Positions 1-48,383 of a stretch of DNA of 48,383 nt are shown here, one piece after another. The DNA is from a bacterium. GTDB taxonomy: Bacteria; Bdellovibrionota; Bacteriovoracia; Bacteriovoracales; Bacteriovoracaceae. The translations under genes and the position numbers were made by a program. Every line of letters begins with the position of its first letter. Within the stretch, counting starts at the first letter, position 1. The notes below the pieces were generated by a model. The model was not told where the DNA came from. It saw only the letters and a list, made by a program, of their open reading frames with translations, and did not search any database. The DNA is taken from positions 1 to 48,383 of the forward strand of contig JAUHVL010000025.1 of the NCBI GenBank assembly GCA_030425045.1, written 5' to 3'.

Positions 1-180
1 AACATCTCTTGTTTTAAAATAGGAGATGACCAATACTTGCCCGAAGGGTCGGGGCATGGATGACCCGATATTGGTTATCGCAAAACAAGGACGTTTTAAT
101 ATATTTTTTGTAAGTAATTGGAACTTTACAAATATTATGAGTTTACGTCGAAAACTCATCTCCAATTAGAGGGATCAGTT
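1..180 (+). repeat. Long palindromic intergenic repeat, copy A (3' part only)
   Basis: This is the right-hand part of a repeat also present at 13213-13526 and 48191-48383, in the same orientation. Bases 8-54 are identical to the last 47 bases of the window. Visible stems are 8-15 with 82-89, 25-35 with 69-79 (one G-T pair), and a GC-rich hairpin starting TGCCCGA at 39. Bases 82-97 are the exact reverse complement of 13278-13293 in copy B, so they form one end of a 16-bp terminal inverted repeat. The repeat runs to AACTGAT (on the minus strand), directly after the stop codon of the minus-strand gene ending at 181. The left part lies outside the window. Confidence 0.9.
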
Positions 181-1161
181 TTAAAACGTCTCGATTTGAT
201 TTTCAATCATCCAGTTATAAAAGCGTTGGAGTCCGTCCTCAAGTTTTACTTCGGGATTGTATCCTAAAACTTTTTTAGATTTTTCAATATTTGCGTAGGT
301 AATGGGAACATCTCCTTCGGGGACTTCTTGGTAACTTTTCTTAATGGTTTTTCCTGTTACCTTCTCAATTGCTTCAACAAGCTCTTTAAGGTTCACTGGA
401 TATGAATTACCTAAGTTGAAAGTATCGTAGATGTTCTTATTATTAAGAACGTGCAAACAAGCTTTGTAAATTCCTTGTACAGTATCGGAAACATAGGTGT
501 AGTCACGTGCCATTGTTCCGTCACCAAAAAGAGTGATTTCTTCTTCGTTAATCGCTTTTTTGAGAAATTTGTGAATGGCCAAATCGGGTCTTTGTCTCGG
601 GCCATAGACAGTAAAAAATCTTAAGATCGCAATATCAAATTCATAAATATTATGAATAAAGCGACAGAGGTCCTCTCCAGATTTTTTTGTAAAAGCATAA
701 TAAGAGATCATTTCTTTTAAAGGATCCAACTCTGAAAAAGGGGTGAGTTTTGATTTCCCATAAACCGAAGAGGAAGAAGCGAAAACTAATTTTTTTAAAT
801 TAGCTTGTTTCATGGCCTCGATGAGATAATAGGTTCCCTCAATATTAGTTCCCATATAACTAATTGGGTCTTTAAATGAGGGTCTTACGCCAGCTTTTGC
901 AGCTAAATGAACGACGAGATCGATAGATTCATCTTTTAGTATTTTTGTAAGTGTTTCAGTGTTGCTGATATCATCTTCAAAAAATTTAAAGTTTTGAGTA
1001 TTGTCTGAAACATGTTTGAGGTTCAGCTCTTTATAGCGGCGGTCATAATAGTCATCAAAATTATCGATGCCTACAGGTATGACGCCAAGGCCATCGAGCT
1101 TTTCCGCAAGGTGAGAGCCGATAAAACCTGCGGCACCTGTGATTAATATTCGTTTACTCAT
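181..1161 (-). CDS. NAD-dependent nucleotide-sugar epimerase, UDP-glucuronate 4-epimerase-like
   Basis: Extended short-chain dehydrogenase/reductase of 326 residues, the usual length for the family. A Rossmann motif GAAGFIG lies at residues 9-15, a serine cluster at 129-132 and the catalytic YxxxK pair at Y155/K159. The DDYYD stretch near residue 37 and the AGVR segment near 90 are typical of UDP-glucuronate 4-epimerases, which make UDP-galacturonate; UDP-GlcNAc or UDP-glucose 4-epimerase activity is a possible alternative. It probably acts in the cytosol to supply an acidic sugar to the polysaccharide. It appears to be a single-gene unit: 107 bp separate it from cysQ, and no clear Shine-Dalgarno sequence precedes the ATG. 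Its stop codon abuts repeat copy A. Confidence 0.88.
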   Translation of the reverse strand: MSKRILITGAAGFIGSHLAEKLDGLGVIPVGIDNFDDYYDRRYKELNLKHVSDNTQNFKFFEDDISNTETLTKILKDESIDLVVHLAAKAGVRPSFKDPISYMGTNIEGTYYLIEAMKQANLKKLVFASSSSVYGKSKLTPFSELDPLKEMISYYAFTKKSGEDLCRFIHNIYEFDIAILRFFTVYGPRQRPDLAIHKFLKKAINEEEITLFGDGTMARDYTYVSDTVQGIYKACLHVLNNKNIYDTFNLGNSYPVNLKELVEAIEKVTGKTIKKSYQEVPEGDVPITYANIEKSKKVLGYNPEVKLEDGLQRFYNWMIENQIETF

Positions 1162-1268
1162 GAATAAGTCTTTTAAAATTATTAACTTACATTGATATCG
1201 ATCTCAGGTTACTTTGTCCATTTACCTGAAAAAAAGTAAGGCTAGTTACGATGCAGTGCGTTCTTTTT

Positions 1269-2045
1269 TTAAATCTGGGTAACTTCGGCTCTTTTTACGA
1301 GAAAGTGTGGGTTATAGATATCCTCTTTATTGTAACGAAGGGGTTCTTTGGAATGAAAGTCGAGAATGTCTCCGCCTGCACCTTTAACAATGGCGTGGGC
1401 GGCCCCTGTGTCCCACTCGCAAGTTGGGCCAAGCCTGGGATAAAAATCAGCGGTTCCCTCTGCTATAAGGCAGATTTTTAATGAACTGCCTGATTGCCGA
1501 AACTCCATATTGGGATGATTTTTTTGGAGTTCTTCTATGTACGCCTTTGTTTCATCGTTCATATGTGATTGGCTACCAACGACAATGAGTTTCTCATTGT
1601 TAAATTCTCTCATGGGCAGTTTATGAGTATTGCCTTCTTCTCGTAAGAAAGATTCGTGAATATCGCCAAAAAATAATTTATCAAACATAGGAGCATAAAC
1701 GACTCCAAGTTTTGGTTTATTATTCTCAATTAGCGCAATATTGACGGTGAAGTTATTTCTTTTTTTGATAAATTCTTTTGTTCCATCGAGTGGATCAATC
1801 AGAAAAAACTGACTCCAGTCTTTACGATCGCTAAAGTGAATGTCTTCACCTTCTTCTGAAAGGATAGGAATTTCAGGAAAATGTTTTCGTAAACCTTCCG
1901 TGATAATTTGATTTGATTTTAAATCCGCTTTTGTTAGCGGAGACTCGTCATCTTTGTATTGAACACCGAGATCAAGATCTTCTTGATGAATCTTTTTAAT
2001 GGCCTGACCTGCGGAAATTGCTAGTTCGTTTAATATCTCAATCAT
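1269..2045 (-). CDS. cysQ: 3'(2'),5'-bisphosphate nucleotidase CysQ (inositol monophosphatase family)
   Basis: Metal-dependent phosphatase of the inositol-monophosphatase fold. The SEEGE segment (about residues 63-67) and DPLDGTKEF (about 84-92) supply the metal ligands, and WDTGAAHA near the C-terminus is the third family motif. CysQ hydrolyses PAP, the by-product of PAPS-dependent sulfation, to AMP. The open frame extends upstream to an ATG at 2072, but I prefer the ATG at 2045. It gives the standard CysQ N-terminus, and a TTGACA at 2075-2080 plus a -10-like hexamer at 2052-2057 (17-bp spacer) ends six bases before it, suggesting a leaderless start. cysQ occurs in other polysaccharide loci, but no sulfotransferase is seen here. 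Confidence 0.88.
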   Translation of the reverse strand: MIEILNELAISAGQAIKKIHQEDLDLGVQYKDDESPLTKADLKSNQIITEGLRKHFPEIPILSEEGEDIHFSDRKDWSQFFLIDPLDGTKEFIKKRNNFTVNIALIENNKPKLGVVYAPMFDKLFFGDIHESFLREEGNTHKLPMREFNNEKLIVVGSQSHMNDETKAYIEELQKNHPNMEFRQSGSSLKICLIAEGTADFYPRLGPTCEWDTGAAHAIVKGAGGDILDFHSKEPLRYNKEDIYNPHFLVKRAEVTQI

Positions 2046-2051
2046 TCTCAT

Positions 2052-2116
2052 AAATTCTCTTTTCTTTTCCATGGTGTCAATGGTTGTTGGATGTGCGCTG
2101 CGTTTGTGTGTATACT
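2052..2116. promoter_or_regulatory. Back-to-back divergent promoters for cysQ and the GT4 gene
   Basis: On the minus strand a consensus TTGACA (2075-2080) lies 17 bp from GAATTT (2052-2057), followed by six bases and the cysQ ATG at 2045. On the plus strand TTGGAT (2087-2092) lies 18 bp from TATACT (2111-2116), followed by six bases and a GTG at 2123. Both would give leaderless transcripts. The two -35 elements are six bases apart. This is read by eye and not experimentally supported. Confidence 0.55.
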
Positions 2117-2122
2117 TGCTAT

Positions 2123-3214
2123 GTGAAAGTCTTCTACGATCATCAAATTTTTACTAACCAAATTTTTGGGGGAATTTCTCGCATCTACTGGGAGTTGATG
2201 GATTATTATCTAAGAAATGAGGGGGTAGAGCCAGACTGTGATTTCTTTTACAGCAGAAACTTTTACATGCTCAATAATCCTCTCATAAAAAGTTCTTATC
2301 ATCCTCTGAGATTCAAAGGAGGAGCACGACTGGGTATTAAAATCAATGAATGGTTGGCAAAGAGGGCCTTGAAAAAAGACTTCGATCTATTTCACCCAAC
2401 TTATTACGATCCCTATTTTTTAGAAAAGTTAACGTCACCTCTTGTGATGACAGTATACGATATGACTCACGAAAAATATCCCAATCTTTTTTCAGGAGAC
2501 GATCCGACACCTTCTAATAAAAAAAGAACACTAGAAGCTGCTGATCGTATAATTTCAATTAGTCATTCTACGAAAAAAGATGTGATTGAATTTTTAGGGA
2601 TACCAGAAGAAAAAATCGATGTGATTCACTTAGCTAATTCTTTAAGTTCAATTGACGAAACAAAATTAAAAAGAGTTCACGATCGGCCATACCTCCTTTT
2701 TGTCGGGGGAAGAAGGACGTATAAAAACTTTGATTATACAGTTGAAACATTGAAAGATACTCTCATTGATCGTGAGCTAGATTATATTTGTGCAGGATCA
2801 GGATCATTTTCGGAAGAAGAAAAAAAGTTTTTTAAAAAACTTGGAATTGAAAAAAGAATGATTCAAATGGATGTTGATGATGAGAAATTAGCTTCTCTTT
2901 ATAAATATTGTGAATGTTTTATTTTTCCCTCTCTTTACGAAGGCTTTGGCCTTCCTGCTATCGAGTCAATGTCATTTGGGGCCCCAACGATTTTAAGTGA
3001 TCGTTCTTCATTACCTGAAGTGGGTGGTGATTTTGCACTCTATATTAACCCTGAAGATGCCCAGTCTTTGATAAATAAAGTAGAAAATGTTTTATCTTCT
3101 CATTTCAATAAAGAGGAATTTTCCAAGAAGGCAAAGTCTTGGGCCAATAATTTTAGTTGGGAGAAAATGGCGATAGAGACGGTGAAAACTTACGAGAGAA
3201 CACTTAACTTGTAA
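2123..3214 (+). CDS. Glycosyltransferase family 4 (GT-B fold)
   Basis: Soluble or membrane-associated retaining glycosyltransferase of about 363 residues. The N-terminal GGISRIY segment is the acceptor-side glycine motif of many GT4 mannosyltransferase-like enzymes. FVGGRRTYKN opens the nucleotide-sugar domain, and EGFGLPAIE is the EX7E donor-binding motif. Donor and acceptor cannot be read from sequence. The frame is open from 2084, but the GTG at 2123 fits the family N-terminus and sits six bases after a TATACT hexamer. Its 3' end overlaps the convergent GT2 gene by 11 bp, with no terminator between them. Confidence 0.88.
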   Translation: MKVFYDHQIFTNQIFGGISRIYWELMDYYLRNEGVEPDCDFFYSRNFYMLNNPLIKSSYHPLRFKGGARLGIKINEWLAKRALKKDFDLFHPTYYDPYFLEKLTSPLVMTVYDMTHEKYPNLFSGDDPTPSNKKRTLEAADRIISISHSTKKDVIEFLGIPEEKIDVIHLANSLSSIDETKLKRVHDRPYLLFVGGRRTYKNFDYTVETLKDTLIDRELDYICAGSGSFSEEEKKFFKKLGIEKRMIQMDVDDEKLASLYKYCECFIFPSLYEGFGLPAIESMSFGAPTILSDRSSLPEVGGDFALYINPEDAQSLINKVENVLSSHFNKEEFSKKAKSWANNFSWEKMAIETVKTYERTLNL

Positions 3215-3974
3215 TCATTTTCATTGCTTGATCAAGTCTTCCACTGCGCATACCCGTTACGACATATTGTTTTAAATATTTTAGTTTAATCATAAAAGCA
3301 TTAATGGGGTTAACCAGGTGAGCATTCTTTTTTAATGTTTGGCTAATACCTCGATACATTAAGAGAGTATTTCTCGTAATGTTTTCATCATGCTCTCTTT
3401 TATCAACAAGCTCGAAAGGACAACAAGTAATACGATGACTTTTAATCACTCTCAACCATAAATCCCAGTCTTCGCTAACTCTGATGGCTGGATCGAAGCC
3501 GCCAAGTCTTTGAAAGACATCTTTTTTAATGGCAACGCTACTGGTTCCAATATAGTTATCGGAATAAAGAATATGGGCTTTGCTGTGGTCAACTGGCTTT
3601 TGAGGTTGCGCGATGATTTTACCTGGATAGGCTAAACGAAAATAAGTATAAACAAGGTCAGCATCTTTAAAATAGGGAAGTTGGTATTCCATTTTTTTAG
3701 GGTGCCATAAGTCATCTGAGTCGATGAAAGCGACAATTTCTGAAGTCGCGAGACTAACCGCTTTATTTCTGGCAGGCCCTGGCCCTTTAGTCGATTCTGT
3801 TGTGACGATAACAGGTTTTGCTAAGGAGTCAATCATATTCATAGTGAGATCAGTTGAGCCATTGTCACAAATAATTATTTCTTTTGGCCTCACTGTTTGT
3901 CGTAGAACTGAGTTAAGAGTTTCGACTAAGTATTTTTGTGAATTGAATGTGGGAATAATAACTGAATAATCCAT
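3204..3974 (-). CDS. Glycosyltransferase family 2 (GT-A fold)
   Basis: A 256-residue cytosolic-face glycosyltransferase. SVIIPTFNS at the N-terminus begins the nucleotide-binding Rossmann-like half, CDNGSTD is the first Asp motif, and FIDSDDLW carries the DxD metal site. SEDWDLWLR is the ED motif holding the likely catalytic base. It is the last gene of the minus-strand module 8129-3204 and starts three bases after the methyltransferase stop codon with no ribosome-binding site, which suggests translational coupling. The context suggests that it transfers the sugar made by the upstream rml/fdt (or qdt) genes, but that is inference. Confidence 0.88.
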   Translation of the reverse strand: MDYSVIIPTFNSQKYLVETLNSVLRQTVRPKEIIICDNGSTDLTMNMIDSLAKPVIVTTESTKGPGPARNKAVSLATSEIVAFIDSDDLWHPKKMEYQLPYFKDADLVYTYFRLAYPGKIIAQPQKPVDHSKAHILYSDNYIGTSSVAIKKDVFQRLGGFDPAIRVSEDWDLWLRVIKSHRITCCPFELVDKREHDENITRNTLLMYRGISQTLKKNAHLVNPINAFMIKLKYLKQYVVTGMRSGRLDQAMKMITS

Positions 3975-3977
3975 ATC

Positions 3978-4796
3978 TTATTTCAAAGTAAATGCTAAAT
4001 TATAATGTTGGCACTTCTTATATTCTCCATCATAGTTGTTAAAGTTATGAAAAGGGTAATAATTTACTGATTTGAGTGATTGGTAATAGTTATTTTTCGA
4101 AAACAACACTTCTATTTCATCTAAGTTAAATACATATCTTGGAATTACTCTATCCTTCATATTAACTTGTGCACACACGAATGTGTTCACATTTCCCATT
4201 GGATGATCCGTGAGTAAAATATGTTTTGGCTTTAGAGAGCAAACATCATTTACTATTTCTTTATAATTCTCAAAATATTGAAGCGAACTTCCAAACAAAA
4301 TTATGTCAGTTTTTAGGTCTTTAAAATCAGTTATAAACTTTAGCTCGTTTGGAAATTCTCGCTCTAGATCTTTACCTGCTTCAGTTATCTCTGGGAGTTC
4401 ATAAACATAATAATGAAGTTTTAAATGAGGACAACTAAACTTTAAGTCGATAAAAGACTCCGCTAAGCCTCCACCGATATCAAGAACATGTATTTTTTCT
4501 TCCGGTGGAAAAGTGGATACAAATGATGTAAACAGATTTAGTCTTGAATTATTCCAGTCAATAGTTGGAATATCATTATTTTTTAGCTTTTGTACTTTAA
4601 TCGTAGATTTTTTTAAGGTTTCTCTTGTTGACTCTTTACTATTATAACGTGTGCTAAAAGAGTAATTGCTAAAAACTTCATTAAAGGAATTATAAATTCC
4701 ATGGTATGTGATTCCGTCATATTTAGAATTACGATTAAGATACTTAAATACTTTTAAAAATATTGGGGGAATAAATAGTTTTAAATAACGCTTCAT
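3978..4796 (-). CDS. Putative methyltransferase, TIGR04325/LIC12133-like
   Basis: About 272 residues with a central Rossmann SAM-binding motif, VLDIGGGLAES, followed by an acidic-rich strand (VYELPE), as in class I methyltransferases. The basic, proline-containing N-terminus (MKRYLKLFIPP) and overall layout match proteins annotated as putative methyltransferases of the TIGR04325/LIC12133 family, common in O-antigen loci. The frame is open to an ATG at 4826. The ATG at 4796, one base after the aminotransferase stop codon, gives the family-like start and is preferred. Its substrate is unknown; an O- or N-methylation of the dideoxyamino sugar is plausible from context. Confidence 0.72.
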   Translation of the reverse strand: MKRYLKLFIPPIFLKVFKYLNRNSKYDGITYHGIYNSFNEVFSNYSFSTRYNSKESTRETLKKSTIKVQKLKNNDIPTIDWNNSRLNLFTSFVSTFPPEEKIHVLDIGGGLAESFIDLKFSCPHLKLHYYVYELPEITEAGKDLEREFPNELKFITDFKDLKTDIILFGSSLQYFENYKEIVNDVCSLKPKHILLTDHPMGNVNTFVCAQVNMKDRVIPRYVFNLDEIEVLFSKNNYYQSLKSVNYYPFHNFNNYDGEYKKCQHYNLAFTLK

Positions 4797-4797
4797 C

Positions 4798-5892
4798 TTA
4801 AAATTTATTAATTTCCTCAATGACATACTCTATATCTTCACAAGTATTCGCGTAAGAAATAGGAAGACTTAAAATAGTATCGTGTATTTCATCAGATAGT
4901 GGAAAGTGTTGTCCTTCAAAATAGTCTTTTAAAATTTTTTGTTTATAGGGAGGTATCGGATAATGAATTGACGTCTGAATTCCTCTTTCCATTAAATATT
5001 CTTTGAGCTCATCTCTTTTTGGATGCCTGATAGCAAAGATATGAAAGACATCATCTTCATCGTTATGAATTCTTGGAAGAATAAATTTGTCATTTAATCC
5101 TTTAAAATAGAGTTCGGCTAAGTTCTTTTTGTGAGTCGTGATTTTATCAAGGGACTTTAGTTTGATATCAAGAAATCCTGCTTGAATTTCATCGAGTCGA
5201 CTATTCATTCCGACAAGATCATTTTTATATTTTTTTGACTCCCCGTAATTTCTTAACATACGAAATTTCTGCGCGAGGTTTTCATCAGAGGTGGTTATGG
5301 CCCCAGCATCACCAAGGGCACCAAGATTTTTTGTTGGGTAAAAACTAAAAGCACCTATACCAAAAGTTCCCGTTAGTTTTTCCTTATATTTTGCTCCGTG
5401 AGACTGAGCACAGTCTTCAATGAGGGCAAGGTTATGTGCTTGGCATAAATCAGTTATCTTATCCATGCGACAAGATTTTCCATAGAGATGGACAACCAAG
5501 ATAGCCTTGGTTTTCGTTGTGATCTTTTTTTCAATTAAATCAGGGTTAATATTATAACTTTCGATTTCTGGTTCAACTAAGACAGGAATGAGTCCATTTT
5601 CTAATACTGATAAGATGGTCGCGATATACGTATTGGCTGGAACGATGACTTCAGATCCCTTTGGTAAATCTAATGCTCTTAGAGAAAGGGTTAAGGCATC
5701 TAATCCTGAAGCAACACCAACACAATGGGGGCTCTGGTTAAATGCTGCAAAGTTTTGTTCAAACTGCTCGACACTTTTACCAAGGATAAACCATCCACTA
5801 TCTAAAAATTTATCAAATGACACTCTAAACTCGGCATAGAATTCTTGATTTGATAATTTAAGGTTTTCGTAAACGACATTACGGTTTGTCAT
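4798..5892 (-). CDS. PLP-dependent sugar aminotransferase (DegT/DnrJ/EryC1/StrS), FdtB/QdtB-type
   Basis: A 364-residue aminotransferase of the sugar subfamily. EDCAQSHGA and [17 protein letters not shown] carry the PLP-binding residues, the Lys in PTKNLG being the Schiff-base lysine. Lying directly after an FdtA/QdtA-type ketoisomerase and rmlA-rmlB, it most likely aminates C3 of the dTDP-3-keto-6-deoxyhexose to give dTDP-3-amino-3,6-dideoxy-galactose (Fuc3N) or -glucose (Qui3N). The sequence does not say which. The start ATG has GAGGA about nine bases upstream, inside the preceding gene, which it overlaps by 14 bp. Confidence 0.88.
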
Positions 5893-6247
5893 AGAAATAA
5901 TCCTCAGGATCGTAATTTTCAGAGGCCATCACGATCACAGAACAATGTTCCGAAAAATTTGATAATTGGTGCCAATCTTCAGGATTTAAAATGAGCACTT
6001 CAGAGGCAGAGTTTAAATGATAGGTTCGATCTTGATCACGACCATTGGCCACAAGAATATCGACATGACCGCCTGTCGCCACTAAGGCCATTTTTGTTTT
6101 GATATGACCATGACCACCTCTTTTTTCTCCACTTTTAATATTGTAGAGGAAAAAGACTCTCTTGATATCAAAGGGAAGAACGTTTTCAATAACACTTAAA
6201 GAACCTCTTTCATCAACTTTGGTCGTCAATTTTTTAAGTTCGGCCAT
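5879..6247 (-). CDS. dTDP-4-keto-6-deoxyglucose 3,4-ketoisomerase, FdtA/QdtA family (cupin)
   Basis: A 122-residue single-domain cupin of the WxcM/FdtA type, the normal length. [10 protein letters not shown] opens the fold. [12 protein letters not shown] supplies the histidines that in this family act in tautomerisation, and [10 protein letters not shown] is the conserved C-terminal strand. FdtA and QdtA differ in the configuration at C4 of their product, and short sequence inspection does not separate them. The gene begins immediately after the rmlB stop codon (zero spacing), with GGGAAAG just upstream as a ribosome-binding site, and overlaps the aminotransferase. Confidence 0.87.
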
Positions 6248-7249
6248 CTAGCTTTCCCATTTCTTTTGAACTTTTTCGATCCAATCTTTATTTCCAAGAT
6301 ACCAATCGATCGTTTGAATCATCCCTTGATTAAACTCAACTTTAGGGGTCCATCCAAGTTCAGTAGCCGCTTTTTCAAAATTTATAGCGTAACGAAAGTC
6401 GTGACCAAGTCTGTCGGTGACAAAGCTGATGAGATCCTCATCTTTACCAAGAAGTTCGAGAATCTTCTTAACGAGGTCGATATTTTTATATTCGCTATTA
6501 CCACCAAAATTATAAATTGAACCAGTATTTCCTCTTTCAAATGCATTCCAAATTCCGTGGTTATGATCATCTACATAAATCCAGTCGCGAACATTTTCAC
6601 CTTTCCCATAAACGGGAAGTTTTTCGTTCTTGGTTGCCTTATCAATCATGACCGGAATAAGTTTTTCTGGATTTTGATAAGGACCATAGTTGTTACTACA
6701 TCTTGTAATGACTGTGTCTAGACCATAAGTATGGTGATAGGCATGAACAAGATGATCAGCACTGGCCTTTGATGCGCTATAGGGACTATTTGGTTTGATT
6801 GGAGTTTGTTCACTAAAGGGTTCTTCATCGTGAGTTAACTCACCATAAACTTCATCAGTGCTTACTTGAAGAAAACGAGTGAATTTATTTTTCTTGTGGA
6901 GTTTGAGTGCATTGTTGAGGAGATTCATCGTCCCCATGACATTTGTCTCTAAGAATACATTTGGGTTTTCGATAGAGCGATCGACGTGAGACTCCGCTGC
7001 AAAATTAATAATAGCGTCTGGTTGGTATTTTTCAAAAAGCTGACTAACAACAGTACTATCGACAATATCAGCTTTTTCAAAACCTATATGATCATGCTCA
7101 AGCTCTTCTTCGATATTAAACATATGTCCAGCATACGTGAGTTTATCAATGATAACGAAGTTAATATCGTTATGAGGCACAGCTAATTTTTTTACAAAAT
7201 TACATCCAATAAAACCTGCTGCTCCAACTAAGAAGATTGTGTCAGCCAT
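6248..7249 (-). CDS. rmlB: dTDP-glucose 4,6-dehydratase
   Basis: A 333-residue extended SDR. NAD-binding GAAGFIG is at residues 9-15, the dehydratase signature TDEVYG at 131-136 contributes the catalytic Asp-Glu pair, and YSASK gives Y157/K161. It converts dTDP-glucose to dTDP-4-keto-6-deoxyglucose. The ATG is preceded by GGAGAA at good spacing and overlaps the end of rmlA by 8 bp. No rmlC or rmlD is present in the window, so the 4-keto intermediate is probably routed to the 3-amino sugar rather than to rhamnose, at least by this operon. Confidence 0.95.
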   Translation of the reverse strand: MADTIFLVGAAGFIGCNFVKKLAVPHNDINFVIIDKLTYAGHMFNIEEELEHDHIGFEKADIVDSTVVSQLFEKYQPDAIINFAAESHVDRSIENPNVFLETNVMGTMNLLNNALKLHKKNKFTRFLQVSTDEVYGELTHDEEPFSEQTPIKPNSPYSASKASADHLVHAYHHTYGLDTVITRCSNNYGPYQNPEKLIPVMIDKATKNEKLPVYGKGENVRDWIYVDDHNHGIWNAFERGNTGSIYNFGGNSEYKNIDLVKKILELLGKDEDLISFVTDRLGHDFRYAINFEKAATELGWTPKVEFNQGMIQTIDWYLGNKDWIEKVQKKWES

Positions 7250-8129
7250 GATTATTCTCCAAAAATACTTCTTCTAAGTATTGTCTATAAGGTGACGTTG
7301 GAAGAGAAGAAATGACATTTGTTAGTTTCTCTTTGTCGATAAACTTCATTCTATAAGCAATTTCTTCAGGACAACCAATTTTTAAGCCTTGTCTCTCTTC
7401 AATAGTTGCAACGTAACTTGAAGCATCTAGAAATGATTTAGGAGTTCCTGTGTCTAGCCACGCAACACCACGAGTAATTTGAGTTGCTTCTAATTTGTTC
7501 TCACTAAAATAATGATTGATAAGATCAGCAATTTCTTTTTCTCCCCGCTCAGATGCTGAGAGGTTTTTTGTTTTGTCCACAACAGAGCTATCAAAAAAGT
7601 AGAGCCCCGGAATGGCCATATTTGATCTCGGCTTTTTAGGTTTTTCTTCTATCGAAATAATCTTTTGATCTTCATCAAGTTCGATGACTCCAAAACGCCA
7701 TGGGTCTCTAACATAATATGCAAAAATATGTCCTGCTTCAGAGGACTTTCTGCTTATAAATTTTTCTAAAGATTGACGGAAAAAATTCATATCTCCGTAA
7801 AATAAGTTGTCCCCAAGGATCAACGTTACATCGTCGTTCCCTATAAATTCTTCTCCAAGAACAAAAGCATTGGGGATACCATCGGGCTTTTCCTGAACTT
7901 TATAACATAACTTAATTCCCCACTGAGAACCATCGCCAAGGAGCGATTGAAAGGAAGGAGTATCCTTAGGTGTTGAAATAATAAGGATTTCTTTTATGCC
8001 TCCTAGCATTAAGAGAGAAAGCGGATAGTAGATCATCGGCTTGTCATAGATGGGCTGAAGTTGCTTACATACAACGTTTGTAATGGGGTAAAGTCTTGAG
8101 CCTGAGCCACCTGCTAAAATAATACCTTT
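7242..8129 (-). CDS. rmlA: Glucose-1-phosphate thymidylyltransferase
   Basis: Makes dTDP-glucose from dTTP and glucose-1-phosphate, the first step of the module. MKGIILAGGSGSRLYP at the N-terminus is the nucleotide-binding signature, EKPKKPRSN follows mid-protein, and WLDTGTPKSFLDAS is the RmlA C-terminal motif. The frame is open upstream to 8171, but the ATG at 8129 gives the invariant family N-terminus and has GGAAAG four bases upstream. It is the first gene of a tight minus-strand operon ending at 3204. It is divergent from the PseB-like gene, with about 80 bp between the starts. Confidence 0.94.
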   Translation of the reverse strand, partial: KGIILAGGSGSRLYPITNVVCKQLQPIYDKPMIYYPLSLLMLGGIKEILIISTPKDTPSFQSLLGDGSQWGIKLCYKVQEKPDGIPNAFVLGEEFIGNDDVTLILGDNLFYGDMNFFRQSLEKFISRKSSEAGHIFAYYVRDPWRFGVIELDEDQKIISIEEKPKKPRSNMAIPGLYFFDSSVVDKTKNLSASERGEKEIADLINHYFSENKLEATQITRGVAWLDTGTPKSFLDASSYVATIEERQGLKIGCPEEIAYRMKFIDKEKLTNVISSLPTSPYRQYLEEVFLENNHG

Positions 8130-8154
8130 CATAGAGCTTTCCATAGGTAGGGTT

Positions 8155-8183
8155 TTACTATAAGTGTGCACCCATTGTATAAG
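8155..8183 (+). promoter_or_regulatory. Candidate promoter for the PseB-like operon
   Basis: TTACTA (8155-8160) and TATAAG (8178-8183) are separated by 17 bp and lie upstream of a GGAG ribosome-binding site and the ATG at 8211. The hexamers match the sigma-70 consensus only moderately. Confidence 0.4.
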
Positions 8184-8210
8184 ATAAGGTGTACCTTTTG
8201 GAGATATACC

Positions 8211-9218
8211 ATGCTTAATAATAAAAGAATTCTATTAACTGGGGGAACCGGGTCGTTTGGAAAGGCGTTTGTGAAGACGATTCTTTCGCAATACCCCAAC
8301 GTCGAGAGACTCGTTATTTTTTCACGTGATGAGCTCAAGCAATATGAAATGGCCCAAGAGTTCTCACAGAAAGAATACCCAGCTTTAAGATATTTTATTG
8401 GAGACGTTAGGGATGCGGAGCGTCTTAGAAGGGCCTGCCAGGGAATCGATACGATTATTCATGCTGCTGCGCTAAAGCACGTATCCATTGCAGAATATAA
8501 TCCCATCGAGTTTATTAATACTAACGTTATTGGTGCAGAAAATGTCATCAGTGCAGCTTTGGATAATGATGTTAAAAATGTTGTGGCGTTATCAACCGAT
8601 AAAGCTGCTGCCCCCATCAACCTTTATGGGGCTACAAAACTTTGCTCTGATAAATTATTTGTTGCTGCTAATAATATTACGGGAAAACGTGATCTGAAGT
8701 TTAGTGTTGTCCGTTACGGAAATGTTCTTGGTTCAAGAGGTTCTGTCGTTCCTTTCTTTTTGAAAAAAAGATCGGAGGGAACACTCCCGATTACTCATAA
8801 AGATATGACGAGATTTAATATCACTCTTGAAGATGGTGTTGCCCTGGTTTTGAAAGCGCTAAAAACTATGGAAGGTGGTGAAGTTTTTGTTCCGAAGCTT
8901 CCTTCTTATAAAATTGGAGAAATGGCCAAAGCGATTTCTCCTGATGCAAAAATTGAGTATATTGGGATTAGACCAGGGGAGAAAATTCACGAAGAAATGA
9001 TTACGTCAAGTGACTCTCTTAATACTGTAGAATTTGATGACCATTATGTCATCTGCCCAAGTAGCTATTTTAATATTGAAGATTATGTAAAAAGAAATGG
9101 CGGTAAAAGAGTTGAAGAGGGGTTTGCCTATTCTTCTGGTAATAATACTGATTGGTTAACAGCGGAAGAAATTCGTACTCAAATTAGAGAACATGTTGAT
9201 CCAGAGTTTAAGGTTTAG
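8211..9218 (+). CDS. UDP-N-acetylglucosamine 4,6-dehydratase (inverting), PseB/FlaA1 short type
   Basis: A 335-residue SDR. TGGTGSFG at residues 10-17 binds NADP, STDKA is at 128-132, and NLYGATK gives Y139/K143. Short length and retention of Tyr in YxxxK distinguish this PseB/WbjB-type dehydratase-epimerase from the long membrane-bound PglF/WbpM type, which is also present in the window at 24556. It would make a UDP-4-keto-6-deoxy-hexosamine (L-arabino configuration in PseB). The PseC aminotransferase that normally follows is absent, so a FnlA/WbjB-like route to FucNAc/PneNAc is an alternative. The start at 8211 has GGAG about nine bases upstream; the frame is open from 8166. Confidence 0.87.
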   Translation: MLNNKRILLTGGTGSFGKAFVKTILSQYPNVERLVIFSRDELKQYEMAQEFSQKEYPALRYFIGDVRDAERLRRACQGIDTIIHAAALKHVSIAEYNPIEFINTNVIGAENVISAALDNDVKNVVALSTDKAAAPINLYGATKLCSDKLFVAANNITGKRDLKFSVVRYGNVLGSRGSVVPFFLKKRSEGTLPITHKDMTRFNITLEDGVALVLKALKTMEGGEVFVPKLPSYKIGEMAKAISPDAKIEYIGIRPGEKIHEEMITSSDSLNTVEFDDHYVICPSSYFNIEDYVKRNGGKRVEEGFAYSSGNNTDWLTAEEIRTQIREHVDPEFKV

Positions 9219-9220
9219 TC

Positions 9221-10183
9221 ATGTCAAAAACAGCTGTCGTTACAGGGATAACCGGTCAAGACGGTGCTTACCTTGCAAAGTTTCTGCTAGAAAAAGATTA
9301 TAACGTCGTTGGTTTAACCAGAGGTTATAATCGTTCAAACTTATCGAAGTTAGAAAAGTTAGGAATAGTCGATAGAATCAAAATGATCGAGTGTGATCTT
9401 ACTGACTTTTCAAGAGTTCTCTCAGTCTTAAGTTCAGAATCTCCCGATGAAATCTATAATTTAGCAGCCCAAAGCTCAGTCGGACTTTCATTTGAGCAGC
9501 CTATTGGAACAATTGGTTTTAATACTAATTCCGTTCTCAATATTTTAGAGGGAATTCGAATTACGGGAAAAAATAAAATACGATTTTATCAAGCTTCAAG
9601 TTCCGATATTTTTGGAAATATAGAAACTCTTCCTATTACAGAAGAGACTGTTATTAAACCAGTAAGCCCTTATGCCGTTTCAAAAGCGGCTGCTCATTGG
9701 ATTACGGTAAATTATCGAGAGGCTTATAAAATCTTCTCTTGTTGTGGGATTTTGTTTAATCATGAGTCTGAGCTCAGAGATAGTAATTTCTATATTAAAA
9801 AAGTTATCTCTCATGCCGTGGATATTAAACTTGGAAAAAGAGAAAAACTTCATGTTGGTAATATCGATGTAAAAAGAGATTTTGGTTACGGTCCTGAGTA
9901 TATTAAAGCTATGTGGATGATGCTACAAAATGAGACTCCTCGTGATTATATTATCTGCTCAGGGAAGTCGTACTCTCTCAGGGATATTCTTTATCATATT
10001 TTAGATAAACTCGAGTTGGATAAAAGTATTGTTGTTGAAGATCCTGCACTCTACCGTCCTACGGATATAAAAAATATTTACGGTGACTGTACCAAGGCAA
10101 AAGAAGAGCTGAGTTGGCATTACGATCGTGACTTTATGGATGTCCTCGATCAGCTCGTCGAATATGAGCTCAATGAAAGATAA
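9221..10183 (+). CDS. GDP-mannose 4,6-dehydratase-like SDR
   Basis: A 320-residue extended SDR. GITGQDGAYL at residues 9-18 and the segment WITVNYREAY followed by GILFNHES are diagnostic of GDP-mannose 4,6-dehydratases. Y151/K155 form YxxxK. The usual Thr-Ser-Glu catalytic stretch is SSSD here (residues 126-129), so Thr becomes Ser and the catalytic Glu becomes Asp, and the protein is somewhat shorter than typical Gmd. It should make GDP-4-keto-6-deoxymannose or a close relative. No GDP-fucose synthase, Rmd or ManC lies in the window, although a GT11 fucosyltransferase-like gene is three genes away. It follows the PseB-like gene after two bases. Confidence 0.82.
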   Translation: MSKTAVVTGITGQDGAYLAKFLLEKDYNVVGLTRGYNRSNLSKLEKLGIVDRIKMIECDLTDFSRVLSVLSSESPDEIYNLAAQSSVGLSFEQPIGTIGFNTNSVLNILEGIRITGKNKIRFYQASSSDIFGNIETLPITEETVIKPVSPYAVSKAAAHWITVNYREAYKIFSCCGILFNHESELRDSNFYIKKVISHAVDIKLGKREKLHVGNIDVKRDFGYGPEYIKAMWMMLQNETPRDYIICSGKSYSLRDILYHILDKLELDKSIVVEDPALYRPTDIKNIYGDCTKAKEELSWHYDRDFMDVLDQLVEYELNER

Positions 10184-11333
10184 GCTTAAAATTTTAAACT
10201 GTGTACAATTTTTTGAACCCTCTAAAGGAGGTATGCAAGAAGTTGTGAAACGTTTGTCTGAAGGTTTTATCGAAAAAGGTCATGACGTCACAGTGGCCAC
10301 GTCATTTCATCCCGAAAGAAAAAAAAGCTCCCTTCATATTGAATCTTTTCATATAAGTGGCAGTCTTGTTGGCGGGATTATTGCTGAAAAGAGTGAAGTT
10401 CAACGTTATAAGAACTTTGTATTAAACGGCGATTTTGATGTGGTTGTTCTCTATGCTGCCCAACAATGGTCATGCGATTTGATTTTGCCACTTCTTCCGC
10501 TTATTAAAGCTAAGAAAGTCTTTGTTCCTACTGGCTTTTCTGGTTTGGGGAATTTTCATTATGATGAATATTTTAAGTTGATGCCAAGCTGGTTGAAGTC
10601 TTTTGATTTAAATATTTTTCACTCAGAAGTTTATCGAGATCATAAATTTGCTAAGGATCATGGAGTGAAAGGAATTGTTATTCCTAATGGTGCCTCTGAA
10701 GTTGAGTTTGAAAAGTTAGATAAAAAGAAACCCTCTGATTTCTTAAAGCTTGTTCATATTGGAAATCATACTGGACAAAAAGGCCATGATGAGTTGATGG
10801 CCATTTATCGAAAAGCTAAAATTAAAAAGCCCAGTGAGCTTGTGATTCTCGGACAGCATAAAATTAAAAGTAGATGTTTTCTAACATGTTTCATTCAATC
10901 ATTTTTATCAAACGTTCTTTTTAAATTAAAAGGAACTTCAAAGAAAATACGTTTAGTATCGGGAAAACGTGAAGAGGTCCTCAGAGAATTGGCCAGCTCT
11001 TCATTATTTGTTTTTCCTTCGAATATAGAATGTTCTCCCATTGTCTTGTATGAAGCAATCGCAGCTAAAACTCCATTTCTAGCTAGTAATGTCGGTAATA
11101 GTGTTGAGATCGCAAGTTGGACTGAGGGGGGAGCGATCTTTCCAACTGAGATTAAATTTGGTCGAAGTGAAATTAAAAGAGATGAAAGTGTTAGTCTACT
11201 CGAGTCTTGGTGTAACGATGATAACTTAAGAGCGGCTCAGGCAGAAAAAGCATACCTCAATTGGAAGGAGCGGTTTACTTGGGAAAAAATTATCGATACA
11301 TACCTTTCTTCTTTTAAATCAATTATCGATTAA
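10173..11333 (+). CDS. Glycosyltransferase family 4
   Basis: About 386 residues with GT-B architecture. The N-terminal stretch FFEPSKGGMQEVV holds the glycine-rich acceptor motif, HIGNHTGQKGHDEL begins the donor domain, and ECSPIVLYEAIA is a variant of the EX7E motif. A roughly 25-residue basic and hydrophobic insertion (about residues 230-260) in the donor domain is unusual and could contact the membrane. The start at 10173 overlaps the gmd-like stop codon by 11 bp (the ORF itself is open from 10128). Its position after gmd suggests a GDP-sugar donor, but this is inference. Confidence 0.85.
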   Translation: MKDKLKILNCVQFFEPSKGGMQEVVKRLSEGFIEKGHDVTVATSFHPERKKSSLHIESFHISGSLVGGIIAEKSEVQRYKNFVLNGDFDVVVLYAAQQWSCDLILPLLPLIKAKKVFVPTGFSGLGNFHYDEYFKLMPSWLKSFDLNIFHSEVYRDHKFAKDHGVKGIVIPNGASEVEFEKLDKKKPSDFLKLVHIGNHTGQKGHDELMAIYRKAKIKKPSELVILGQHKIKSRCFLTCFIQSFLSNVLFKLKGTSKKIRLVSGKREEVLRELASSSLFVFPSNIECSPIVLYEAIAAKTPFLASNVGNSVEIASWTEGGAIFPTEIKFGRSEIKRDESVSLLESWCNDDNLRAAQAEKAYLNWKERFTWEKIIDTYLSSFKSIID

Positions 11334-11375
11334 CTAATTTCTAATAAAATATTGTTAAACCTTATTGAAGTAAAT

Positions 11376-11409
11376 TTGGTTATTTTTCCTATAAATACTA
11401 TGCTATGTT
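11376..11409 (+). promoter_or_regulatory. Candidate promoter giving a leaderless or near-leaderless transcript for the GT11 gene
   Basis: TTGGTT (11376-11381) is 17 bp from TATGCT (11399-11404), which would leave about a 5-base leader. An overlapping TATGTT (11404-11409) ends exactly six bases before the ATG at 11416. There is no Shine-Dalgarno sequence before that ATG. Confidence 0.45.
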
Positions 11410-11415
11410 ACTTGT

Positions 11416-12288
11416 ATGATTGGTATTAAACTAGCTGGTGGCCTTGGAAATCAGATGTTTCAGTACGCTCTCGGGCGTGCACTAAGTGAAAAGACAGGGC
11501 TTCCGCTTTATCTTGATATTGCATGGTATTATCATATACCCAGTACTGATACGCAAAGAACCTTTGATCTCAATTGTTTTGATATCAAAGGTAATATCTT
11601 TAGAAGTGACGATGTATCTCCCTTTTCATTCCACCGTATAAAGTTTTTGGAAAAAGTTATGAGAAAACTTTCTCAAAAAAAACTACTTCCACTAAAAGAA
11701 CTTTTTGTAGAGGAAAAACCGGGGTTTGATGAAAGAGTATTAGCATTTAACCAAAAAAAATATTTAGATGGTTATTGGCAATCGCCAAAATATTTTCAAG
11801 AGATAAGAGAGATTCTTTTAAAAGAGTTTTCCCTGACTGATTTAAATGAATTCGATCATAAGATGATCTCTAAGATGAATGATTCTCATTCTGTTAGCAT
11901 TCATATTAGAAGAGGGGATTACGTTTCAAATGAATACGCTAAATCAGTTCATTTAGTTTGTGATAGAAACTACTACGATTTGGCACTAGAAAAAATTAAA
12001 AGCATCGATCGAGACGTAAAACTATTTTTCTTTAGCGATGATCCAGCATGGGTCAAAGAAGAATTTGGTAATCTCGACATAGAAGTTATAGAAGGAAATG
12101 ATGATCGGCCTTGGGTAGATATGCATCTCATGAGTCAATGTAAGCATCACATAATTGCTAATAGCTCTTTTAGTTGGTGGGGCGCTTGGCTTAGTGAAAG
12201 AGAGGGGCAAACGATTGCGCCAAAAATATGGTTTACCAATGGTGATGAAATGAATGACCTTATTCCCAATTATTGGATTAGGTTATGA
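11416..12288 (+). CDS. Glycosyltransferase family 11, alpha-1,2-fucosyltransferase-like
   Basis: A 290-residue GT11 enzyme. GGLGNQMFQYA at residues 8-18 and HIRRGDY at 163-169 are the diagnostic motifs, the latter binding the GDP moiety. FFFSDDPAWV and SSFSWWGAWL near the C-terminus are also characteristic. It would transfer L-fucose from GDP-L-fucose, normally to a galactose residue. The nearby GDP-mannose dehydratase-like gene could supply the precursor, but the GDP-fucose synthase is not here. The start has no ribosome-binding site and lies six bases after a -10-like hexamer. It overlaps the next gene by 4 bp. Confidence 0.92.
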   Translation: MIGIKLAGGLGNQMFQYALGRALSEKTGLPLYLDIAWYYHIPSTDTQRTFDLNCFDIKGNIFRSDDVSPFSFHRIKFLEKVMRKLSQKKLLPLKELFVEEKPGFDERVLAFNQKKYLDGYWQSPKYFQEIREILLKEFSLTDLNEFDHKMISKMNDSHSVSIHIRRGDYVSNEYAKSVHLVCDRNYYDLALEKIKSIDRDVKLFFFSDDPAWVKEEFGNLDIEVIEGNDDRPWVDMHLMSQCKHHIIANSSFSWWGAWLSEREGQTIAPKIWFTNGDEMNDLIPNYWIRL

Positions 12289-13214
12289 AATCAAAAATTT
12301 CTGTTATTCTTCCTGTATACAATGCCGAAAAATATTTAAAAGAAGCAATTGAAAGTCTTCTTGATCAAACTTATCCTCATTTTGAAATTATTGCTTTTGA
12401 TGATGGAAGCACTGATTGTTCTGCTGAAATAATTAAGTCATTTAAAGATCACAGAGTGAAGTATTATAAAAATGAGGCTAATAGTGGTCTTATAACAACA
12501 TTAAACAATGCTCTTGCTGTAGCGTCGGGTGAGTATATTGCTCGTATGGATGCTGATGATATTTGTCTTCCTGATCGTTTTAAAAAACAAGTTCAGTATA
12601 TGAAGATGAATGATGTTGATGTACTGGGAACAGAAATTTGTTTTATCAACGACGAAGGTAAAAGAATTGGCCTAGGAGTTGGTAAATACCCTGGGATGAA
12701 AATAAGTCCTTATACTTTTTTACAACGTTGCCCTCTTTATCATCCAACGGTGATGTTTAAGAGAAAGGTTGTTGATCGCGCTGACTTCTATGATAAAAAT
12801 TATCCTCATGCAGAAGATTATGAGTTATGGCTAAGGCTTTCTAAAAACTGTAAATTAGACTTACTGGATGAGCCGTTACTTTTTTATCGAGTCCACGGAG
12901 AAAGTATTACATCGAATAATTCAAAACAGGCCATACAAAGTGTTAGTGATGCACTTGAAAGACATCTTGGTCACTATCATAAGGGAATTTTACCAAAAGT
13001 GAGGTTTTCTGAGTTGAGAGAAGAGCACGATAAAAAGGCCGTTTTAAATTTTTGGTTAAATATTAGAGACAAAATAGATAATGTTTTTCTTGCGCAAAAT
13101 ATTATCAGACTTTACTTTCCCAAAGTGTTACCGCAATTATTTGGTCTTTCAATTAAAGATTATATGATCGCGTACTATTTTTTTACTCGAAGTGTTGTTC
13201 GAAAAAAATTATAA
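12285..13214 (+). CDS. Glycosyltransferase family 2
   Basis: A 309-residue GT-A enzyme. ISVILPVYNAEKYL at the N-terminus, FDDGSTD as the first Asp motif, ARMDADDICLP carrying the DxD metal site and HAEDYELWLR as the catalytic ED motif are all present. The C-terminal 90 residues are basic and amphipathic, consistent with loose membrane association. Its ATG overlaps the GT11 stop codon (ATGA-type junction), so the two are translationally coupled. It ends the plus-strand operon that begins at 8211, and its stop codon is immediately followed by repeat copy B. Confidence 0.9.
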   Translation: MKSKISVILPVYNAEKYLKEAIESLLDQTYPHFEIIAFDDGSTDCSAEIIKSFKDHRVKYYKNEANSGLITTLNNALAVASGEYIARMDADDICLPDRFKKQVQYMKMNDVDVLGTEICFINDEGKRIGLGVGKYPGMKISPYTFLQRCPLYHPTVMFKRKVVDRADFYDKNYPHAEDYELWLRLSKNCKLDLLDEPLLFYRVHGESITSNNSKQAIQSVSDALERHLGHYHKGILPKVRFSELREEHDKKAVLNFWLNIRDKIDNVFLAQNIIRLYFPKVLPQLFGLSIKDYMIAYYFFTRSVVRKKL

Positions 13215-13526
13215 ACTGATGTTTCTAAAAGAGAATGTTTCATTTTTGAAATTTAAGCTACTTTTGATAATCCCATAAAAACGTCCTTGTTTTTGGACAT
13301 TTAAAATGCTCCCGTCGTGGTCGCACCCACTTCGTGGGCAAGTTTTAAACATCCCTTTTTTTAAAATAGGAGGTGGCCAATACTTGCCCGAAGGGTCGGG
13401 GCAGGATGGCCCGATCTTGGTTATCGTAAAACATGGAAGTTTTAATTTATTTTCTGAAAGTATCAGGAACTTTATAGATGTTACGATTTTACGTTTAAAG
13501 TTTATCTCAAATCAGACGCATCATCT
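13213..13526 (+). repeat. Long palindromic intergenic repeat, copy B (complete, about 310 bp)
   Basis: This copy fills the 326-bp space between two convergent genes. It starts at the stop codon of the GT2 gene and runs close to the stop codon of the C-methyltransferase. Alignment with copies A and C shows similarity along the whole length and near identity in the core (13278-13443). Structure: inverted-repeat arm 13278-13293 against 13428-13443; hairpin CCCAC/GTGGG at 13326-13338; long stem 13372-13382 with 13415-13425; and hairpin TGCCCGA/TCGGGGCA at 13385-13403. The outermost arms resemble each other around AACTGAT. No transposase or conserved reading frame is present. It could be a non-autonomous mobile element, a structured RNA or a recombination site; the sequence alone does not decide. 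Confidence 0.9.
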
Positions 13527-13540
13527 CAATAAAATTTAAT

Positions 13541-14758
13541 TTAGAAAATTTGAACTTCCGGTACATAGGTAATCCATTTACGATTAGCACTAAAGTCACC
13601 TTCTTTTTCCATAATTTCTTTTCTATGGTTCCATGCAAATAAAAGAGCATAGTCAGGAAAGTCTTCTTTGAAAGACTCATAAGGTTTAATCGGAATATGT
13701 TTTCCAGGAGAGACTTTACCTTGTTTGAGTGGGGTAGTGTCACTGATAAATTCGATAAGCTCACGATCAATATTACAATAGTTCAAAACGGTTGTACTTT
13801 TCGAAGTAGCGCCATAGCCCACAACACGTTTTCCTTCATTTTTTAATTTTTTAAGGAGCCCTACAAGATCTTCTCTCGATTTCTCAACATTAGCTCTAAA
13901 GCGTTCAAAGGTTTCAGGTTTATCGAGTCCAAGTTCTTTTTCTTTTGTTATGAGTTTGGCAACGTTTTCTGCAGGTTGGTAAGCACCTTTTCTCGCAATA
14001 TAATATCTCATCGATCCACCATGAGTGGGTTGAGCTTCGACATCAATAAGTTCTAAATTAAATTTTTCAGAAAGGTAAGAAACAGAAATCGCTGAAAAGA
14101 AAAAAACATGCTCATCATAAATTTGATCATATGAAGTCTTTTCGACAATATCACCGAGATAGGGGTCTTCATAAACAAAAACACCTTTTTCGGAGAGTAG
14201 CTTTTCGACACCAGAAAAAATAGAGTCGATATAAGGGATATGGCAAATAACATTGGCCGATAAAATAGCATCTGCTGGCCCAAACTTGTCTCTCGTTTCT
14301 GCTGCGAGATCGTAGTCAAAAAAGCGAGATGTCACTCTAATACCTTTTTCTTCAGCAACTTTTGCAACATTTTCTGATGGTTCGACACCAAGGTGCTTAA
14401 TATTTTTTTCAGCAAAGTTTTTAAGCATGATCCCATCGTTGCAGCCAATTTCAACAACAAAAGGATTAGGATTTTGAGTGAGAAAACGTGTTGTTACAGT
14501 TTCTGCAAAGTTTTTAAAATGCACCTGCATATGTTTTGAAAGAGATGAGAAAAATGGATATTCTCCATGGAACATTTTTTCTCTATCCGGCTGATCAATC
14601 AGTTGAACCATATTGCAGTTTTCACAATGGCCTACTTTCATTTCAAAAAAATATTCATCATTACTTTTTTCTTCTGGAATAAATCCATTTGCAATTGGTT
14701 GCGGCCCAAAGTTAATAAAGGGCTCGTAATTTGAATTACAGACACGACATTGACTCAT
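13541..14758 (-). CDS. SAM-dependent sugar C-methyltransferase (TylC3/NovU/KijD1-like, three-domain)
   Basis: A 405-residue protein with the full architecture of the sugar C-methyltransferase family. The N-terminal zinc-binding domain has CRVC at residues 4-7 and CENC near 46-49. The central SAM-binding domain carries VEIGCNDG, and the C-terminal domain carries VVGYGATSKSTT. Such enzymes add a methyl group to C3 (or C5) of dTDP-4-keto-deoxysugars, some with a 3-amino group. The Fuc3N/Qui3N-type intermediates made by the rml/fdt module are therefore plausible substrates. It appears to be a single-gene unit with a strong ribosome-binding site (AGGAGAAAAAG) abutting the start. It converges on the upstream operon across repeat copy B. 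Confidence 0.88.
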   Translation of the reverse strand: MSQCRVCNSNYEPFINFGPQPIANGFIPEEKSNDEYFFEMKVGHCENCNMVQLIDQPDREKMFHGEYPFFSSLSKHMQVHFKNFAETVTTRFLTQNPNPFVVEIGCNDGIMLKNFAEKNIKHLGVEPSENVAKVAEEKGIRVTSRFFDYDLAAETRDKFGPADAILSANVICHIPYIDSIFSGVEKLLSEKGVFVYEDPYLGDIVEKTSYDQIYDEHVFFFSAISVSYLSEKFNLELIDVEAQPTHGGSMRYYIARKGAYQPAENVAKLITKEKELGLDKPETFERFRANVEKSREDLVGLLKKLKNEGKRVVGYGATSKSTTVLNYCNIDRELIEFISDTTPLKQGKVSPGKHIPIKPYESFKEDFPDYALLFAWNHRKEIMEKEGDFSANRKWITYVPEVQIF

Positions 14759-14860
14759 CTTTTTCTCCTAGAGCGCATAATACAGCGTGTGAGAGTTAGC
14801 ATGCAAGTGTTTTTGCACAGCGCATAGTGATGAATCTGAGCAAAATAACGTCGTTTGAGT

Positions 14861-14866
14861 TATGAT
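14861..14866 (+). promoter_or_regulatory. -10 hexamer TATGAT, leaderless start of the polymerase-like gene
   Basis: TATGAT ends exactly six bases before the ATG at 14873, and no ribosome-binding site is present. A weak -35-like TGAGCA lies 18 bp upstream. Confidence 0.45.
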
Positions 14867-14872
14867 TTACCC

Positions 14873-15979
14873 ATGCTCGAATACTTATTAGCTTTTAGCA
14901 TTATAAAAGCACCAAGTGGGATAAAACTTTATCTGAATATCATCCCTATTTTATTGGGGTTTGTTTTCTTTTTAAAAACAAAGAGAGTGAATCCATTATT
15001 TTTACCGCTACTTCTACTTCTGGGGTTTGGCACAGTTCGTTCCCTGACATTGATGGATATTTCTGGTGTTTTGAGACTTGGGCAAGTTTTTTGTTTGATT
15101 GCTTTTGCCTCGATGGCTAAAAATTGGATTAGTATTGATGGCCTCCATCGCTTCGCTAGAGTAATGCTTTATCTCGGCTTTATTCTTTTACTTCATGAAT
15201 ACTTTTTCTTAGGTTCTATTATAGGTAAAACAATTTTTGGCTTTGAGATTTATCGTTATAACGGTCCTGTTGGAGAATCAAACTACTCAGCTCTTCTTTT
15301 TGCTTTTACTTCTTTAATCTTTATCTTAAAAAAAGATTGGCTTCATTTTGTGATCACTCTGGGTTGTATTTATCTGTGTGTTAGCCGAACGGCACTTCTT
15401 ATGATTCTCTTTTTTGCTGTGCTCTTATTATTAAAATTTTTAATTAAAGATAAGCTTAGAATTTTATTAAAAGGTTTTGCTCTCATTTTATGTTCGACAC
15501 CACTTGCAATTTGGATGGCCTTTAAGCTGGCGCCATTAGAATACTTACAAGTTTTAGAACGTTTTAGTTCAGGGCGGATTTTTCTTTTTATTCCTTATGT
15601 TGATATGGGGCTCGATCAGCTCTTTGGCGTTGGTTATTTCAATGGTTGGGATCGTTATGAAGAGTATATGCAACGATTTATGCATATTGATACGGGAAGA
15701 GATCGTCAGATCAATGAGCAGCATAATATTTTTATTCAGGTATTCTCCGAGTTTGGTTTAATTTTATATCCACTATGGTGCTGGCAGATTTTAAAAGTTT
15801 ATTGGCAAGAAAATCGAGATATTATCCCACTGATATTATTTTCGACGTTACTCGTTGCTTTTTCGTTTTTAAATGGAATGAATGAGTTTATTCTTTATCT
15901 CAGTTATGCTTGGATTATTTCTGTTAATGATCTTCCCAATAAAAGTTTATTAGGTATCTTTAATGTTAAAAGTAGCTAG
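14873..15979 (+). CDS. O-antigen polymerase/ligase-family membrane protein (Wzy-like)
   Basis: A polytopic inner-membrane protein of 368 residues with about ten hydrophobic segments. The SRTALL stretch mid-protein and the EQHNIFIQVFSEFG motif in the large late periplasmic loop are characteristic of the Wzy_C/WaaL superfamily. In a locus with a Wzx flippase and an initiating transferase, Wzy polymerase is the likelier role, but WaaL-type ligase cannot be excluded by sequence. The frame is open from a TTG at 14855. The ATG at 14873, six bases after TATGAT, is preferred because the upstream codons overlap the -10 element. It overlaps the following GT4 gene by 17 bp. Confidence 0.82.
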   Translation: MLEYLLAFSIIKAPSGIKLYLNIIPILLGFVFFLKTKRVNPLFLPLLLLLGFGTVRSLTLMDISGVLRLGQVFCLIAFASMAKNWISIDGLHRFARVMLYLGFILLLHEYFFLGSIIGKTIFGFEIYRYNGPVGESNYSALLFAFTSLIFILKKDWLHFVITLGCIYLCVSRTALLMILFFAVLLLLKFLIKDKLRILLKGFALILCSTPLAIWMAFKLAPLEYLQVLERFSSGRIFLFIPYVDMGLDQLFGVGYFNGWDRYEEYMQRFMHIDTGRDRQINEQHNIFIQVFSEFGLILYPLWCWQILKVYWQENRDIIPLILFSTLLVAFSFLNGMNEFILYLSYAWIISVNDLPNKSLLGIFNVKSS

Positions 15980-17078
15980 GGTCTCCACAGTTCCTCATTC
16001 AATTTTGAGTTATGCTCATCACTATGAATACCTGCAAGAAAGTGGATGTGATATCACAATTATTTGTAGCCCTGGAGAGGGCTTTGATGAACTTTCACAA
16101 ACAAAGGTTTCGAAAGTTTATCCACTTGAGATAAAGCGTAAAATCGATCCCCTAAATGATCTTAAGTCTGTTTATTATTTAGTTAAATTTTTACAAAAAG
16201 AGCAGTTTGATATTCTACATTCAAATACGCCAAAAGCAGCTATTGTTGCCGCACTCGCGGGATTCATTGCCAGAGTGCCAGTTCGTCTTCATACCTTTAC
16301 CGGTCAAAGATGGTTGACATTAAAAGGCCCTAAAAGGTGGCTTTTAATGTTTATTGATTGGTTGGTCGTTAATCTCAATACACATTGTCTGACTGATAGC
16401 CCTAGTCAAACGCAATTTATGATAGAAAGTCTCCATCTTATTAAAGATAAAATGAGTTGGATTCATAAAGGCTCATTTGCAGGTATCGATTTTAACCGTT
16501 TTGATTACGATAAGATCGAAAAAGAAGATGGTCACCCACCACGTATATCTTTTTTAGGGAGAGTTGTTAACGATAAAGGAATTTGTGAACTGCTCGATGC
16601 TTTTGCCGAAGTGAAAAAAGAAATACCGGAAAGTGAGCTGGTCATTATCGGTCCTTACGAAAAAGAACATGACCCTCTTCCACAAGAGTATGAAAAAAGA
16701 CTTTTTCAACAAGCTGGGGTTAAGGCCATTGGGCATCATTCGCGACCAGAGCGAGTTCTTATAAACTCAGATGTTTTTTGTCTTCCAAGCTATCGAGAGG
16801 GATTTGGAAGTGTTGTCCTTGAGGCAGCTGCTTTAAAAGTTCCAAGTGTTGCCAGTAATATCTACGGCCTTAGTGATGCTATTGTTGATGGAGAGACAGG
16901 GCTTCTATTTGAGAAGAAAAATATTAAGGAGCTATCACAAAAACTAATAACTCTTTTAAGAAATAAGAAATTGAGATCGATATTGGCCGAAAAATCTTAC
17001 TTAAGAGTAAAGCAGGATTTTTCTCATCAAGTCGTCGCGAAACAGTTAAAAGAGTGTTATTTATCACTACGTCGTTGA
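15963..17078 (+). CDS. Glycosyltransferase family 4
   Basis: A 371-residue GT-B enzyme. HSNTPKAAIVAALAG and HTFTGQRW in the N-terminal half resemble the PglA/WbpH-like GT4 subgroup that adds hexosamines to undecaprenyl-linked sugars. FLGRVVNDKG opens the donor domain, and YREGFGSVVLEAAA is the EX7E motif. It is translationally coupled to the polymerase-like gene (17-bp overlap) and probably adds an early residue of the repeat unit, which is inference from the subgroup. Its 3' end overlaps the convergent LTA-synthase-like gene by 22 bp. Confidence 0.88.
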   Translation: MLKVARVSTVPHSILSYAHHYEYLQESGCDITIICSPGEGFDELSQTKVSKVYPLEIKRKIDPLNDLKSVYYLVKFLQKEQFDILHSNTPKAAIVAALAGFIARVPVRLHTFTGQRWLTLKGPKRWLLMFIDWLVVNLNTHCLTDSPSQTQFMIESLHLIKDKMSWIHKGSFAGIDFNRFDYDKIEKEDGHPPRISFLGRVVNDKGICELLDAFAEVKKEIPESELVIIGPYEKEHDPLPQEYEKRLFQQAGVKAIGHHSRPERVLINSDVFCLPSYREGFGSVVLEAAALKVPSVASNIYGLSDAIVDGETGLLFEKKNIKELSQKLITLLRNKKLRSILAEKSYLRVKQDFSHQVVAKQLKECYLSLRR

Positions 17079-19084
17079 AGTGATATTTGTTTTAGAGCAT
17101 TTCTTTGAGTTTCTTTCAGTTCAATAGCTAGATTATTACAGTAAATTTGATTATCACTCGGCAATGTCAGATCTATACGGTTGAGGCCCTTTTTGAAGTT
17201 ATATTCAAATTCATTATTTATCATTGTTAGAGTGTTTCCGCAGCGATAATGATTATGAGAAATTTTTGTGAGAAAGTTGATTTCTGATTCAAGGTTTAAG
17301 ATAAGTTTTGTACCAGGTATTCCTTTAATTTTAAGCTCGGTAAATGGGATATAGCTTTTACTATGAATTGAAGGTGAGGTCTCTTGAAAGATAAGTTGGT
17401 TATTAGAAAAAGAGAGGTCATTATTTTTTACAAATTGATAGATGAGCTTTTGATCATCTGAGTAATCATGTTGTTTTTTTGATTTGGAAAAAGGGTTCTT
17501 ATAGTGATTGAGACTCATACATTTAAATTGATAATTACAACCTGTTAGCTCTTGATTTTCGTTGAGATAATAAATATTTTCACTAAAGTTATTAGCAAAA
17601 AAAATACCTTGGGAATCAGAATATTTGCGAAAAATGCTTCGACCGACAAAAGGAGAATCTTGGCCTTTATTAATAAAGTCTGAGAGTGAAAGAGCGAGAT
17701 CAACTTGAGAAAAAGGCGTTTTAATTTTCTTTGGTTTAATGTTTTCTCCGAGTACAAGCAAAAGACCCCAGTTTGAGTAAGTGAGAGGGGATTTGGTGGA
17801 AAGTAGCTTGGATTCATCCGAGGTAATGATGATAAGTGTATTTTTAAGAAGGTCCTCTTCTTTAAGTTTCTCATAAAGCTTGCCAATTATAATATCGGTA
17901 AAGTGAATAGCTCCCGCTAAACTTCCTTGACTTAGAGGAGTGATATAAGGATGGTGTGTTCCAACTGTTAGTGCGGAGAGAAAATAGGGTTTATCTTTAT
18001 TCTTTTTTTTATGGTCTTTAATAATTTTTGGAATAGTACTAAATAATGTGTTATCTCCAACCCCCCAGTTTGAAATATACATATTTTCTGAAAAAGAGTT
18101 TGCTCCAAGAGCAAAGTCATATCCTGCAGCTTTTGCAAAGAGGTCTTTTCTCATAAAAGAGAGAGGGGCGCTTTGAATAAAGTAATTCGTGTAGTCAAAG
18201 TTTTTAAGATATTGAGGGAGACAAGTTTTTTGTAAGGACCCACTGATCAGCATATCTGCTTTTGATTCAAGGTTTCTTAAATTTGGATAGTCACCACAAT
18301 TTAATGCGTAGAGGCCTCTGTTTGTTTGTAGTTGATTGGTGATAAAGTTTTTATAGTGAAGTGATCTTTTACTTAGTGATAAAAGTTTTGGTGTTAAGTC
18401 TTCATCAATAAAGCTTTCACTAAAACCCTCAAGAACCAAAAGAAGTATATTAGGTTTTCTCTTGCTATCATTTTTGAAAAGGAAAGGAGCTTGTAACTCT
18501 TTTTGTCTTTTGCCCAGGATTTCTTTTTTCTCTAAAGAGAAGTTCTCATTTACAAAAATTTTTGAGACATAAAAAGATAGTGGATTATGAACTTGCCAAT
18601 TAGCAAGAGCGACACTACGAGGGGTGATGAACTCTATTATCGTTGAGGATATTAAGATTATAAATAAAGCCTTCTTTTTTATCTTGTAAGAAACCATAAA
18701 AGAAATACTGAGAGAGACAAATAAAAGAGTCAGTATATACAAAAAGTTTTTAAAAAATTGGATATTCCAAATTGATGAAAAAAAAGTTTTATTAAAAAGA
18801 AACTTTATATGACCAAAATTGAGATGAGAGTTATTTACATAAATATGTTCTAAGTTAAATAAATAAAATAAAGATATAATGATAAAAAGAGACCGCTTTA
18901 TTTTTTTAATTTTTATGAGTTCTAGTAGAGAGCTCATAATTAAAGCAAAACATAGTTGAGTTAAAAGGTAGGTTAGCCCACTCGTTGAAAAAAGATTAAA
19001 AGGGGCAGAAAAAATCAGGAAGAATTGTCCTAGTAGAATAAACAAAAAAATGGCAAAAAACTCGTTAATGGCCAATCTTTTCGG
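17057..19084 (-). CDS. LTA synthase-like membrane phosphotransferase (alkaline phosphatase/sulfatase superfamily)
   Basis: About 675 residues. Five N-terminal membrane helices are followed by an exported catalytic domain, as in LtaS and phosphoethanolamine or phosphoglycerol transferases. Metal and nucleophile motifs are visible: LLLVLEGFSES, a candidate Thr nucleophile in LQTNRGLYAL, GVGDNTLF, TVGTHHPY and ITSDES. After the catalytic part come about 150 residues of predicted beta-rich sequence with several Cys, not typical of LtaS. The likely role is transfer of a phospho-alcohol head group to glycan or lipid on the periplasmic side. The ATG at 19084 has GAGGAG nine bases upstream and is preferred over a GTG at 19150, which overlaps the promoter. 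Confidence 0.8.
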   Translation of the reverse strand, partial: PKRLAINEFFAIFLFILLGQFFLIFSAPFNLFSTSGLTYLLTQLCFALIMSSLLELIKIKKIKRSLFIIISLFYLFNLEHIYVNNSHLNFGHIKFLFNKTFFSSIWNIQFFKNFLYILTLLFVSLSISFMVSYKIKKKALFIILISSTIIEFITPRSVALANWQVHNPLSFYVSKIFVNENFSLEKKEILGKRQKELQAPFLFKNDSKRKPNILLLVLEGFSESFIDEDLTPKLLSLSKRSLHYKNFITNQLQTNRGLYALNCGDYPNLRNLESKADMLISGSLQKTCLPQYLKNFDYTNYFIQSAPLSFMRKDLFAKAAGYDFALGANSFSENMYISNWGVGDNTLFSTIPKIIKDHKKKNKDKPYFLSALTVGTHHPYITPLSQGSLAGAIHFTDIIIGKLYEKLKEEDLLKNTLIIITSDESKLLSTKSPLTYSNWGLLLVLGENIKPKKIKTPFSQVDLALSLSDFINKGQDSPFVGRSIFRKYSDSQGIFFANNFSENIYYLNENQELTGCNYQFKCMSLNHYKNPFSKSKKQHDYSDDQKLIYQFVKNNDLSFSNNQLIFQETSPSIHSKSYIPFTELKIKGIPGTKLILNLESEINFLTKISHNHYRCGNTLTMINNEFEYNFKKGLNRIDLTLPSDNQIYCNNLAIELKETQRNALKQISLQRRSDK

Positions 19085-19141
19085 CATGTTGTGAAACTCC
19101 TCAGAAAGCGGATCTCTATCAAAATTGTCTAATTTACCGAA

Positions 19142-19169
19142 ATTATACACATTCCAAAAGATAGCTCAA
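19142..19169 (-). promoter_or_regulatory. Promoter of the LTA synthase-like gene
   Basis: On the minus strand TTGAGC (19164-19169) is followed by a 16-bp spacer and a perfect TATAAT (19142-19147). This leaves about a 50-base leader with a GAGGAG ribosome-binding site before the ATG at 19084. Confidence 0.6.
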
Positions 19170-19222
19170 AAATGTTTTTTTACATGCCGTTTAGTGAGAT
19201 AATAATGCTCGGGAGAGTTGAG

Positions 19223-19894
19223 ATGAATTTATCTGAGTTTTTTAGAAAGTTTCGAAAAGGTCTTTTCACTAAGGCACAATTTGTAACAGGAGCAACCATT
19301 TCTCTAATGGTGACTTCAGCTCTGGTTTGGGCCTTTACTCATTCATCGATTACAACTTTTAATCAAGATGATGTCATTAGCTCCACTGAAATGAATAATA
19401 ATTTCGCTTATGTTAAAGAAAGGTTGGATAAGTTAGCCGGAGGGAAGTTTGTTCTTGCAACGACATCTGTAGTTAATTTAGCTACTCCAACAACCTCACA
19501 TTGTTGTAAGGCGGATTATCTGTTTCCAATTACATTTGATGTTGCAGTAGAAGATTTTTCTACTCATGGTCAAGATTATCTATCTAATGGAAATATTGTT
19601 GTTCAGGAGTCTGGTCTTTATCAAATGATCTTGACTGGAAGAATCCAAAACCCAACATCAAACTATGGTTCTATTGTCGTAGCGAGAAAAGATCCAGGTA
19701 GTTCGACATATTCTATGCCACTGAACTTAACGTTTTATAATACAACTAATTTTGATTACAAGAGTTCAAACTCGTCAATTTTTTTGAACTCAGGAACTAC
19801 AATTCAAATTCGTGGTTCTGCTGATAAATATGGCCCAAATGGAGCTAATGTGGACTTTGATACTAACATTTCATTTAGCTTCAAAAAGTTATAA
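19223..19894 (+). CDS. Exported protein with a C1q/TNF-like beta-sandwich, function unknown
   Basis: About 223 residues. A basic N-terminus is followed by one hydrophobic segment (about residues 21-40) acting as a signal or membrane anchor. Next comes a linker with the EMNNNFAYVKERLD pattern, often seen at the start of bacterial tail-fibre or collar-like proteins. The C-terminal part (from about residue 75) alternates beta strands with the pattern ESGLYQMILTGRI and a final SFSFKKL strand, resembling the C1q/TNF-like jelly roll; this is a pattern match only. A CC pair sits near residue 90. The start at 19223 has GGGAG upstream; the frame is open from 19172. No catalytic motif is seen. Confidence 0.6.
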   Translation: MNLSEFFRKFRKGLFTKAQFVTGATISLMVTSALVWAFTHSSITTFNQDDVISSTEMNNNFAYVKERLDKLAGGKFVLATTSVVNLATPTTSHCCKADYLFPITFDVAVEDFSTHGQDYLSNGNIVVQESGLYQMILTGRIQNPTSNYGSIVVARKDPGSSTYSMPLNLTFYNTTNFDYKSSNSSIFLNSGTTIQIRGSADKYGPNGANVDFDTNISFSFKKL

Positions 19895-21391
19895 TTTCAT
19901 TTCAAGGTTTCTTAATAGTATTTTATTTTTTCCATCTTTCGGAGCTCTTTTGTATATTTCTTCAAGAAACTGGGACATTTTTGAATCATTTTTCTGCATA
20001 TATAATTTACTGAGTATTAAGAAAACCGCTGGTGATTTAACTTCAATCGTTTCTATTCTTTTAATTTTTTCATCAACAGACATCTTCTCCTCAAGATAGA
20101 AAAGCATTGCATAAGCTTGGTATAAAATTGTTCGTGCACTAGCACCTAATAAAATACAATGGTTTGAGAGGGATAACTTACCTATTTTTTGAAATTCCTC
20201 AAAGTTTGTAATGTGTAGTAGGTGGTTTGTATAAGCTAGTGAATTTCTACAATTGGTCTCTCTTTCGTAAGAGACTCTAAAACGTTCAGTATCAGAAACG
20301 GTATATTTAATTTCATAACTAGACTTTAAAAAAAGAGCTAAAAAGATAAAAAAGAAAACCTTTTTATTAAGAAGAAAAGAAAGAATTACTGTAAGGCATA
20401 TCAGTGGAGCGAGTAAGTAGGTATCGCTGACAAAGATATTTGTCTCTCTTGAGTAAATAACAACCAACGTAAAAAAAACGCTGGTAATTGATGTAATGAA
20501 AAACTTCCGTGAAAATTTAAAATAACAGATGAGAGATATGATGATGATTAGTGGTAGTCCAATCAGATTGAGTTTGTTTGAGAGGTTGTAAAACTGTGCA
20601 AAACTAACAGGAACCAGTATTTGGGTAAAACTTCTGGAGATACCAAGGATATTAGCAGCAAAGTTTGAAGTTTCAAATTGGCTAATTTTTTGAACACCAA
20701 GTTGTAAAGGGTAGAGATTGGCGTAGTAAATATAATTTATCCCCAAAAAAATAAACATCGTAAAGAAAAGGAGACTGCAAAAAATGAGATGGTTTTTCTC
20801 TTTTCTGTTCTCCCAGTAAAAAGCTAGAAAAAGAAAAGGCCAAAGGATAATAATGGGATGACTTAATACTGCAAGTATATAAAATAATAGAATTAAGAGT
20901 CTGTTTTTCTTTATTTTATTTCTTTCGTAATCAAAAGCAAAGTATGAAGAGATTGTAACAAATAAAATGGCCAAGAGGTGTTTAATAGCTGAAGGCCAAC
21001 TGACAACCCAAATTGAAATAGGATGCACAAGTATGACTAGTGAGATCAATCCGGAGCTAGTAGTGTAATTAAAACTATCTAAAATTTTCTTTACGATAAT
21101 TGATATTAGAAACCAACATAGCACATTGAAAGCACCAAAGAGTCTAAAGTCGACTACGCTAGATAACTTTGAAACTAGGATGATAAATAAATCACGAACT
21201 GGTTGGACATCTAAAACTTCAAGAGAGTTATAGTATTGACTAAATGAATTAAGATTTTCAATAACACCAATAAGAATTTGATAATCAATATCGGCAAGAG
21301 TTTGACTTGAGTAGATTGGCCAAAACAGAAGTAGGGTAACAAATAATTGAATAACCCAAAAATGTCGATTAATGAGATCTTTTATGGACAT
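19889..21391 (-). CDS. Polytopic membrane protein, possibly GT-C-type glycosyltransferase
   Basis: 500 residues with about ten transmembrane segments through residue 370, then a soluble C-terminal part of about 130 residues rich in Leu, Lys and Glu that could be helical repeats. The first periplasmic loop carries acidic residues (ADIDYQ, then DVQPVRD), as in GT-C enzymes that use polyprenyl-phosphate sugars. I do not recognise a defined family, so the GT-C call is inference from topology and context. The ATG lies six bases after TAGAGT. The GAGGAG between them abuts the ATG and is too close to act as a normal ribosome-binding site, so a leaderless start is suggested. Confidence 0.6.
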   Translation of the reverse strand: MSIKDLINRHFWVIQLFVTLLLFWPIYSSQTLADIDYQILIGVIENLNSFSQYYNSLEVLDVQPVRDLFIILVSKLSSVVDFRLFGAFNVLCWFLISIIVKKILDSFNYTTSSGLISLVILVHPISIWVVSWPSAIKHLLAILFVTISSYFAFDYERNKIKKNRLLILLFYILAVLSHPIIILWPFLFLAFYWENRKEKNHLIFCSLLFFTMFIFLGINYIYYANLYPLQLGVQKISQFETSNFAANILGISRSFTQILVPVSFAQFYNLSNKLNLIGLPLIIIISLICYFKFSRKFFITSITSVFFTLVVIYSRETNIFVSDTYLLAPLICLTVILSFLLNKKVFFFIFLALFLKSSYEIKYTVSDTERFRVSYERETNCRNSLAYTNHLLHITNFEEFQKIGKLSLSNHCILLGASARTILYQAYAMLFYLEEKMSVDEKIKRIETIEVKSPAVFLILSKLYMQKNDSKMSQFLEEIYKRAPKDGKNKILLRNLEMKL

Positions 21392-21397
21392 CTCCTC

Positions 21398-21403
21398 ACT
21401 CTA
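21398..21403 (-). promoter_or_regulatory. -10 hexamer TAGAGT six bases before the start of the membrane protein gene
   Basis: Read on the minus strand, TAGAGT occupies 21398-21403, then six bases, then the ATG at 21391. No convincing -35 element is seen. Confidence 0.35.
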
Positions 21404-21496
21404 CGAACTTCACCAATGTAAAGTGCTACGATATGAAATAATTTTATAGCAATTGGTGTTAATTTTCACTACGATATTATTATCATTGGGAGATTT

Positions 21497-23182
21497 ATGA
21501 CTATTAGAGATATTGAAAGATATAAAATTCAAATTTCTAGTATGGTATTCGTTCTGTTTCTACTTTTTATTTATTTCTTATTCTACCAAAGATACTTTGC
21601 ACTAGACGAATTTCAATACATGACAGCTACGACATTGACTGCAAGAGGAATGATCCCTTATAGGGATTTTTTTGAGTACCATACACCTCTTAGTTATATG
21701 CTTCATGCTCCTTTCTTTATCGTAAATTGGCTAAGTTTTCCGATGATGGCGCTACTCTTTAGAATGTTAATGTTTTTTCATTTTTTAATTAATTTAGTAA
21801 TGATGATTTATTATTTTAATTTTAAATTTGATAGTGTTGTAAAAGCTATTTTGTATCCAATCGTGGTCTTTAGTATCACTCTTGGTACACTCTCTTTAGT
21901 AGAGTATAGAGCTGATAATCTGATGGCACTGTATCTTGTATCATCACTCTTTCTTTTAGAAATAAACTCTCGTAAAAAGAGCAAGCTTCTCTCACTGTTG
22001 ATTGGCCTTCTTGTTTCTATTTCAATTTTATTTACTCAAAAAGCGATATTATATGCAGGGGGAATTTACTCATTTCTTCTTATTCGAGAGATGGTATATA
22101 TTTATGAAAAAAAACAAAGATTTTTCTTTCATATTAAGAAGTTCTTTATTGGTCTTTTTATACCATTATTTATTTTTTTTATATATTTAGTCTTGAGTGA
22201 TTCTGCTCAAAGCTTTTGGACGTTTGTTTTTGTCGATGGAGCGCTTCATGAAAAATTATATCCCCCCGTTCATTTTACAAGCTATTTAGATAATTATTTA
22301 TCACTCACGAAAGTTTCAATAATAGGATACTTGTTTCTTATCTCACTATACTTCTCAAAGACTAAAAATAGCTTTTGGGGAGTCGTTTTATTTATTTCTC
22401 TAGCGGGACTGGCCCTAACCAGGGCGCAGTTCCCACATAATTTTGTATTGATAAGTATTGTTTTAGGTATAATTTCAGTAATGGGGATTAATTATTTAAT
22501 TGAAGCAAAAGAAAGTTTCAATTGGAGGTTAATGATCACATTTCTGATATGCCTCATGGTTTTAAATCAAACATTTTTCCTATTTAATAAATATACCAAT
22601 AAACATCAGCTTAAACTTTATGAAAAGTTAGAGAGGATGAGTAATGGTGATGATCGATATATAGATAACTCTGGCGCAGGAGTATTCCTAAGGCCTGCAA
22701 ATTTTCACTATCTTCATGGTGCTGCCCATAGAATTCTTTATAGGAAAAAATTCGAAGAGAATTTTGTAAAAGAATATCGCGATAGTGCAGCAAGGTTTCT
22801 TATTAAAGATTCACGATATGTCCCTTATGTTCGAGACTATATAGAGTCACTTTACATTCCACTCGATGGAAGTCTTATGGTTTATGGTAAAGTAATGAAA
22901 TTTTCAAATTCAAACGAACAAAAGATTGAAGTACTCAAAGATGGAGAATATTTCTTTTTTTCAACAACTGATTTATTAAACCTAGATTATAATTTTGAAA
23001 AAATAAAAGGTTTGAAGATTAACGGAGAAGAGATCAACTCAAATGTAGTGAATTTAAAAAAGGGGAATTACGATCTTTTTCATATGAGTAGTTCTGAAAA
23101 TATTGTTTTTAGTAGCGTTGATATCAAGTTTTTCAAGCAAGAGATTGGAAATCTTCCTCACGGCATCATTAATCATTACTAA
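21497..23182 (+). CDS. GT-C membrane glycosyltransferase (ArnT/PMT-like)
   Basis: 561 residues. A first membrane helix is followed by the periplasmic loop ALDEFQY (D37/E38), the GT-C catalytic acidic pair, and then GMIPYRDFFEYHTPL, a strong signature of GT39/GT83-like transferases. About ten further helices and a C-terminal periplasmic domain of about 180 residues follow. It would transfer a sugar from a polyprenyl-phosphate donor to a periplasmic acceptor. A ribosome-binding site GGGAG precedes the ATG, with TATTAT-like -10 sequence upstream. It ends one base before the convergent transferase gene. Confidence 0.8.
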   Translation: MTIRDIERYKIQISSMVFVLFLLFIYFLFYQRYFALDEFQYMTATTLTARGMIPYRDFFEYHTPLSYMLHAPFFIVNWLSFPMMALLFRMLMFFHFLINLVMMIYYFNFKFDSVVKAILYPIVVFSITLGTLSLVEYRADNLMALYLVSSLFLLEINSRKKSKLLSLLIGLLVSISILFTQKAILYAGGIYSFLLIREMVYIYEKKQRFFFHIKKFFIGLFIPLFIFFIYLVLSDSAQSFWTFVFVDGALHEKLYPPVHFTSYLDNYLSLTKVSIIGYLFLISLYFSKTKNSFWGVVLFISLAGLALTRAQFPHNFVLISIVLGIISVMGINYLIEAKESFNWRLMITFLICLMVLNQTFFLFNKYTNKHQLKLYEKLERMSNGDDRYIDNSGAGVFLRPANFHYLHGAAHRILYRKKFEENFVKEYRDSAARFLIKDSRYVPYVRDYIESLYIPLDGSLMVYGKVMKFSNSNEQKIEVLKDGEYFFFSTTDLLNLDYNFEKIKGLKINGEEINSNVVNLKKGNYDLFHMSSSENIVFSSVDIKFFKQEIGNLPHGIINHY

Positions 23183-24559
23183 TTAACGACCACGACCTAG
23201 TAGAATCACTCGAATTGTTTTAATCATGATGACCAAATCTAAAAAGAAGGTATAGTTCTTTATATAGTAGAGATCATACTGAAGTTTTTCGATAGCATCT
23301 TCTTTAGAAGCGCCATAGGGATAATTAACTTGGGCCCAACCGGTGATGCCGGGTTTGACGAGGTGGCGTAGGTTAAAATAGGGAATATCTTTTTCAAGCA
23401 TATCCGTGAAGACTTTTCGCTCTGGCCTTGGTCCGATAAAGCTCATTTCACCTTTTAGGACATTAAACAGTTGAGGGAGTTCGTCGATTCTGGTGACACG
23501 AATGAAGTTTCCAAAGGGAGTGATGCGCGAGTCGTTTTTTTGTGCCCACTTTGCACCATCTATTTCGGCGTTAACAGTCATGGAGCGAAACTTATAAAGA
23601 ATAAATTCTTCGTTATTTTCTCCGACTCTGGTTTGATTAAAAACGGAAGGACCAAAGTCTTGCAGTTTGATTAAAACAGCCGTTATCAACATCAGAGGTG
23701 AGGTAAGCACAATCATGATTGATGAGACAATAATATCAAAGATGCGCTTCATCCTGAGACCGAAAGCATTGTGAATGAGAATAAAACCTCGACTGACGGC
23801 AAACCAGCCATCACGGATGACAAAGATAGGGATGAAGGCAAGAAATTGTTCGTAATAATCTAGAAGATCAAAAATGCGTAAGCCCTCAAGTCTTTTTTTC
23901 ATAAGAAAACTTAAAAGAGATTGAGTTTCTTTGATGTTCTCATCAATGATAAGGCCAGAAAGGTACTGGCCAGTGGCCTCTCCTAGTTTTGTTTTGATCT
24001 CTTCCTCATTAAGCTCATTAATAAGAATTGAATTGAGAGTTCCGAGGTCAGGTCTTTCACTAAAATAATGAATGAGTTTTTTGAAGTGATCTTCTTTGCC
24101 GACAAAAAGCCAGGTGTAATTCGTTCTATGGCGCTCAGACCAAATGCCGAGATAAAAACGAAAGATGGCCGCCCAGAGAGTATAAAGCCCAAGTGCGATG
24201 GCAAGCACGCCTCTTCCGGCAAACTCCATAAGGTATGAATTACTACCAGAAGAGTAAACGATTAAACTGGCGAGAAGTCCCAGAAAAATATTGGCCATGA
24301 TGGTTCTAATAGGAGGTCTGGCAATAAGTACTTTTGAGTGAGATTTATACAAATCAAAGATATAAAAAATGAGAACCATAACGGGAAAGAGGGCGAGAAA
24401 GCTATAGTTTTTTATATCGTAAAAACTAAACTCCCCATATCTGATAAGATAGGCTAGCCCAAAGGAAAGGTTGAAGCCAAAGAAATCCCAAAAAAAGAGC
24501 ACTGTTGACTCAAAGAAGATAAAACTACGAGGATTTTGGAATTTACTTTTATTATTCAA
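23183..24559 (-). CDS. Polyprenyl glycosylphosphotransferase initiating glycan synthesis (WbaP/WcaJ/TIGR03013-like)
   Basis: 458 residues. Four to five N-terminal helices, a cytosolic Rossmann-like domain, a further hydrophobic helix and then the catalytic bacterial sugar-transferase domain from about residue 270. Visible motifs are KRIFDI, KFRSM, RITRIDELPQLFN-like (here RVTRIDELPQLFN), GEMSFIGPRPE and KPGITGWAQVNYPYG. The ending YGASKEDA...YDLYYIKN is like the TIGR03013 group. It transfers a sugar-1-phosphate to undecaprenyl phosphate and so starts the repeat unit. The start codon is TTG, overlapping the upstream gene's stop codon as TTGA. Confidence 0.92.
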   Translation of the reverse strand: MNNKSKFQNPRSFIFFESTVLFFWDFFGFNLSFGLAYLIRYGEFSFYDIKNYSFLALFPVMVLIFYIFDLYKSHSKVLIARPPIRTIMANIFLGLLASLIVYSSGSNSYLMEFAGRGVLAIALGLYTLWAAIFRFYLGIWSERHRTNYTWLFVGKEDHFKKLIHYFSERPDLGTLNSILINELNEEEIKTKLGEATGQYLSGLIIDENIKETQSLLSFLMKKRLEGLRIFDLLDYYEQFLAFIPIFVIRDGWFAVSRGFILIHNAFGLRMKRIFDIIVSSIMIVLTSPLMLITAVLIKLQDFGPSVFNQTRVGENNEEFILYKFRSMTVNAEIDGAKWAQKNDSRITPFGNFIRVTRIDELPQLFNVLKGEMSFIGPRPERKVFTDMLEKDIPYFNLRHLVKPGITGWAQVNYPYGASKEDAIEKLQYDLYYIKNYTFFLDLVIMIKTIRVILLGRGR

Positions 24560-26376
24560 GATTGTGCCCCCGGTTGATACTCAGGAACGATACCTTGGAG
24601 ATGAAGTTGGACTTCACTTGGTTTAGAAACTAAGAGTTTATTAATAAGCTCATCAAAAGACTCTTGCTCGGGGCTTTGAAGTTTTGCGACTTTAACTTTT
24701 GGATGATCTGTTGAGAGAACTTCTTCATCACTGTAGAGAAGTTCTTCATAAAGTTTTTCTCCAGGTCTTAATCCTACAAACTCGATTTTGATATCTCTGT
24801 CTTCAATTAAGCCTGAAGCGGTAATCATTTGTTTCGCGAGATCGACGATTTTAATGGGTTCCCCCATATCTAAAATAAAAATTTCTCCACCTTTGCCATA
24901 AGTCGCTGCTTGGATGACAAGTTGAGATGCTTCGGAAATAGACATGAAGTAACGTTTGATATCGGGGTGAGTGACTGTTAGTGGTCCCCCATTAGCGATT
25001 TGTTTTTTAAACAGGGGAATGACACTTCCACTACTGCCAAGAACATTACCAAAGCGAATCGTAATATATTGAGTGTCACTATCTCTTTGTGCTCGTTGAC
25101 CAATCATTTCGGCAACTCTTTTAGTAGCACCCATAACATTTGTAGGATTAATTGCTTTATCAGTTGAAATAAGAATAAATTTTTCTACCTTGAATTTACC
25201 CGCGGCATTGGCAACTATCTGCGTGCCACCGATATTTGTTTTCACGGCTTCGTGTGGATTTTTTTCCATCATCGGTACATGTTTATAGGCAGCGGCATGA
25301 AAGACGAGCTGTGGAGAGTATTCCTCCATAACAGCTTCTACTTGAACTTGATTTCTCACGTCTCCTATAACGGGAACGACGTCAATATGATCTTTTAATT
25401 CCGCTTCAATTTCGTAAAGGAATAATTCCGTTAACTCAAAGAGGATTATTCTTTGAGGTTTAAAATTTGCGATTTGCCGACAGAGCTCACGTCCTATGGA
25501 GCCACCTGCTCCCGTAACCATCACTGTTTTATTTTGAATGAGTTCTTCCATTTTGCCTGTCTCAAGAGAGACGGCATCTCGTCCAAGCATATCATCGGGA
25601 GATATTTCATGAAGCTGTGAAAGGTGAACCTTCCCATCGAGGATGAATTTAATACTAGGTAAGGTTTTAATTTCAAGACCGGTATTAGAGCAAAGTTTAA
25701 GAATGGTTCTCATTTGCTCATCGCTTGCACTTGGTATGGCGACGAGAACTGTTTCAATATTATATTGTGAAACGACTTGGGGTAGGCAATCGATTTGACC
25801 TAGGACTTTTGCACCTCTCAGTGAACGTCCTTTTTTAGCCGTATCATCATCGAGAAAACCAATAATTTGGTAAGGAAGTTCTGAGTTACTTAAAATTTCG
25901 CGAATAAGTTTTTCTCCGCCATCACCTGCGCCGATAATAATTGTTCTTTTCGATGCTTCAGCAGAGGTGGCATTACTTTTAAACTCTGAAAAACGACGGT
26001 AGACAAGTCTTGAGAAACCTAAAATAACAACCATCACAAACCAGTTACATACCATAGCAGGTATTTGGTACCAGCCATTTGGAATAATATAACTCAAGAG
26101 AAAGTAGGGGATTAAGTTGGCCGTTGTAATCGCGGCGATGAGTTTAATTAAATCAAAGATGCTAAAAAATTTCCAAAACGCCCTATGAACTCGACATAAA
26201 AAAAGTAGTAAAAGTTGCAGACCTACAATATTAAAAAATTGCAAACCAAGAGTTAATGAATAATCCGGCTTTTCATAAACAATATTTAAAGTTAGCAATA
26301 AAGAAAGAGTGAGAAGTAAAAAATCAATAACGATTAAAACCGTTTTTTTACTTCTTCTGGTAAATTCTAGGTTCAA
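24556..26376 (-). CDS. Membrane-bound UDP-N-acetylhexosamine 4,6-dehydratase (PglF/WbpM/CapD long type)
   Basis: 606 residues. Four N-terminal helices, a first Rossmann domain (IIIGAGDGG near residue 147) and a second catalytic SDR domain with TGAGGSIG at 288-295, STDKA, and MGATK where Met replaces the usual Tyr of YxxxK, as is known for this long subfamily. It produces UDP-2-acetamido-4-keto-2,6-dideoxyglucose, the precursor of QuiNAc, FucNAc or bacillosamine. It is coupled to the initiating transferase through a TTGA overlap, so its product may be the first sugar of the unit. Translation begins at a TTG with GGAG seven bases upstream. Confidence 0.92.
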   Translation of the reverse strand: MNLEFTRRSKKTVLIVIDFLLLTLSLLLTLNIVYEKPDYSLTLGLQFFNIVGLQLLLLFLCRVHRAFWKFFSIFDLIKLIAAITTANLIPYFLLSYIIPNGWYQIPAMVCNWFVMVVILGFSRLVYRRFSEFKSNATSAEASKRTIIIGAGDGGEKLIREILSNSELPYQIIGFLDDDTAKKGRSLRGAKVLGQIDCLPQVVSQYNIETVLVAIPSASDEQMRTILKLCSNTGLEIKTLPSIKFILDGKVHLSQLHEISPDDMLGRDAVSLETGKMEELIQNKTVMVTGAGGSIGRELCRQIANFKPQRIILFELTELFLYEIEAELKDHIDVVPVIGDVRNQVQVEAVMEEYSPQLVFHAAAYKHVPMMEKNPHEAVKTNIGGTQIVANAAGKFKVEKFILISTDKAINPTNVMGATKRVAEMIGQRAQRDSDTQYITIRFGNVLGSSGSVIPLFKKQIANGGPLTVTHPDIKRYFMSISEASQLVIQAATYGKGGEIFILDMGEPIKIVDLAKQMITASGLIEDRDIKIEFVGLRPGEKLYEELLYSDEEVLSTDHPKVKVAKLQSPEQESFDELINKLLVSKPSEVQLHLQGIVPEYQPGAQS

Positions 26377-26460
26377 GTAAATTCTCCGCTGAAAACCGTG
26401 TTCTAGGGTAGCAAATGATGAAGATGTTTTCTATGATGAGAAGATAAAAAAGGAAAAGAG

Positions 26461-27120
26461 ATGAAGACTCATTTTGGCTGGCAGGCAGAAGTAAATCCAT
26501 ACAAAGTTGATTTCATAAAACGTCATTTTAAAGCCGGTGAAAAGGTATTGGATTTGGGCTCGGGTAAGGGTTTTTACTCTATGATGGCCAAATCATTAGG
26601 TGGAGTTCCTACGGCCTATGATTTTGAGTCACATTTTGATGCAAAGAGTAGTGAAGTCGACTTTATACAAGGAAGCTTAGAAGAGCCGATAAAAAGTGAC
26701 GACCAGTCTTATGACGCGGTGTTTTGTTGGGATATTATTGAGCATATCGAAAATGATAAACAGTTATGGAGCGAGCTCAATCGAGTTTTAAAACCTGGTG
26801 GCAAACTCTACGTCTCTGTTCCTCACAAAGACGATACTCTTTTGGCCAATTGTTATCTCACTTACGGACATCATACTGATAAAACTCACAAGCGAGAGTA
26901 TTTACCATCTGATTTTCAACAGATCGCCAATGATTATAATTGGACAATATTGGAAACTCACCTCAAGGGAGGTGATGCTTACCCTTACCTTTTATTAAAT
27001 TTTATTCCAAATAAATTAGTGAAACTTATGACAAAAATATATATTAAACTATTAATGAAACTTGGCTTAATACAACTAAACAATTGTCACGGTGATGTTT
27101 ATGTCATCTATCAAAAATAA
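26461..27120 (+). CDS. Class I SAM-dependent methyltransferase
   Basis: A 219-residue methyltransferase of the Methyltransf_11 type. VLDLGSGKGFYS near residue 29 is motif I, WDIIEHIEN is the motif IV region, and LNRVLKPGGKLYVSVPH is the post-motif typical of small-molecule methyltransferases. The C-terminus has a hydrophobic stretch and a basic LMTKIYIKLLMKLG helix that could touch the membrane. It probably methylates a sugar or the glycan chain; the position is unknown. A strong ribosome-binding site (AAGGAAAAGAG) abuts the ATG. It opens a three-gene operon with a GT4 and the flippase, divergent from the PglF-type gene. Confidence 0.87.
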   Translation: MKTHFGWQAEVNPYKVDFIKRHFKAGEKVLDLGSGKGFYSMMAKSLGGVPTAYDFESHFDAKSSEVDFIQGSLEEPIKSDDQSYDAVFCWDIIEHIENDKQLWSELNRVLKPGGKLYVSVPHKDDTLLANCYLTYGHHTDKTHKREYLPSDFQQIANDYNWTILETHLKGGDAYPYLLLNFIPNKLVKLMTKIYIKLLMKLGLIQLNNCHGDVYVIYQK

Positions 27121-28222
27121 AACGTGTCTTTTCTTAGCAACGGAAACGGAACCAGCATCAGGAGGTGTTGGTTATTATAACGACAGTTTTATTAAAGGCT
27201 TGAGTGATCATTTCTATGATCGTGTTATCGTCTATGGGGCCCATGATAAAAATTTAAGAGTTGATTCACTCACATTACCACTGATCAATAATATTTTACC
27301 TAAAAAAATTATCAATGCCTTCGTTCTTGTCTTTAAACTTGCTTTTAAAAAAGTAGATGCAATTATTTGTGCTCATGTTTTTCTTTTACCTCTCGCTTTG
27401 ATTTTTTCTTTTTTGAGAAGAAAAAAAATCACATTGATTGTCTATGGTATTGATTGCTGGGGAGGACGCCTTAAAAAGTATGCGTCCTTTTATGATCGGA
27501 TAGAGTCGATTGTGAGTATTAGTGAGTTTACTTCAAAACAATTAATCGATCAGGGTTACCCTGAACAGAGAATCATCAAAATTCCTCCTCTCGTTGATTT
27601 TTCAAATGCTCCAAAGTCTGTACAGAGAAATCAAAAAGATATGATTGAGGTTTTGACTGTTGGCCGTATGTCTACTCTTGAAAAATATAAAGGCCATCGT
27701 GAAGTTCTCAAAGCGATTGCGGAATTATCCAGACGCCAGATAAAAGTTCATTATCATGTCGCTGGTTCTGGTGATGACTTGCCAGCTTTAAAAGAGTTAG
27801 CTTCTAAAATGAAAATAGAAGATGTCGTAACCTTTCATGGGTTTGTTTCGAATGAAAAATTAGAAGAGCTCTATCATCAATGTGATATATTTGTGATGCC
27901 TTCTCAAGTTTCAACCTTGTCTCACGATTTAAAGGGAGAGGGCTTTGGAATCGTCTTTGTCGAAGCGGCAAAGTATAGAATGGCAGTGATTGGTCCAAAT
28001 TCTGGTGGCTCTGATGATATTATATTTTCGGAGCAAACAGGTATTGCCATTAATCCTGAAAGCTCAATTGAAATAGCCGATGCTATTCAAAAATTAGCCT
28101 CTGACCACAGTTTAAGAGAAGATTTAGGAAAAAATCTTTATGAACATTGTGAGAAATTATTTGCCCTTGATAAAAGACAGGACTATTTAAAAAATCTTTT
28201 TGAAGTGAGCTCTAATGTTTAA
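27101..28222 (+). CDS. Glycosyltransferase family 4
   Basis: About 373 residues, GT-B fold. ETEPASGGVGYYND near the N-terminus is the acceptor glycine loop, TVGRMSTLEKYKGH opens the donor domain, and KGEGFGIVFVEAAK is the EX7E motif. The start at 27101 lies inside the 3' end of the methyltransferase gene (20-bp overlap); in-frame GTG 27092 and ATG 27095 are alternatives. It overlaps wzx by 8 bp, so the three genes are coupled. The donor is unknown. Confidence 0.88.
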   Translation: MSSIKNKTCLFLATETEPASGGVGYYNDSFIKGLSDHFYDRVIVYGAHDKNLRVDSLTLPLINNILPKKIINAFVLVFKLAFKKVDAIICAHVFLLPLALIFSFLRRKKITLIVYGIDCWGGRLKKYASFYDRIESIVSISEFTSKQLIDQGYPEQRIIKIPPLVDFSNAPKSVQRNQKDMIEVLTVGRMSTLEKYKGHREVLKAIAELSRRQIKVHYHVAGSGDDLPALKELASKMKIEDVVTFHGFVSNEKLEELYHQCDIFVMPSQVSTLSHDLKGEGFGIVFVEAAKYRMAVIGPNSGGSDDIIFSEQTGIAINPESSIEIADAIQKLASDHSLREDLGKNLYEHCEKLFALDKRQDYLKNLFEVSSNV

Positions 28223-29489
28223 AAGTGATTTGGCCAAACGCTTTGTCTCACTTTTAAGTATCGATATTTTTCTTAAAATTGTTGGGTTTCTCCTACTTCC
28301 TGTTTATTTAAAACTAATGAGTACAGAAGAATTTGGAATCTTTAACTATGCTTTTTCACTAGCAATGGGGCTCTCGTTTGTGATGGGAACTGGGCAACAT
28401 ATCATCGTCTCACGATTTTATCATAACGATGAATTTTCTAATCAAACGATTAAAGAGACGATTCTATTTGGAGTTCTTTGCTTTATCTCTCTCTACGCAT
28501 TTTTAGGATTTTATTTTGAAGATTACTTTATCTCGTTATTATTTAAATCGGATATTACAAGGGTGTTATATTATGGGGTCATCTATTTAGCCTTGGTGCA
28601 GGCTCTGAATCAAATCCTTATGACTTATCTCTATCAATCAGAAAATATAAAAGCTGTAAAAGTTAAAAGTGCGAGCGATATCATTATTTCCCATGGGACG
28701 GCCCTCTCTTTGCTTTATTTTTTAGCTGAAATGAAATCGGAAATTAGGATTTATGCGATATCGTTAGGTTTTACCCTCAGTATAACTTATTTTTTCTTTC
28801 GTAAGTTTAAGGTGAAATCTTTCTTTTTTAAAACATTTTCAAGTTCACTTTTTAAGAGAGGACTTAAAAATGGCATCCCGGTGGCAATTGGAAGTGTGAG
28901 TAATATTTTTATTAACCTCGGAGATCGTTATAATATTGAGAAACTTCTTGATAATCATCAGCTTGGAATTTACAGCTTAGGTATTGCCCTTTGTAATGTT
29001 TTATTTGTGCTTTTTAATTCTTTCCAAGGTGCATGGTGGCCTGTGGTTTTTAAAGAGCAAAACTTGATGAGGTCGTTATCTCGAATTCATAAAGCCTATC
29101 TCTTTTTCTTTGCCGTTGGAGTTCTCTTTTATATCGGTGTACATCCTTCTATTCATATTTTTACGAAATTTGGTGTTAATGCTGACTATTTAAAAACATT
29201 AAATTTTCTTTGGGTTTTAGTGCTTTCTACATTTTTTCAAATCTGTTCTATGTTAATTGGATCTTTGTATGAAATTTTTGAAAAAACATATCTAAGTGTG
29301 ATTATTAATATTATTTTTTCAATTACCAACATTATTTTGAATGCCTACCTCATCAATATTTACGGCCTTAATGGAGCTGCCTATGCGACATTAATTGTTA
29401 GTGCGGGTCTTTTATTTTTTAATTATATCGTGGCAAGGTATTTGTTGAAATTTAGTAAAGCCGCTAGTTTTTACAAATCTCAAGAATGA
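28215..29489 (+). CDS. wzx: Wzx-type oligosaccharide flippase
   Basis: 424 residues with about twelve transmembrane segments and the polysaccharide-transport (MATE-like/MVF) pattern: an N-terminal KSDLAKRF...SIDIFLKIVGFLLLPVY helix, EEFGIFNYAF, and a late LNGAAYATLIV segment. It would flip undecaprenyl-diphosphate-linked repeat units to the periplasmic face. It is the only flippase seen in the window, and it shares the locus with the polymerase-like protein and the initiating transferase, completing the core of a Wzx/Wzy pathway. Its 3' end overlaps the convergent GT4 gene by 26 bp. Confidence 0.9.
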   Translation: MFKSDLAKRFVSLLSIDIFLKIVGFLLLPVYLKLMSTEEFGIFNYAFSLAMGLSFVMGTGQHIIVSRFYHNDEFSNQTIKETILFGVLCFISLYAFLGFYFEDYFISLLFKSDITRVLYYGVIYLALVQALNQILMTYLYQSENIKAVKVKSASDIIISHGTALSLLYFLAEMKSEIRIYAISLGFTLSITYFFFRKFKVKSFFFKTFSSSLFKRGLKNGIPVAIGSVSNIFINLGDRYNIEKLLDNHQLGIYSLGIALCNVLFVLFNSFQGAWWPVVFKEQNLMRSLSRIHKAYLFFFAVGVLFYIGVHPSIHIFTKFGVNADYLKTLNFLWVLVLSTFFQICSMLIGSLYEIFEKTYLSVIINIIFSITNIILNAYLINIYGLNGAAYATLIVSAGLLFFNYIVARYLLKFSKAASFYKSQE

Positions 29490-30579
29490 TTTCTTTTGTC
29501 TGAGCTGCAATGTTTTGTGTAAGGAATTTTTCACCTTTATTTGATTGGCTCAATGATCCCTTGATAAAATTTCTTATAATATTAGCTAGCGCCTTAGAGT
29601 CTCCCTCTGGGAAAATAAAATCATCATTTCCAACGACTTCAGGAATGGCGCCGGAGTTTGAACCGATAACGGGTGTGTGACAGGCGAGAGATTGAGCCGC
29701 TACCAAGCCGAACTGTTCTTTCCAAAAAGGAGTTGATTTACTTGGGAGAATCAGTAAATCAATTCCGTTATAAAATTCAACCATCTCACTTAAGTCCAGC
29801 TGACCGAGAAAGATATCCTTAGCTCTTAATTGTTTCAGATGATCACGTTCTTTGCCATCTCCGGCCCAGATCATTTTAATTTTTATATCTTTGAGGTCTT
29901 CTAAGGCCGCCGTGAGATCATAGATACCTTTTTCTTCGACAAGTCTACCGGCAAAACCAATAACCAGCTCATCTGAAAGATGATGCTTTTCTTTAAAGTT
30001 AAAAGTTAAACTCGGGTTTTGGTGAAATATTTCAGACGAAACCCCAATCTCCGTTTGTGTATAAATTGGTTTTGGATAACCAGCTTTTTTAAAAAGAGTA
30101 GCGATTTCATTAGAGCCTGCCAGAAAAAAATCACTAAGATGAGTCGTGATATTCCAACGCAAACGTTGATGCCATTTTTCACCGTGAATTTCAATATTTT
30201 GCCAAGAGAAAAAACCGATTTTTGCCTTAGGACAAAAAAGTTTGGTGCAAATCAAACTCCAACATAAACTTATCGTCCCTTCTTCTTGAAAACAGAGCAC
30301 AATATCAGGCTGTTTTTCTCTAAGAAGTTTGGGTAACTCCGGTGTTATAAAAAGAGTCCACTTTTCCTTACTTGTGGTCACGACGGGAATGATTTCAAGA
30401 TTACCTTCTTTTCTATAGCTGGTGATGGCCTCTCTTTCGTTTCCAAACCAAGAGTTACGCCATATTTTAGGAATAAGCATCATCACTTCCCAGTTATGGC
30501 AAAGTTTGGCGAAGTCAAACCAACGTTTTTGGTTTAACGGCTCTGTCATGGCATGGCTGATGATAAATACTTTTTTCAT
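29464..30579 (-). CDS. Glycosyltransferase family 4
   Basis: 371 residues. FAGRLVEEKGIYDL opens the donor-binding half, and LLILPSKSTPFWKEQFGLVAAQSLA is a divergent EX7E region with Glu in KEQFGLVAAQ; the second Glu is replaced by Gln. The N-terminal half lacks the usual GG loop. These features place it in the GT4 superfamily with some active-site drift. It is a single-gene minus unit divergent from the next GT4 gene across 45 bp that contains a palindromic -10 element. Confidence 0.82.
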   Translation of the reverse strand: MKKVFIISHAMTEPLNQKRWFDFAKLCHNWEVMMLIPKIWRNSWFGNEREAITSYRKEGNLEIIPVVTTSKEKWTLFITPELPKLLREKQPDIVLCFQEEGTISLCWSLICTKLFCPKAKIGFFSWQNIEIHGEKWHQRLRWNITTHLSDFFLAGSNEIATLFKKAGYPKPIYTQTEIGVSSEIFHQNPSLTFNFKEKHHLSDELVIGFAGRLVEEKGIYDLTAALEDLKDIKIKMIWAGDGKERDHLKQLRAKDIFLGQLDLSEMVEFYNGIDLLILPSKSTPFWKEQFGLVAAQSLACHTPVIGSNSGAIPEVVGNDDFIFPEGDSKALANIIRNFIKGSLSQSNKGEKFLTQNIAAQTKEIILEICKN

Positions 30580-30590
30580 TGTGCAGCAAG

Positions 30591-30600
30591 CAGTATACTG
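30591..30600. promoter_or_regulatory. Palindromic CAGTATACTG with a -10 hexamer on both strands
   Basis: The 10-bp perfect palindrome presents TATACT on the plus strand (30594-30599) and on the minus strand (30592-30597). It would give a minus transcript with about a 5-base leader before the ATG at 30579 and a plus transcript with a ribosome-binding site before the TTG at 30625. It may instead be an operator. Confidence 0.4.
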
Positions 30601-30624
30601 TAGAAGAAAGTGAAGGAAAAGAGA

Positions 30625-31848
30625 TTGAGTTTAAAGATTGCTCATTTGGTTGGGCCAGATATTCACGGTGGAGCAGCAAGGGGTGCACTCTGGTTGCATG
30701 AGGCTTTATTGGATCATCATATTTCCTCTCATCTTTTTGTTCAGTATCAAACCAAAGAAGATCAAGCACATCAAAACGTAACAAGTATCATCAAAAGAAA
30801 AAGTGTTTCAGACTACCTTCTTAAAGCTGATCGTTTATTGTTAAAACGTTATTTTAAAAGAGATCGAACAAGTCTTTTCAGTCCAGGGCTTTATGGAGGA
30901 CTGCTGGATAAAATAGACAACTTAAATGAGTTTGATATTATTCATCTTCATTGGATAAATGGCGGTTTTTTAACAATTAAAAGCTTTTCAATGATAAATA
31001 AGCCTATCGTCTGGACGATTCGTGATATGTGGCCTTTTACCGGTGGCTGCCATTACTCTCTTGATTGTGAGAATTATAAAAGTGGCTGTGGTGCCTGTCC
31101 TCAGCTTGGTAGTCAGTTTGATCAGGATTTAAGTTATCAATGTTTTAATTTCAAACAGAGCTCTTATGGTGAGAATATTTATCCTGTGGCGATTAGTCCT
31201 TGGCTGCAAAAATGTATGTCCGAGTCAAAACTTTTTCATCATAAAAAAGTAGAGATGATTTTCAATGGAGTAAAGACAAGTCAATTTAAAAAAATTGATA
31301 AAACTGATGCGAGAAAAAAACTTGGTTTACCTACTGATAAGGTTTTAATTGCAACAGGCGCGATCAATTTGATGGGTGATAAAAGAAAAGGATTTTCTCA
31401 GTTTTCTCAGGCTTTGAGTTTACTTAATCCTGATTTTGACGTTGTGCTTTTTGGATCAGATGAAGTTTCTAAAGCAAATTTTAAGCAAACAATTTATAAT
31501 TTCGGAAAAATAAATAATGAGGTACTGGCCCAAGTATACTCGGCAATAGATGTTTTTGTTGCTCCCTCCATACAAGAAGCCTTTGGAAAAACAATTGTTG
31601 AGGCCATGTCTTGTGGAGCTCCCGTAGTTACCTTTGATAATAGTGGCGCTGCTAACTTAATTTCTAGTGGAGAAAACGGTTATACGGCTAAATATTTAGA
31701 CCATGAAGATCTCGCTGATAAAATAAAACAAGCAGTAAAACTCTCAGAAACTTGTTCTCAAAACTGTAGGAAGTATGCTGAAGAAAATTTTAGCTTAGAG
31801 CACTTATCTCGTGAGTATATTGCTCTTTATAAGAGAATTCTAAACTAA
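30625..31848 (+). CDS. Glycosyltransferase family 4, WcaC-like
   Basis: About 407 residues. GPDIHGGAARGALWLHEAL is the WcaC-type acceptor loop, and IRDMWPFTGGCHYSLDC with the following CGACPQLG cysteine stretch is shared by this subgroup. QEAFGKTIVEAMS is the EX7E motif. The subgroup often adds fucose or another hexose in colanic-acid-like glycans; the donor here is unproven. I prefer the TTG at 30625 to the in-frame GTG at 30610. The sequence AAGGAAAAGAG immediately before it is the same ribosome-binding site that precedes the ATG of the methyltransferase at 26461. Confidence 0.87.
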   Translation: MSLKIAHLVGPDIHGGAARGALWLHEALLDHHISSHLFVQYQTKEDQAHQNVTSIIKRKSVSDYLLKADRLLLKRYFKRDRTSLFSPGLYGGLLDKIDNLNEFDIIHLHWINGGFLTIKSFSMINKPIVWTIRDMWPFTGGCHYSLDCENYKSGCGACPQLGSQFDQDLSYQCFNFKQSSYGENIYPVAISPWLQKCMSESKLFHHKKVEMIFNGVKTSQFKKIDKTDARKKLGLPTDKVLIATGAINLMGDKRKGFSQFSQALSLLNPDFDVVLFGSDEVSKANFKQTIYNFGKINNEVLAQVYSAIDVFVAPSIQEAFGKTIVEAMSCGAPVVTFDNSGAANLISSGENGYTAKYLDHEDLADKIKQAVKLSETCSQNCRKYAEENFSLEHLSREYIALYKRILN

Positions 31849-33633
31849 AATCTTTTTGCTCCAATGATAAAGCACAATTAATTTCCAAACGGCCCGATAT
31901 TGGTCGTTATTTTTCTCAAATTGAGAAATACTTTGGTCAATAAGAGTCGGGTTTATCTGTAGAAAAGATAATCCGCTTTTAAGATCTTTTAGCTGATCTT
32001 GATATTTTTTAAAGATCCATCTTCCCACTGGCATTTCAAAACCTCTCTTTGGGGCACTGATGACTTCTTTAGGAAGAGCGTCTGGAAATGCATCAATCAG
32101 AAGCGGTTTATTGTACTGACGTGAAACTTTGTATTGGTCGGGTAGAGATAAGGTGTATTCAATTACTTTATGGTCTAAAAAAGGAACTCTTACTTCAAGA
32201 GAACTATGCATGCTGACAGCATCTACGTCTCTAAGAAGGGTATTGGGAGTATAATATAAGAGTTCATGAATTGAAGTGCTGCTGAGATAGTAGTTTTCTT
32301 TGATGGGAAGTGGGTTGAAGACTCTTCTTTTTAGCGGCGCCGGATGAATGATTCGGTGTTCATTTAAAATGGATTCTAAATGATTGGTAGAATACTTTAA
32401 AAAAGAAAATTTTCCCTTTCTTCTCAGTTGATTAGGCATGATATTTGAAATCTGTTTTAACGGAGCAATGGCCTTCGATGCCTGATAAATCTTAGGATAG
32501 AAAAAATAGCCAGCAAAGGCTTCGTCTCCTCCGAGACCTGAGATGGCCACTTTCAAATCTTTTCCTGTTTCTTTGGCGACAAAAAAAGAATTAAGCCCAT
32601 CGACAGTAGGATGATCTATGGCGTGAATAAACTCATCGAGAGAGTTAAGAAAGGTATCTTCTGTAATTTTAATTTCGTGATGTTTCGTTTGATATTTTTT
32701 AGCACTTAGTTTTGCTAAATCCCATTCTAGCAGTTCTTGATTATCCTCAAAACCAATACTATAAGTATGTAGTGGCTTATCAGTATAACGAGACATTAAG
32801 GCCACAAGCAAACCAGAATCAATACCACCAGAGAGAAACGCTCCAACATCGACATCAGCTCTCATTTGATATTCAGTTGTCTCTAGCATTAGCTGGCGAA
32901 TATGCTTAACCGCATCTTCGTAAGTGTGACCAGGTTGTTGTTCAGGTAGTTCCATTTGCCAATAGCGATCGACTTTTAAATGATCATTCTTATAGACACC
33001 AAAATGTGCCGGAGGAAACATTTTAATTTGGTCAATCAGCGTGTGTTCACCGTCAAAAGATCCGTAGGCCAAGAAGTGATCGAGGGCCTTCTCATTTATA
33101 TTTTTATTCGTGACTAAATTTGAGGCAAGAAGAGCTTCGATAGTTGATGATAGAGCAAACTCTTTTCCATGATTTAAAATATAAAGTGGCTTAACTCCTA
33201 AATGATCTCTCGCGATAAATAAAGATTCATCACGATGATCCCATATACAAAAAGAAAAAATACCTCGAAGTTTTTCTAGGCAGCTCTCTCCCCAAAAAAT
33301 ATAACTAGCAAGGAGAACTTCCGTATCACTTTGGGTTCTAAATTGAAGACCCTGAGATATGAGCACTTTTTTTAACTCGATATAATTGTATATTTCTCCG
33401 TTAAAAATAAGAGAGTATCTTTTATCATGACTATGAAAGGGTTGATTACTTTGCTGATCGAGATCGACGATAGAGAGACGAGTATGAATTAAATTGAGCG
33501 CTCTTTTTTCTTCGCTTACGGTAACTTCTTTATGGAGATGACCTTGTCCATCAGGCCCACGCCTTTGAAGTGTCTCTAAAACTCTTTGATGATTAATTTC
33601 TTTTTGAGTAATTGACGCGAAAAGTCCGCACAT
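31840..33633 (-). CDS. asnB: Asparagine synthase-like glutamine amidotransferase (AsnB family)
   Basis: 597 residues, full two-domain AsnB. Cys2 in MCGLFAS is the class II glutaminase nucleophile, followed by RRGPDGQG and FNGEIYNY. The synthetase half carries the pyrophosphate-binding loop LSGGIDSG and the GLGGDEAFAGY motif. AsnB homologues within polysaccharide loci are thought to amidate uronic acids or other carboxylated sugars, and the galacturonate-type epimerase at 181-1161 would fit such a substrate; housekeeping asparagine synthesis is the alternative. It is a single gene. Its 3' end overlaps the convergent WcaC-like gene by 9 bp. Confidence 0.92.
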   Translation of the reverse strand: MCGLFASITQKEINHQRVLETLQRRGPDGQGHLHKEVTVSEEKRALNLIHTRLSIVDLDQQSNQPFHSHDKRYSLIFNGEIYNYIELKKVLISQGLQFRTQSDTEVLLASYIFWGESCLEKLRGIFSFCIWDHRDESLFIARDHLGVKPLYILNHGKEFALSSTIEALLASNLVTNKNINEKALDHFLAYGSFDGEHTLIDQIKMFPPAHFGVYKNDHLKVDRYWQMELPEQQPGHTYEDAVKHIRQLMLETTEYQMRADVDVGAFLSGGIDSGLLVALMSRYTDKPLHTYSIGFEDNQELLEWDLAKLSAKKYQTKHHEIKITEDTFLNSLDEFIHAIDHPTVDGLNSFFVAKETGKDLKVAISGLGGDEAFAGYFFYPKIYQASKAIAPLKQISNIMPNQLRRKGKFSFLKYSTNHLESILNEHRIIHPAPLKRRVFNPLPIKENYYLSSTSIHELLYYTPNTLLRDVDAVSMHSSLEVRVPFLDHKVIEYTLSLPDQYKVSRQYNKPLLIDAFPDALPKEVISAPKRGFEMPVGRWIFKKYQDQLKDLKSGLSFLQINPTLIDQSISQFEKNNDQYRAVWKLIVLYHWSKKILV

Positions 33634-33700
33634 CTTTATTCCAAATTTAACTAAATTACGCTACATATTATATTGTTTAAGATATACTATTGATAACACC

Positions 33701-34501
33701 ATGAAAATAACTATTGTGACTCCTACATTTAATTCCGCAGCAACGATTCGAAGAAATATTGAGTCCGTTAGATCGCAAACATATTCAGAGATTGAGCACC
33801 TTTTTATTGATAATGAAAGCTCTGATGAAACTCGAGAGATTATCAAAAGTGCTTATGCTGATAGTGGAAACTATAGAATTATTTCTGAAAAAGACCAAGG
33901 AATATCAGATGCCTTTTCAAAGGGAGTAATCGAAGCAAGTGGTGATGTCGTTGCGATTCTTAATAGTGACGATGAATATTTTAATAGCTCCGTAATTAGT
34001 AATGTCATGAATGCCTTTTCTGACCCTGCTATTTATTTTGTTCATGGAGATATGGAATTTTTAGACGATCAGTTTGGGAGTAATATTAGAAGACCTCTTC
34101 TTTGTGATATTCGCTATGCCATGCCTTATAACCATCCCAGCTTTTTTGTACGCAAAAAACTTTATCAAGAAATTGGTGTTTTTAAATTGGAGTACCGGTT
34201 TGCGATGGATTTTGAATGGGTATGTCGACTCTATAAAAATCACCATGAAACCAAGTATGGCAATGTCTATCTCAATAGAATAGGGCCACTTGTGAGAATG
34301 CATGCGGGGGGAGCTTCGGATGTCAATGAACTTAAGTCTATCTATGAAGTCGAAAGGGCCTTGAAAGAACATGGCTTTTGGGACCTAAAAGCACAGTATA
34401 ATCAGCTTCTTCGTCGGCTTAGAATAAAGATGAAGACATTCCTTTCTTTTTTAGGGCTTTCTTCAGCAATCAAAGTGTGGCGAAAACTCAAATGGGGTTA
34501 A
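33701..34501 (+). CDS. Glycosyltransferase family 2, WcaE-like
   Basis: 266 residues. ITIVTPTFNSAATI and LFIDNESSDET are the N-terminal nucleotide-binding motifs. EKDQGISDAFSKGV and AILNSDDEYF mark the WcaE/PGL-type GT2 subgroup and hold the metal site, and FAMDFEWVCRL is the catalytic-base region. It is preceded by TATACT-rich sequence ending about 12 bases upstream and has no clear ribosome-binding site. It stands between asnB (divergent) and the lipoprotein gene 77 bp downstream. Confidence 0.87.
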   Translation: MKITIVTPTFNSAATIRRNIESVRSQTYSEIEHLFIDNESSDETREIIKSAYADSGNYRIISEKDQGISDAFSKGVIEASGDVVAILNSDDEYFNSSVISNVMNAFSDPAIYFVHGDMEFLDDQFGSNIRRPLLCDIRYAMPYNHPSFFVRKKLYQEIGVFKLEYRFAMDFEWVCRLYKNHHETKYGNVYLNRIGPLVRMHAGGASDVNELKSIYEVERALKEHGFWDLKAQYNQLLRRLRIKMKTFLSFLGLSSAIKVWRKLKWG

Positions 34502-34578
34502 CTTAATACCAACCATTAAAGTCAGATAATTTTCTTGTCGATAAGTTAAGGATTTTACAACCTAATCAATGAGGAATC

Positions 34579-35835
34579 ATGAGAAAATTAATATTCATTA
34601 TGATCAGTCTTATTCTTGTTTCATGTTCGACCACCAATAATGATAGAAAGCTTGCGAGTACTGAAGACGGTACGGCGATAAAAAACTTATCAGAGAGAAT
34701 CGATAATAGTATTCAAAACTTTGATGATTACTCTTCATTATCAAGTGATCAAAAGATCGACCTTCTCGGTGCTCTTGGATATGTCAGAAGTAAACTTGTT
34801 GATTATGGAATGTATTCTGATCAAACCTCTCATCAATTTGGTGCTGAAATTGAATTTGGCCCTATCTCTAGAAGTTCTGGGGGAAATATCTATCGAATAG
34901 AGGTTAGCCCTGAAAGCTCTCTTTACAGAGTTTCAATCGAGGCGTTAAACGGAAAAGTAAAAGTTTATAAGGTCGAACTTGTGTATTCAGATGGTTCATC
35001 AGAGCAGTTGAGTGATGAGTCTTCAAATGAGTTTGTCGAAAACTATCCGAGAGTTTTAAATATTAGTTCTGATCGTATGATTAAAGAAATCAAGTTTCAG
35101 TCTGAAGCTTGGGGTGACAATATTAATTTACTGGTAAAAGTTCACAGCGAAAGTGAAGTCCAACTACAGAAAAAAAGAGTGAGAACATTCTATTGTAATA
35201 GTGAAGACCTTTACCAAGGGCGTACTTACATTACTGATATGGGAAGCAATAGTCGTTGTGAAAAAGCAGCTCGTTCAGAAAATAATGGGAGAACATTTTA
35301 TTGCAATAGTGAAGATCTTTATCAGGGACGCACGTATATAACTGATATGGGAAATAATAGTCGTTGTGAAAAAGCAGCACGCTCCGAAAATAATGGAAGA
35401 GTATTTTATTGTAATAGTGAAGACTTGTATCAAGGACGCACTTACGTAACTGATATGGGAAATAATAGTCGTTGTGAAAGAGCTGCACGTTCTGAAAATA
35501 GTGGAAGAGCATTTTATTGTAATAGTGAGGATCTTTATCAGGGACGTAGCTACGTAACAGATATGGGAAATAATGGTCGTTGTGAAAAAGCTGCTCGTTC
35601 AGAAAATAGTGGAAGAAGTTATTATTGTAATAGTGAAGATCTCTACCAAGGTAAAACCTACGTTACGGATATGGGAAATAGTAGCCGTTGTGAAAAAGCA
35701 GCTCGTTCAGAAAATAATGGGAGAACATTTTACTGTAATAGTGAAGACCTCTATCAGGGGAAAACATATGTTACAGATATGGGGAATAGTTCTCGATGCC
35801 AAAGCGCTGCCGATTCCGAAGATGAGAATCTTTAG
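34579..35835 (+). CDS. Lipoprotein with six 36-residue Cys-pair repeats
   Basis: 418 residues. A signal peptide ends in the lipobox LVSC (Cys16). Residues about 45-200 form a compact, probably beta-rich domain. From residue 202 to the end run six near-identical repeats of 36 residues, each with FYCNSEDLYQG at the start and SRCEKAA near the end, so two Cys separated by 20 residues per unit. The last unit degenerates to end in DSEDENL. A disulfide per repeat in the periplasm or at the surface is likely. No family is recognised with confidence. GAGGAA precedes the ATG. Its stop codon overlaps the convergent radical SAM gene by 4 bp, so a functional link is possible but unproven. Confidence 0.85.
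   Translation: MRKLIFIMISLILVSCSTTNNDRKLASTEDGTAIKNLSERIDNSIQNFDDYSSLSSDQKIDLLGALGYVRSKLVDYGMYSDQTSHQFGAEIEFGPISRSSGGNIYRIEVSPESSLYRVSIEALNGKVKVYKVELVYSDGSSEQLSDESSNEFVENYPRVLNISSDRMIKEIKFQSEAWGDNINLLVKVHSESEVQLQKKRVRTFYCNSEDLYQGRTYITDMGSNSRCEKAARSENNGRTFYCNSEDLYQGRTYITDMGNNSRCEKAARSENNGRVFYCNSEDLYQGRTYVTDMGNNSRCERAARSENSGRAFYCNSEDLYQGRSYVTDMGNNGRCEKAARSENSGRSYYCNSEDLYQGKTYVTDMGNSSRCEKAARSENNGRTFYCNSEDLYQGKTYVTDMGNSSRCQSAADSEDENL
35182..35832 (+). repeat. Six tandem 108-bp coding repeats
   Basis: The unit of 108 bp (36 codons) is repeated six times in frame at 35182, 35290, 35398, 35506, 35614 and 35722. Units differ mainly at third codon positions and at a few codons (for example Arg/Lys in QGRTY versus QGKTY). 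The array is therefore not freshly amplified but could still vary in copy number. Confidence 0.92.
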
Positions 35836-36827
35836 GAAAACTGAAGCGTTGAGTTTTGTGGAATAAAGAGCTCTTCAACAATATCGATGAGCTCTACAAG
35901 TTGTTTACCTCGATAAGACTGAAACTTTATTGCTTTTAAACTTTGATACCACTTCCTAAGCTGCTCCTGATCTTCATTATAGATAGAAAGGCTTCGAGGG
36001 TTTTTCATAATTTGCAGGCCAAAACTGTATTGATTGACGTCACAATATTTCAAAAATTGTGGCAACTCTTGATAGTTTAATTTTTGAATTAAAAAATCAA
36101 GCCTAATCATTTTAATATTTCCACTACGTTTTTGATAAGCTTTTAAATCTTTCAATGTCGTTAAGAGAAGTTTCAAGTCACCATCTTGTCTTATCATTTG
36201 AAAAGTATCAGGAAAGATACTATCAATACTAACAATGAGCTTATTTATTTTTATCTTATCAAAGGAGGACTCAATCGTTTTGTTTAAGCGCCAATGGGCA
36301 TTTGTTGTAATATTAAAAAGGCAATCGGAGTTAACCTTCGATACTTCTTCAATCAATCGGTAGGTATCTTTTTGGATGAGAGGTTCTCCTCCTAAGAGGT
36401 CAATTTCTTTTAAGAAAGGAAAGATCTTTTGTGGGCCATCTCTCCAAAAACTTGAGTTGTCATAAACATGGTTAGGCCCTTCCCAAACCTTACACATAAT
36501 ACAGCGAAGGTTACATTTGCCATTTAAACGAATATCTAGTTTCTTTACAGGTTCTGTTTGTTCTACTTTTTTTTCAATATCTTTTTCGAGATGACGAAAC
36601 CAAAGATGACAACCTAGTTTTTCGATATTTTCACGACAGGTTTTTACCTCACCATCTAAAAACTCTCTTCTCAGACTTTTTAGTTTATCGCAGTTCCATA
36701 ACTCTTCTATTGTGTCATTGTGAATATGACCAAGTGAATGATCATAGAGCTGGCAGCATGGTGTGATATTACCGTCGTGGTGGAGGTTAAGTTCTAAAAA
36801 GGGCCGAACACAAAAAGGCTGCTTCAT
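35832..36827 (-). CDS. Radical SAM protein with N-terminal twitch/SPASM-like domain (second of pair)
   Basis: 331 residues. The radical SAM CxxxCxxC motif is C105-C109-C112 (GKCNLRCIMC), followed by LLGGEPL, the SAM-contacting GGE motif. The N-terminus resembles a SPASM/twitch module placed before the barrel (C6, C24-C25, C46, C64, C73), able to hold an auxiliary Fe-S cluster. Such enzymes modify peptides, proteins or sugars; the substrate is not known. It is the last gene of an operon running down from 41353 and overlaps its partner radical SAM gene by 4 bp. It ends tail-to-tail with the repeat lipoprotein. Confidence 0.85.
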   Translation of the reverse strand: MKQPFCVRPFLELNLHHDGNITPCCQLYDHSLGHIHNDTIEELWNCDKLKSLRREFLDGEVKTCRENIEKLGCHLWFRHLEKDIEKKVEQTEPVKKLDIRLNGKCNLRCIMCKVWEGPNHVYDNSSFWRDGPQKIFPFLKEIDLLGGEPLIQKDTYRLIEEVSKVNSDCLFNITTNAHWRLNKTIESSFDKIKINKLIVSIDSIFPDTFQMIRQDGDLKLLLTTLKDLKAYQKRSGNIKMIRLDFLIQKLNYQELPQFLKYCDVNQYSFGLQIMKNPRSLSIYNEDQEQLRKWYQSLKAIKFQSYRGKQLVELIDIVEELFIPQNSTLQFS

Positions 36828-38122
36828 AGAGAAACCTCACCTTCATTTCTTTTCCTATGGTGACGAACCCTCTCATAAAGCCACGGAAAAGTATGGGCGA
36901 GAGATTGGTTTCGAATCTTATCGAGCTTCATTGTTAAGCGATAAAAATTCTCAAAGTGAGAATGGTTATCTTGAGAAAGCATCATTTTAATATGAGTTCT
37001 CATCATTGCCCCAATGGCCATAATTTCTGTATTAAGTTTTTCTTGGAGGTAAAGTTTTTTGATATAACTTGTTACTTCTATTTTTATTTCTTCTTTGCTT
37101 TCGTTATCTAGTATTGATGGAGAGTAGTGGACAGGATGAATAATGGGATGAAGATAAATATTTTTTGGCTTAATCAAAAGTTTGTATAGAAAATAGTCGA
37201 TGATTTCTGGAAGGTTATATATATTAAAAATTGATAACGTAAGCTGAACACCAAAAGTCATATTATTTAATTCTGATCTAAGCCGAAAAATATTTTCTTT
37301 GATTAAATTCCAGTTACCAAGGTGTCTGATATAGTTGAATTTTTCTTCATCAATATGATCGATACTGGCGTAGATTTTTACTTCTTTAAACTCTTTCCAT
37401 AGAGAAATAAATTTTTCTAACCTTAAGGGGGGAATACTTAAGTTTGTACTATAGCTAAGTAAAATTTGATCAGCTCTGCCTTGGTTTATGAGCTCTTTAA
37501 TAAAGTTAAAATGTTGATCTTCTAGTAAGGGTTCTCCTCCTGCAAAATAAAAGCGGTCACAGTTTGGAATAGTCGTGACATCAATGTTAGCTGCTCTATT
37601 AATATAAGGTTCTTTTAGATCTCCCAACTCAATCGCATCGTTATTCCATGAGGTACTAAACTCAGGACCACAAGTACGACATGCTAAATTACATGAGTTA
37701 GAAGTTAATGTTGTGAGATATTTGATGTCTTCAGGCGAGCACTCTATCTTTTTGACTTCTTTTATCGCTTTTAGCTCATCACGGTAATACTCGTTTGATT
37801 TCTGTCTTAAGCTTTTGATACCTGACTTTTCAAAGGCCCAGCACTCGTTACAAGAACGAGGCTTTTTACCCGCCAGCATATCTTTTCGAAGTTGGGTAAA
37901 TTCAGAGGAGTTGAAAGCTTCTATCCAACTCGATGGATTTGTTTTAGGTCCATTAAATGTTTTATTAGAGCGACAGCAAGGAAAAATTCTGTTCGAATCG
38001 TATTGTAGATGGAGCCAAGGTAAAACACATAAACTATCTTCCATGACTTTATTTTTACTATGCTGCCAGCGAAAATGATTTTCGCATATCGTAATACTCC
38101 AATTGAGTTGAGTATTTCGCAT
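36824..38122 (-). CDS. Radical SAM protein with N-terminal twitch/SPASM-like domain (first of pair)
   Basis: 432 residues, or 406 if it starts at the ATG at 38044. Numbered from that ATG, the cluster motif is C118-C122-C125 (SCNLACRTC), followed by FAGGEPLLED. An N-terminal LCVLPWLHL segment with C23-C24 and C65-xx-C68 is the family's auxiliary-cluster module. The shorter start matches related proteins better; the longer start lies 12 bases after the upstream stop codon. It is paired with the second radical SAM gene through a 4-bp overlap. The product is unknown; a tailoring reaction on a glycan, peptide or lipoprotein is possible. Confidence 0.83.
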   Translation of the reverse strand: MRNTQLNWSITICENHFRWQHSKNKVMEDSLCVLPWLHLQYDSNRIFPCCRSNKTFNGPKTNPSSWIEAFNSSEFTQLRKDMLAGKKPRSCNECWAFEKSGIKSLRQKSNEYYRDELKAIKEVKKIECSPEDIKYLTTLTSNSCNLACRTCGPEFSTSWNNDAIELGDLKEPYINRAANIDVTTIPNCDRFYFAGGEPLLEDQHFNFIKELINQGRADQILLSYSTNLSIPPLRLEKFISLWKEFKEVKIYASIDHIDEEKFNYIRHLGNWNLIKENIFRLRSELNNMTFGVQLTLSIFNIYNLPEIIDYFLYKLLIKPKNIYLHPIIHPVHYSPSILDNESKEEIKIEVTSYIKKLYLQEKLNTEIMAIGAMMRTHIKMMLSQDNHSHFENFYRLTMKLDKIRNQSLAHTFPWLYERVRHHRKRNEGEVSL

Positions 38123-38134
38123 TGTGCGGCATTT

Positions 38135-38920
38135 CTAGTACCAAGAATACTCCCAATAATCATCACTTGGAGGGATGTGTTGGGAAAAGTCTAAAGTCAT
38201 TTCATCTTCTGACGAGTTTTTCTCTATCCATTCATAAACCAATTGGGGATCAAAGACCTTTAAGTGAGAAGCATCTTTTTCTTCGGGACTTGCCCAGCGT
38301 CCATTTTTCCCTAAGGCGTAACCAAATAAACTTATAAATTGTTTTGATTTATTTTCTGCAAAAAGGTGATGGGGAATTGAGATATCTCTCGACCAAGCTT
38401 GGATATAGTTTTGATCTAAAAGCCCTGCCACTTTTAGAAAGCTGAGAGCAAAAGCAATACAGCCTGCACCTTCGCCTAAAAAAGGGTTACTTAAAAAACC
38501 GGAGTATTGCTTGTGGTAGTTTCTTTTTTTATAATCAGTGAAGTATTCGATTAAACGAGTTGCTACTTGTTCATTGATGATGAAATGAAGTTGTTTAAGT
38601 CGCTTCTTGTTCTTTGCAAATTGAATATTCTTTTTAATTTTTTCTTCTGAGAATAAATCCCCTGGATAAACTTCTGTAATTAACTCCATTCCAAATTTTC
38701 CAAGAATTAAATCGAAGTAAAACTTTAAGTTTGATACTCGTCTCATCCCTGCAAGGATGACTTCGTTATCTTGATTTGTTAAACGGATATCAATATGAGA
38801 CATAAAAAAGGGATCGTTAACTAACTTATTTCGGATTAAAGTTCTGACAACGGTTCCCGGAGATTCCCAGATAATATCCTTACTCGCTCTATAGAGAATG
38901 AAGCTTAGTTTATAACTCAT
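38135..38920 (-). CDS. Uncharacterised protein in the radical SAM operon
   Basis: 261 residues with no signal peptide, no membrane helix and no family that I recognise. Conserved-looking points are SHIDIRL with His42 and GEGAGCIAFALSFL with Cys154. The order His then Cys, each at the start of a strand or helix, recalls circularly permuted papain-fold (YiiX/LRAT-like) proteins; this is only a weak pattern. The protein is rich in aromatic and basic residues, and the C-terminus is acidic and Trp/Tyr-rich (DDYWEYSWY). It overlaps the GT4 gene by 11 bp and precedes the two radical SAM genes, so it is likely part of the same process. Confidence 0.7.
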   Translation of the reverse strand: MSYKLSFILYRASKDIIWESPGTVVRTLIRNKLVNDPFFMSHIDIRLTNQDNEVILAGMRRVSNLKFYFDLILGKFGMELITEVYPGDLFSEEKIKKNIQFAKNKKRLKQLHFIINEQVATRLIEYFTDYKKRNYHKQYSGFLSNPFLGEGAGCIAFALSFLKVAGLLDQNYIQAWSRDISIPHHLFAENKSKQFISLFGYALGKNGRWASPEEKDASHLKVFDPQLVYEWIEKNSSEDEMTLDFSQHIPPSDDYWEYSWY

Positions 38921-39941
38921 ATAAGTTGTAAGTCCTTTCGGCCATGGTCTCTAGTGTAAAGGTTTTTGGAAGGGGCTCAGGTTTAGGGGGATTTTTTATC
39001 CAGTTTTCTAAAATACTGATGAACTCGTCACTATTATGAAATCGAGTTTCGAAATTATCGTGTCCTGTCACGTTTGATAAAAGTGTTGGAAGTTGACAGG
39101 CCTTAGCTTCTAAAACAGAAAGGGGGAGGCCTTCCCATCTTGCGAAACTGATATAACAATTAAGTTGAGCAAGAAATGCTATCGGGTTTAATGTTTGTCC
39201 ACAGAGTTGAACAAGGTTTCCTATATCTTTTTTTTCAATTAACTCGCTTAAGCTTTCGTGATCTGGACCTGATCCTGCAACTTTTATGATGATACGATGC
39301 TTGTTTAGGAAATCTTTGTGCTGATACGCCATTTCGATGAGCAGATCTATTCCTTTTTGAAAATGTAACCTTGCAAGAGTACCCAAAGTAAACTGAGGGC
39401 TTTTTTGTCTCAAGCGATCAAATTCTCGTTTTAAATGTTCTTGATCGATGCCATTTTCGATAATGGATATGGGAACTTGGTTAGAAAAGTTAATTTGTTC
39501 AAATTTATTTTTTTCATCATGAGAAACACAAATATATTTATTAGTTAAGGGGTGTAATAAATAATCAAGAAAGTATTTTAGTTTTCCCGCCACCGTCTTT
39601 TCCATATGTATACCATGGAAAGTATGGATACATTGAATACCAAATAACGTAAGGAGTCTGCCATAAACACCAGCTCCTCGACCGTGAGAGTGAACGAGAG
39701 AAATATTATGCTTTTTACAATGAAGTAGAAGTTTAAAATATGACCAAGGGGTGAACGAGCGCTTAGGGATTTCTATAAAATAATCTGAAACTTCTCGAAA
39801 CTTTTTTGCAAAAGGTTCTTCATCGGGAGCGGCAATACTAAGAGAGATATTTTTATTTTTTTTGAGATAACTTGCTAAATCAAGCATATGCTTAGGACCG
39901 CCACCAATATCTGCTCTTACACTTATCATTAATATTTTCAT
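38910..39941 (-). CDS. Glycosyltransferase family 4
   Basis: About 343 residues. ADIGGGPKHMLDLA is the N-terminal glycine loop, VHSHGRGAGVYGRLL and HTFHGIHMEK are GT4 acceptor-domain motifs, LARLHFQKG opens the donor domain, and RWEGLPLSVLEAKA is the EX7E motif. The ATG at 39941 overlaps the stop codon of the DUF2079 gene as ATGA; the open frame reaches 39971. It is the second gene of the five-gene operon with the radical SAM pair. Confidence 0.88.
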   Translation of the reverse strand: MKILMISVRADIGGGPKHMLDLASYLKKNKNISLSIAAPDEEPFAKKFREVSDYFIEIPKRSFTPWSYFKLLLHCKKHNISLVHSHGRGAGVYGRLLTLFGIQCIHTFHGIHMEKTVAGKLKYFLDYLLHPLTNKYICVSHDEKNKFEQINFSNQVPISIIENGIDQEHLKREFDRLRQKSPQFTLGTLARLHFQKGIDLLIEMAYQHKDFLNKHRIIIKVAGSGPDHESLSELIEKKDIGNLVQLCGQTLNPIAFLAQLNCYISFARWEGLPLSVLEAKACQLPTLLSNVTGHDNFETRFHNSDEFISILENWIKNPPKPEPLPKTFTLETMAERTYNLYEL

Positions 39942-41353
39942 GGCCAGGCATCCCAAAGTGGCTGCAAACAAGGACTAAGGATAGGTCCTTTTGCAAGAAA
40001 GTAATAATTATTATTAAGGATAATATTGTATTCACATTTATTGATAGTCTTTTCTATATCTGTTTTATTGTAGGGAAACGTATCACCAGATCCATTTTTT
40101 TCTAAGAGAAGATAATCATATTTAGAAAGTCTTTTTGAAAAAAGGCCAGCTTGAAGAATATTCATATTAGGTTTCAAAACTGTGGGTATAATTCCTCCTG
40201 TTGCTAGAATTGATTTTTCAGGTGAAATTACTTTCAGAGCTGATTTTAATTCACGAGTTTTTTCCGTTTTATCATCTGAGATAATACATTTCTTACTTTT
40301 CCCTAAATAGGCAAGTTTAAAACTTTTGGTGTAATTACCTAAACTACTGGCCAGAAATAAAGCCATTGTGAAGTAAAGAGCTTTTTTGTTTTGAAAAAAA
40401 GATTTGAGTGATGGATGAAAGAGTATTAATGACCAAATGGGGATCATTAAAAAGGGGCCATATTGAGAGTGAACCTTGTTGGTTAAAAGATGAAGACCAA
40501 TAAGTGGTAACCAAAAGAAAAATAATGGGTGAGTTAAAAATGATTTTTTATCAGTTTTTAAAATAAAATAAAGCGGGATGAAAAAAGGATATGAGATTTT
40601 AAGAAAAGGTAATAAATCAATTTGTAATAATGTTGCTAGTGGTTGATGAAATAATTGTTTTAATATAAGACCACCATAGCTAACGGTAGGCCCCATAAAC
40701 ATTGGCCTAAATAAGTAAATCATAAAGGCCATAAATACTGAGGGAAAAAAGATACCGATAAAGAGTTTATACTTTTTTTGGGTGTAAAGAATGAAAGACA
40801 TAAAAATGAGAGCAAGAGGAAAGACTTCTCTAAAAAAACAAAGGGCAAAAGCACTTAAGATAAAACCTCGATCATGATTTTTAGAATAGTAATATCCCAT
40901 TAAAAAAATGGGAATAATACTCCAAGTACTCGGATGAATAGGGTAGAGTAAGCCTGTGAGAAATGCTTTTGTTGTTAAAAGCATGAACAAAATTTCGATA
41001 GCGAAACCTTTATATTGATTGAGTTTGAGTACGATAAGGAGAAACAAAACAAAAATTCCATACTCGAAAATAATGAGTGAAGCGGGATGATAATCAAAAA
41101 TCCAGACGAAGGGGATTGCAAAAAAAATGACGGGATCAAAATGGTCATTAAAGATCTGAATATTTCGCACACTTAAATAAGGATTTAAGCTTTTCATTTG
41201 AGCAAGTTCGTAGATTGCTTGTTGGTAAATGCCAAAGTCAGTGGCATGAAAACAATTGTAGAGGATACCTCTAATATTATTGAGTAAAAGTGTAAGGCCA
41301 AAAAAGGCACATAGTGACTTTAAGATGAATTGAGTTTTTTTAAAGGTTAACAC
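39938..41353 (-). CDS. DUF2079 family membrane protein (GT-C-like)
   Basis: About 471 residues, polytopic, with around eleven hydrophobic segments. HATDFGIYQQAIYELA in the first loop and FNDHFDPVIFFAIPF are the hallmark DUF2079 features, with Asp and His placed like the catalytic loop of GT-C transferases. Its function is unknown. It heads the operon containing a GT4, an unknown protein and two radical SAM enzymes. I place the start at the GTG at 41353: a perfect TATAAT (minus strand, 41360-41365) ends exactly six bases before it. The in-frame ATG at 41371 would overlap the -10 element. Confidence 0.8.
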   Translation of the reverse strand: MLTFKKTQFILKSLCAFFGLTLLLNNIRGILYNCFHATDFGIYQQAIYELAQMKSLNPYLSVRNIQIFNDHFDPVIFFAIPFVWIFDYHPASLIIFEYGIFVLFLLIVLKLNQYKGFAIEILFMLLTTKAFLTGLLYPIHPSTWSIIPIFLMGYYYSKNHDRGFILSAFALCFFREVFPLALIFMSFILYTQKKYKLFIGIFFPSVFMAFMIYLFRPMFMGPTVSYGGLILKQLFHQPLATLLQIDLLPFLKISYPFFIPLYFILKTDKKSFLTHPLFFFWLPLIGLHLLTNKVHSQYGPFLMIPIWSLILFHPSLKSFFQNKKALYFTMALFLASSLGNYTKSFKLAYLGKSKKCIISDDKTEKTRELKSALKVISPEKSILATGGIIPTVLKPNMNILQAGLFSKRLSKYDYLLLEKNGSGDTFPYNKTDIEKTINKCEYNIILNNNYYFLAKGPILSPCLQPLWDAWP

Positions 41354-41359
41354 GGAGCA

Positions 41360-41365
41360 ATTATA
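41360..41365 (-). promoter_or_regulatory. -10 element TATAAT, leaderless start of the DUF2079/radical SAM operon
   Basis: On the minus strand TATAAT is followed by six bases and then GTG at 41353, which continues the DUF2079 frame. A -35 match at 17 bp is weak (TTTCTC). The open frame would otherwise read through the -10 element. Confidence 0.5.
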
Positions 41366-41420
41366 TCCCACGCTTAACGAATGAGAAACTGGTTATCGCT
41401 GTTGAGCAATGAAAACTTCT

Positions 41421-41448
41421 TTGAAAAGAGTATAACTCAACGTACAAT
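41421..41448 (+). promoter_or_regulatory. Leaderless promoter of the ArnT-like gene
   Basis: TTGAAA (41421-41426), a 16-bp spacer and TACAAT (41443-41448) are followed by six bases and the ATG at 41455. No ribosome-binding site is present. This is the clearest example of the leaderless arrangement in the window. Confidence 0.6.
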
Positions 41449-41454
41449 AATTTT

Positions 41455-42954
41455 ATGTTTAAACATTTTAAAGAGCTATATGAGTCTCATCAAAAAGGTG
41501 AGGTCTTCTCAATAGTGCCATTGATTTTTTTGGCCATTGTTCTTTATCTTCAGCAGGCTTGGGTTCCAGGTTTTTTTCATGATGGCTATTTGTATGCTGC
41601 TTTTGGTAAACACGCTAGTGAGTTAGGCCATTGGCTGATACCCCATCTTAATTTTTCAACTTATAGTGAGTTTCCTGATCATTCACCTTTTTTATTCATG
41701 CTTGAAGGACTGTTCTTTAAACTTTTTGGAAGTGGAGAAACACAGGCAAGAATTTTTGGAGCACTTTTTTCTCTTACAACGGTTTGTTGTCTTTATCTCT
41801 TTCTTGAAAAAAATACAAATAGAAAAAGGGCCTTCTATACAACTCTCGCTTTTATCTCCATTTACCCCCTCATTAAAAAGACGAGATTTCCTAACATGGA
41901 TTTGGCCATCATGCTGTCGATGATGCTTGCCTTTTTTTCTTATTATAAAAATGAGTGGTATAAATGTGGTTTCTTTTCCGGTCTCTCTCTTTTGATAAAA
42001 GGACCGATTGCCTTTCTGATTCCTCTTGTGATTTTTGTTCACTTCGTCCTTACAAAAAGTTGGGATAAATTAAAATCACCTAAACCATGGCTTTCTTTTG
42101 TGATGGCATTTGCTATTTTTTCGTTATGGCCTCTTTTACTTTATTTCAATGGCAGGATAGATATCTTCACTAAGTATCTCCACTCTACTTTTTCTCATAC
42201 GATTTCCGGTGGGAGAGGTTTAGAGAGTTATCAGTTTCATGCTTACTTTGTATTTCTACTCAAGCAAACACCTCATCTTTTTCTTTTGCTGATTTATGTT
42301 TTGATTAAGAAAAAAGATGACCTTACAAAGTTTTCTCTTGTCGCTTTTATAACGATCTTGCTTTTTTTAACGGCTCAAAAGCTTAAGTATAGCCATTATC
42401 TCATCGTTTTATATCCTTACTATGCACTTGCGGTAGGTGAAGCTCTGGAGAGGATTAAAGATGATCTAAGCCAAAAGGTTTCTTTTTTTATTAAAACGAT
42501 CACCACTATTGGCGCGCTGGTATTATTAATTTTTCCTCTCACAACTAAAATTAAAAGAGATGTTCCTCTTTATGAAACGAAAGAAGTTGTCGAAAGCATT
42601 AAAGTAAAACCAAATGCATGGGCCATCATTGGTGATAGTTATCCATTTTTTGCGGCAACGAATTTCTTTGCTTATTACCATCATGCAGATGTATATCGTG
42701 CTAAACATTCAATGATTGAGGCTTGGTTGTCAGAACAGGATTTAGACTCTCATGTCATTAAAGATTTCGATCACGATGTAAATAAGTATCAATGGGGATT
42801 TCTTGTTCGAAGTGATGATGTGAAGTTATGGCGCTCGCAATATGCTCAGTTTAATGAAAAATTAGTAGCGGTGAAGTCTTTTAACAGAAAGGGTTTAACT
42901 CTACTTCTTCCTAAGGTCTATTTCTATAGTGACTCCCTGTTCAAGCTGCCTTGA
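41455..42954 (+). CDS. ArnT/PMT-like GT-C glycosyltransferase
   Basis: 499 residues. The first periplasmic loop FFHDGYLYAAF carries the catalytic acidic residue (D43), and FPDHSPFLFMLEGLFFKLFG is the second GT83/GT39 signature. RFPNMDLAIMLSMM and LLIKGPIAFLIPL are the conserved helices of ArnT-like enzymes. About ten transmembrane helices are followed by a short periplasmic C-terminal domain. It should move a sugar from polyprenyl phosphate to lipid A or a glycan; the substrate is unknown. The gene overlaps the convergent GT-C gene by 54 bp, the largest overlap in the window. Confidence 0.87.
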   Translation: MFKHFKELYESHQKGEVFSIVPLIFLAIVLYLQQAWVPGFFHDGYLYAAFGKHASELGHWLIPHLNFSTYSEFPDHSPFLFMLEGLFFKLFGSGETQARIFGALFSLTTVCCLYLFLEKNTNRKRAFYTTLAFISIYPLIKKTRFPNMDLAIMLSMMLAFFSYYKNEWYKCGFFSGLSLLIKGPIAFLIPLVIFVHFVLTKSWDKLKSPKPWLSFVMAFAIFSLWPLLLYFNGRIDIFTKYLHSTFSHTISGGRGLESYQFHAYFVFLLKQTPHLFLLLIYVLIKKKDDLTKFSLVAFITILLFLTAQKLKYSHYLIVLYPYYALAVGEALERIKDDLSQKVSFFIKTITTIGALVLLIFPLTTKIKRDVPLYETKEVVESIKVKPNAWAIIGDSYPFFAATNFFAYYHHADVYRAKHSMIEAWLSEQDLDSHVIKDFDHDVNKYQWGFLVRSDDVKLWRSQYAQFNEKLVAVKSFNRKGLTLLLPKVYFYSDSLFKLP

Positions 42955-44151
42955 ATAAGTCGTGCCATAGTCGCCTTGTTTTGATCCATGATTAAAGTGA
43001 ATATAAGTTAAAAAGTTTGCTGTAATAAAAGCTTGAATTAAGAGAACGGAAACTAATATTTTTTTATGTTCAATAAATAATTTTGCTAGCCAAATATAGA
43101 CAAAAGGGTAAGCAATAATCATATAGTGCTCATGAACTGTCACTCCTGAAAAACCCATCACCAAACCAAGACCTATGAGACAGGAAAAAAGGTAGAAATC
43201 AATTTCACTCCAATCATCAAAGAACCTGCCAGTTGATACTGCTACCTTGAAATTTTTTAAATACGCTGGAAGAAGTTTTAATTTCCTTAATCCAAGTGAG
43301 ATTAAAACCAGATGGCACATTCCAATAAGGTAAGTAGGAATTGAGAAGATAATGGGGTATTGTATAAAGTCCCAAAAATCTTTTTTAAGTGCGTACCGAA
43401 GGTGAATTCCTAGAGCATCAAAAGCCCAAAAATAAAAAAATCTAAATTTATAAATATTTTTCCATTTGAGTCCACCACCGGCACTGGCGTCTATCAGGTA
43501 GTAGAGCCATGGAAGCATGGGTAATGTTCCGATCACACTGCCGACAACCCACCAAGCAAGCCAGGTACTTTTTTGTTTTTGAGCTCTATCGTAAATTAAT
43601 GTGCAAAGAAAGAGGCCAAAAGAAAAAAAGAATCCACTCATGTGAATCTGGCCGACTAAGGCACCGATGGCACTCCAGAGGAGAATTCCCCAAACTTTGT
43701 TACGATAGAGATGCCCTAAGATAATGAAAAAAACAAAAAAAGGAAGAATGTCTTGGGCCCAAATTTTTCTACTAAATAAAACGGCCAGAGGAGAGACACA
43801 CATTAAAAGAATACCCCAAAGCCAAATATCTCTTTCTGATTCTTTGATACGTTTTTTGATGAGAAATAAATAAGATAAAATCGTTATGATATTTAAGCCC
43901 ATCACAAAACGAACCATTCCGATTGGTGTGTCTGTAAATAAGGCAAAAAATGAAAATGGCCAAATGCTCATACCGGGGTTTCTGACATTAACCCCACTTC
44001 GCATCCCAAGCCAGCTCCACATCTCTCCTGAGGCGATCGCTTGCGCCATTTCAAACATCCAAGCTTCGTCGTATTTCCATTCCATATCTCCTGCCCAGAT
44101 AAGTCTGAAGATTATTCCTAGAGATACAAAAAGAGTGATGACGTTTTTCAT
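42901..44151 (-). CDS. GT-C-type membrane glycosyltransferase candidate
   Basis: 416 residues with about ten helices. EWKYDEAWMFEMA in the first loop (D28/E29) is the GT-C acidic pair, followed by NPGMSIWPFSFFALF, similar in position to the PPL motif of PMT_2 proteins. The middle has SPLAVLFSRKIWAQDILPFF, shared with GT39-like transferases. The donor is presumably polyprenyl-phosphate sugar. It is coupled to the upstream gene by an ATGA-type 4-bp overlap. Confidence 0.75.
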   Translation of the reverse strand: MKNVITLFVSLGIIFRLIWAGDMEWKYDEAWMFEMAQAIASGEMWSWLGMRSGVNVRNPGMSIWPFSFFALFTDTPIGMVRFVMGLNIITILSYLFLIKKRIKESERDIWLWGILLMCVSPLAVLFSRKIWAQDILPFFVFFIILGHLYRNKVWGILLWSAIGALVGQIHMSGFFFSFGLFLCTLIYDRAQKQKSTWLAWWVVGSVIGTLPMLPWLYYLIDASAGGGLKWKNIYKFRFFYFWAFDALGIHLRYALKKDFWDFIQYPIIFSIPTYLIGMCHLVLISLGLRKLKLLPAYLKNFKVAVSTGRFFDDWSEIDFYLFSCLIGLGLVMGFSGVTVHEHYMIIAYPFVYIWLAKLFIEHKKILVSVLLIQAFITANFLTYIHFNHGSKQGDYGTTYSRQLEQGVTIEIDLRKK

Positions 44152-45491
44152 TTGGCCGACGTTAGTTTTCTATTGTGGATAAGATAGAGAGATAAAATGG
44201 CCAAAATAAAAATCAAGGGAAATAAGTAAGAAAACCCATTTTTGAAAACTCTAAAAACTAAATTGGGTAAATTACTTTGAGTTAACTCACCTGATATAAA
44301 AAGAGGCCATAAATGTTCTTTAAAGGGGAAGACATAGTCAGGGGCGTAGATAGGATGAGTTGCTTTTGCAACCCAGTTACTTACAAAGCCAATTATGATG
44401 AGAACGATTGCTGAGATTCGATGCTGATGAAATTGAGGGATAAATTTCAAGCTGGCAAATATCGCTAACGCGGTTACCGGAACCAGATATCTTGGGCCAT
44501 GAGAATAACCACCGTGCCATACAAAAAATGAAGACATTAAAAGCATAAAAGTAATACTTCCTAAGAAACTAATTGTTTTGAACTGAAATTTTTGTTCTTT
44601 GATTACAATATAAAGAGAGAGCAATAGGATGGGAGAATAGAAAAAGAGACCTCTATTTAATCCAAAAAGTAATTCCCAAAAAACTTCAGGTTTAGGAAGT
44701 GAGAATCCAAGATCATGACTCATTTGCTGGAATTGTTCACTCGCTTCAAACATATAAAGTGGCTTGAGTGGATGACCTGTAAATGAGTAATGATAAAACA
44801 GAATAATAAGAAGAGGGGTAAGTCCGCCGAGGGCAAGCTTTATAAAACCTTCATGGTTTTTTTCTTTGAGGATAAAGATGACCATAAAAATAGCAAAAAT
44901 TGCGATTTGGTATTCGGCCATGACAGCAAGACCCATGGCCAGACCTGCAATCAAAAATTTCTTCTTTTCAAAAAGAATTAAAGAGACCAAGAGAAACAAG
45001 GTCGTCAGCAAATGTCCCCAAAGAGCTCCACTATAGGCAAATAAGTTACTTCCGTAACAAAGGCCCATCACCCAAAGAGAACTTTGAAATAAATTTGAGA
45101 CCTTTTTTTCTAAAGTGAGTGTAAAAATTAAAAGGATCAAAACAAAAGGAATACTGCCCGTCACGATTGACCCAAGTCCAATCGCATTGGTTAAATTATC
45201 GAGCCTTTTTTCTAAATCAAAAGTTTTAACCTTGCTAAGAATATAAACAAAAGGAGTGAGGACCATGGTGGCAAGAGGTGCCTTGTCTAAATAATAATGT
45301 CCATCAATGATGGCCTTATCGACTGTAATATCGGCATACCGATCAATCTTCCAAGTCCCCTCAAGGGCAAGAGAAAGAGCCGGGGCCGCTCGAACAACGG
45401 CTGCGGATGCAGGGCGTCCATCTAGAAAATAACTCGATAAAAAGAGGTTTATCACCATAAAGAAAAAAAGATAAAGACGACGATGTGACAT
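44148..45491 (-). CDS. Polytopic membrane protein, GT-C-like
   Basis: 447 residues with about ten to eleven hydrophobic segments. The N-terminal loop ends with IDGHYYLDKAPLATMVLTPF, a variant of the DGxYYSDKPPG pattern common to an unnamed group of bacterial GT-C-like membrane proteins. A LNRGLFFYSPILLLSLY segment and WHGGYSHGPRYLVPV are also typical of that group. No donor can be assigned. It starts six bases after TAAGAT on the minus strand, with no ribosome-binding site, and it is coupled to the following GT-C gene. Confidence 0.75.
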   Translation of the reverse strand: MSHRRLYLFFFMVINLFLSSYFLDGRPASAAVVRAAPALSLALEGTWKIDRYADITVDKAIIDGHYYLDKAPLATMVLTPFVYILSKVKTFDLEKRLDNLTNAIGLGSIVTGSIPFVLILLIFTLTLEKKVSNLFQSSLWVMGLCYGSNLFAYSGALWGHLLTTLFLLVSLILFEKKKFLIAGLAMGLAVMAEYQIAIFAIFMVIFILKEKNHEGFIKLALGGLTPLLIILFYHYSFTGHPLKPLYMFEASEQFQQMSHDLGFSLPKPEVFWELLFGLNRGLFFYSPILLLSLYIVIKEQKFQFKTISFLGSITFMLLMSSFFVWHGGYSHGPRYLVPVTALAIFASLKFIPQFHQHRISAIVLIIIGFVSNWVAKATHPIYAPDYVFPFKEHLWPLFISGELTQSNLPNLVFRVFKNGFSYLFPLIFILAILSLYLIHNRKLTSAK

Positions 45492-45497
45492 GAGCTT

Positions 45498-45503
45498 ATC
45501 TTA
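45498..45503 (-). promoter_or_regulatory. -10 hexamer TAAGAT six bases before the start at 45491
   Basis: On the minus strand TAAGAT occupies 45498-45503; six bases separate it from the ATG. No clear -35 element is seen. Confidence 0.35.
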
Positions 45504-45530
45504 ACGATTTCTTGATCGATATCATAGTGA

Positions 45531-46277
45531 TCATTTGATATTTTTTACCTTTCCCGGGAAGTTGATGATCTCAGGACCGCTTACCATAAAAACGCCAACG
45601 GGTTCGACTTTCTTATTGGCCGCAATATTTTCAAGATATCCTTTTTGCGTAAATTTTTCGAAAAGAATGGCGACTTGTTGTTTAAATTCTTCCGATGATT
45701 TCTTCGTTAATCTTGTGCTTGCCGCTTTGTAGAGATAGTGAGGTTCCTTGTTGAGAGCATGATCCAGTAAATGCCTACTCCAATCGTTGAATATTTTGGA
45801 TTGTAGTTTTGTTAGTTTTGAGAATTGAACAAAGCCTTCTTCTGAAAGTTCATACTCTTTTTTCTTATTTAATTTAAGTAAGCCAAGTTGAGATAGTTTT
45901 TCACAGTATAATGAGACACACTTCTCTGTGAGTTGATTTTTCTCTTGAACGATTTTAGCTGATTTGTAGAGTGTGAACTGGCGGTAAAACTTAAAGTATT
46001 CAGGTTGATCCAAGAAGAATTTTTCAAGTTCCTTATCGATTTTGATAACAGGTAATTTATTATTTTCGTAAAGAGAAACTAAGTCCGAGAAAGAAACACC
46101 GACTACGTCACAAATACTCATCAATTTATCTAAGGAGCAATTTTTTTGAGAAAAGATTCTTTTCAACGTTGATTCCGCAACCTGAAGTTCTTGAGCGAGG
46201 CTTTTATAGGTAAACCCTTTGCTTTTCATTATTTTTTTAAGACTTTCAAAAACGAGTTCTGTTTCACTAGGCTTCAT
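45531..46277 (-). CDS. XRE-type helix-turn-helix transcriptional regulator
   Basis: 248 residues. The N-terminal DNA-binding domain (about residues 8-62) has the lambda-repressor-like pattern YKSLAQELQVAESTLKRIFS. A C-terminal domain of about 180 residues contains a winged-helix-like stretch ending in KKEYELSEEGFVQFSKL. The layout recalls the multi-domain XRE regulators frequent in Bdellovibrionota. It is transcribed away from the small secreted protein gene at 46390, and the region between holds a perfect 8-bp inverted repeat overlapping the divergent promoter, so it probably controls that gene and itself. A TAAAGT lies seven bases before its ATG. Confidence 0.82.
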   Translation of the reverse strand: MKPSETELVFESLKKIMKSKGFTYKSLAQELQVAESTLKRIFSQKNCSLDKLMSICDVVGVSFSDLVSLYENNKLPVIKIDKELEKFFLDQPEYFKFYRQFTLYKSAKIVQEKNQLTEKCVSLYCEKLSQLGLLKLNKKKEYELSEEGFVQFSKLTKLQSKIFNDWSRHLLDHALNKEPHYLYKAASTRLTKKSSEEFKQQVAILFEKFTQKGYLENIAANKKVEPVGVFMVSGPEIINFPGKVKNIK

Positions 46278-46313
46278 TTCTTATACTTTATCCTTATTTT
46301 AGCATCATTTATT

Positions 46314-46345
46314 TATACCAAACGTACTTGTTTGACATTGGTATA
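46314..46345. promoter_or_regulatory. Operator-like inverted repeat TATACCAA/TTGGTATA
   Basis: TATACCAA (46314-46321) and TTGGTATA (46338-46345) form a perfect inverted repeat with a 16-bp gap, centre-to-centre about 24 bp. The right arm directly follows the -35 element TTGACA of the plus-strand promoter. It is most likely the binding site of the adjacent XRE regulator. Confidence 0.6.
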
Positions 46346-46360
46346 GCTATTTAATACTAA
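46332..46360 (+). promoter_or_regulatory. Promoter of the DUF6265-like gene
   Basis: A consensus TTGACA (46332-46337), a 17-bp spacer and TACTAA (46355-46360) lie upstream of the ribosome-binding site AAGGAG and the ATG at 46390. An operator arm occupies the start of the spacer. Confidence 0.5.
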
Positions 46361-46389
46361 AAGAGACGCCATTTAAAAAGGAGAAAATA

Positions 46390-46938
46390 ATGCGCTTACT
46401 AATAATTTGTCTTTTTTCCCTCGCTCTCTTTCCTTTATCAGCACAGGAAAAAGGTAGTGATTTCGAAAAAATGAATTGGATATCTGGTAGCTGGGTTGGT
46501 GAAGACAAAGGGCACAAACTCGAGTTGAATTTAAGCGGCACTGAGGGAGAAGTTCTACTTGGAAATTTTAAAAAATTAACTCCCATCAACGAGTTAAGGT
46601 TTGCTCGCTTTATGAATATGAGACCACTTAAGCAAGGTGGTGTGGTTTTACAATTGTACCCATTTTTCCAGCAAAGAGATGATTATTATGTATCGATAGA
46701 GCTGACTGAAAGTATGGTGCGCTTTCATCGCTATTACCCTAATGAGGTTTGTAATTTTGAAAAAGTTGAAGATGTATTAAATGATACTGGTGACCAGCTT
46801 AAATGTGATCGCTTTCCTGTTCAAATCGTCTATGAAAAGTTATCCGAAAGTGAATTTCAGGAAACATATATTGGATATCAGTACCATAACGGTGAACACC
46901 ACGATGTAAGCTTTAGCAGAACCTACAAAAGAAGGTAG
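46390..46938 (+). CDS. Small secreted DUF6265-like protein
   Basis: 182 residues. A signal peptide (about residues 1-20, ending LSAQ) is followed by MNWISGSWVGEDKGHKLEL, the opening motif of DUF6265-type domains, then a GEVLLGNF strand and a closing RTYKRR. The fold is probably a small beta-barrel of the lipocalin/heme-nitrobindin type; the ligand is unknown. A strong AAGGAG site and a consensus -35 indicate a regulated, efficiently expressed gene. Divergent from the XRE regulator, it seems unrelated in function to the polysaccharide genes. A lone Cys pair near residues 117 and 137 is present. Confidence 0.78.
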   Translation: MRLLIICLFSLALFPLSAQEKGSDFEKMNWISGSWVGEDKGHKLELNLSGTEGEVLLGNFKKLTPINELRFARFMNMRPLKQGGVVLQLYPFFQQRDDYYVSIELTESMVRFHRYYPNEVCNFEKVEDVLNDTGDQLKCDRFPVQIVYEKLSESEFQETYIGYQYHNGEHHDVSFSRTYKRR

Positions 46939-46966
46939 TTCTCGTTTTTCATATCCTAGTGGGCAA

Positions 46967-46975
46967 TGCTATCAT
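46967..46975 (+). promoter_or_regulatory. Extended -10 element, leaderless start of the GT87 gene
   Basis: TGcTATCAT (46967-46975) ends six bases before the ATG at 46982, and no ribosome-binding site is present. It lies 28 bp after the stop codon of the preceding gene. Confidence 0.45.
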
Positions 46976-46981
46976 TAGGAT

Positions 46982-48193
46982 ATGGATTTAAATTATAAAA
47001 AATACTATCAGTTTACATTGATATTATTGTCTTCATTTTTATTAGCATTTCTTTCGTTTTATATTGCTCCTGCCCTTTTTCATGGAGGGCAGCAGATGAA
47101 ACAGCTTCAGCTGCTTCCTTTTCTCGATCCTGTTGGAGCTGATCTAGATATTTATTTACGCTTTATTGAGTCATGGAGAGAGGGAACAGAGTTTCAGTGG
47201 AGTGACTCAAATATTTATCCACCGTTAAACACCTTAATCTTTTTACCTTTTACGTGGATATCGTATTTATGGTCTTTTGGGATTATTACTTTTCTTTCTT
47301 TTCTCTCCCTAATCTTTATCGTTCTTGTTTTCCCTTATAAAATGAGCGGTGAAAAATATATATTTTTACTCTCTTTTCCCGCCTTTATTTTAAGCCTTAT
47401 GACTTATCCTTTCCTCTTTGAAGTCGAAAGGGGGCAGTTTAATTTGATTGCAATGGCCATCTGTTTTTTAGGGATACAGCTTCGCTCGAAAAATAAAATG
47501 TTTTCTTACCTTTGCTTTTTGTTTTCAATTCAGCTGAAACTTTTTCCTGCTATTTTTGTTTTCTTTTTTGCAGGAAAAGACTGGAAAAAATACCTCATAT
47601 TAGGAGGAACAAGTTTTCTCTTACTCTTCTCTCTCGGCTATAAAAAGTTTGCTCATTTTTTATTTGCGATTAAAGAGCGTTCGAAAAGTGATATTTATGT
47701 CTCAGAAGTGAATACCTCGATTGACTCATTTTTTCGGTTAACTGAAAAGGTCATGAATGAGTGGGGAAATAGTGCTGCACTCAATGTTTTGCCAACAGTA
47801 GAGGCTTTAGCTTACATCGGAATGTTTGGAGTTCTCGCTGTAGGCTTATATGTATTTTTTAAAAAAGAATCTCATGGTGTGAATGCCGCTTTTCTTCTCA
47901 TTTGTACCATTATTACATTACTTTTACCCCAGACAAGTCATGACTATAAAATAAGTTACTTAGTCGGGCCTATCTTATACTTTATCGGAACCTTAGATTT
48001 TAAGAAAACGAATCTCGTCGCTGTTTGGCTGGTAGGCTTCTGCTATAGTTCGATGCTATGGCATTTTTGGGAGCATAAGCAAGGATCACAGCTCTTTCGG
48101 ATGAATACACCTGCGCTATTTATAATTCTCTTTATTTGCTTAATTCCAATTCTTGATTATTTTAAAAAGAAAAATGAAGTAGGTAAGATTTAA
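46982..48193 (+). CDS. GT87/DUF2029 family membrane mannosyltransferase-like protein
   Basis: 403 residues with about ten helices. GADLDIYLRFIESW in the first loop provides the catalytic acidic residue (D54 or D56), NIYPPLNTLIFLPF is the YPP motif, and VERGQFNLIAMAI followed by SIQLKLFPAIFVFF are the conserved GT87 signatures. GT87 enzymes use polyprenyl-phosphate mannose in better-known bacteria; the sugar here is unproven. It ends the window as a plus-strand gene, and its stop codon abuts repeat copy C. Confidence 0.85.
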   Translation: MDLNYKKYYQFTLILLSSFLLAFLSFYIAPALFHGGQQMKQLQLLPFLDPVGADLDIYLRFIESWREGTEFQWSDSNIYPPLNTLIFLPFTWISYLWSFGIITFLSFLSLIFIVLVFPYKMSGEKYIFLLSFPAFILSLMTYPFLFEVERGQFNLIAMAICFLGIQLRSKNKMFSYLCFLFSIQLKLFPAIFVFFFAGKDWKKYLILGGTSFLLLFSLGYKKFAHFLFAIKERSKSDIYVSEVNTSIDSFFRLTEKVMNEWGNSAALNVLPTVEALAYIGMFGVLAVGLYVFFKKESHGVNAAFLLICTIITLLLPQTSHDYKISYLVGPILYFIGTLDFKKTNLVAVWLVGFCYSSMLWHFWEHKQGSQLFRMNTPALFIILFICLIPILDYFKKKNEVGKI

Positions 48194-48383
48194 AAAGTGA
48201 TGTACTTAAATGGATATGCTTCATTTTCGAAATAAAAACTATTTTTTAAAAACCTTAATAAAACATCCTTGTTTTTCGACATTTAAAATGCTCCCGTCGT
48301 GGTCGCACCCACTTCGTGGGCAAGTTTTAAACATCCCTTGTTTTAAAATAGGAGATGACCAATACTTGCCCGAAGGGTCGGGG
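48191..48383 (+). repeat. Long palindromic intergenic repeat, copy C (5' part only)
   Basis: The sequence after the GT87 stop codon matches copy B from its first base (AAAGTGATG versus AACTGATG) through the core hairpins; the last 54 bases match window bases 1-54 with one mismatch. Two copies of CCTTGTTTT are present, at 48267-48275 and 48336-48344. The 3' part and any gene beyond lie outside the window. Confidence 0.88.

Follow-up and report, generated by a model that had tools for sequence, protein, structure and literature searches.

The window analyzed here, a stretch of 48,383 nt, is the whole of contig C71 in a 3.97-Mb, 91-contig draft genome of a Bdellovibrionota bacterium (Bacteriovorax-like, provisionally Bacteriovoracaceae), whose AsnRS has Bacteriovorax sp. 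DB6_IX as its closest named relative (64%). A glycosyltransferase family 2 gene (12285-13214, + strand) and a convergent downstream C-methyltransferase gene (13541-14758, - strand) meet at a repeat (13212-13523) that, as the sequence-only reading had noticed, occurs three times in the window in one orientation. Aligned by BLAST to the family consensus of 318 bp, this middle copy is a full one with a decayed right terminus (13212-13528, + strand). The other two are the right part of a copy cut by the contig start (1-181, + strand) and the left part of a copy cut by the contig end (48194-48383, + strand). They resemble flanking direct repeats because the contig ends truncate them, and further contigs of the genome likewise terminate within copies of the repeat. 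The earlier idea of direct repeats flanking the sugar-gene modules of the window thus describes an effect of the assembly, and no direct sign of the proposed module swapping by recombination was seen.

BLAST of the source genome gave 42 matches to the repeat, the best non-self match (E = 1e-105) being far above chance. Twelve extra copies, too diverged for BLAST, were picked up by a covariance model of the core; most have 182-186-bp cores, and their ends are eroded yet recognizable. One of them (L209) has a 9/9 duplication, CTAATGATT, as judged by eye. With end-only matches included, the genome has about 55-64 loci: ~64 are counted, but copies split over two contigs enter twice, so the distinct ones may number about 55. 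A family of only three copies, which would have spoken against the sequence-only reading, was therefore not what we found. No Rfam model matched the window above its gathering score (only chance-level matches appeared at E<=10), in line with the earlier statement that the repeat belongs to no known family. Searches of phages, plasmids, and viral contigs gave no exact or near-sequence match to the repeat, and the exact core motif was found in none of the other genomes (84,980 genomes searched). At two loci (L017:2537-3027 and L030:2484-2927) a young copy is inserted beside an older, eroded one. The left arm at L030 was apparently replaced via gene conversion from the neighboring copy; recombination between copies is thus possible. 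The copy at L064:1527-1784 carries an internal deletion between TTTAAAA repeats and has lost most of its left module.

The aligned copies define a 318-bp unit with no transposase and no conserved reading frame, as had been claimed. Most full copies carry 24-bp terminal inverted repeats, TAAACTGATnnnnTnAAnTGGAnAT, with few mismatches at both ends. In the window the left terminal repeat, TAAACTGATGTTTCTAAAAGAGAA, is partly decayed (13212-13235, + strand); the upstream glycosyltransferase gene ends within it, the stop codon forming bases 1-3 of the repeat. The right one is decayed (13505-13528, - strand). The 16-bp sequences at 13278-13293 and 82-97 are indeed exact reverse complements, but they are internal hairpins (hp0, see below) and not the termini, the true ends being located ~65 and ~75 bp outward of them. 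On either side of full copies there are 9-bp direct repeats such as TAAGTTTTA, TATTTCTTA, AAATTCTTA, and TAAATCTTT, identical in 11/25 cases and with at most one mismatch in 17/25, compared with 2.5% in a control that paired flanks from different copies. The terminal repeats match those of IS1-like elements of the same bacterial family at 17-20 of 23-25 bases (closest shuffle p <= 5e-5). We concluded that the repeat is a non-autonomous transposon (MITE) with IS1-type ends, and its mobility is well supported. Independent mobility of the core alone was considered for L017, L030, and L044, which lack one or both arms; decay is the simpler explanation, because the arms are eroded or later MITE insertions adjoin. 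The bacterial MITEs CREE/NEMIS, ERIC, RUP, and QMITE (PMC10969869, PMC2229807) are likewise short, intergenic, and without transposase, and have terminal repeats, target duplications, and a stable RNA fold; the present repeat differs in its IS1-type ends, its two inverted GGA-loop modules, its strong stop-codon bias, and its 9-bp duplications, where CREE/NEMIS have a TA dinucleotide. YPAL/RU-2 of Yersinia (PMC2229807) is also a small structured mobile sequence located near or across dyad symmetry, but its repeats are internal and its duplications range from 3 to 26 bp, whereas here the repeats are truly terminal and the duplications 9 bp.

The source genome has one complete IS1-like element, 1000 bp long, on C82 (locus L074). 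Its two ends agree with those of the MITE at 19 and 18 of 25 bases, and it lies at a stop codon with TAATTTTTT on both flanks (9/9 duplication). At this locus (C82:28500-32500, element at 1064-2063) the insertion point coincides with the stop codon of a long gene, and a 302-aa open frame overlaps the right end of the element. The C82 transposase scored 64.4 bits against the NCBIfam IS1 model (NF033558) and that of a relative, genome G149, 39.8 bits; because both fall under the cut-off of 100, we term the mobilizer IS1-like and do not file it as IS1. In the bacterial family, 46/129 genomes encode related IS1-like transposases. The element ends follow the pattern AAACTGnCCnnnTnAATTGG, and wherever both sides are readable there is a 9-bp duplication (9/9 at L094, L096, L108, and L113), so that the 8-9-bp duplications and ~23-bp ends of the IS1 family are both seen. 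Widespread in the family (L083-L113) and below the IS1 cut-off in the two cases tested, these transposases may form an undescribed IS1 subgroup. The elements share with the IS1 family (NF033558) a Zn-ribbon transposase, ~25-bp ends, and 9-bp duplications; they differ from it in having a single ORF, in scoring below cut-off and, in a subset, in carrying an RNA module 3' of the transposase. The draft assembly, in which multi-copy elements are missing or cut, yielded no autonomous partner sharing the exact MITE ends; on contig C85 just the 3' part of another IS1-like gene is left. Because the MITE ends and 9-bp duplications resemble those of IS1-like elements, the transposase moving the MITE is most likely IS1-like and would act in trans, and its autonomous element should bear TAAACTGAT ends. 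The two PF01609 transposases of the genome were dropped as candidate mobilizers once the IS1-like ends had matched.

The MITE is not randomly placed. Of 62 loci, 53 are no more than 25 bp from the stop codon of a gene (expected 16%, p about 5e-33), and 25/45 loci with both flanks known are convergent (expected 12-15%, p about 1e-10). These p-values are approximate, since the insertion boundaries were projected to the full consensus length and gene calling followed a simple ORF rule; the copies entered the test as independent cases. The baseline came from 0.79 Mb (~20%) of the same genome, where convergent regions make up 12.4% of intergenic bases and 14.7% of gene pairs, and 16% of intergenic positions fall in the 25 bp that follow a stop codon. 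The preference for convergent junctions in the sequence-only reading, whose absence was to count against it, is therefore borne out, whereas a special seat at polysaccharide genes is not: other copies neighbor genes of all kinds, for ArgRS, Der GTPase, thiolase, uridine kinase, TatD, proteases, and transporters. The sugar genes around the window copy are atypical of the family, and polysaccharide genes have no special link to the repeat. The related elements of other genera described below show similar placement, with 7/8 ends in genome G088 and 2/3 right ends in G149 lying <=13 bp from a stop codon. On G149 C156 (L218) and G088 C28 and C31 (L266, L267) the terminal repeat TAAACTGA provides the stop codon of the adjoining gene, and insertion into the last codons is therefore tolerated. 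The stop-codon placement is statistically established and is compatible with targeting or with selection after insertion.

The interior of the MITE consists of two diverged, inverted copies of a module of ~75 nt made up of a hairpin and a three-way junction; the homology between the right and left halves scores z 6-10 in seven copies. Read in the transposase sense, each half gives a three-way junction (an outer stem, the short-loop hairpin B, and hairpin A, hpA) followed by the short end hairpin hp0, and it is these end hairpins that had been noted as 16-bp repeats. In the window the left module lies on the - strand, with hp0 AAAACAAGGACGTTTT at 13278-13293 (an AC-ANGGAN-GU type loop) and the three-way junction at 13296-13353 (outer stem GACATTTAAAAT/GTTTTAAACATC; hpA without GGA). 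The right module lies on the + strand, with its three-way junction at 13372-13425 (outer stem GGTGGCCAATA/TCTTGGTTATC), hpA with GGA in the loop at 13396-13414 (TCGGGGCAGGATGGCCCGA), and hp0 AAAACATGGAAGTTTT at 13428-13443 (AC-ANGGAN-GU). With the diverged copies found by the covariance model, the outer stem of the left half shows compensatory changes (TTTAAAA/TTTTAAA, CTCAGAA/TTCTGAG, CTTAGAA/TTCTAAG, and CTCATAA/TTATGAG) and reads AGCTGAA/TTCAGCT in a relative from another genus. Over our own copies and the other-genus relative, 32 doubly changed cells were counted against 11.7 in shuffles, and the signal was lost when the structure was slid by 1-3 columns. The RNA fold is stable (z -3.2 to -4.4). 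The RNAalifold consensus of closely related copies showed no covariation, and the fold from the diverged copies was used instead.

Next, we searched for the module in other genera. A left-module covariance model trained on our own copies and G149 was run over 129 genomes (the order set being the same as the family set). G149 matched at 1e-13, as a member of the training set; independent matches were obtained in G088 (seven places, E down to 1.7e-6) and G022 (E=9e-5). The module is thus present in three genera beyond the source, in all of which IS1-like terminal repeats adjoin it, at distances of ~10 to ~65 bp that differ between genera. Contig C271 of G149 contains an IS1-like transposase gene together with the left end and breaks off at the transposase stop codon; the final 55 bases of C271 recur exactly at the ends of three further contigs, which carry the module and the right terminal repeat. 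One 55-base overlap common to three contigs indicates a multi-copy element broken by assembly with k=55, and the overlaps therefore place the module between the transposase stop codon and the right end of an autonomous element of ~1.12 kb. In G088, at least eight contig ends lie inside the same IS1-like right end (C5, C19, C26, C27, C28, C31, and C32; L266-L273), and the IS1-like element itself is absent from the assembly. Since no convincing module match was found at 30 other IS1-like loci of the family, the module is confined to a subset of these elements. Weak module-like matches in G063 and G029 (E about 0.01) are at ordinary gene ends and were left out of the count. The weak hits L275 1855-1929 and L276 1849-1919, at ordinary gene ends in two other genera, have AAAACATCCnTGTTTT followed by a hairpin and lack IS ends; they may represent free-standing relatives of the module.

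The two hairpins of each module, hp0 and hpA, have the fixed bases CA-n-GGA-n-G, and the two GGA of a module are 28 nt apart. The transposase-sense sequence of hp0 is AAAAC-ANGGAN-GTTTT. Across all copies aligned by BLAST, the minority frequency at its 14 non-N positions averages 0.022 (left) and 0.008 (right), compared with 0.44 and 0.21 at the two N positions and 0.12-0.19 in the MITE arms and spacer. The strict ANGGAN hp0 motif is found in 41/45 left and 42/45 right modules, against a genome background of 0.05 per kb of strand; hpA is less uniform: its fixed bases are C-A-N-G-G-A-U-G, the N varies freely (0.39), and the closing pair changes on both strands of the stem (CG, AU, UA). The hp0 of G149 is ACAAGGAUGU. 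GGA is at the loop in just 30/549 ordinary gene-end hairpins of the source genome, and hp0 as a generic terminator sequence of the genome was discarded, as outside the family it occurs ~once in 1.19 Mb. The ANGGAN hexaloop is the motif bound by RsmE/CsrA proteins (PMC3791407, PMC7652899), the spacing reported as optimal for dual-site CsrA binding is >18 nt (PMC7652899), which the 28 nt here exceed, and the CsrA SELEX consensus is RUACARGGAUGU (PMC6692469). The free N positions of hp0 and hpA coincide with those of the hexaloop and of the SELEX consensus, and the loops are therefore read as putative CsrA motifs. The source genome has a csrA gene (C34:112002-112178, PF02599 E=1.6e-26), and from the loop pattern, the stem covariation, and the presence of csrA we infer CsrA binding. 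Several observations speak against it: the motif was recognized post hoc, and loop conservation is not independent per copy, because the copies have common descent; G088 hairpins retain GGA without the A two bases upstream; the N is lost in many main-group hpA loops, and the left-module hpA has no GGA in main-group copies; the hp0 stems are weak (-0.5 to -2 kcal/mol); and most family IS1-like elements are without the module. A literature text search for CsrA and Bdellovibrio gave nothing specific.

We give about an even chance to the explanation that an IS1-type MITE spreads CsrA-binding RNA modules to gene ends. An unlikely competitor is a selfish MITE whose hairpins act as bidirectional transcript ends, as terminator or 3'-end stabilizer, with insertion at convergent gene ends harmless or useful and GGA incidental. 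Location at stop codons and convergent junctions, the stable fold, and one terminator-like match in the window copy would all suit such a role, yet that match is near the shuffle level (1 vs 0.4) and has a poor T tail, hp0 is too weak for an intrinsic terminator, and a terminator needs no fixed loop, while here loops are fixed and stems vary. We consider improbable a role at the DNA level, in which the inverted modules would extrude as hairpins or a cruciform, or bind the transposase or a host factor, during IS1-type transposition. The modules do lie inside mobile-element ends in four genera and the MITE halves are inverted, but the distance from terminal repeat to module is variable between genera and most family IS1-like elements have no module, both of which speak against this role. 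A long-range duplex between the two hp0 was rejected as a selected structure: the N sites are unpaired in 26/36 and 30/36 copies, and because precisely these positions mispair, such a duplex fails to explain the pattern.

The covariation might also be a by-product of template-switching correction of imperfect palindromes, without any selected structure. Correction of quasi-palindromes by copying errors is a known process and the element has palindromic symmetry on several scales; it would go unexplained why loops stay fixed where stems vary and why the module is retained across genera, and we regard this account as very unlikely. Least credible of all is the view that the copies are direct repeats prone to recombine and so to swap modules of polysaccharide genes: at ~90% identity recombination is feasible and the L030 copies look gene-converted, but the flanking genes are of all kinds and the outer window copies are contig ends.

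In the CsrA-based explanation, an IS1-like transposase would move the MITE in trans, its autonomous copy having been lost or left unassembled in the source genome. The MITE sits at or just behind stop codons and brings two inverted modules, of the kind also known from the right end of an autonomous element in a related genus, each of which would fold two hairpins with CA-N-GGA-N-G loops on the transposase-sense strand. Because the modules are inverted, a transcript from either side would carry one module in the binding sense; CsrA binding would need ~200 nt of read-through, since transcription from a flanking gene has to cross the antisense module before it reaches the sense module. Host CsrA would then bind the module hairpins within the 3' regions of mRNAs. 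The module of the autonomous element might couple the transposase mRNA to the host Csr system, and the dozens of MITE copies might serve as dispersed CsrA-titrating sites or as tags on individual mRNAs. CsrB, CsrC, RsmY, and RsmZ RNAs likewise have repeated GGA-loop hairpins with a spacing suited to dual-site CsrA binding, whereas the putative sites here are dispersed and mobile, in inverted pairs in 3' regions, two per strand. The IS200 tnpA 5' RNA (PMC12594629) is also a structured insertion-sequence RNA proposed to affect host regulation; it is located at the 5' end and binds Hfq, whereas the present module is at the 3' end of an IS1-like element and has CsrA-type loops. Searches of the open-access literature yielded neither an IS1-associated MITE bearing a module of this kind nor a transposon end that binds CsrA.

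We offer tentatively, as a somewhat doubtful extension, that an IS lineage may have acquired a CsrA-binding RNA module and that its MITEs may have put ~60 two-strand sites at gene 3' ends, a transposon-built counterpart of CsrB/RsmZ tuning the Csr regulon. If so, an element with a DDE transposase would carry at its end a conserved structured RNA aimed at a global post-transcriptional regulator, and transposition would be a route for multiplying regulator-binding sites through a genome. This would link transposition with Csr control in Bdellovibrionota, here in a bacterium related to the predatory Bacteriovorax.
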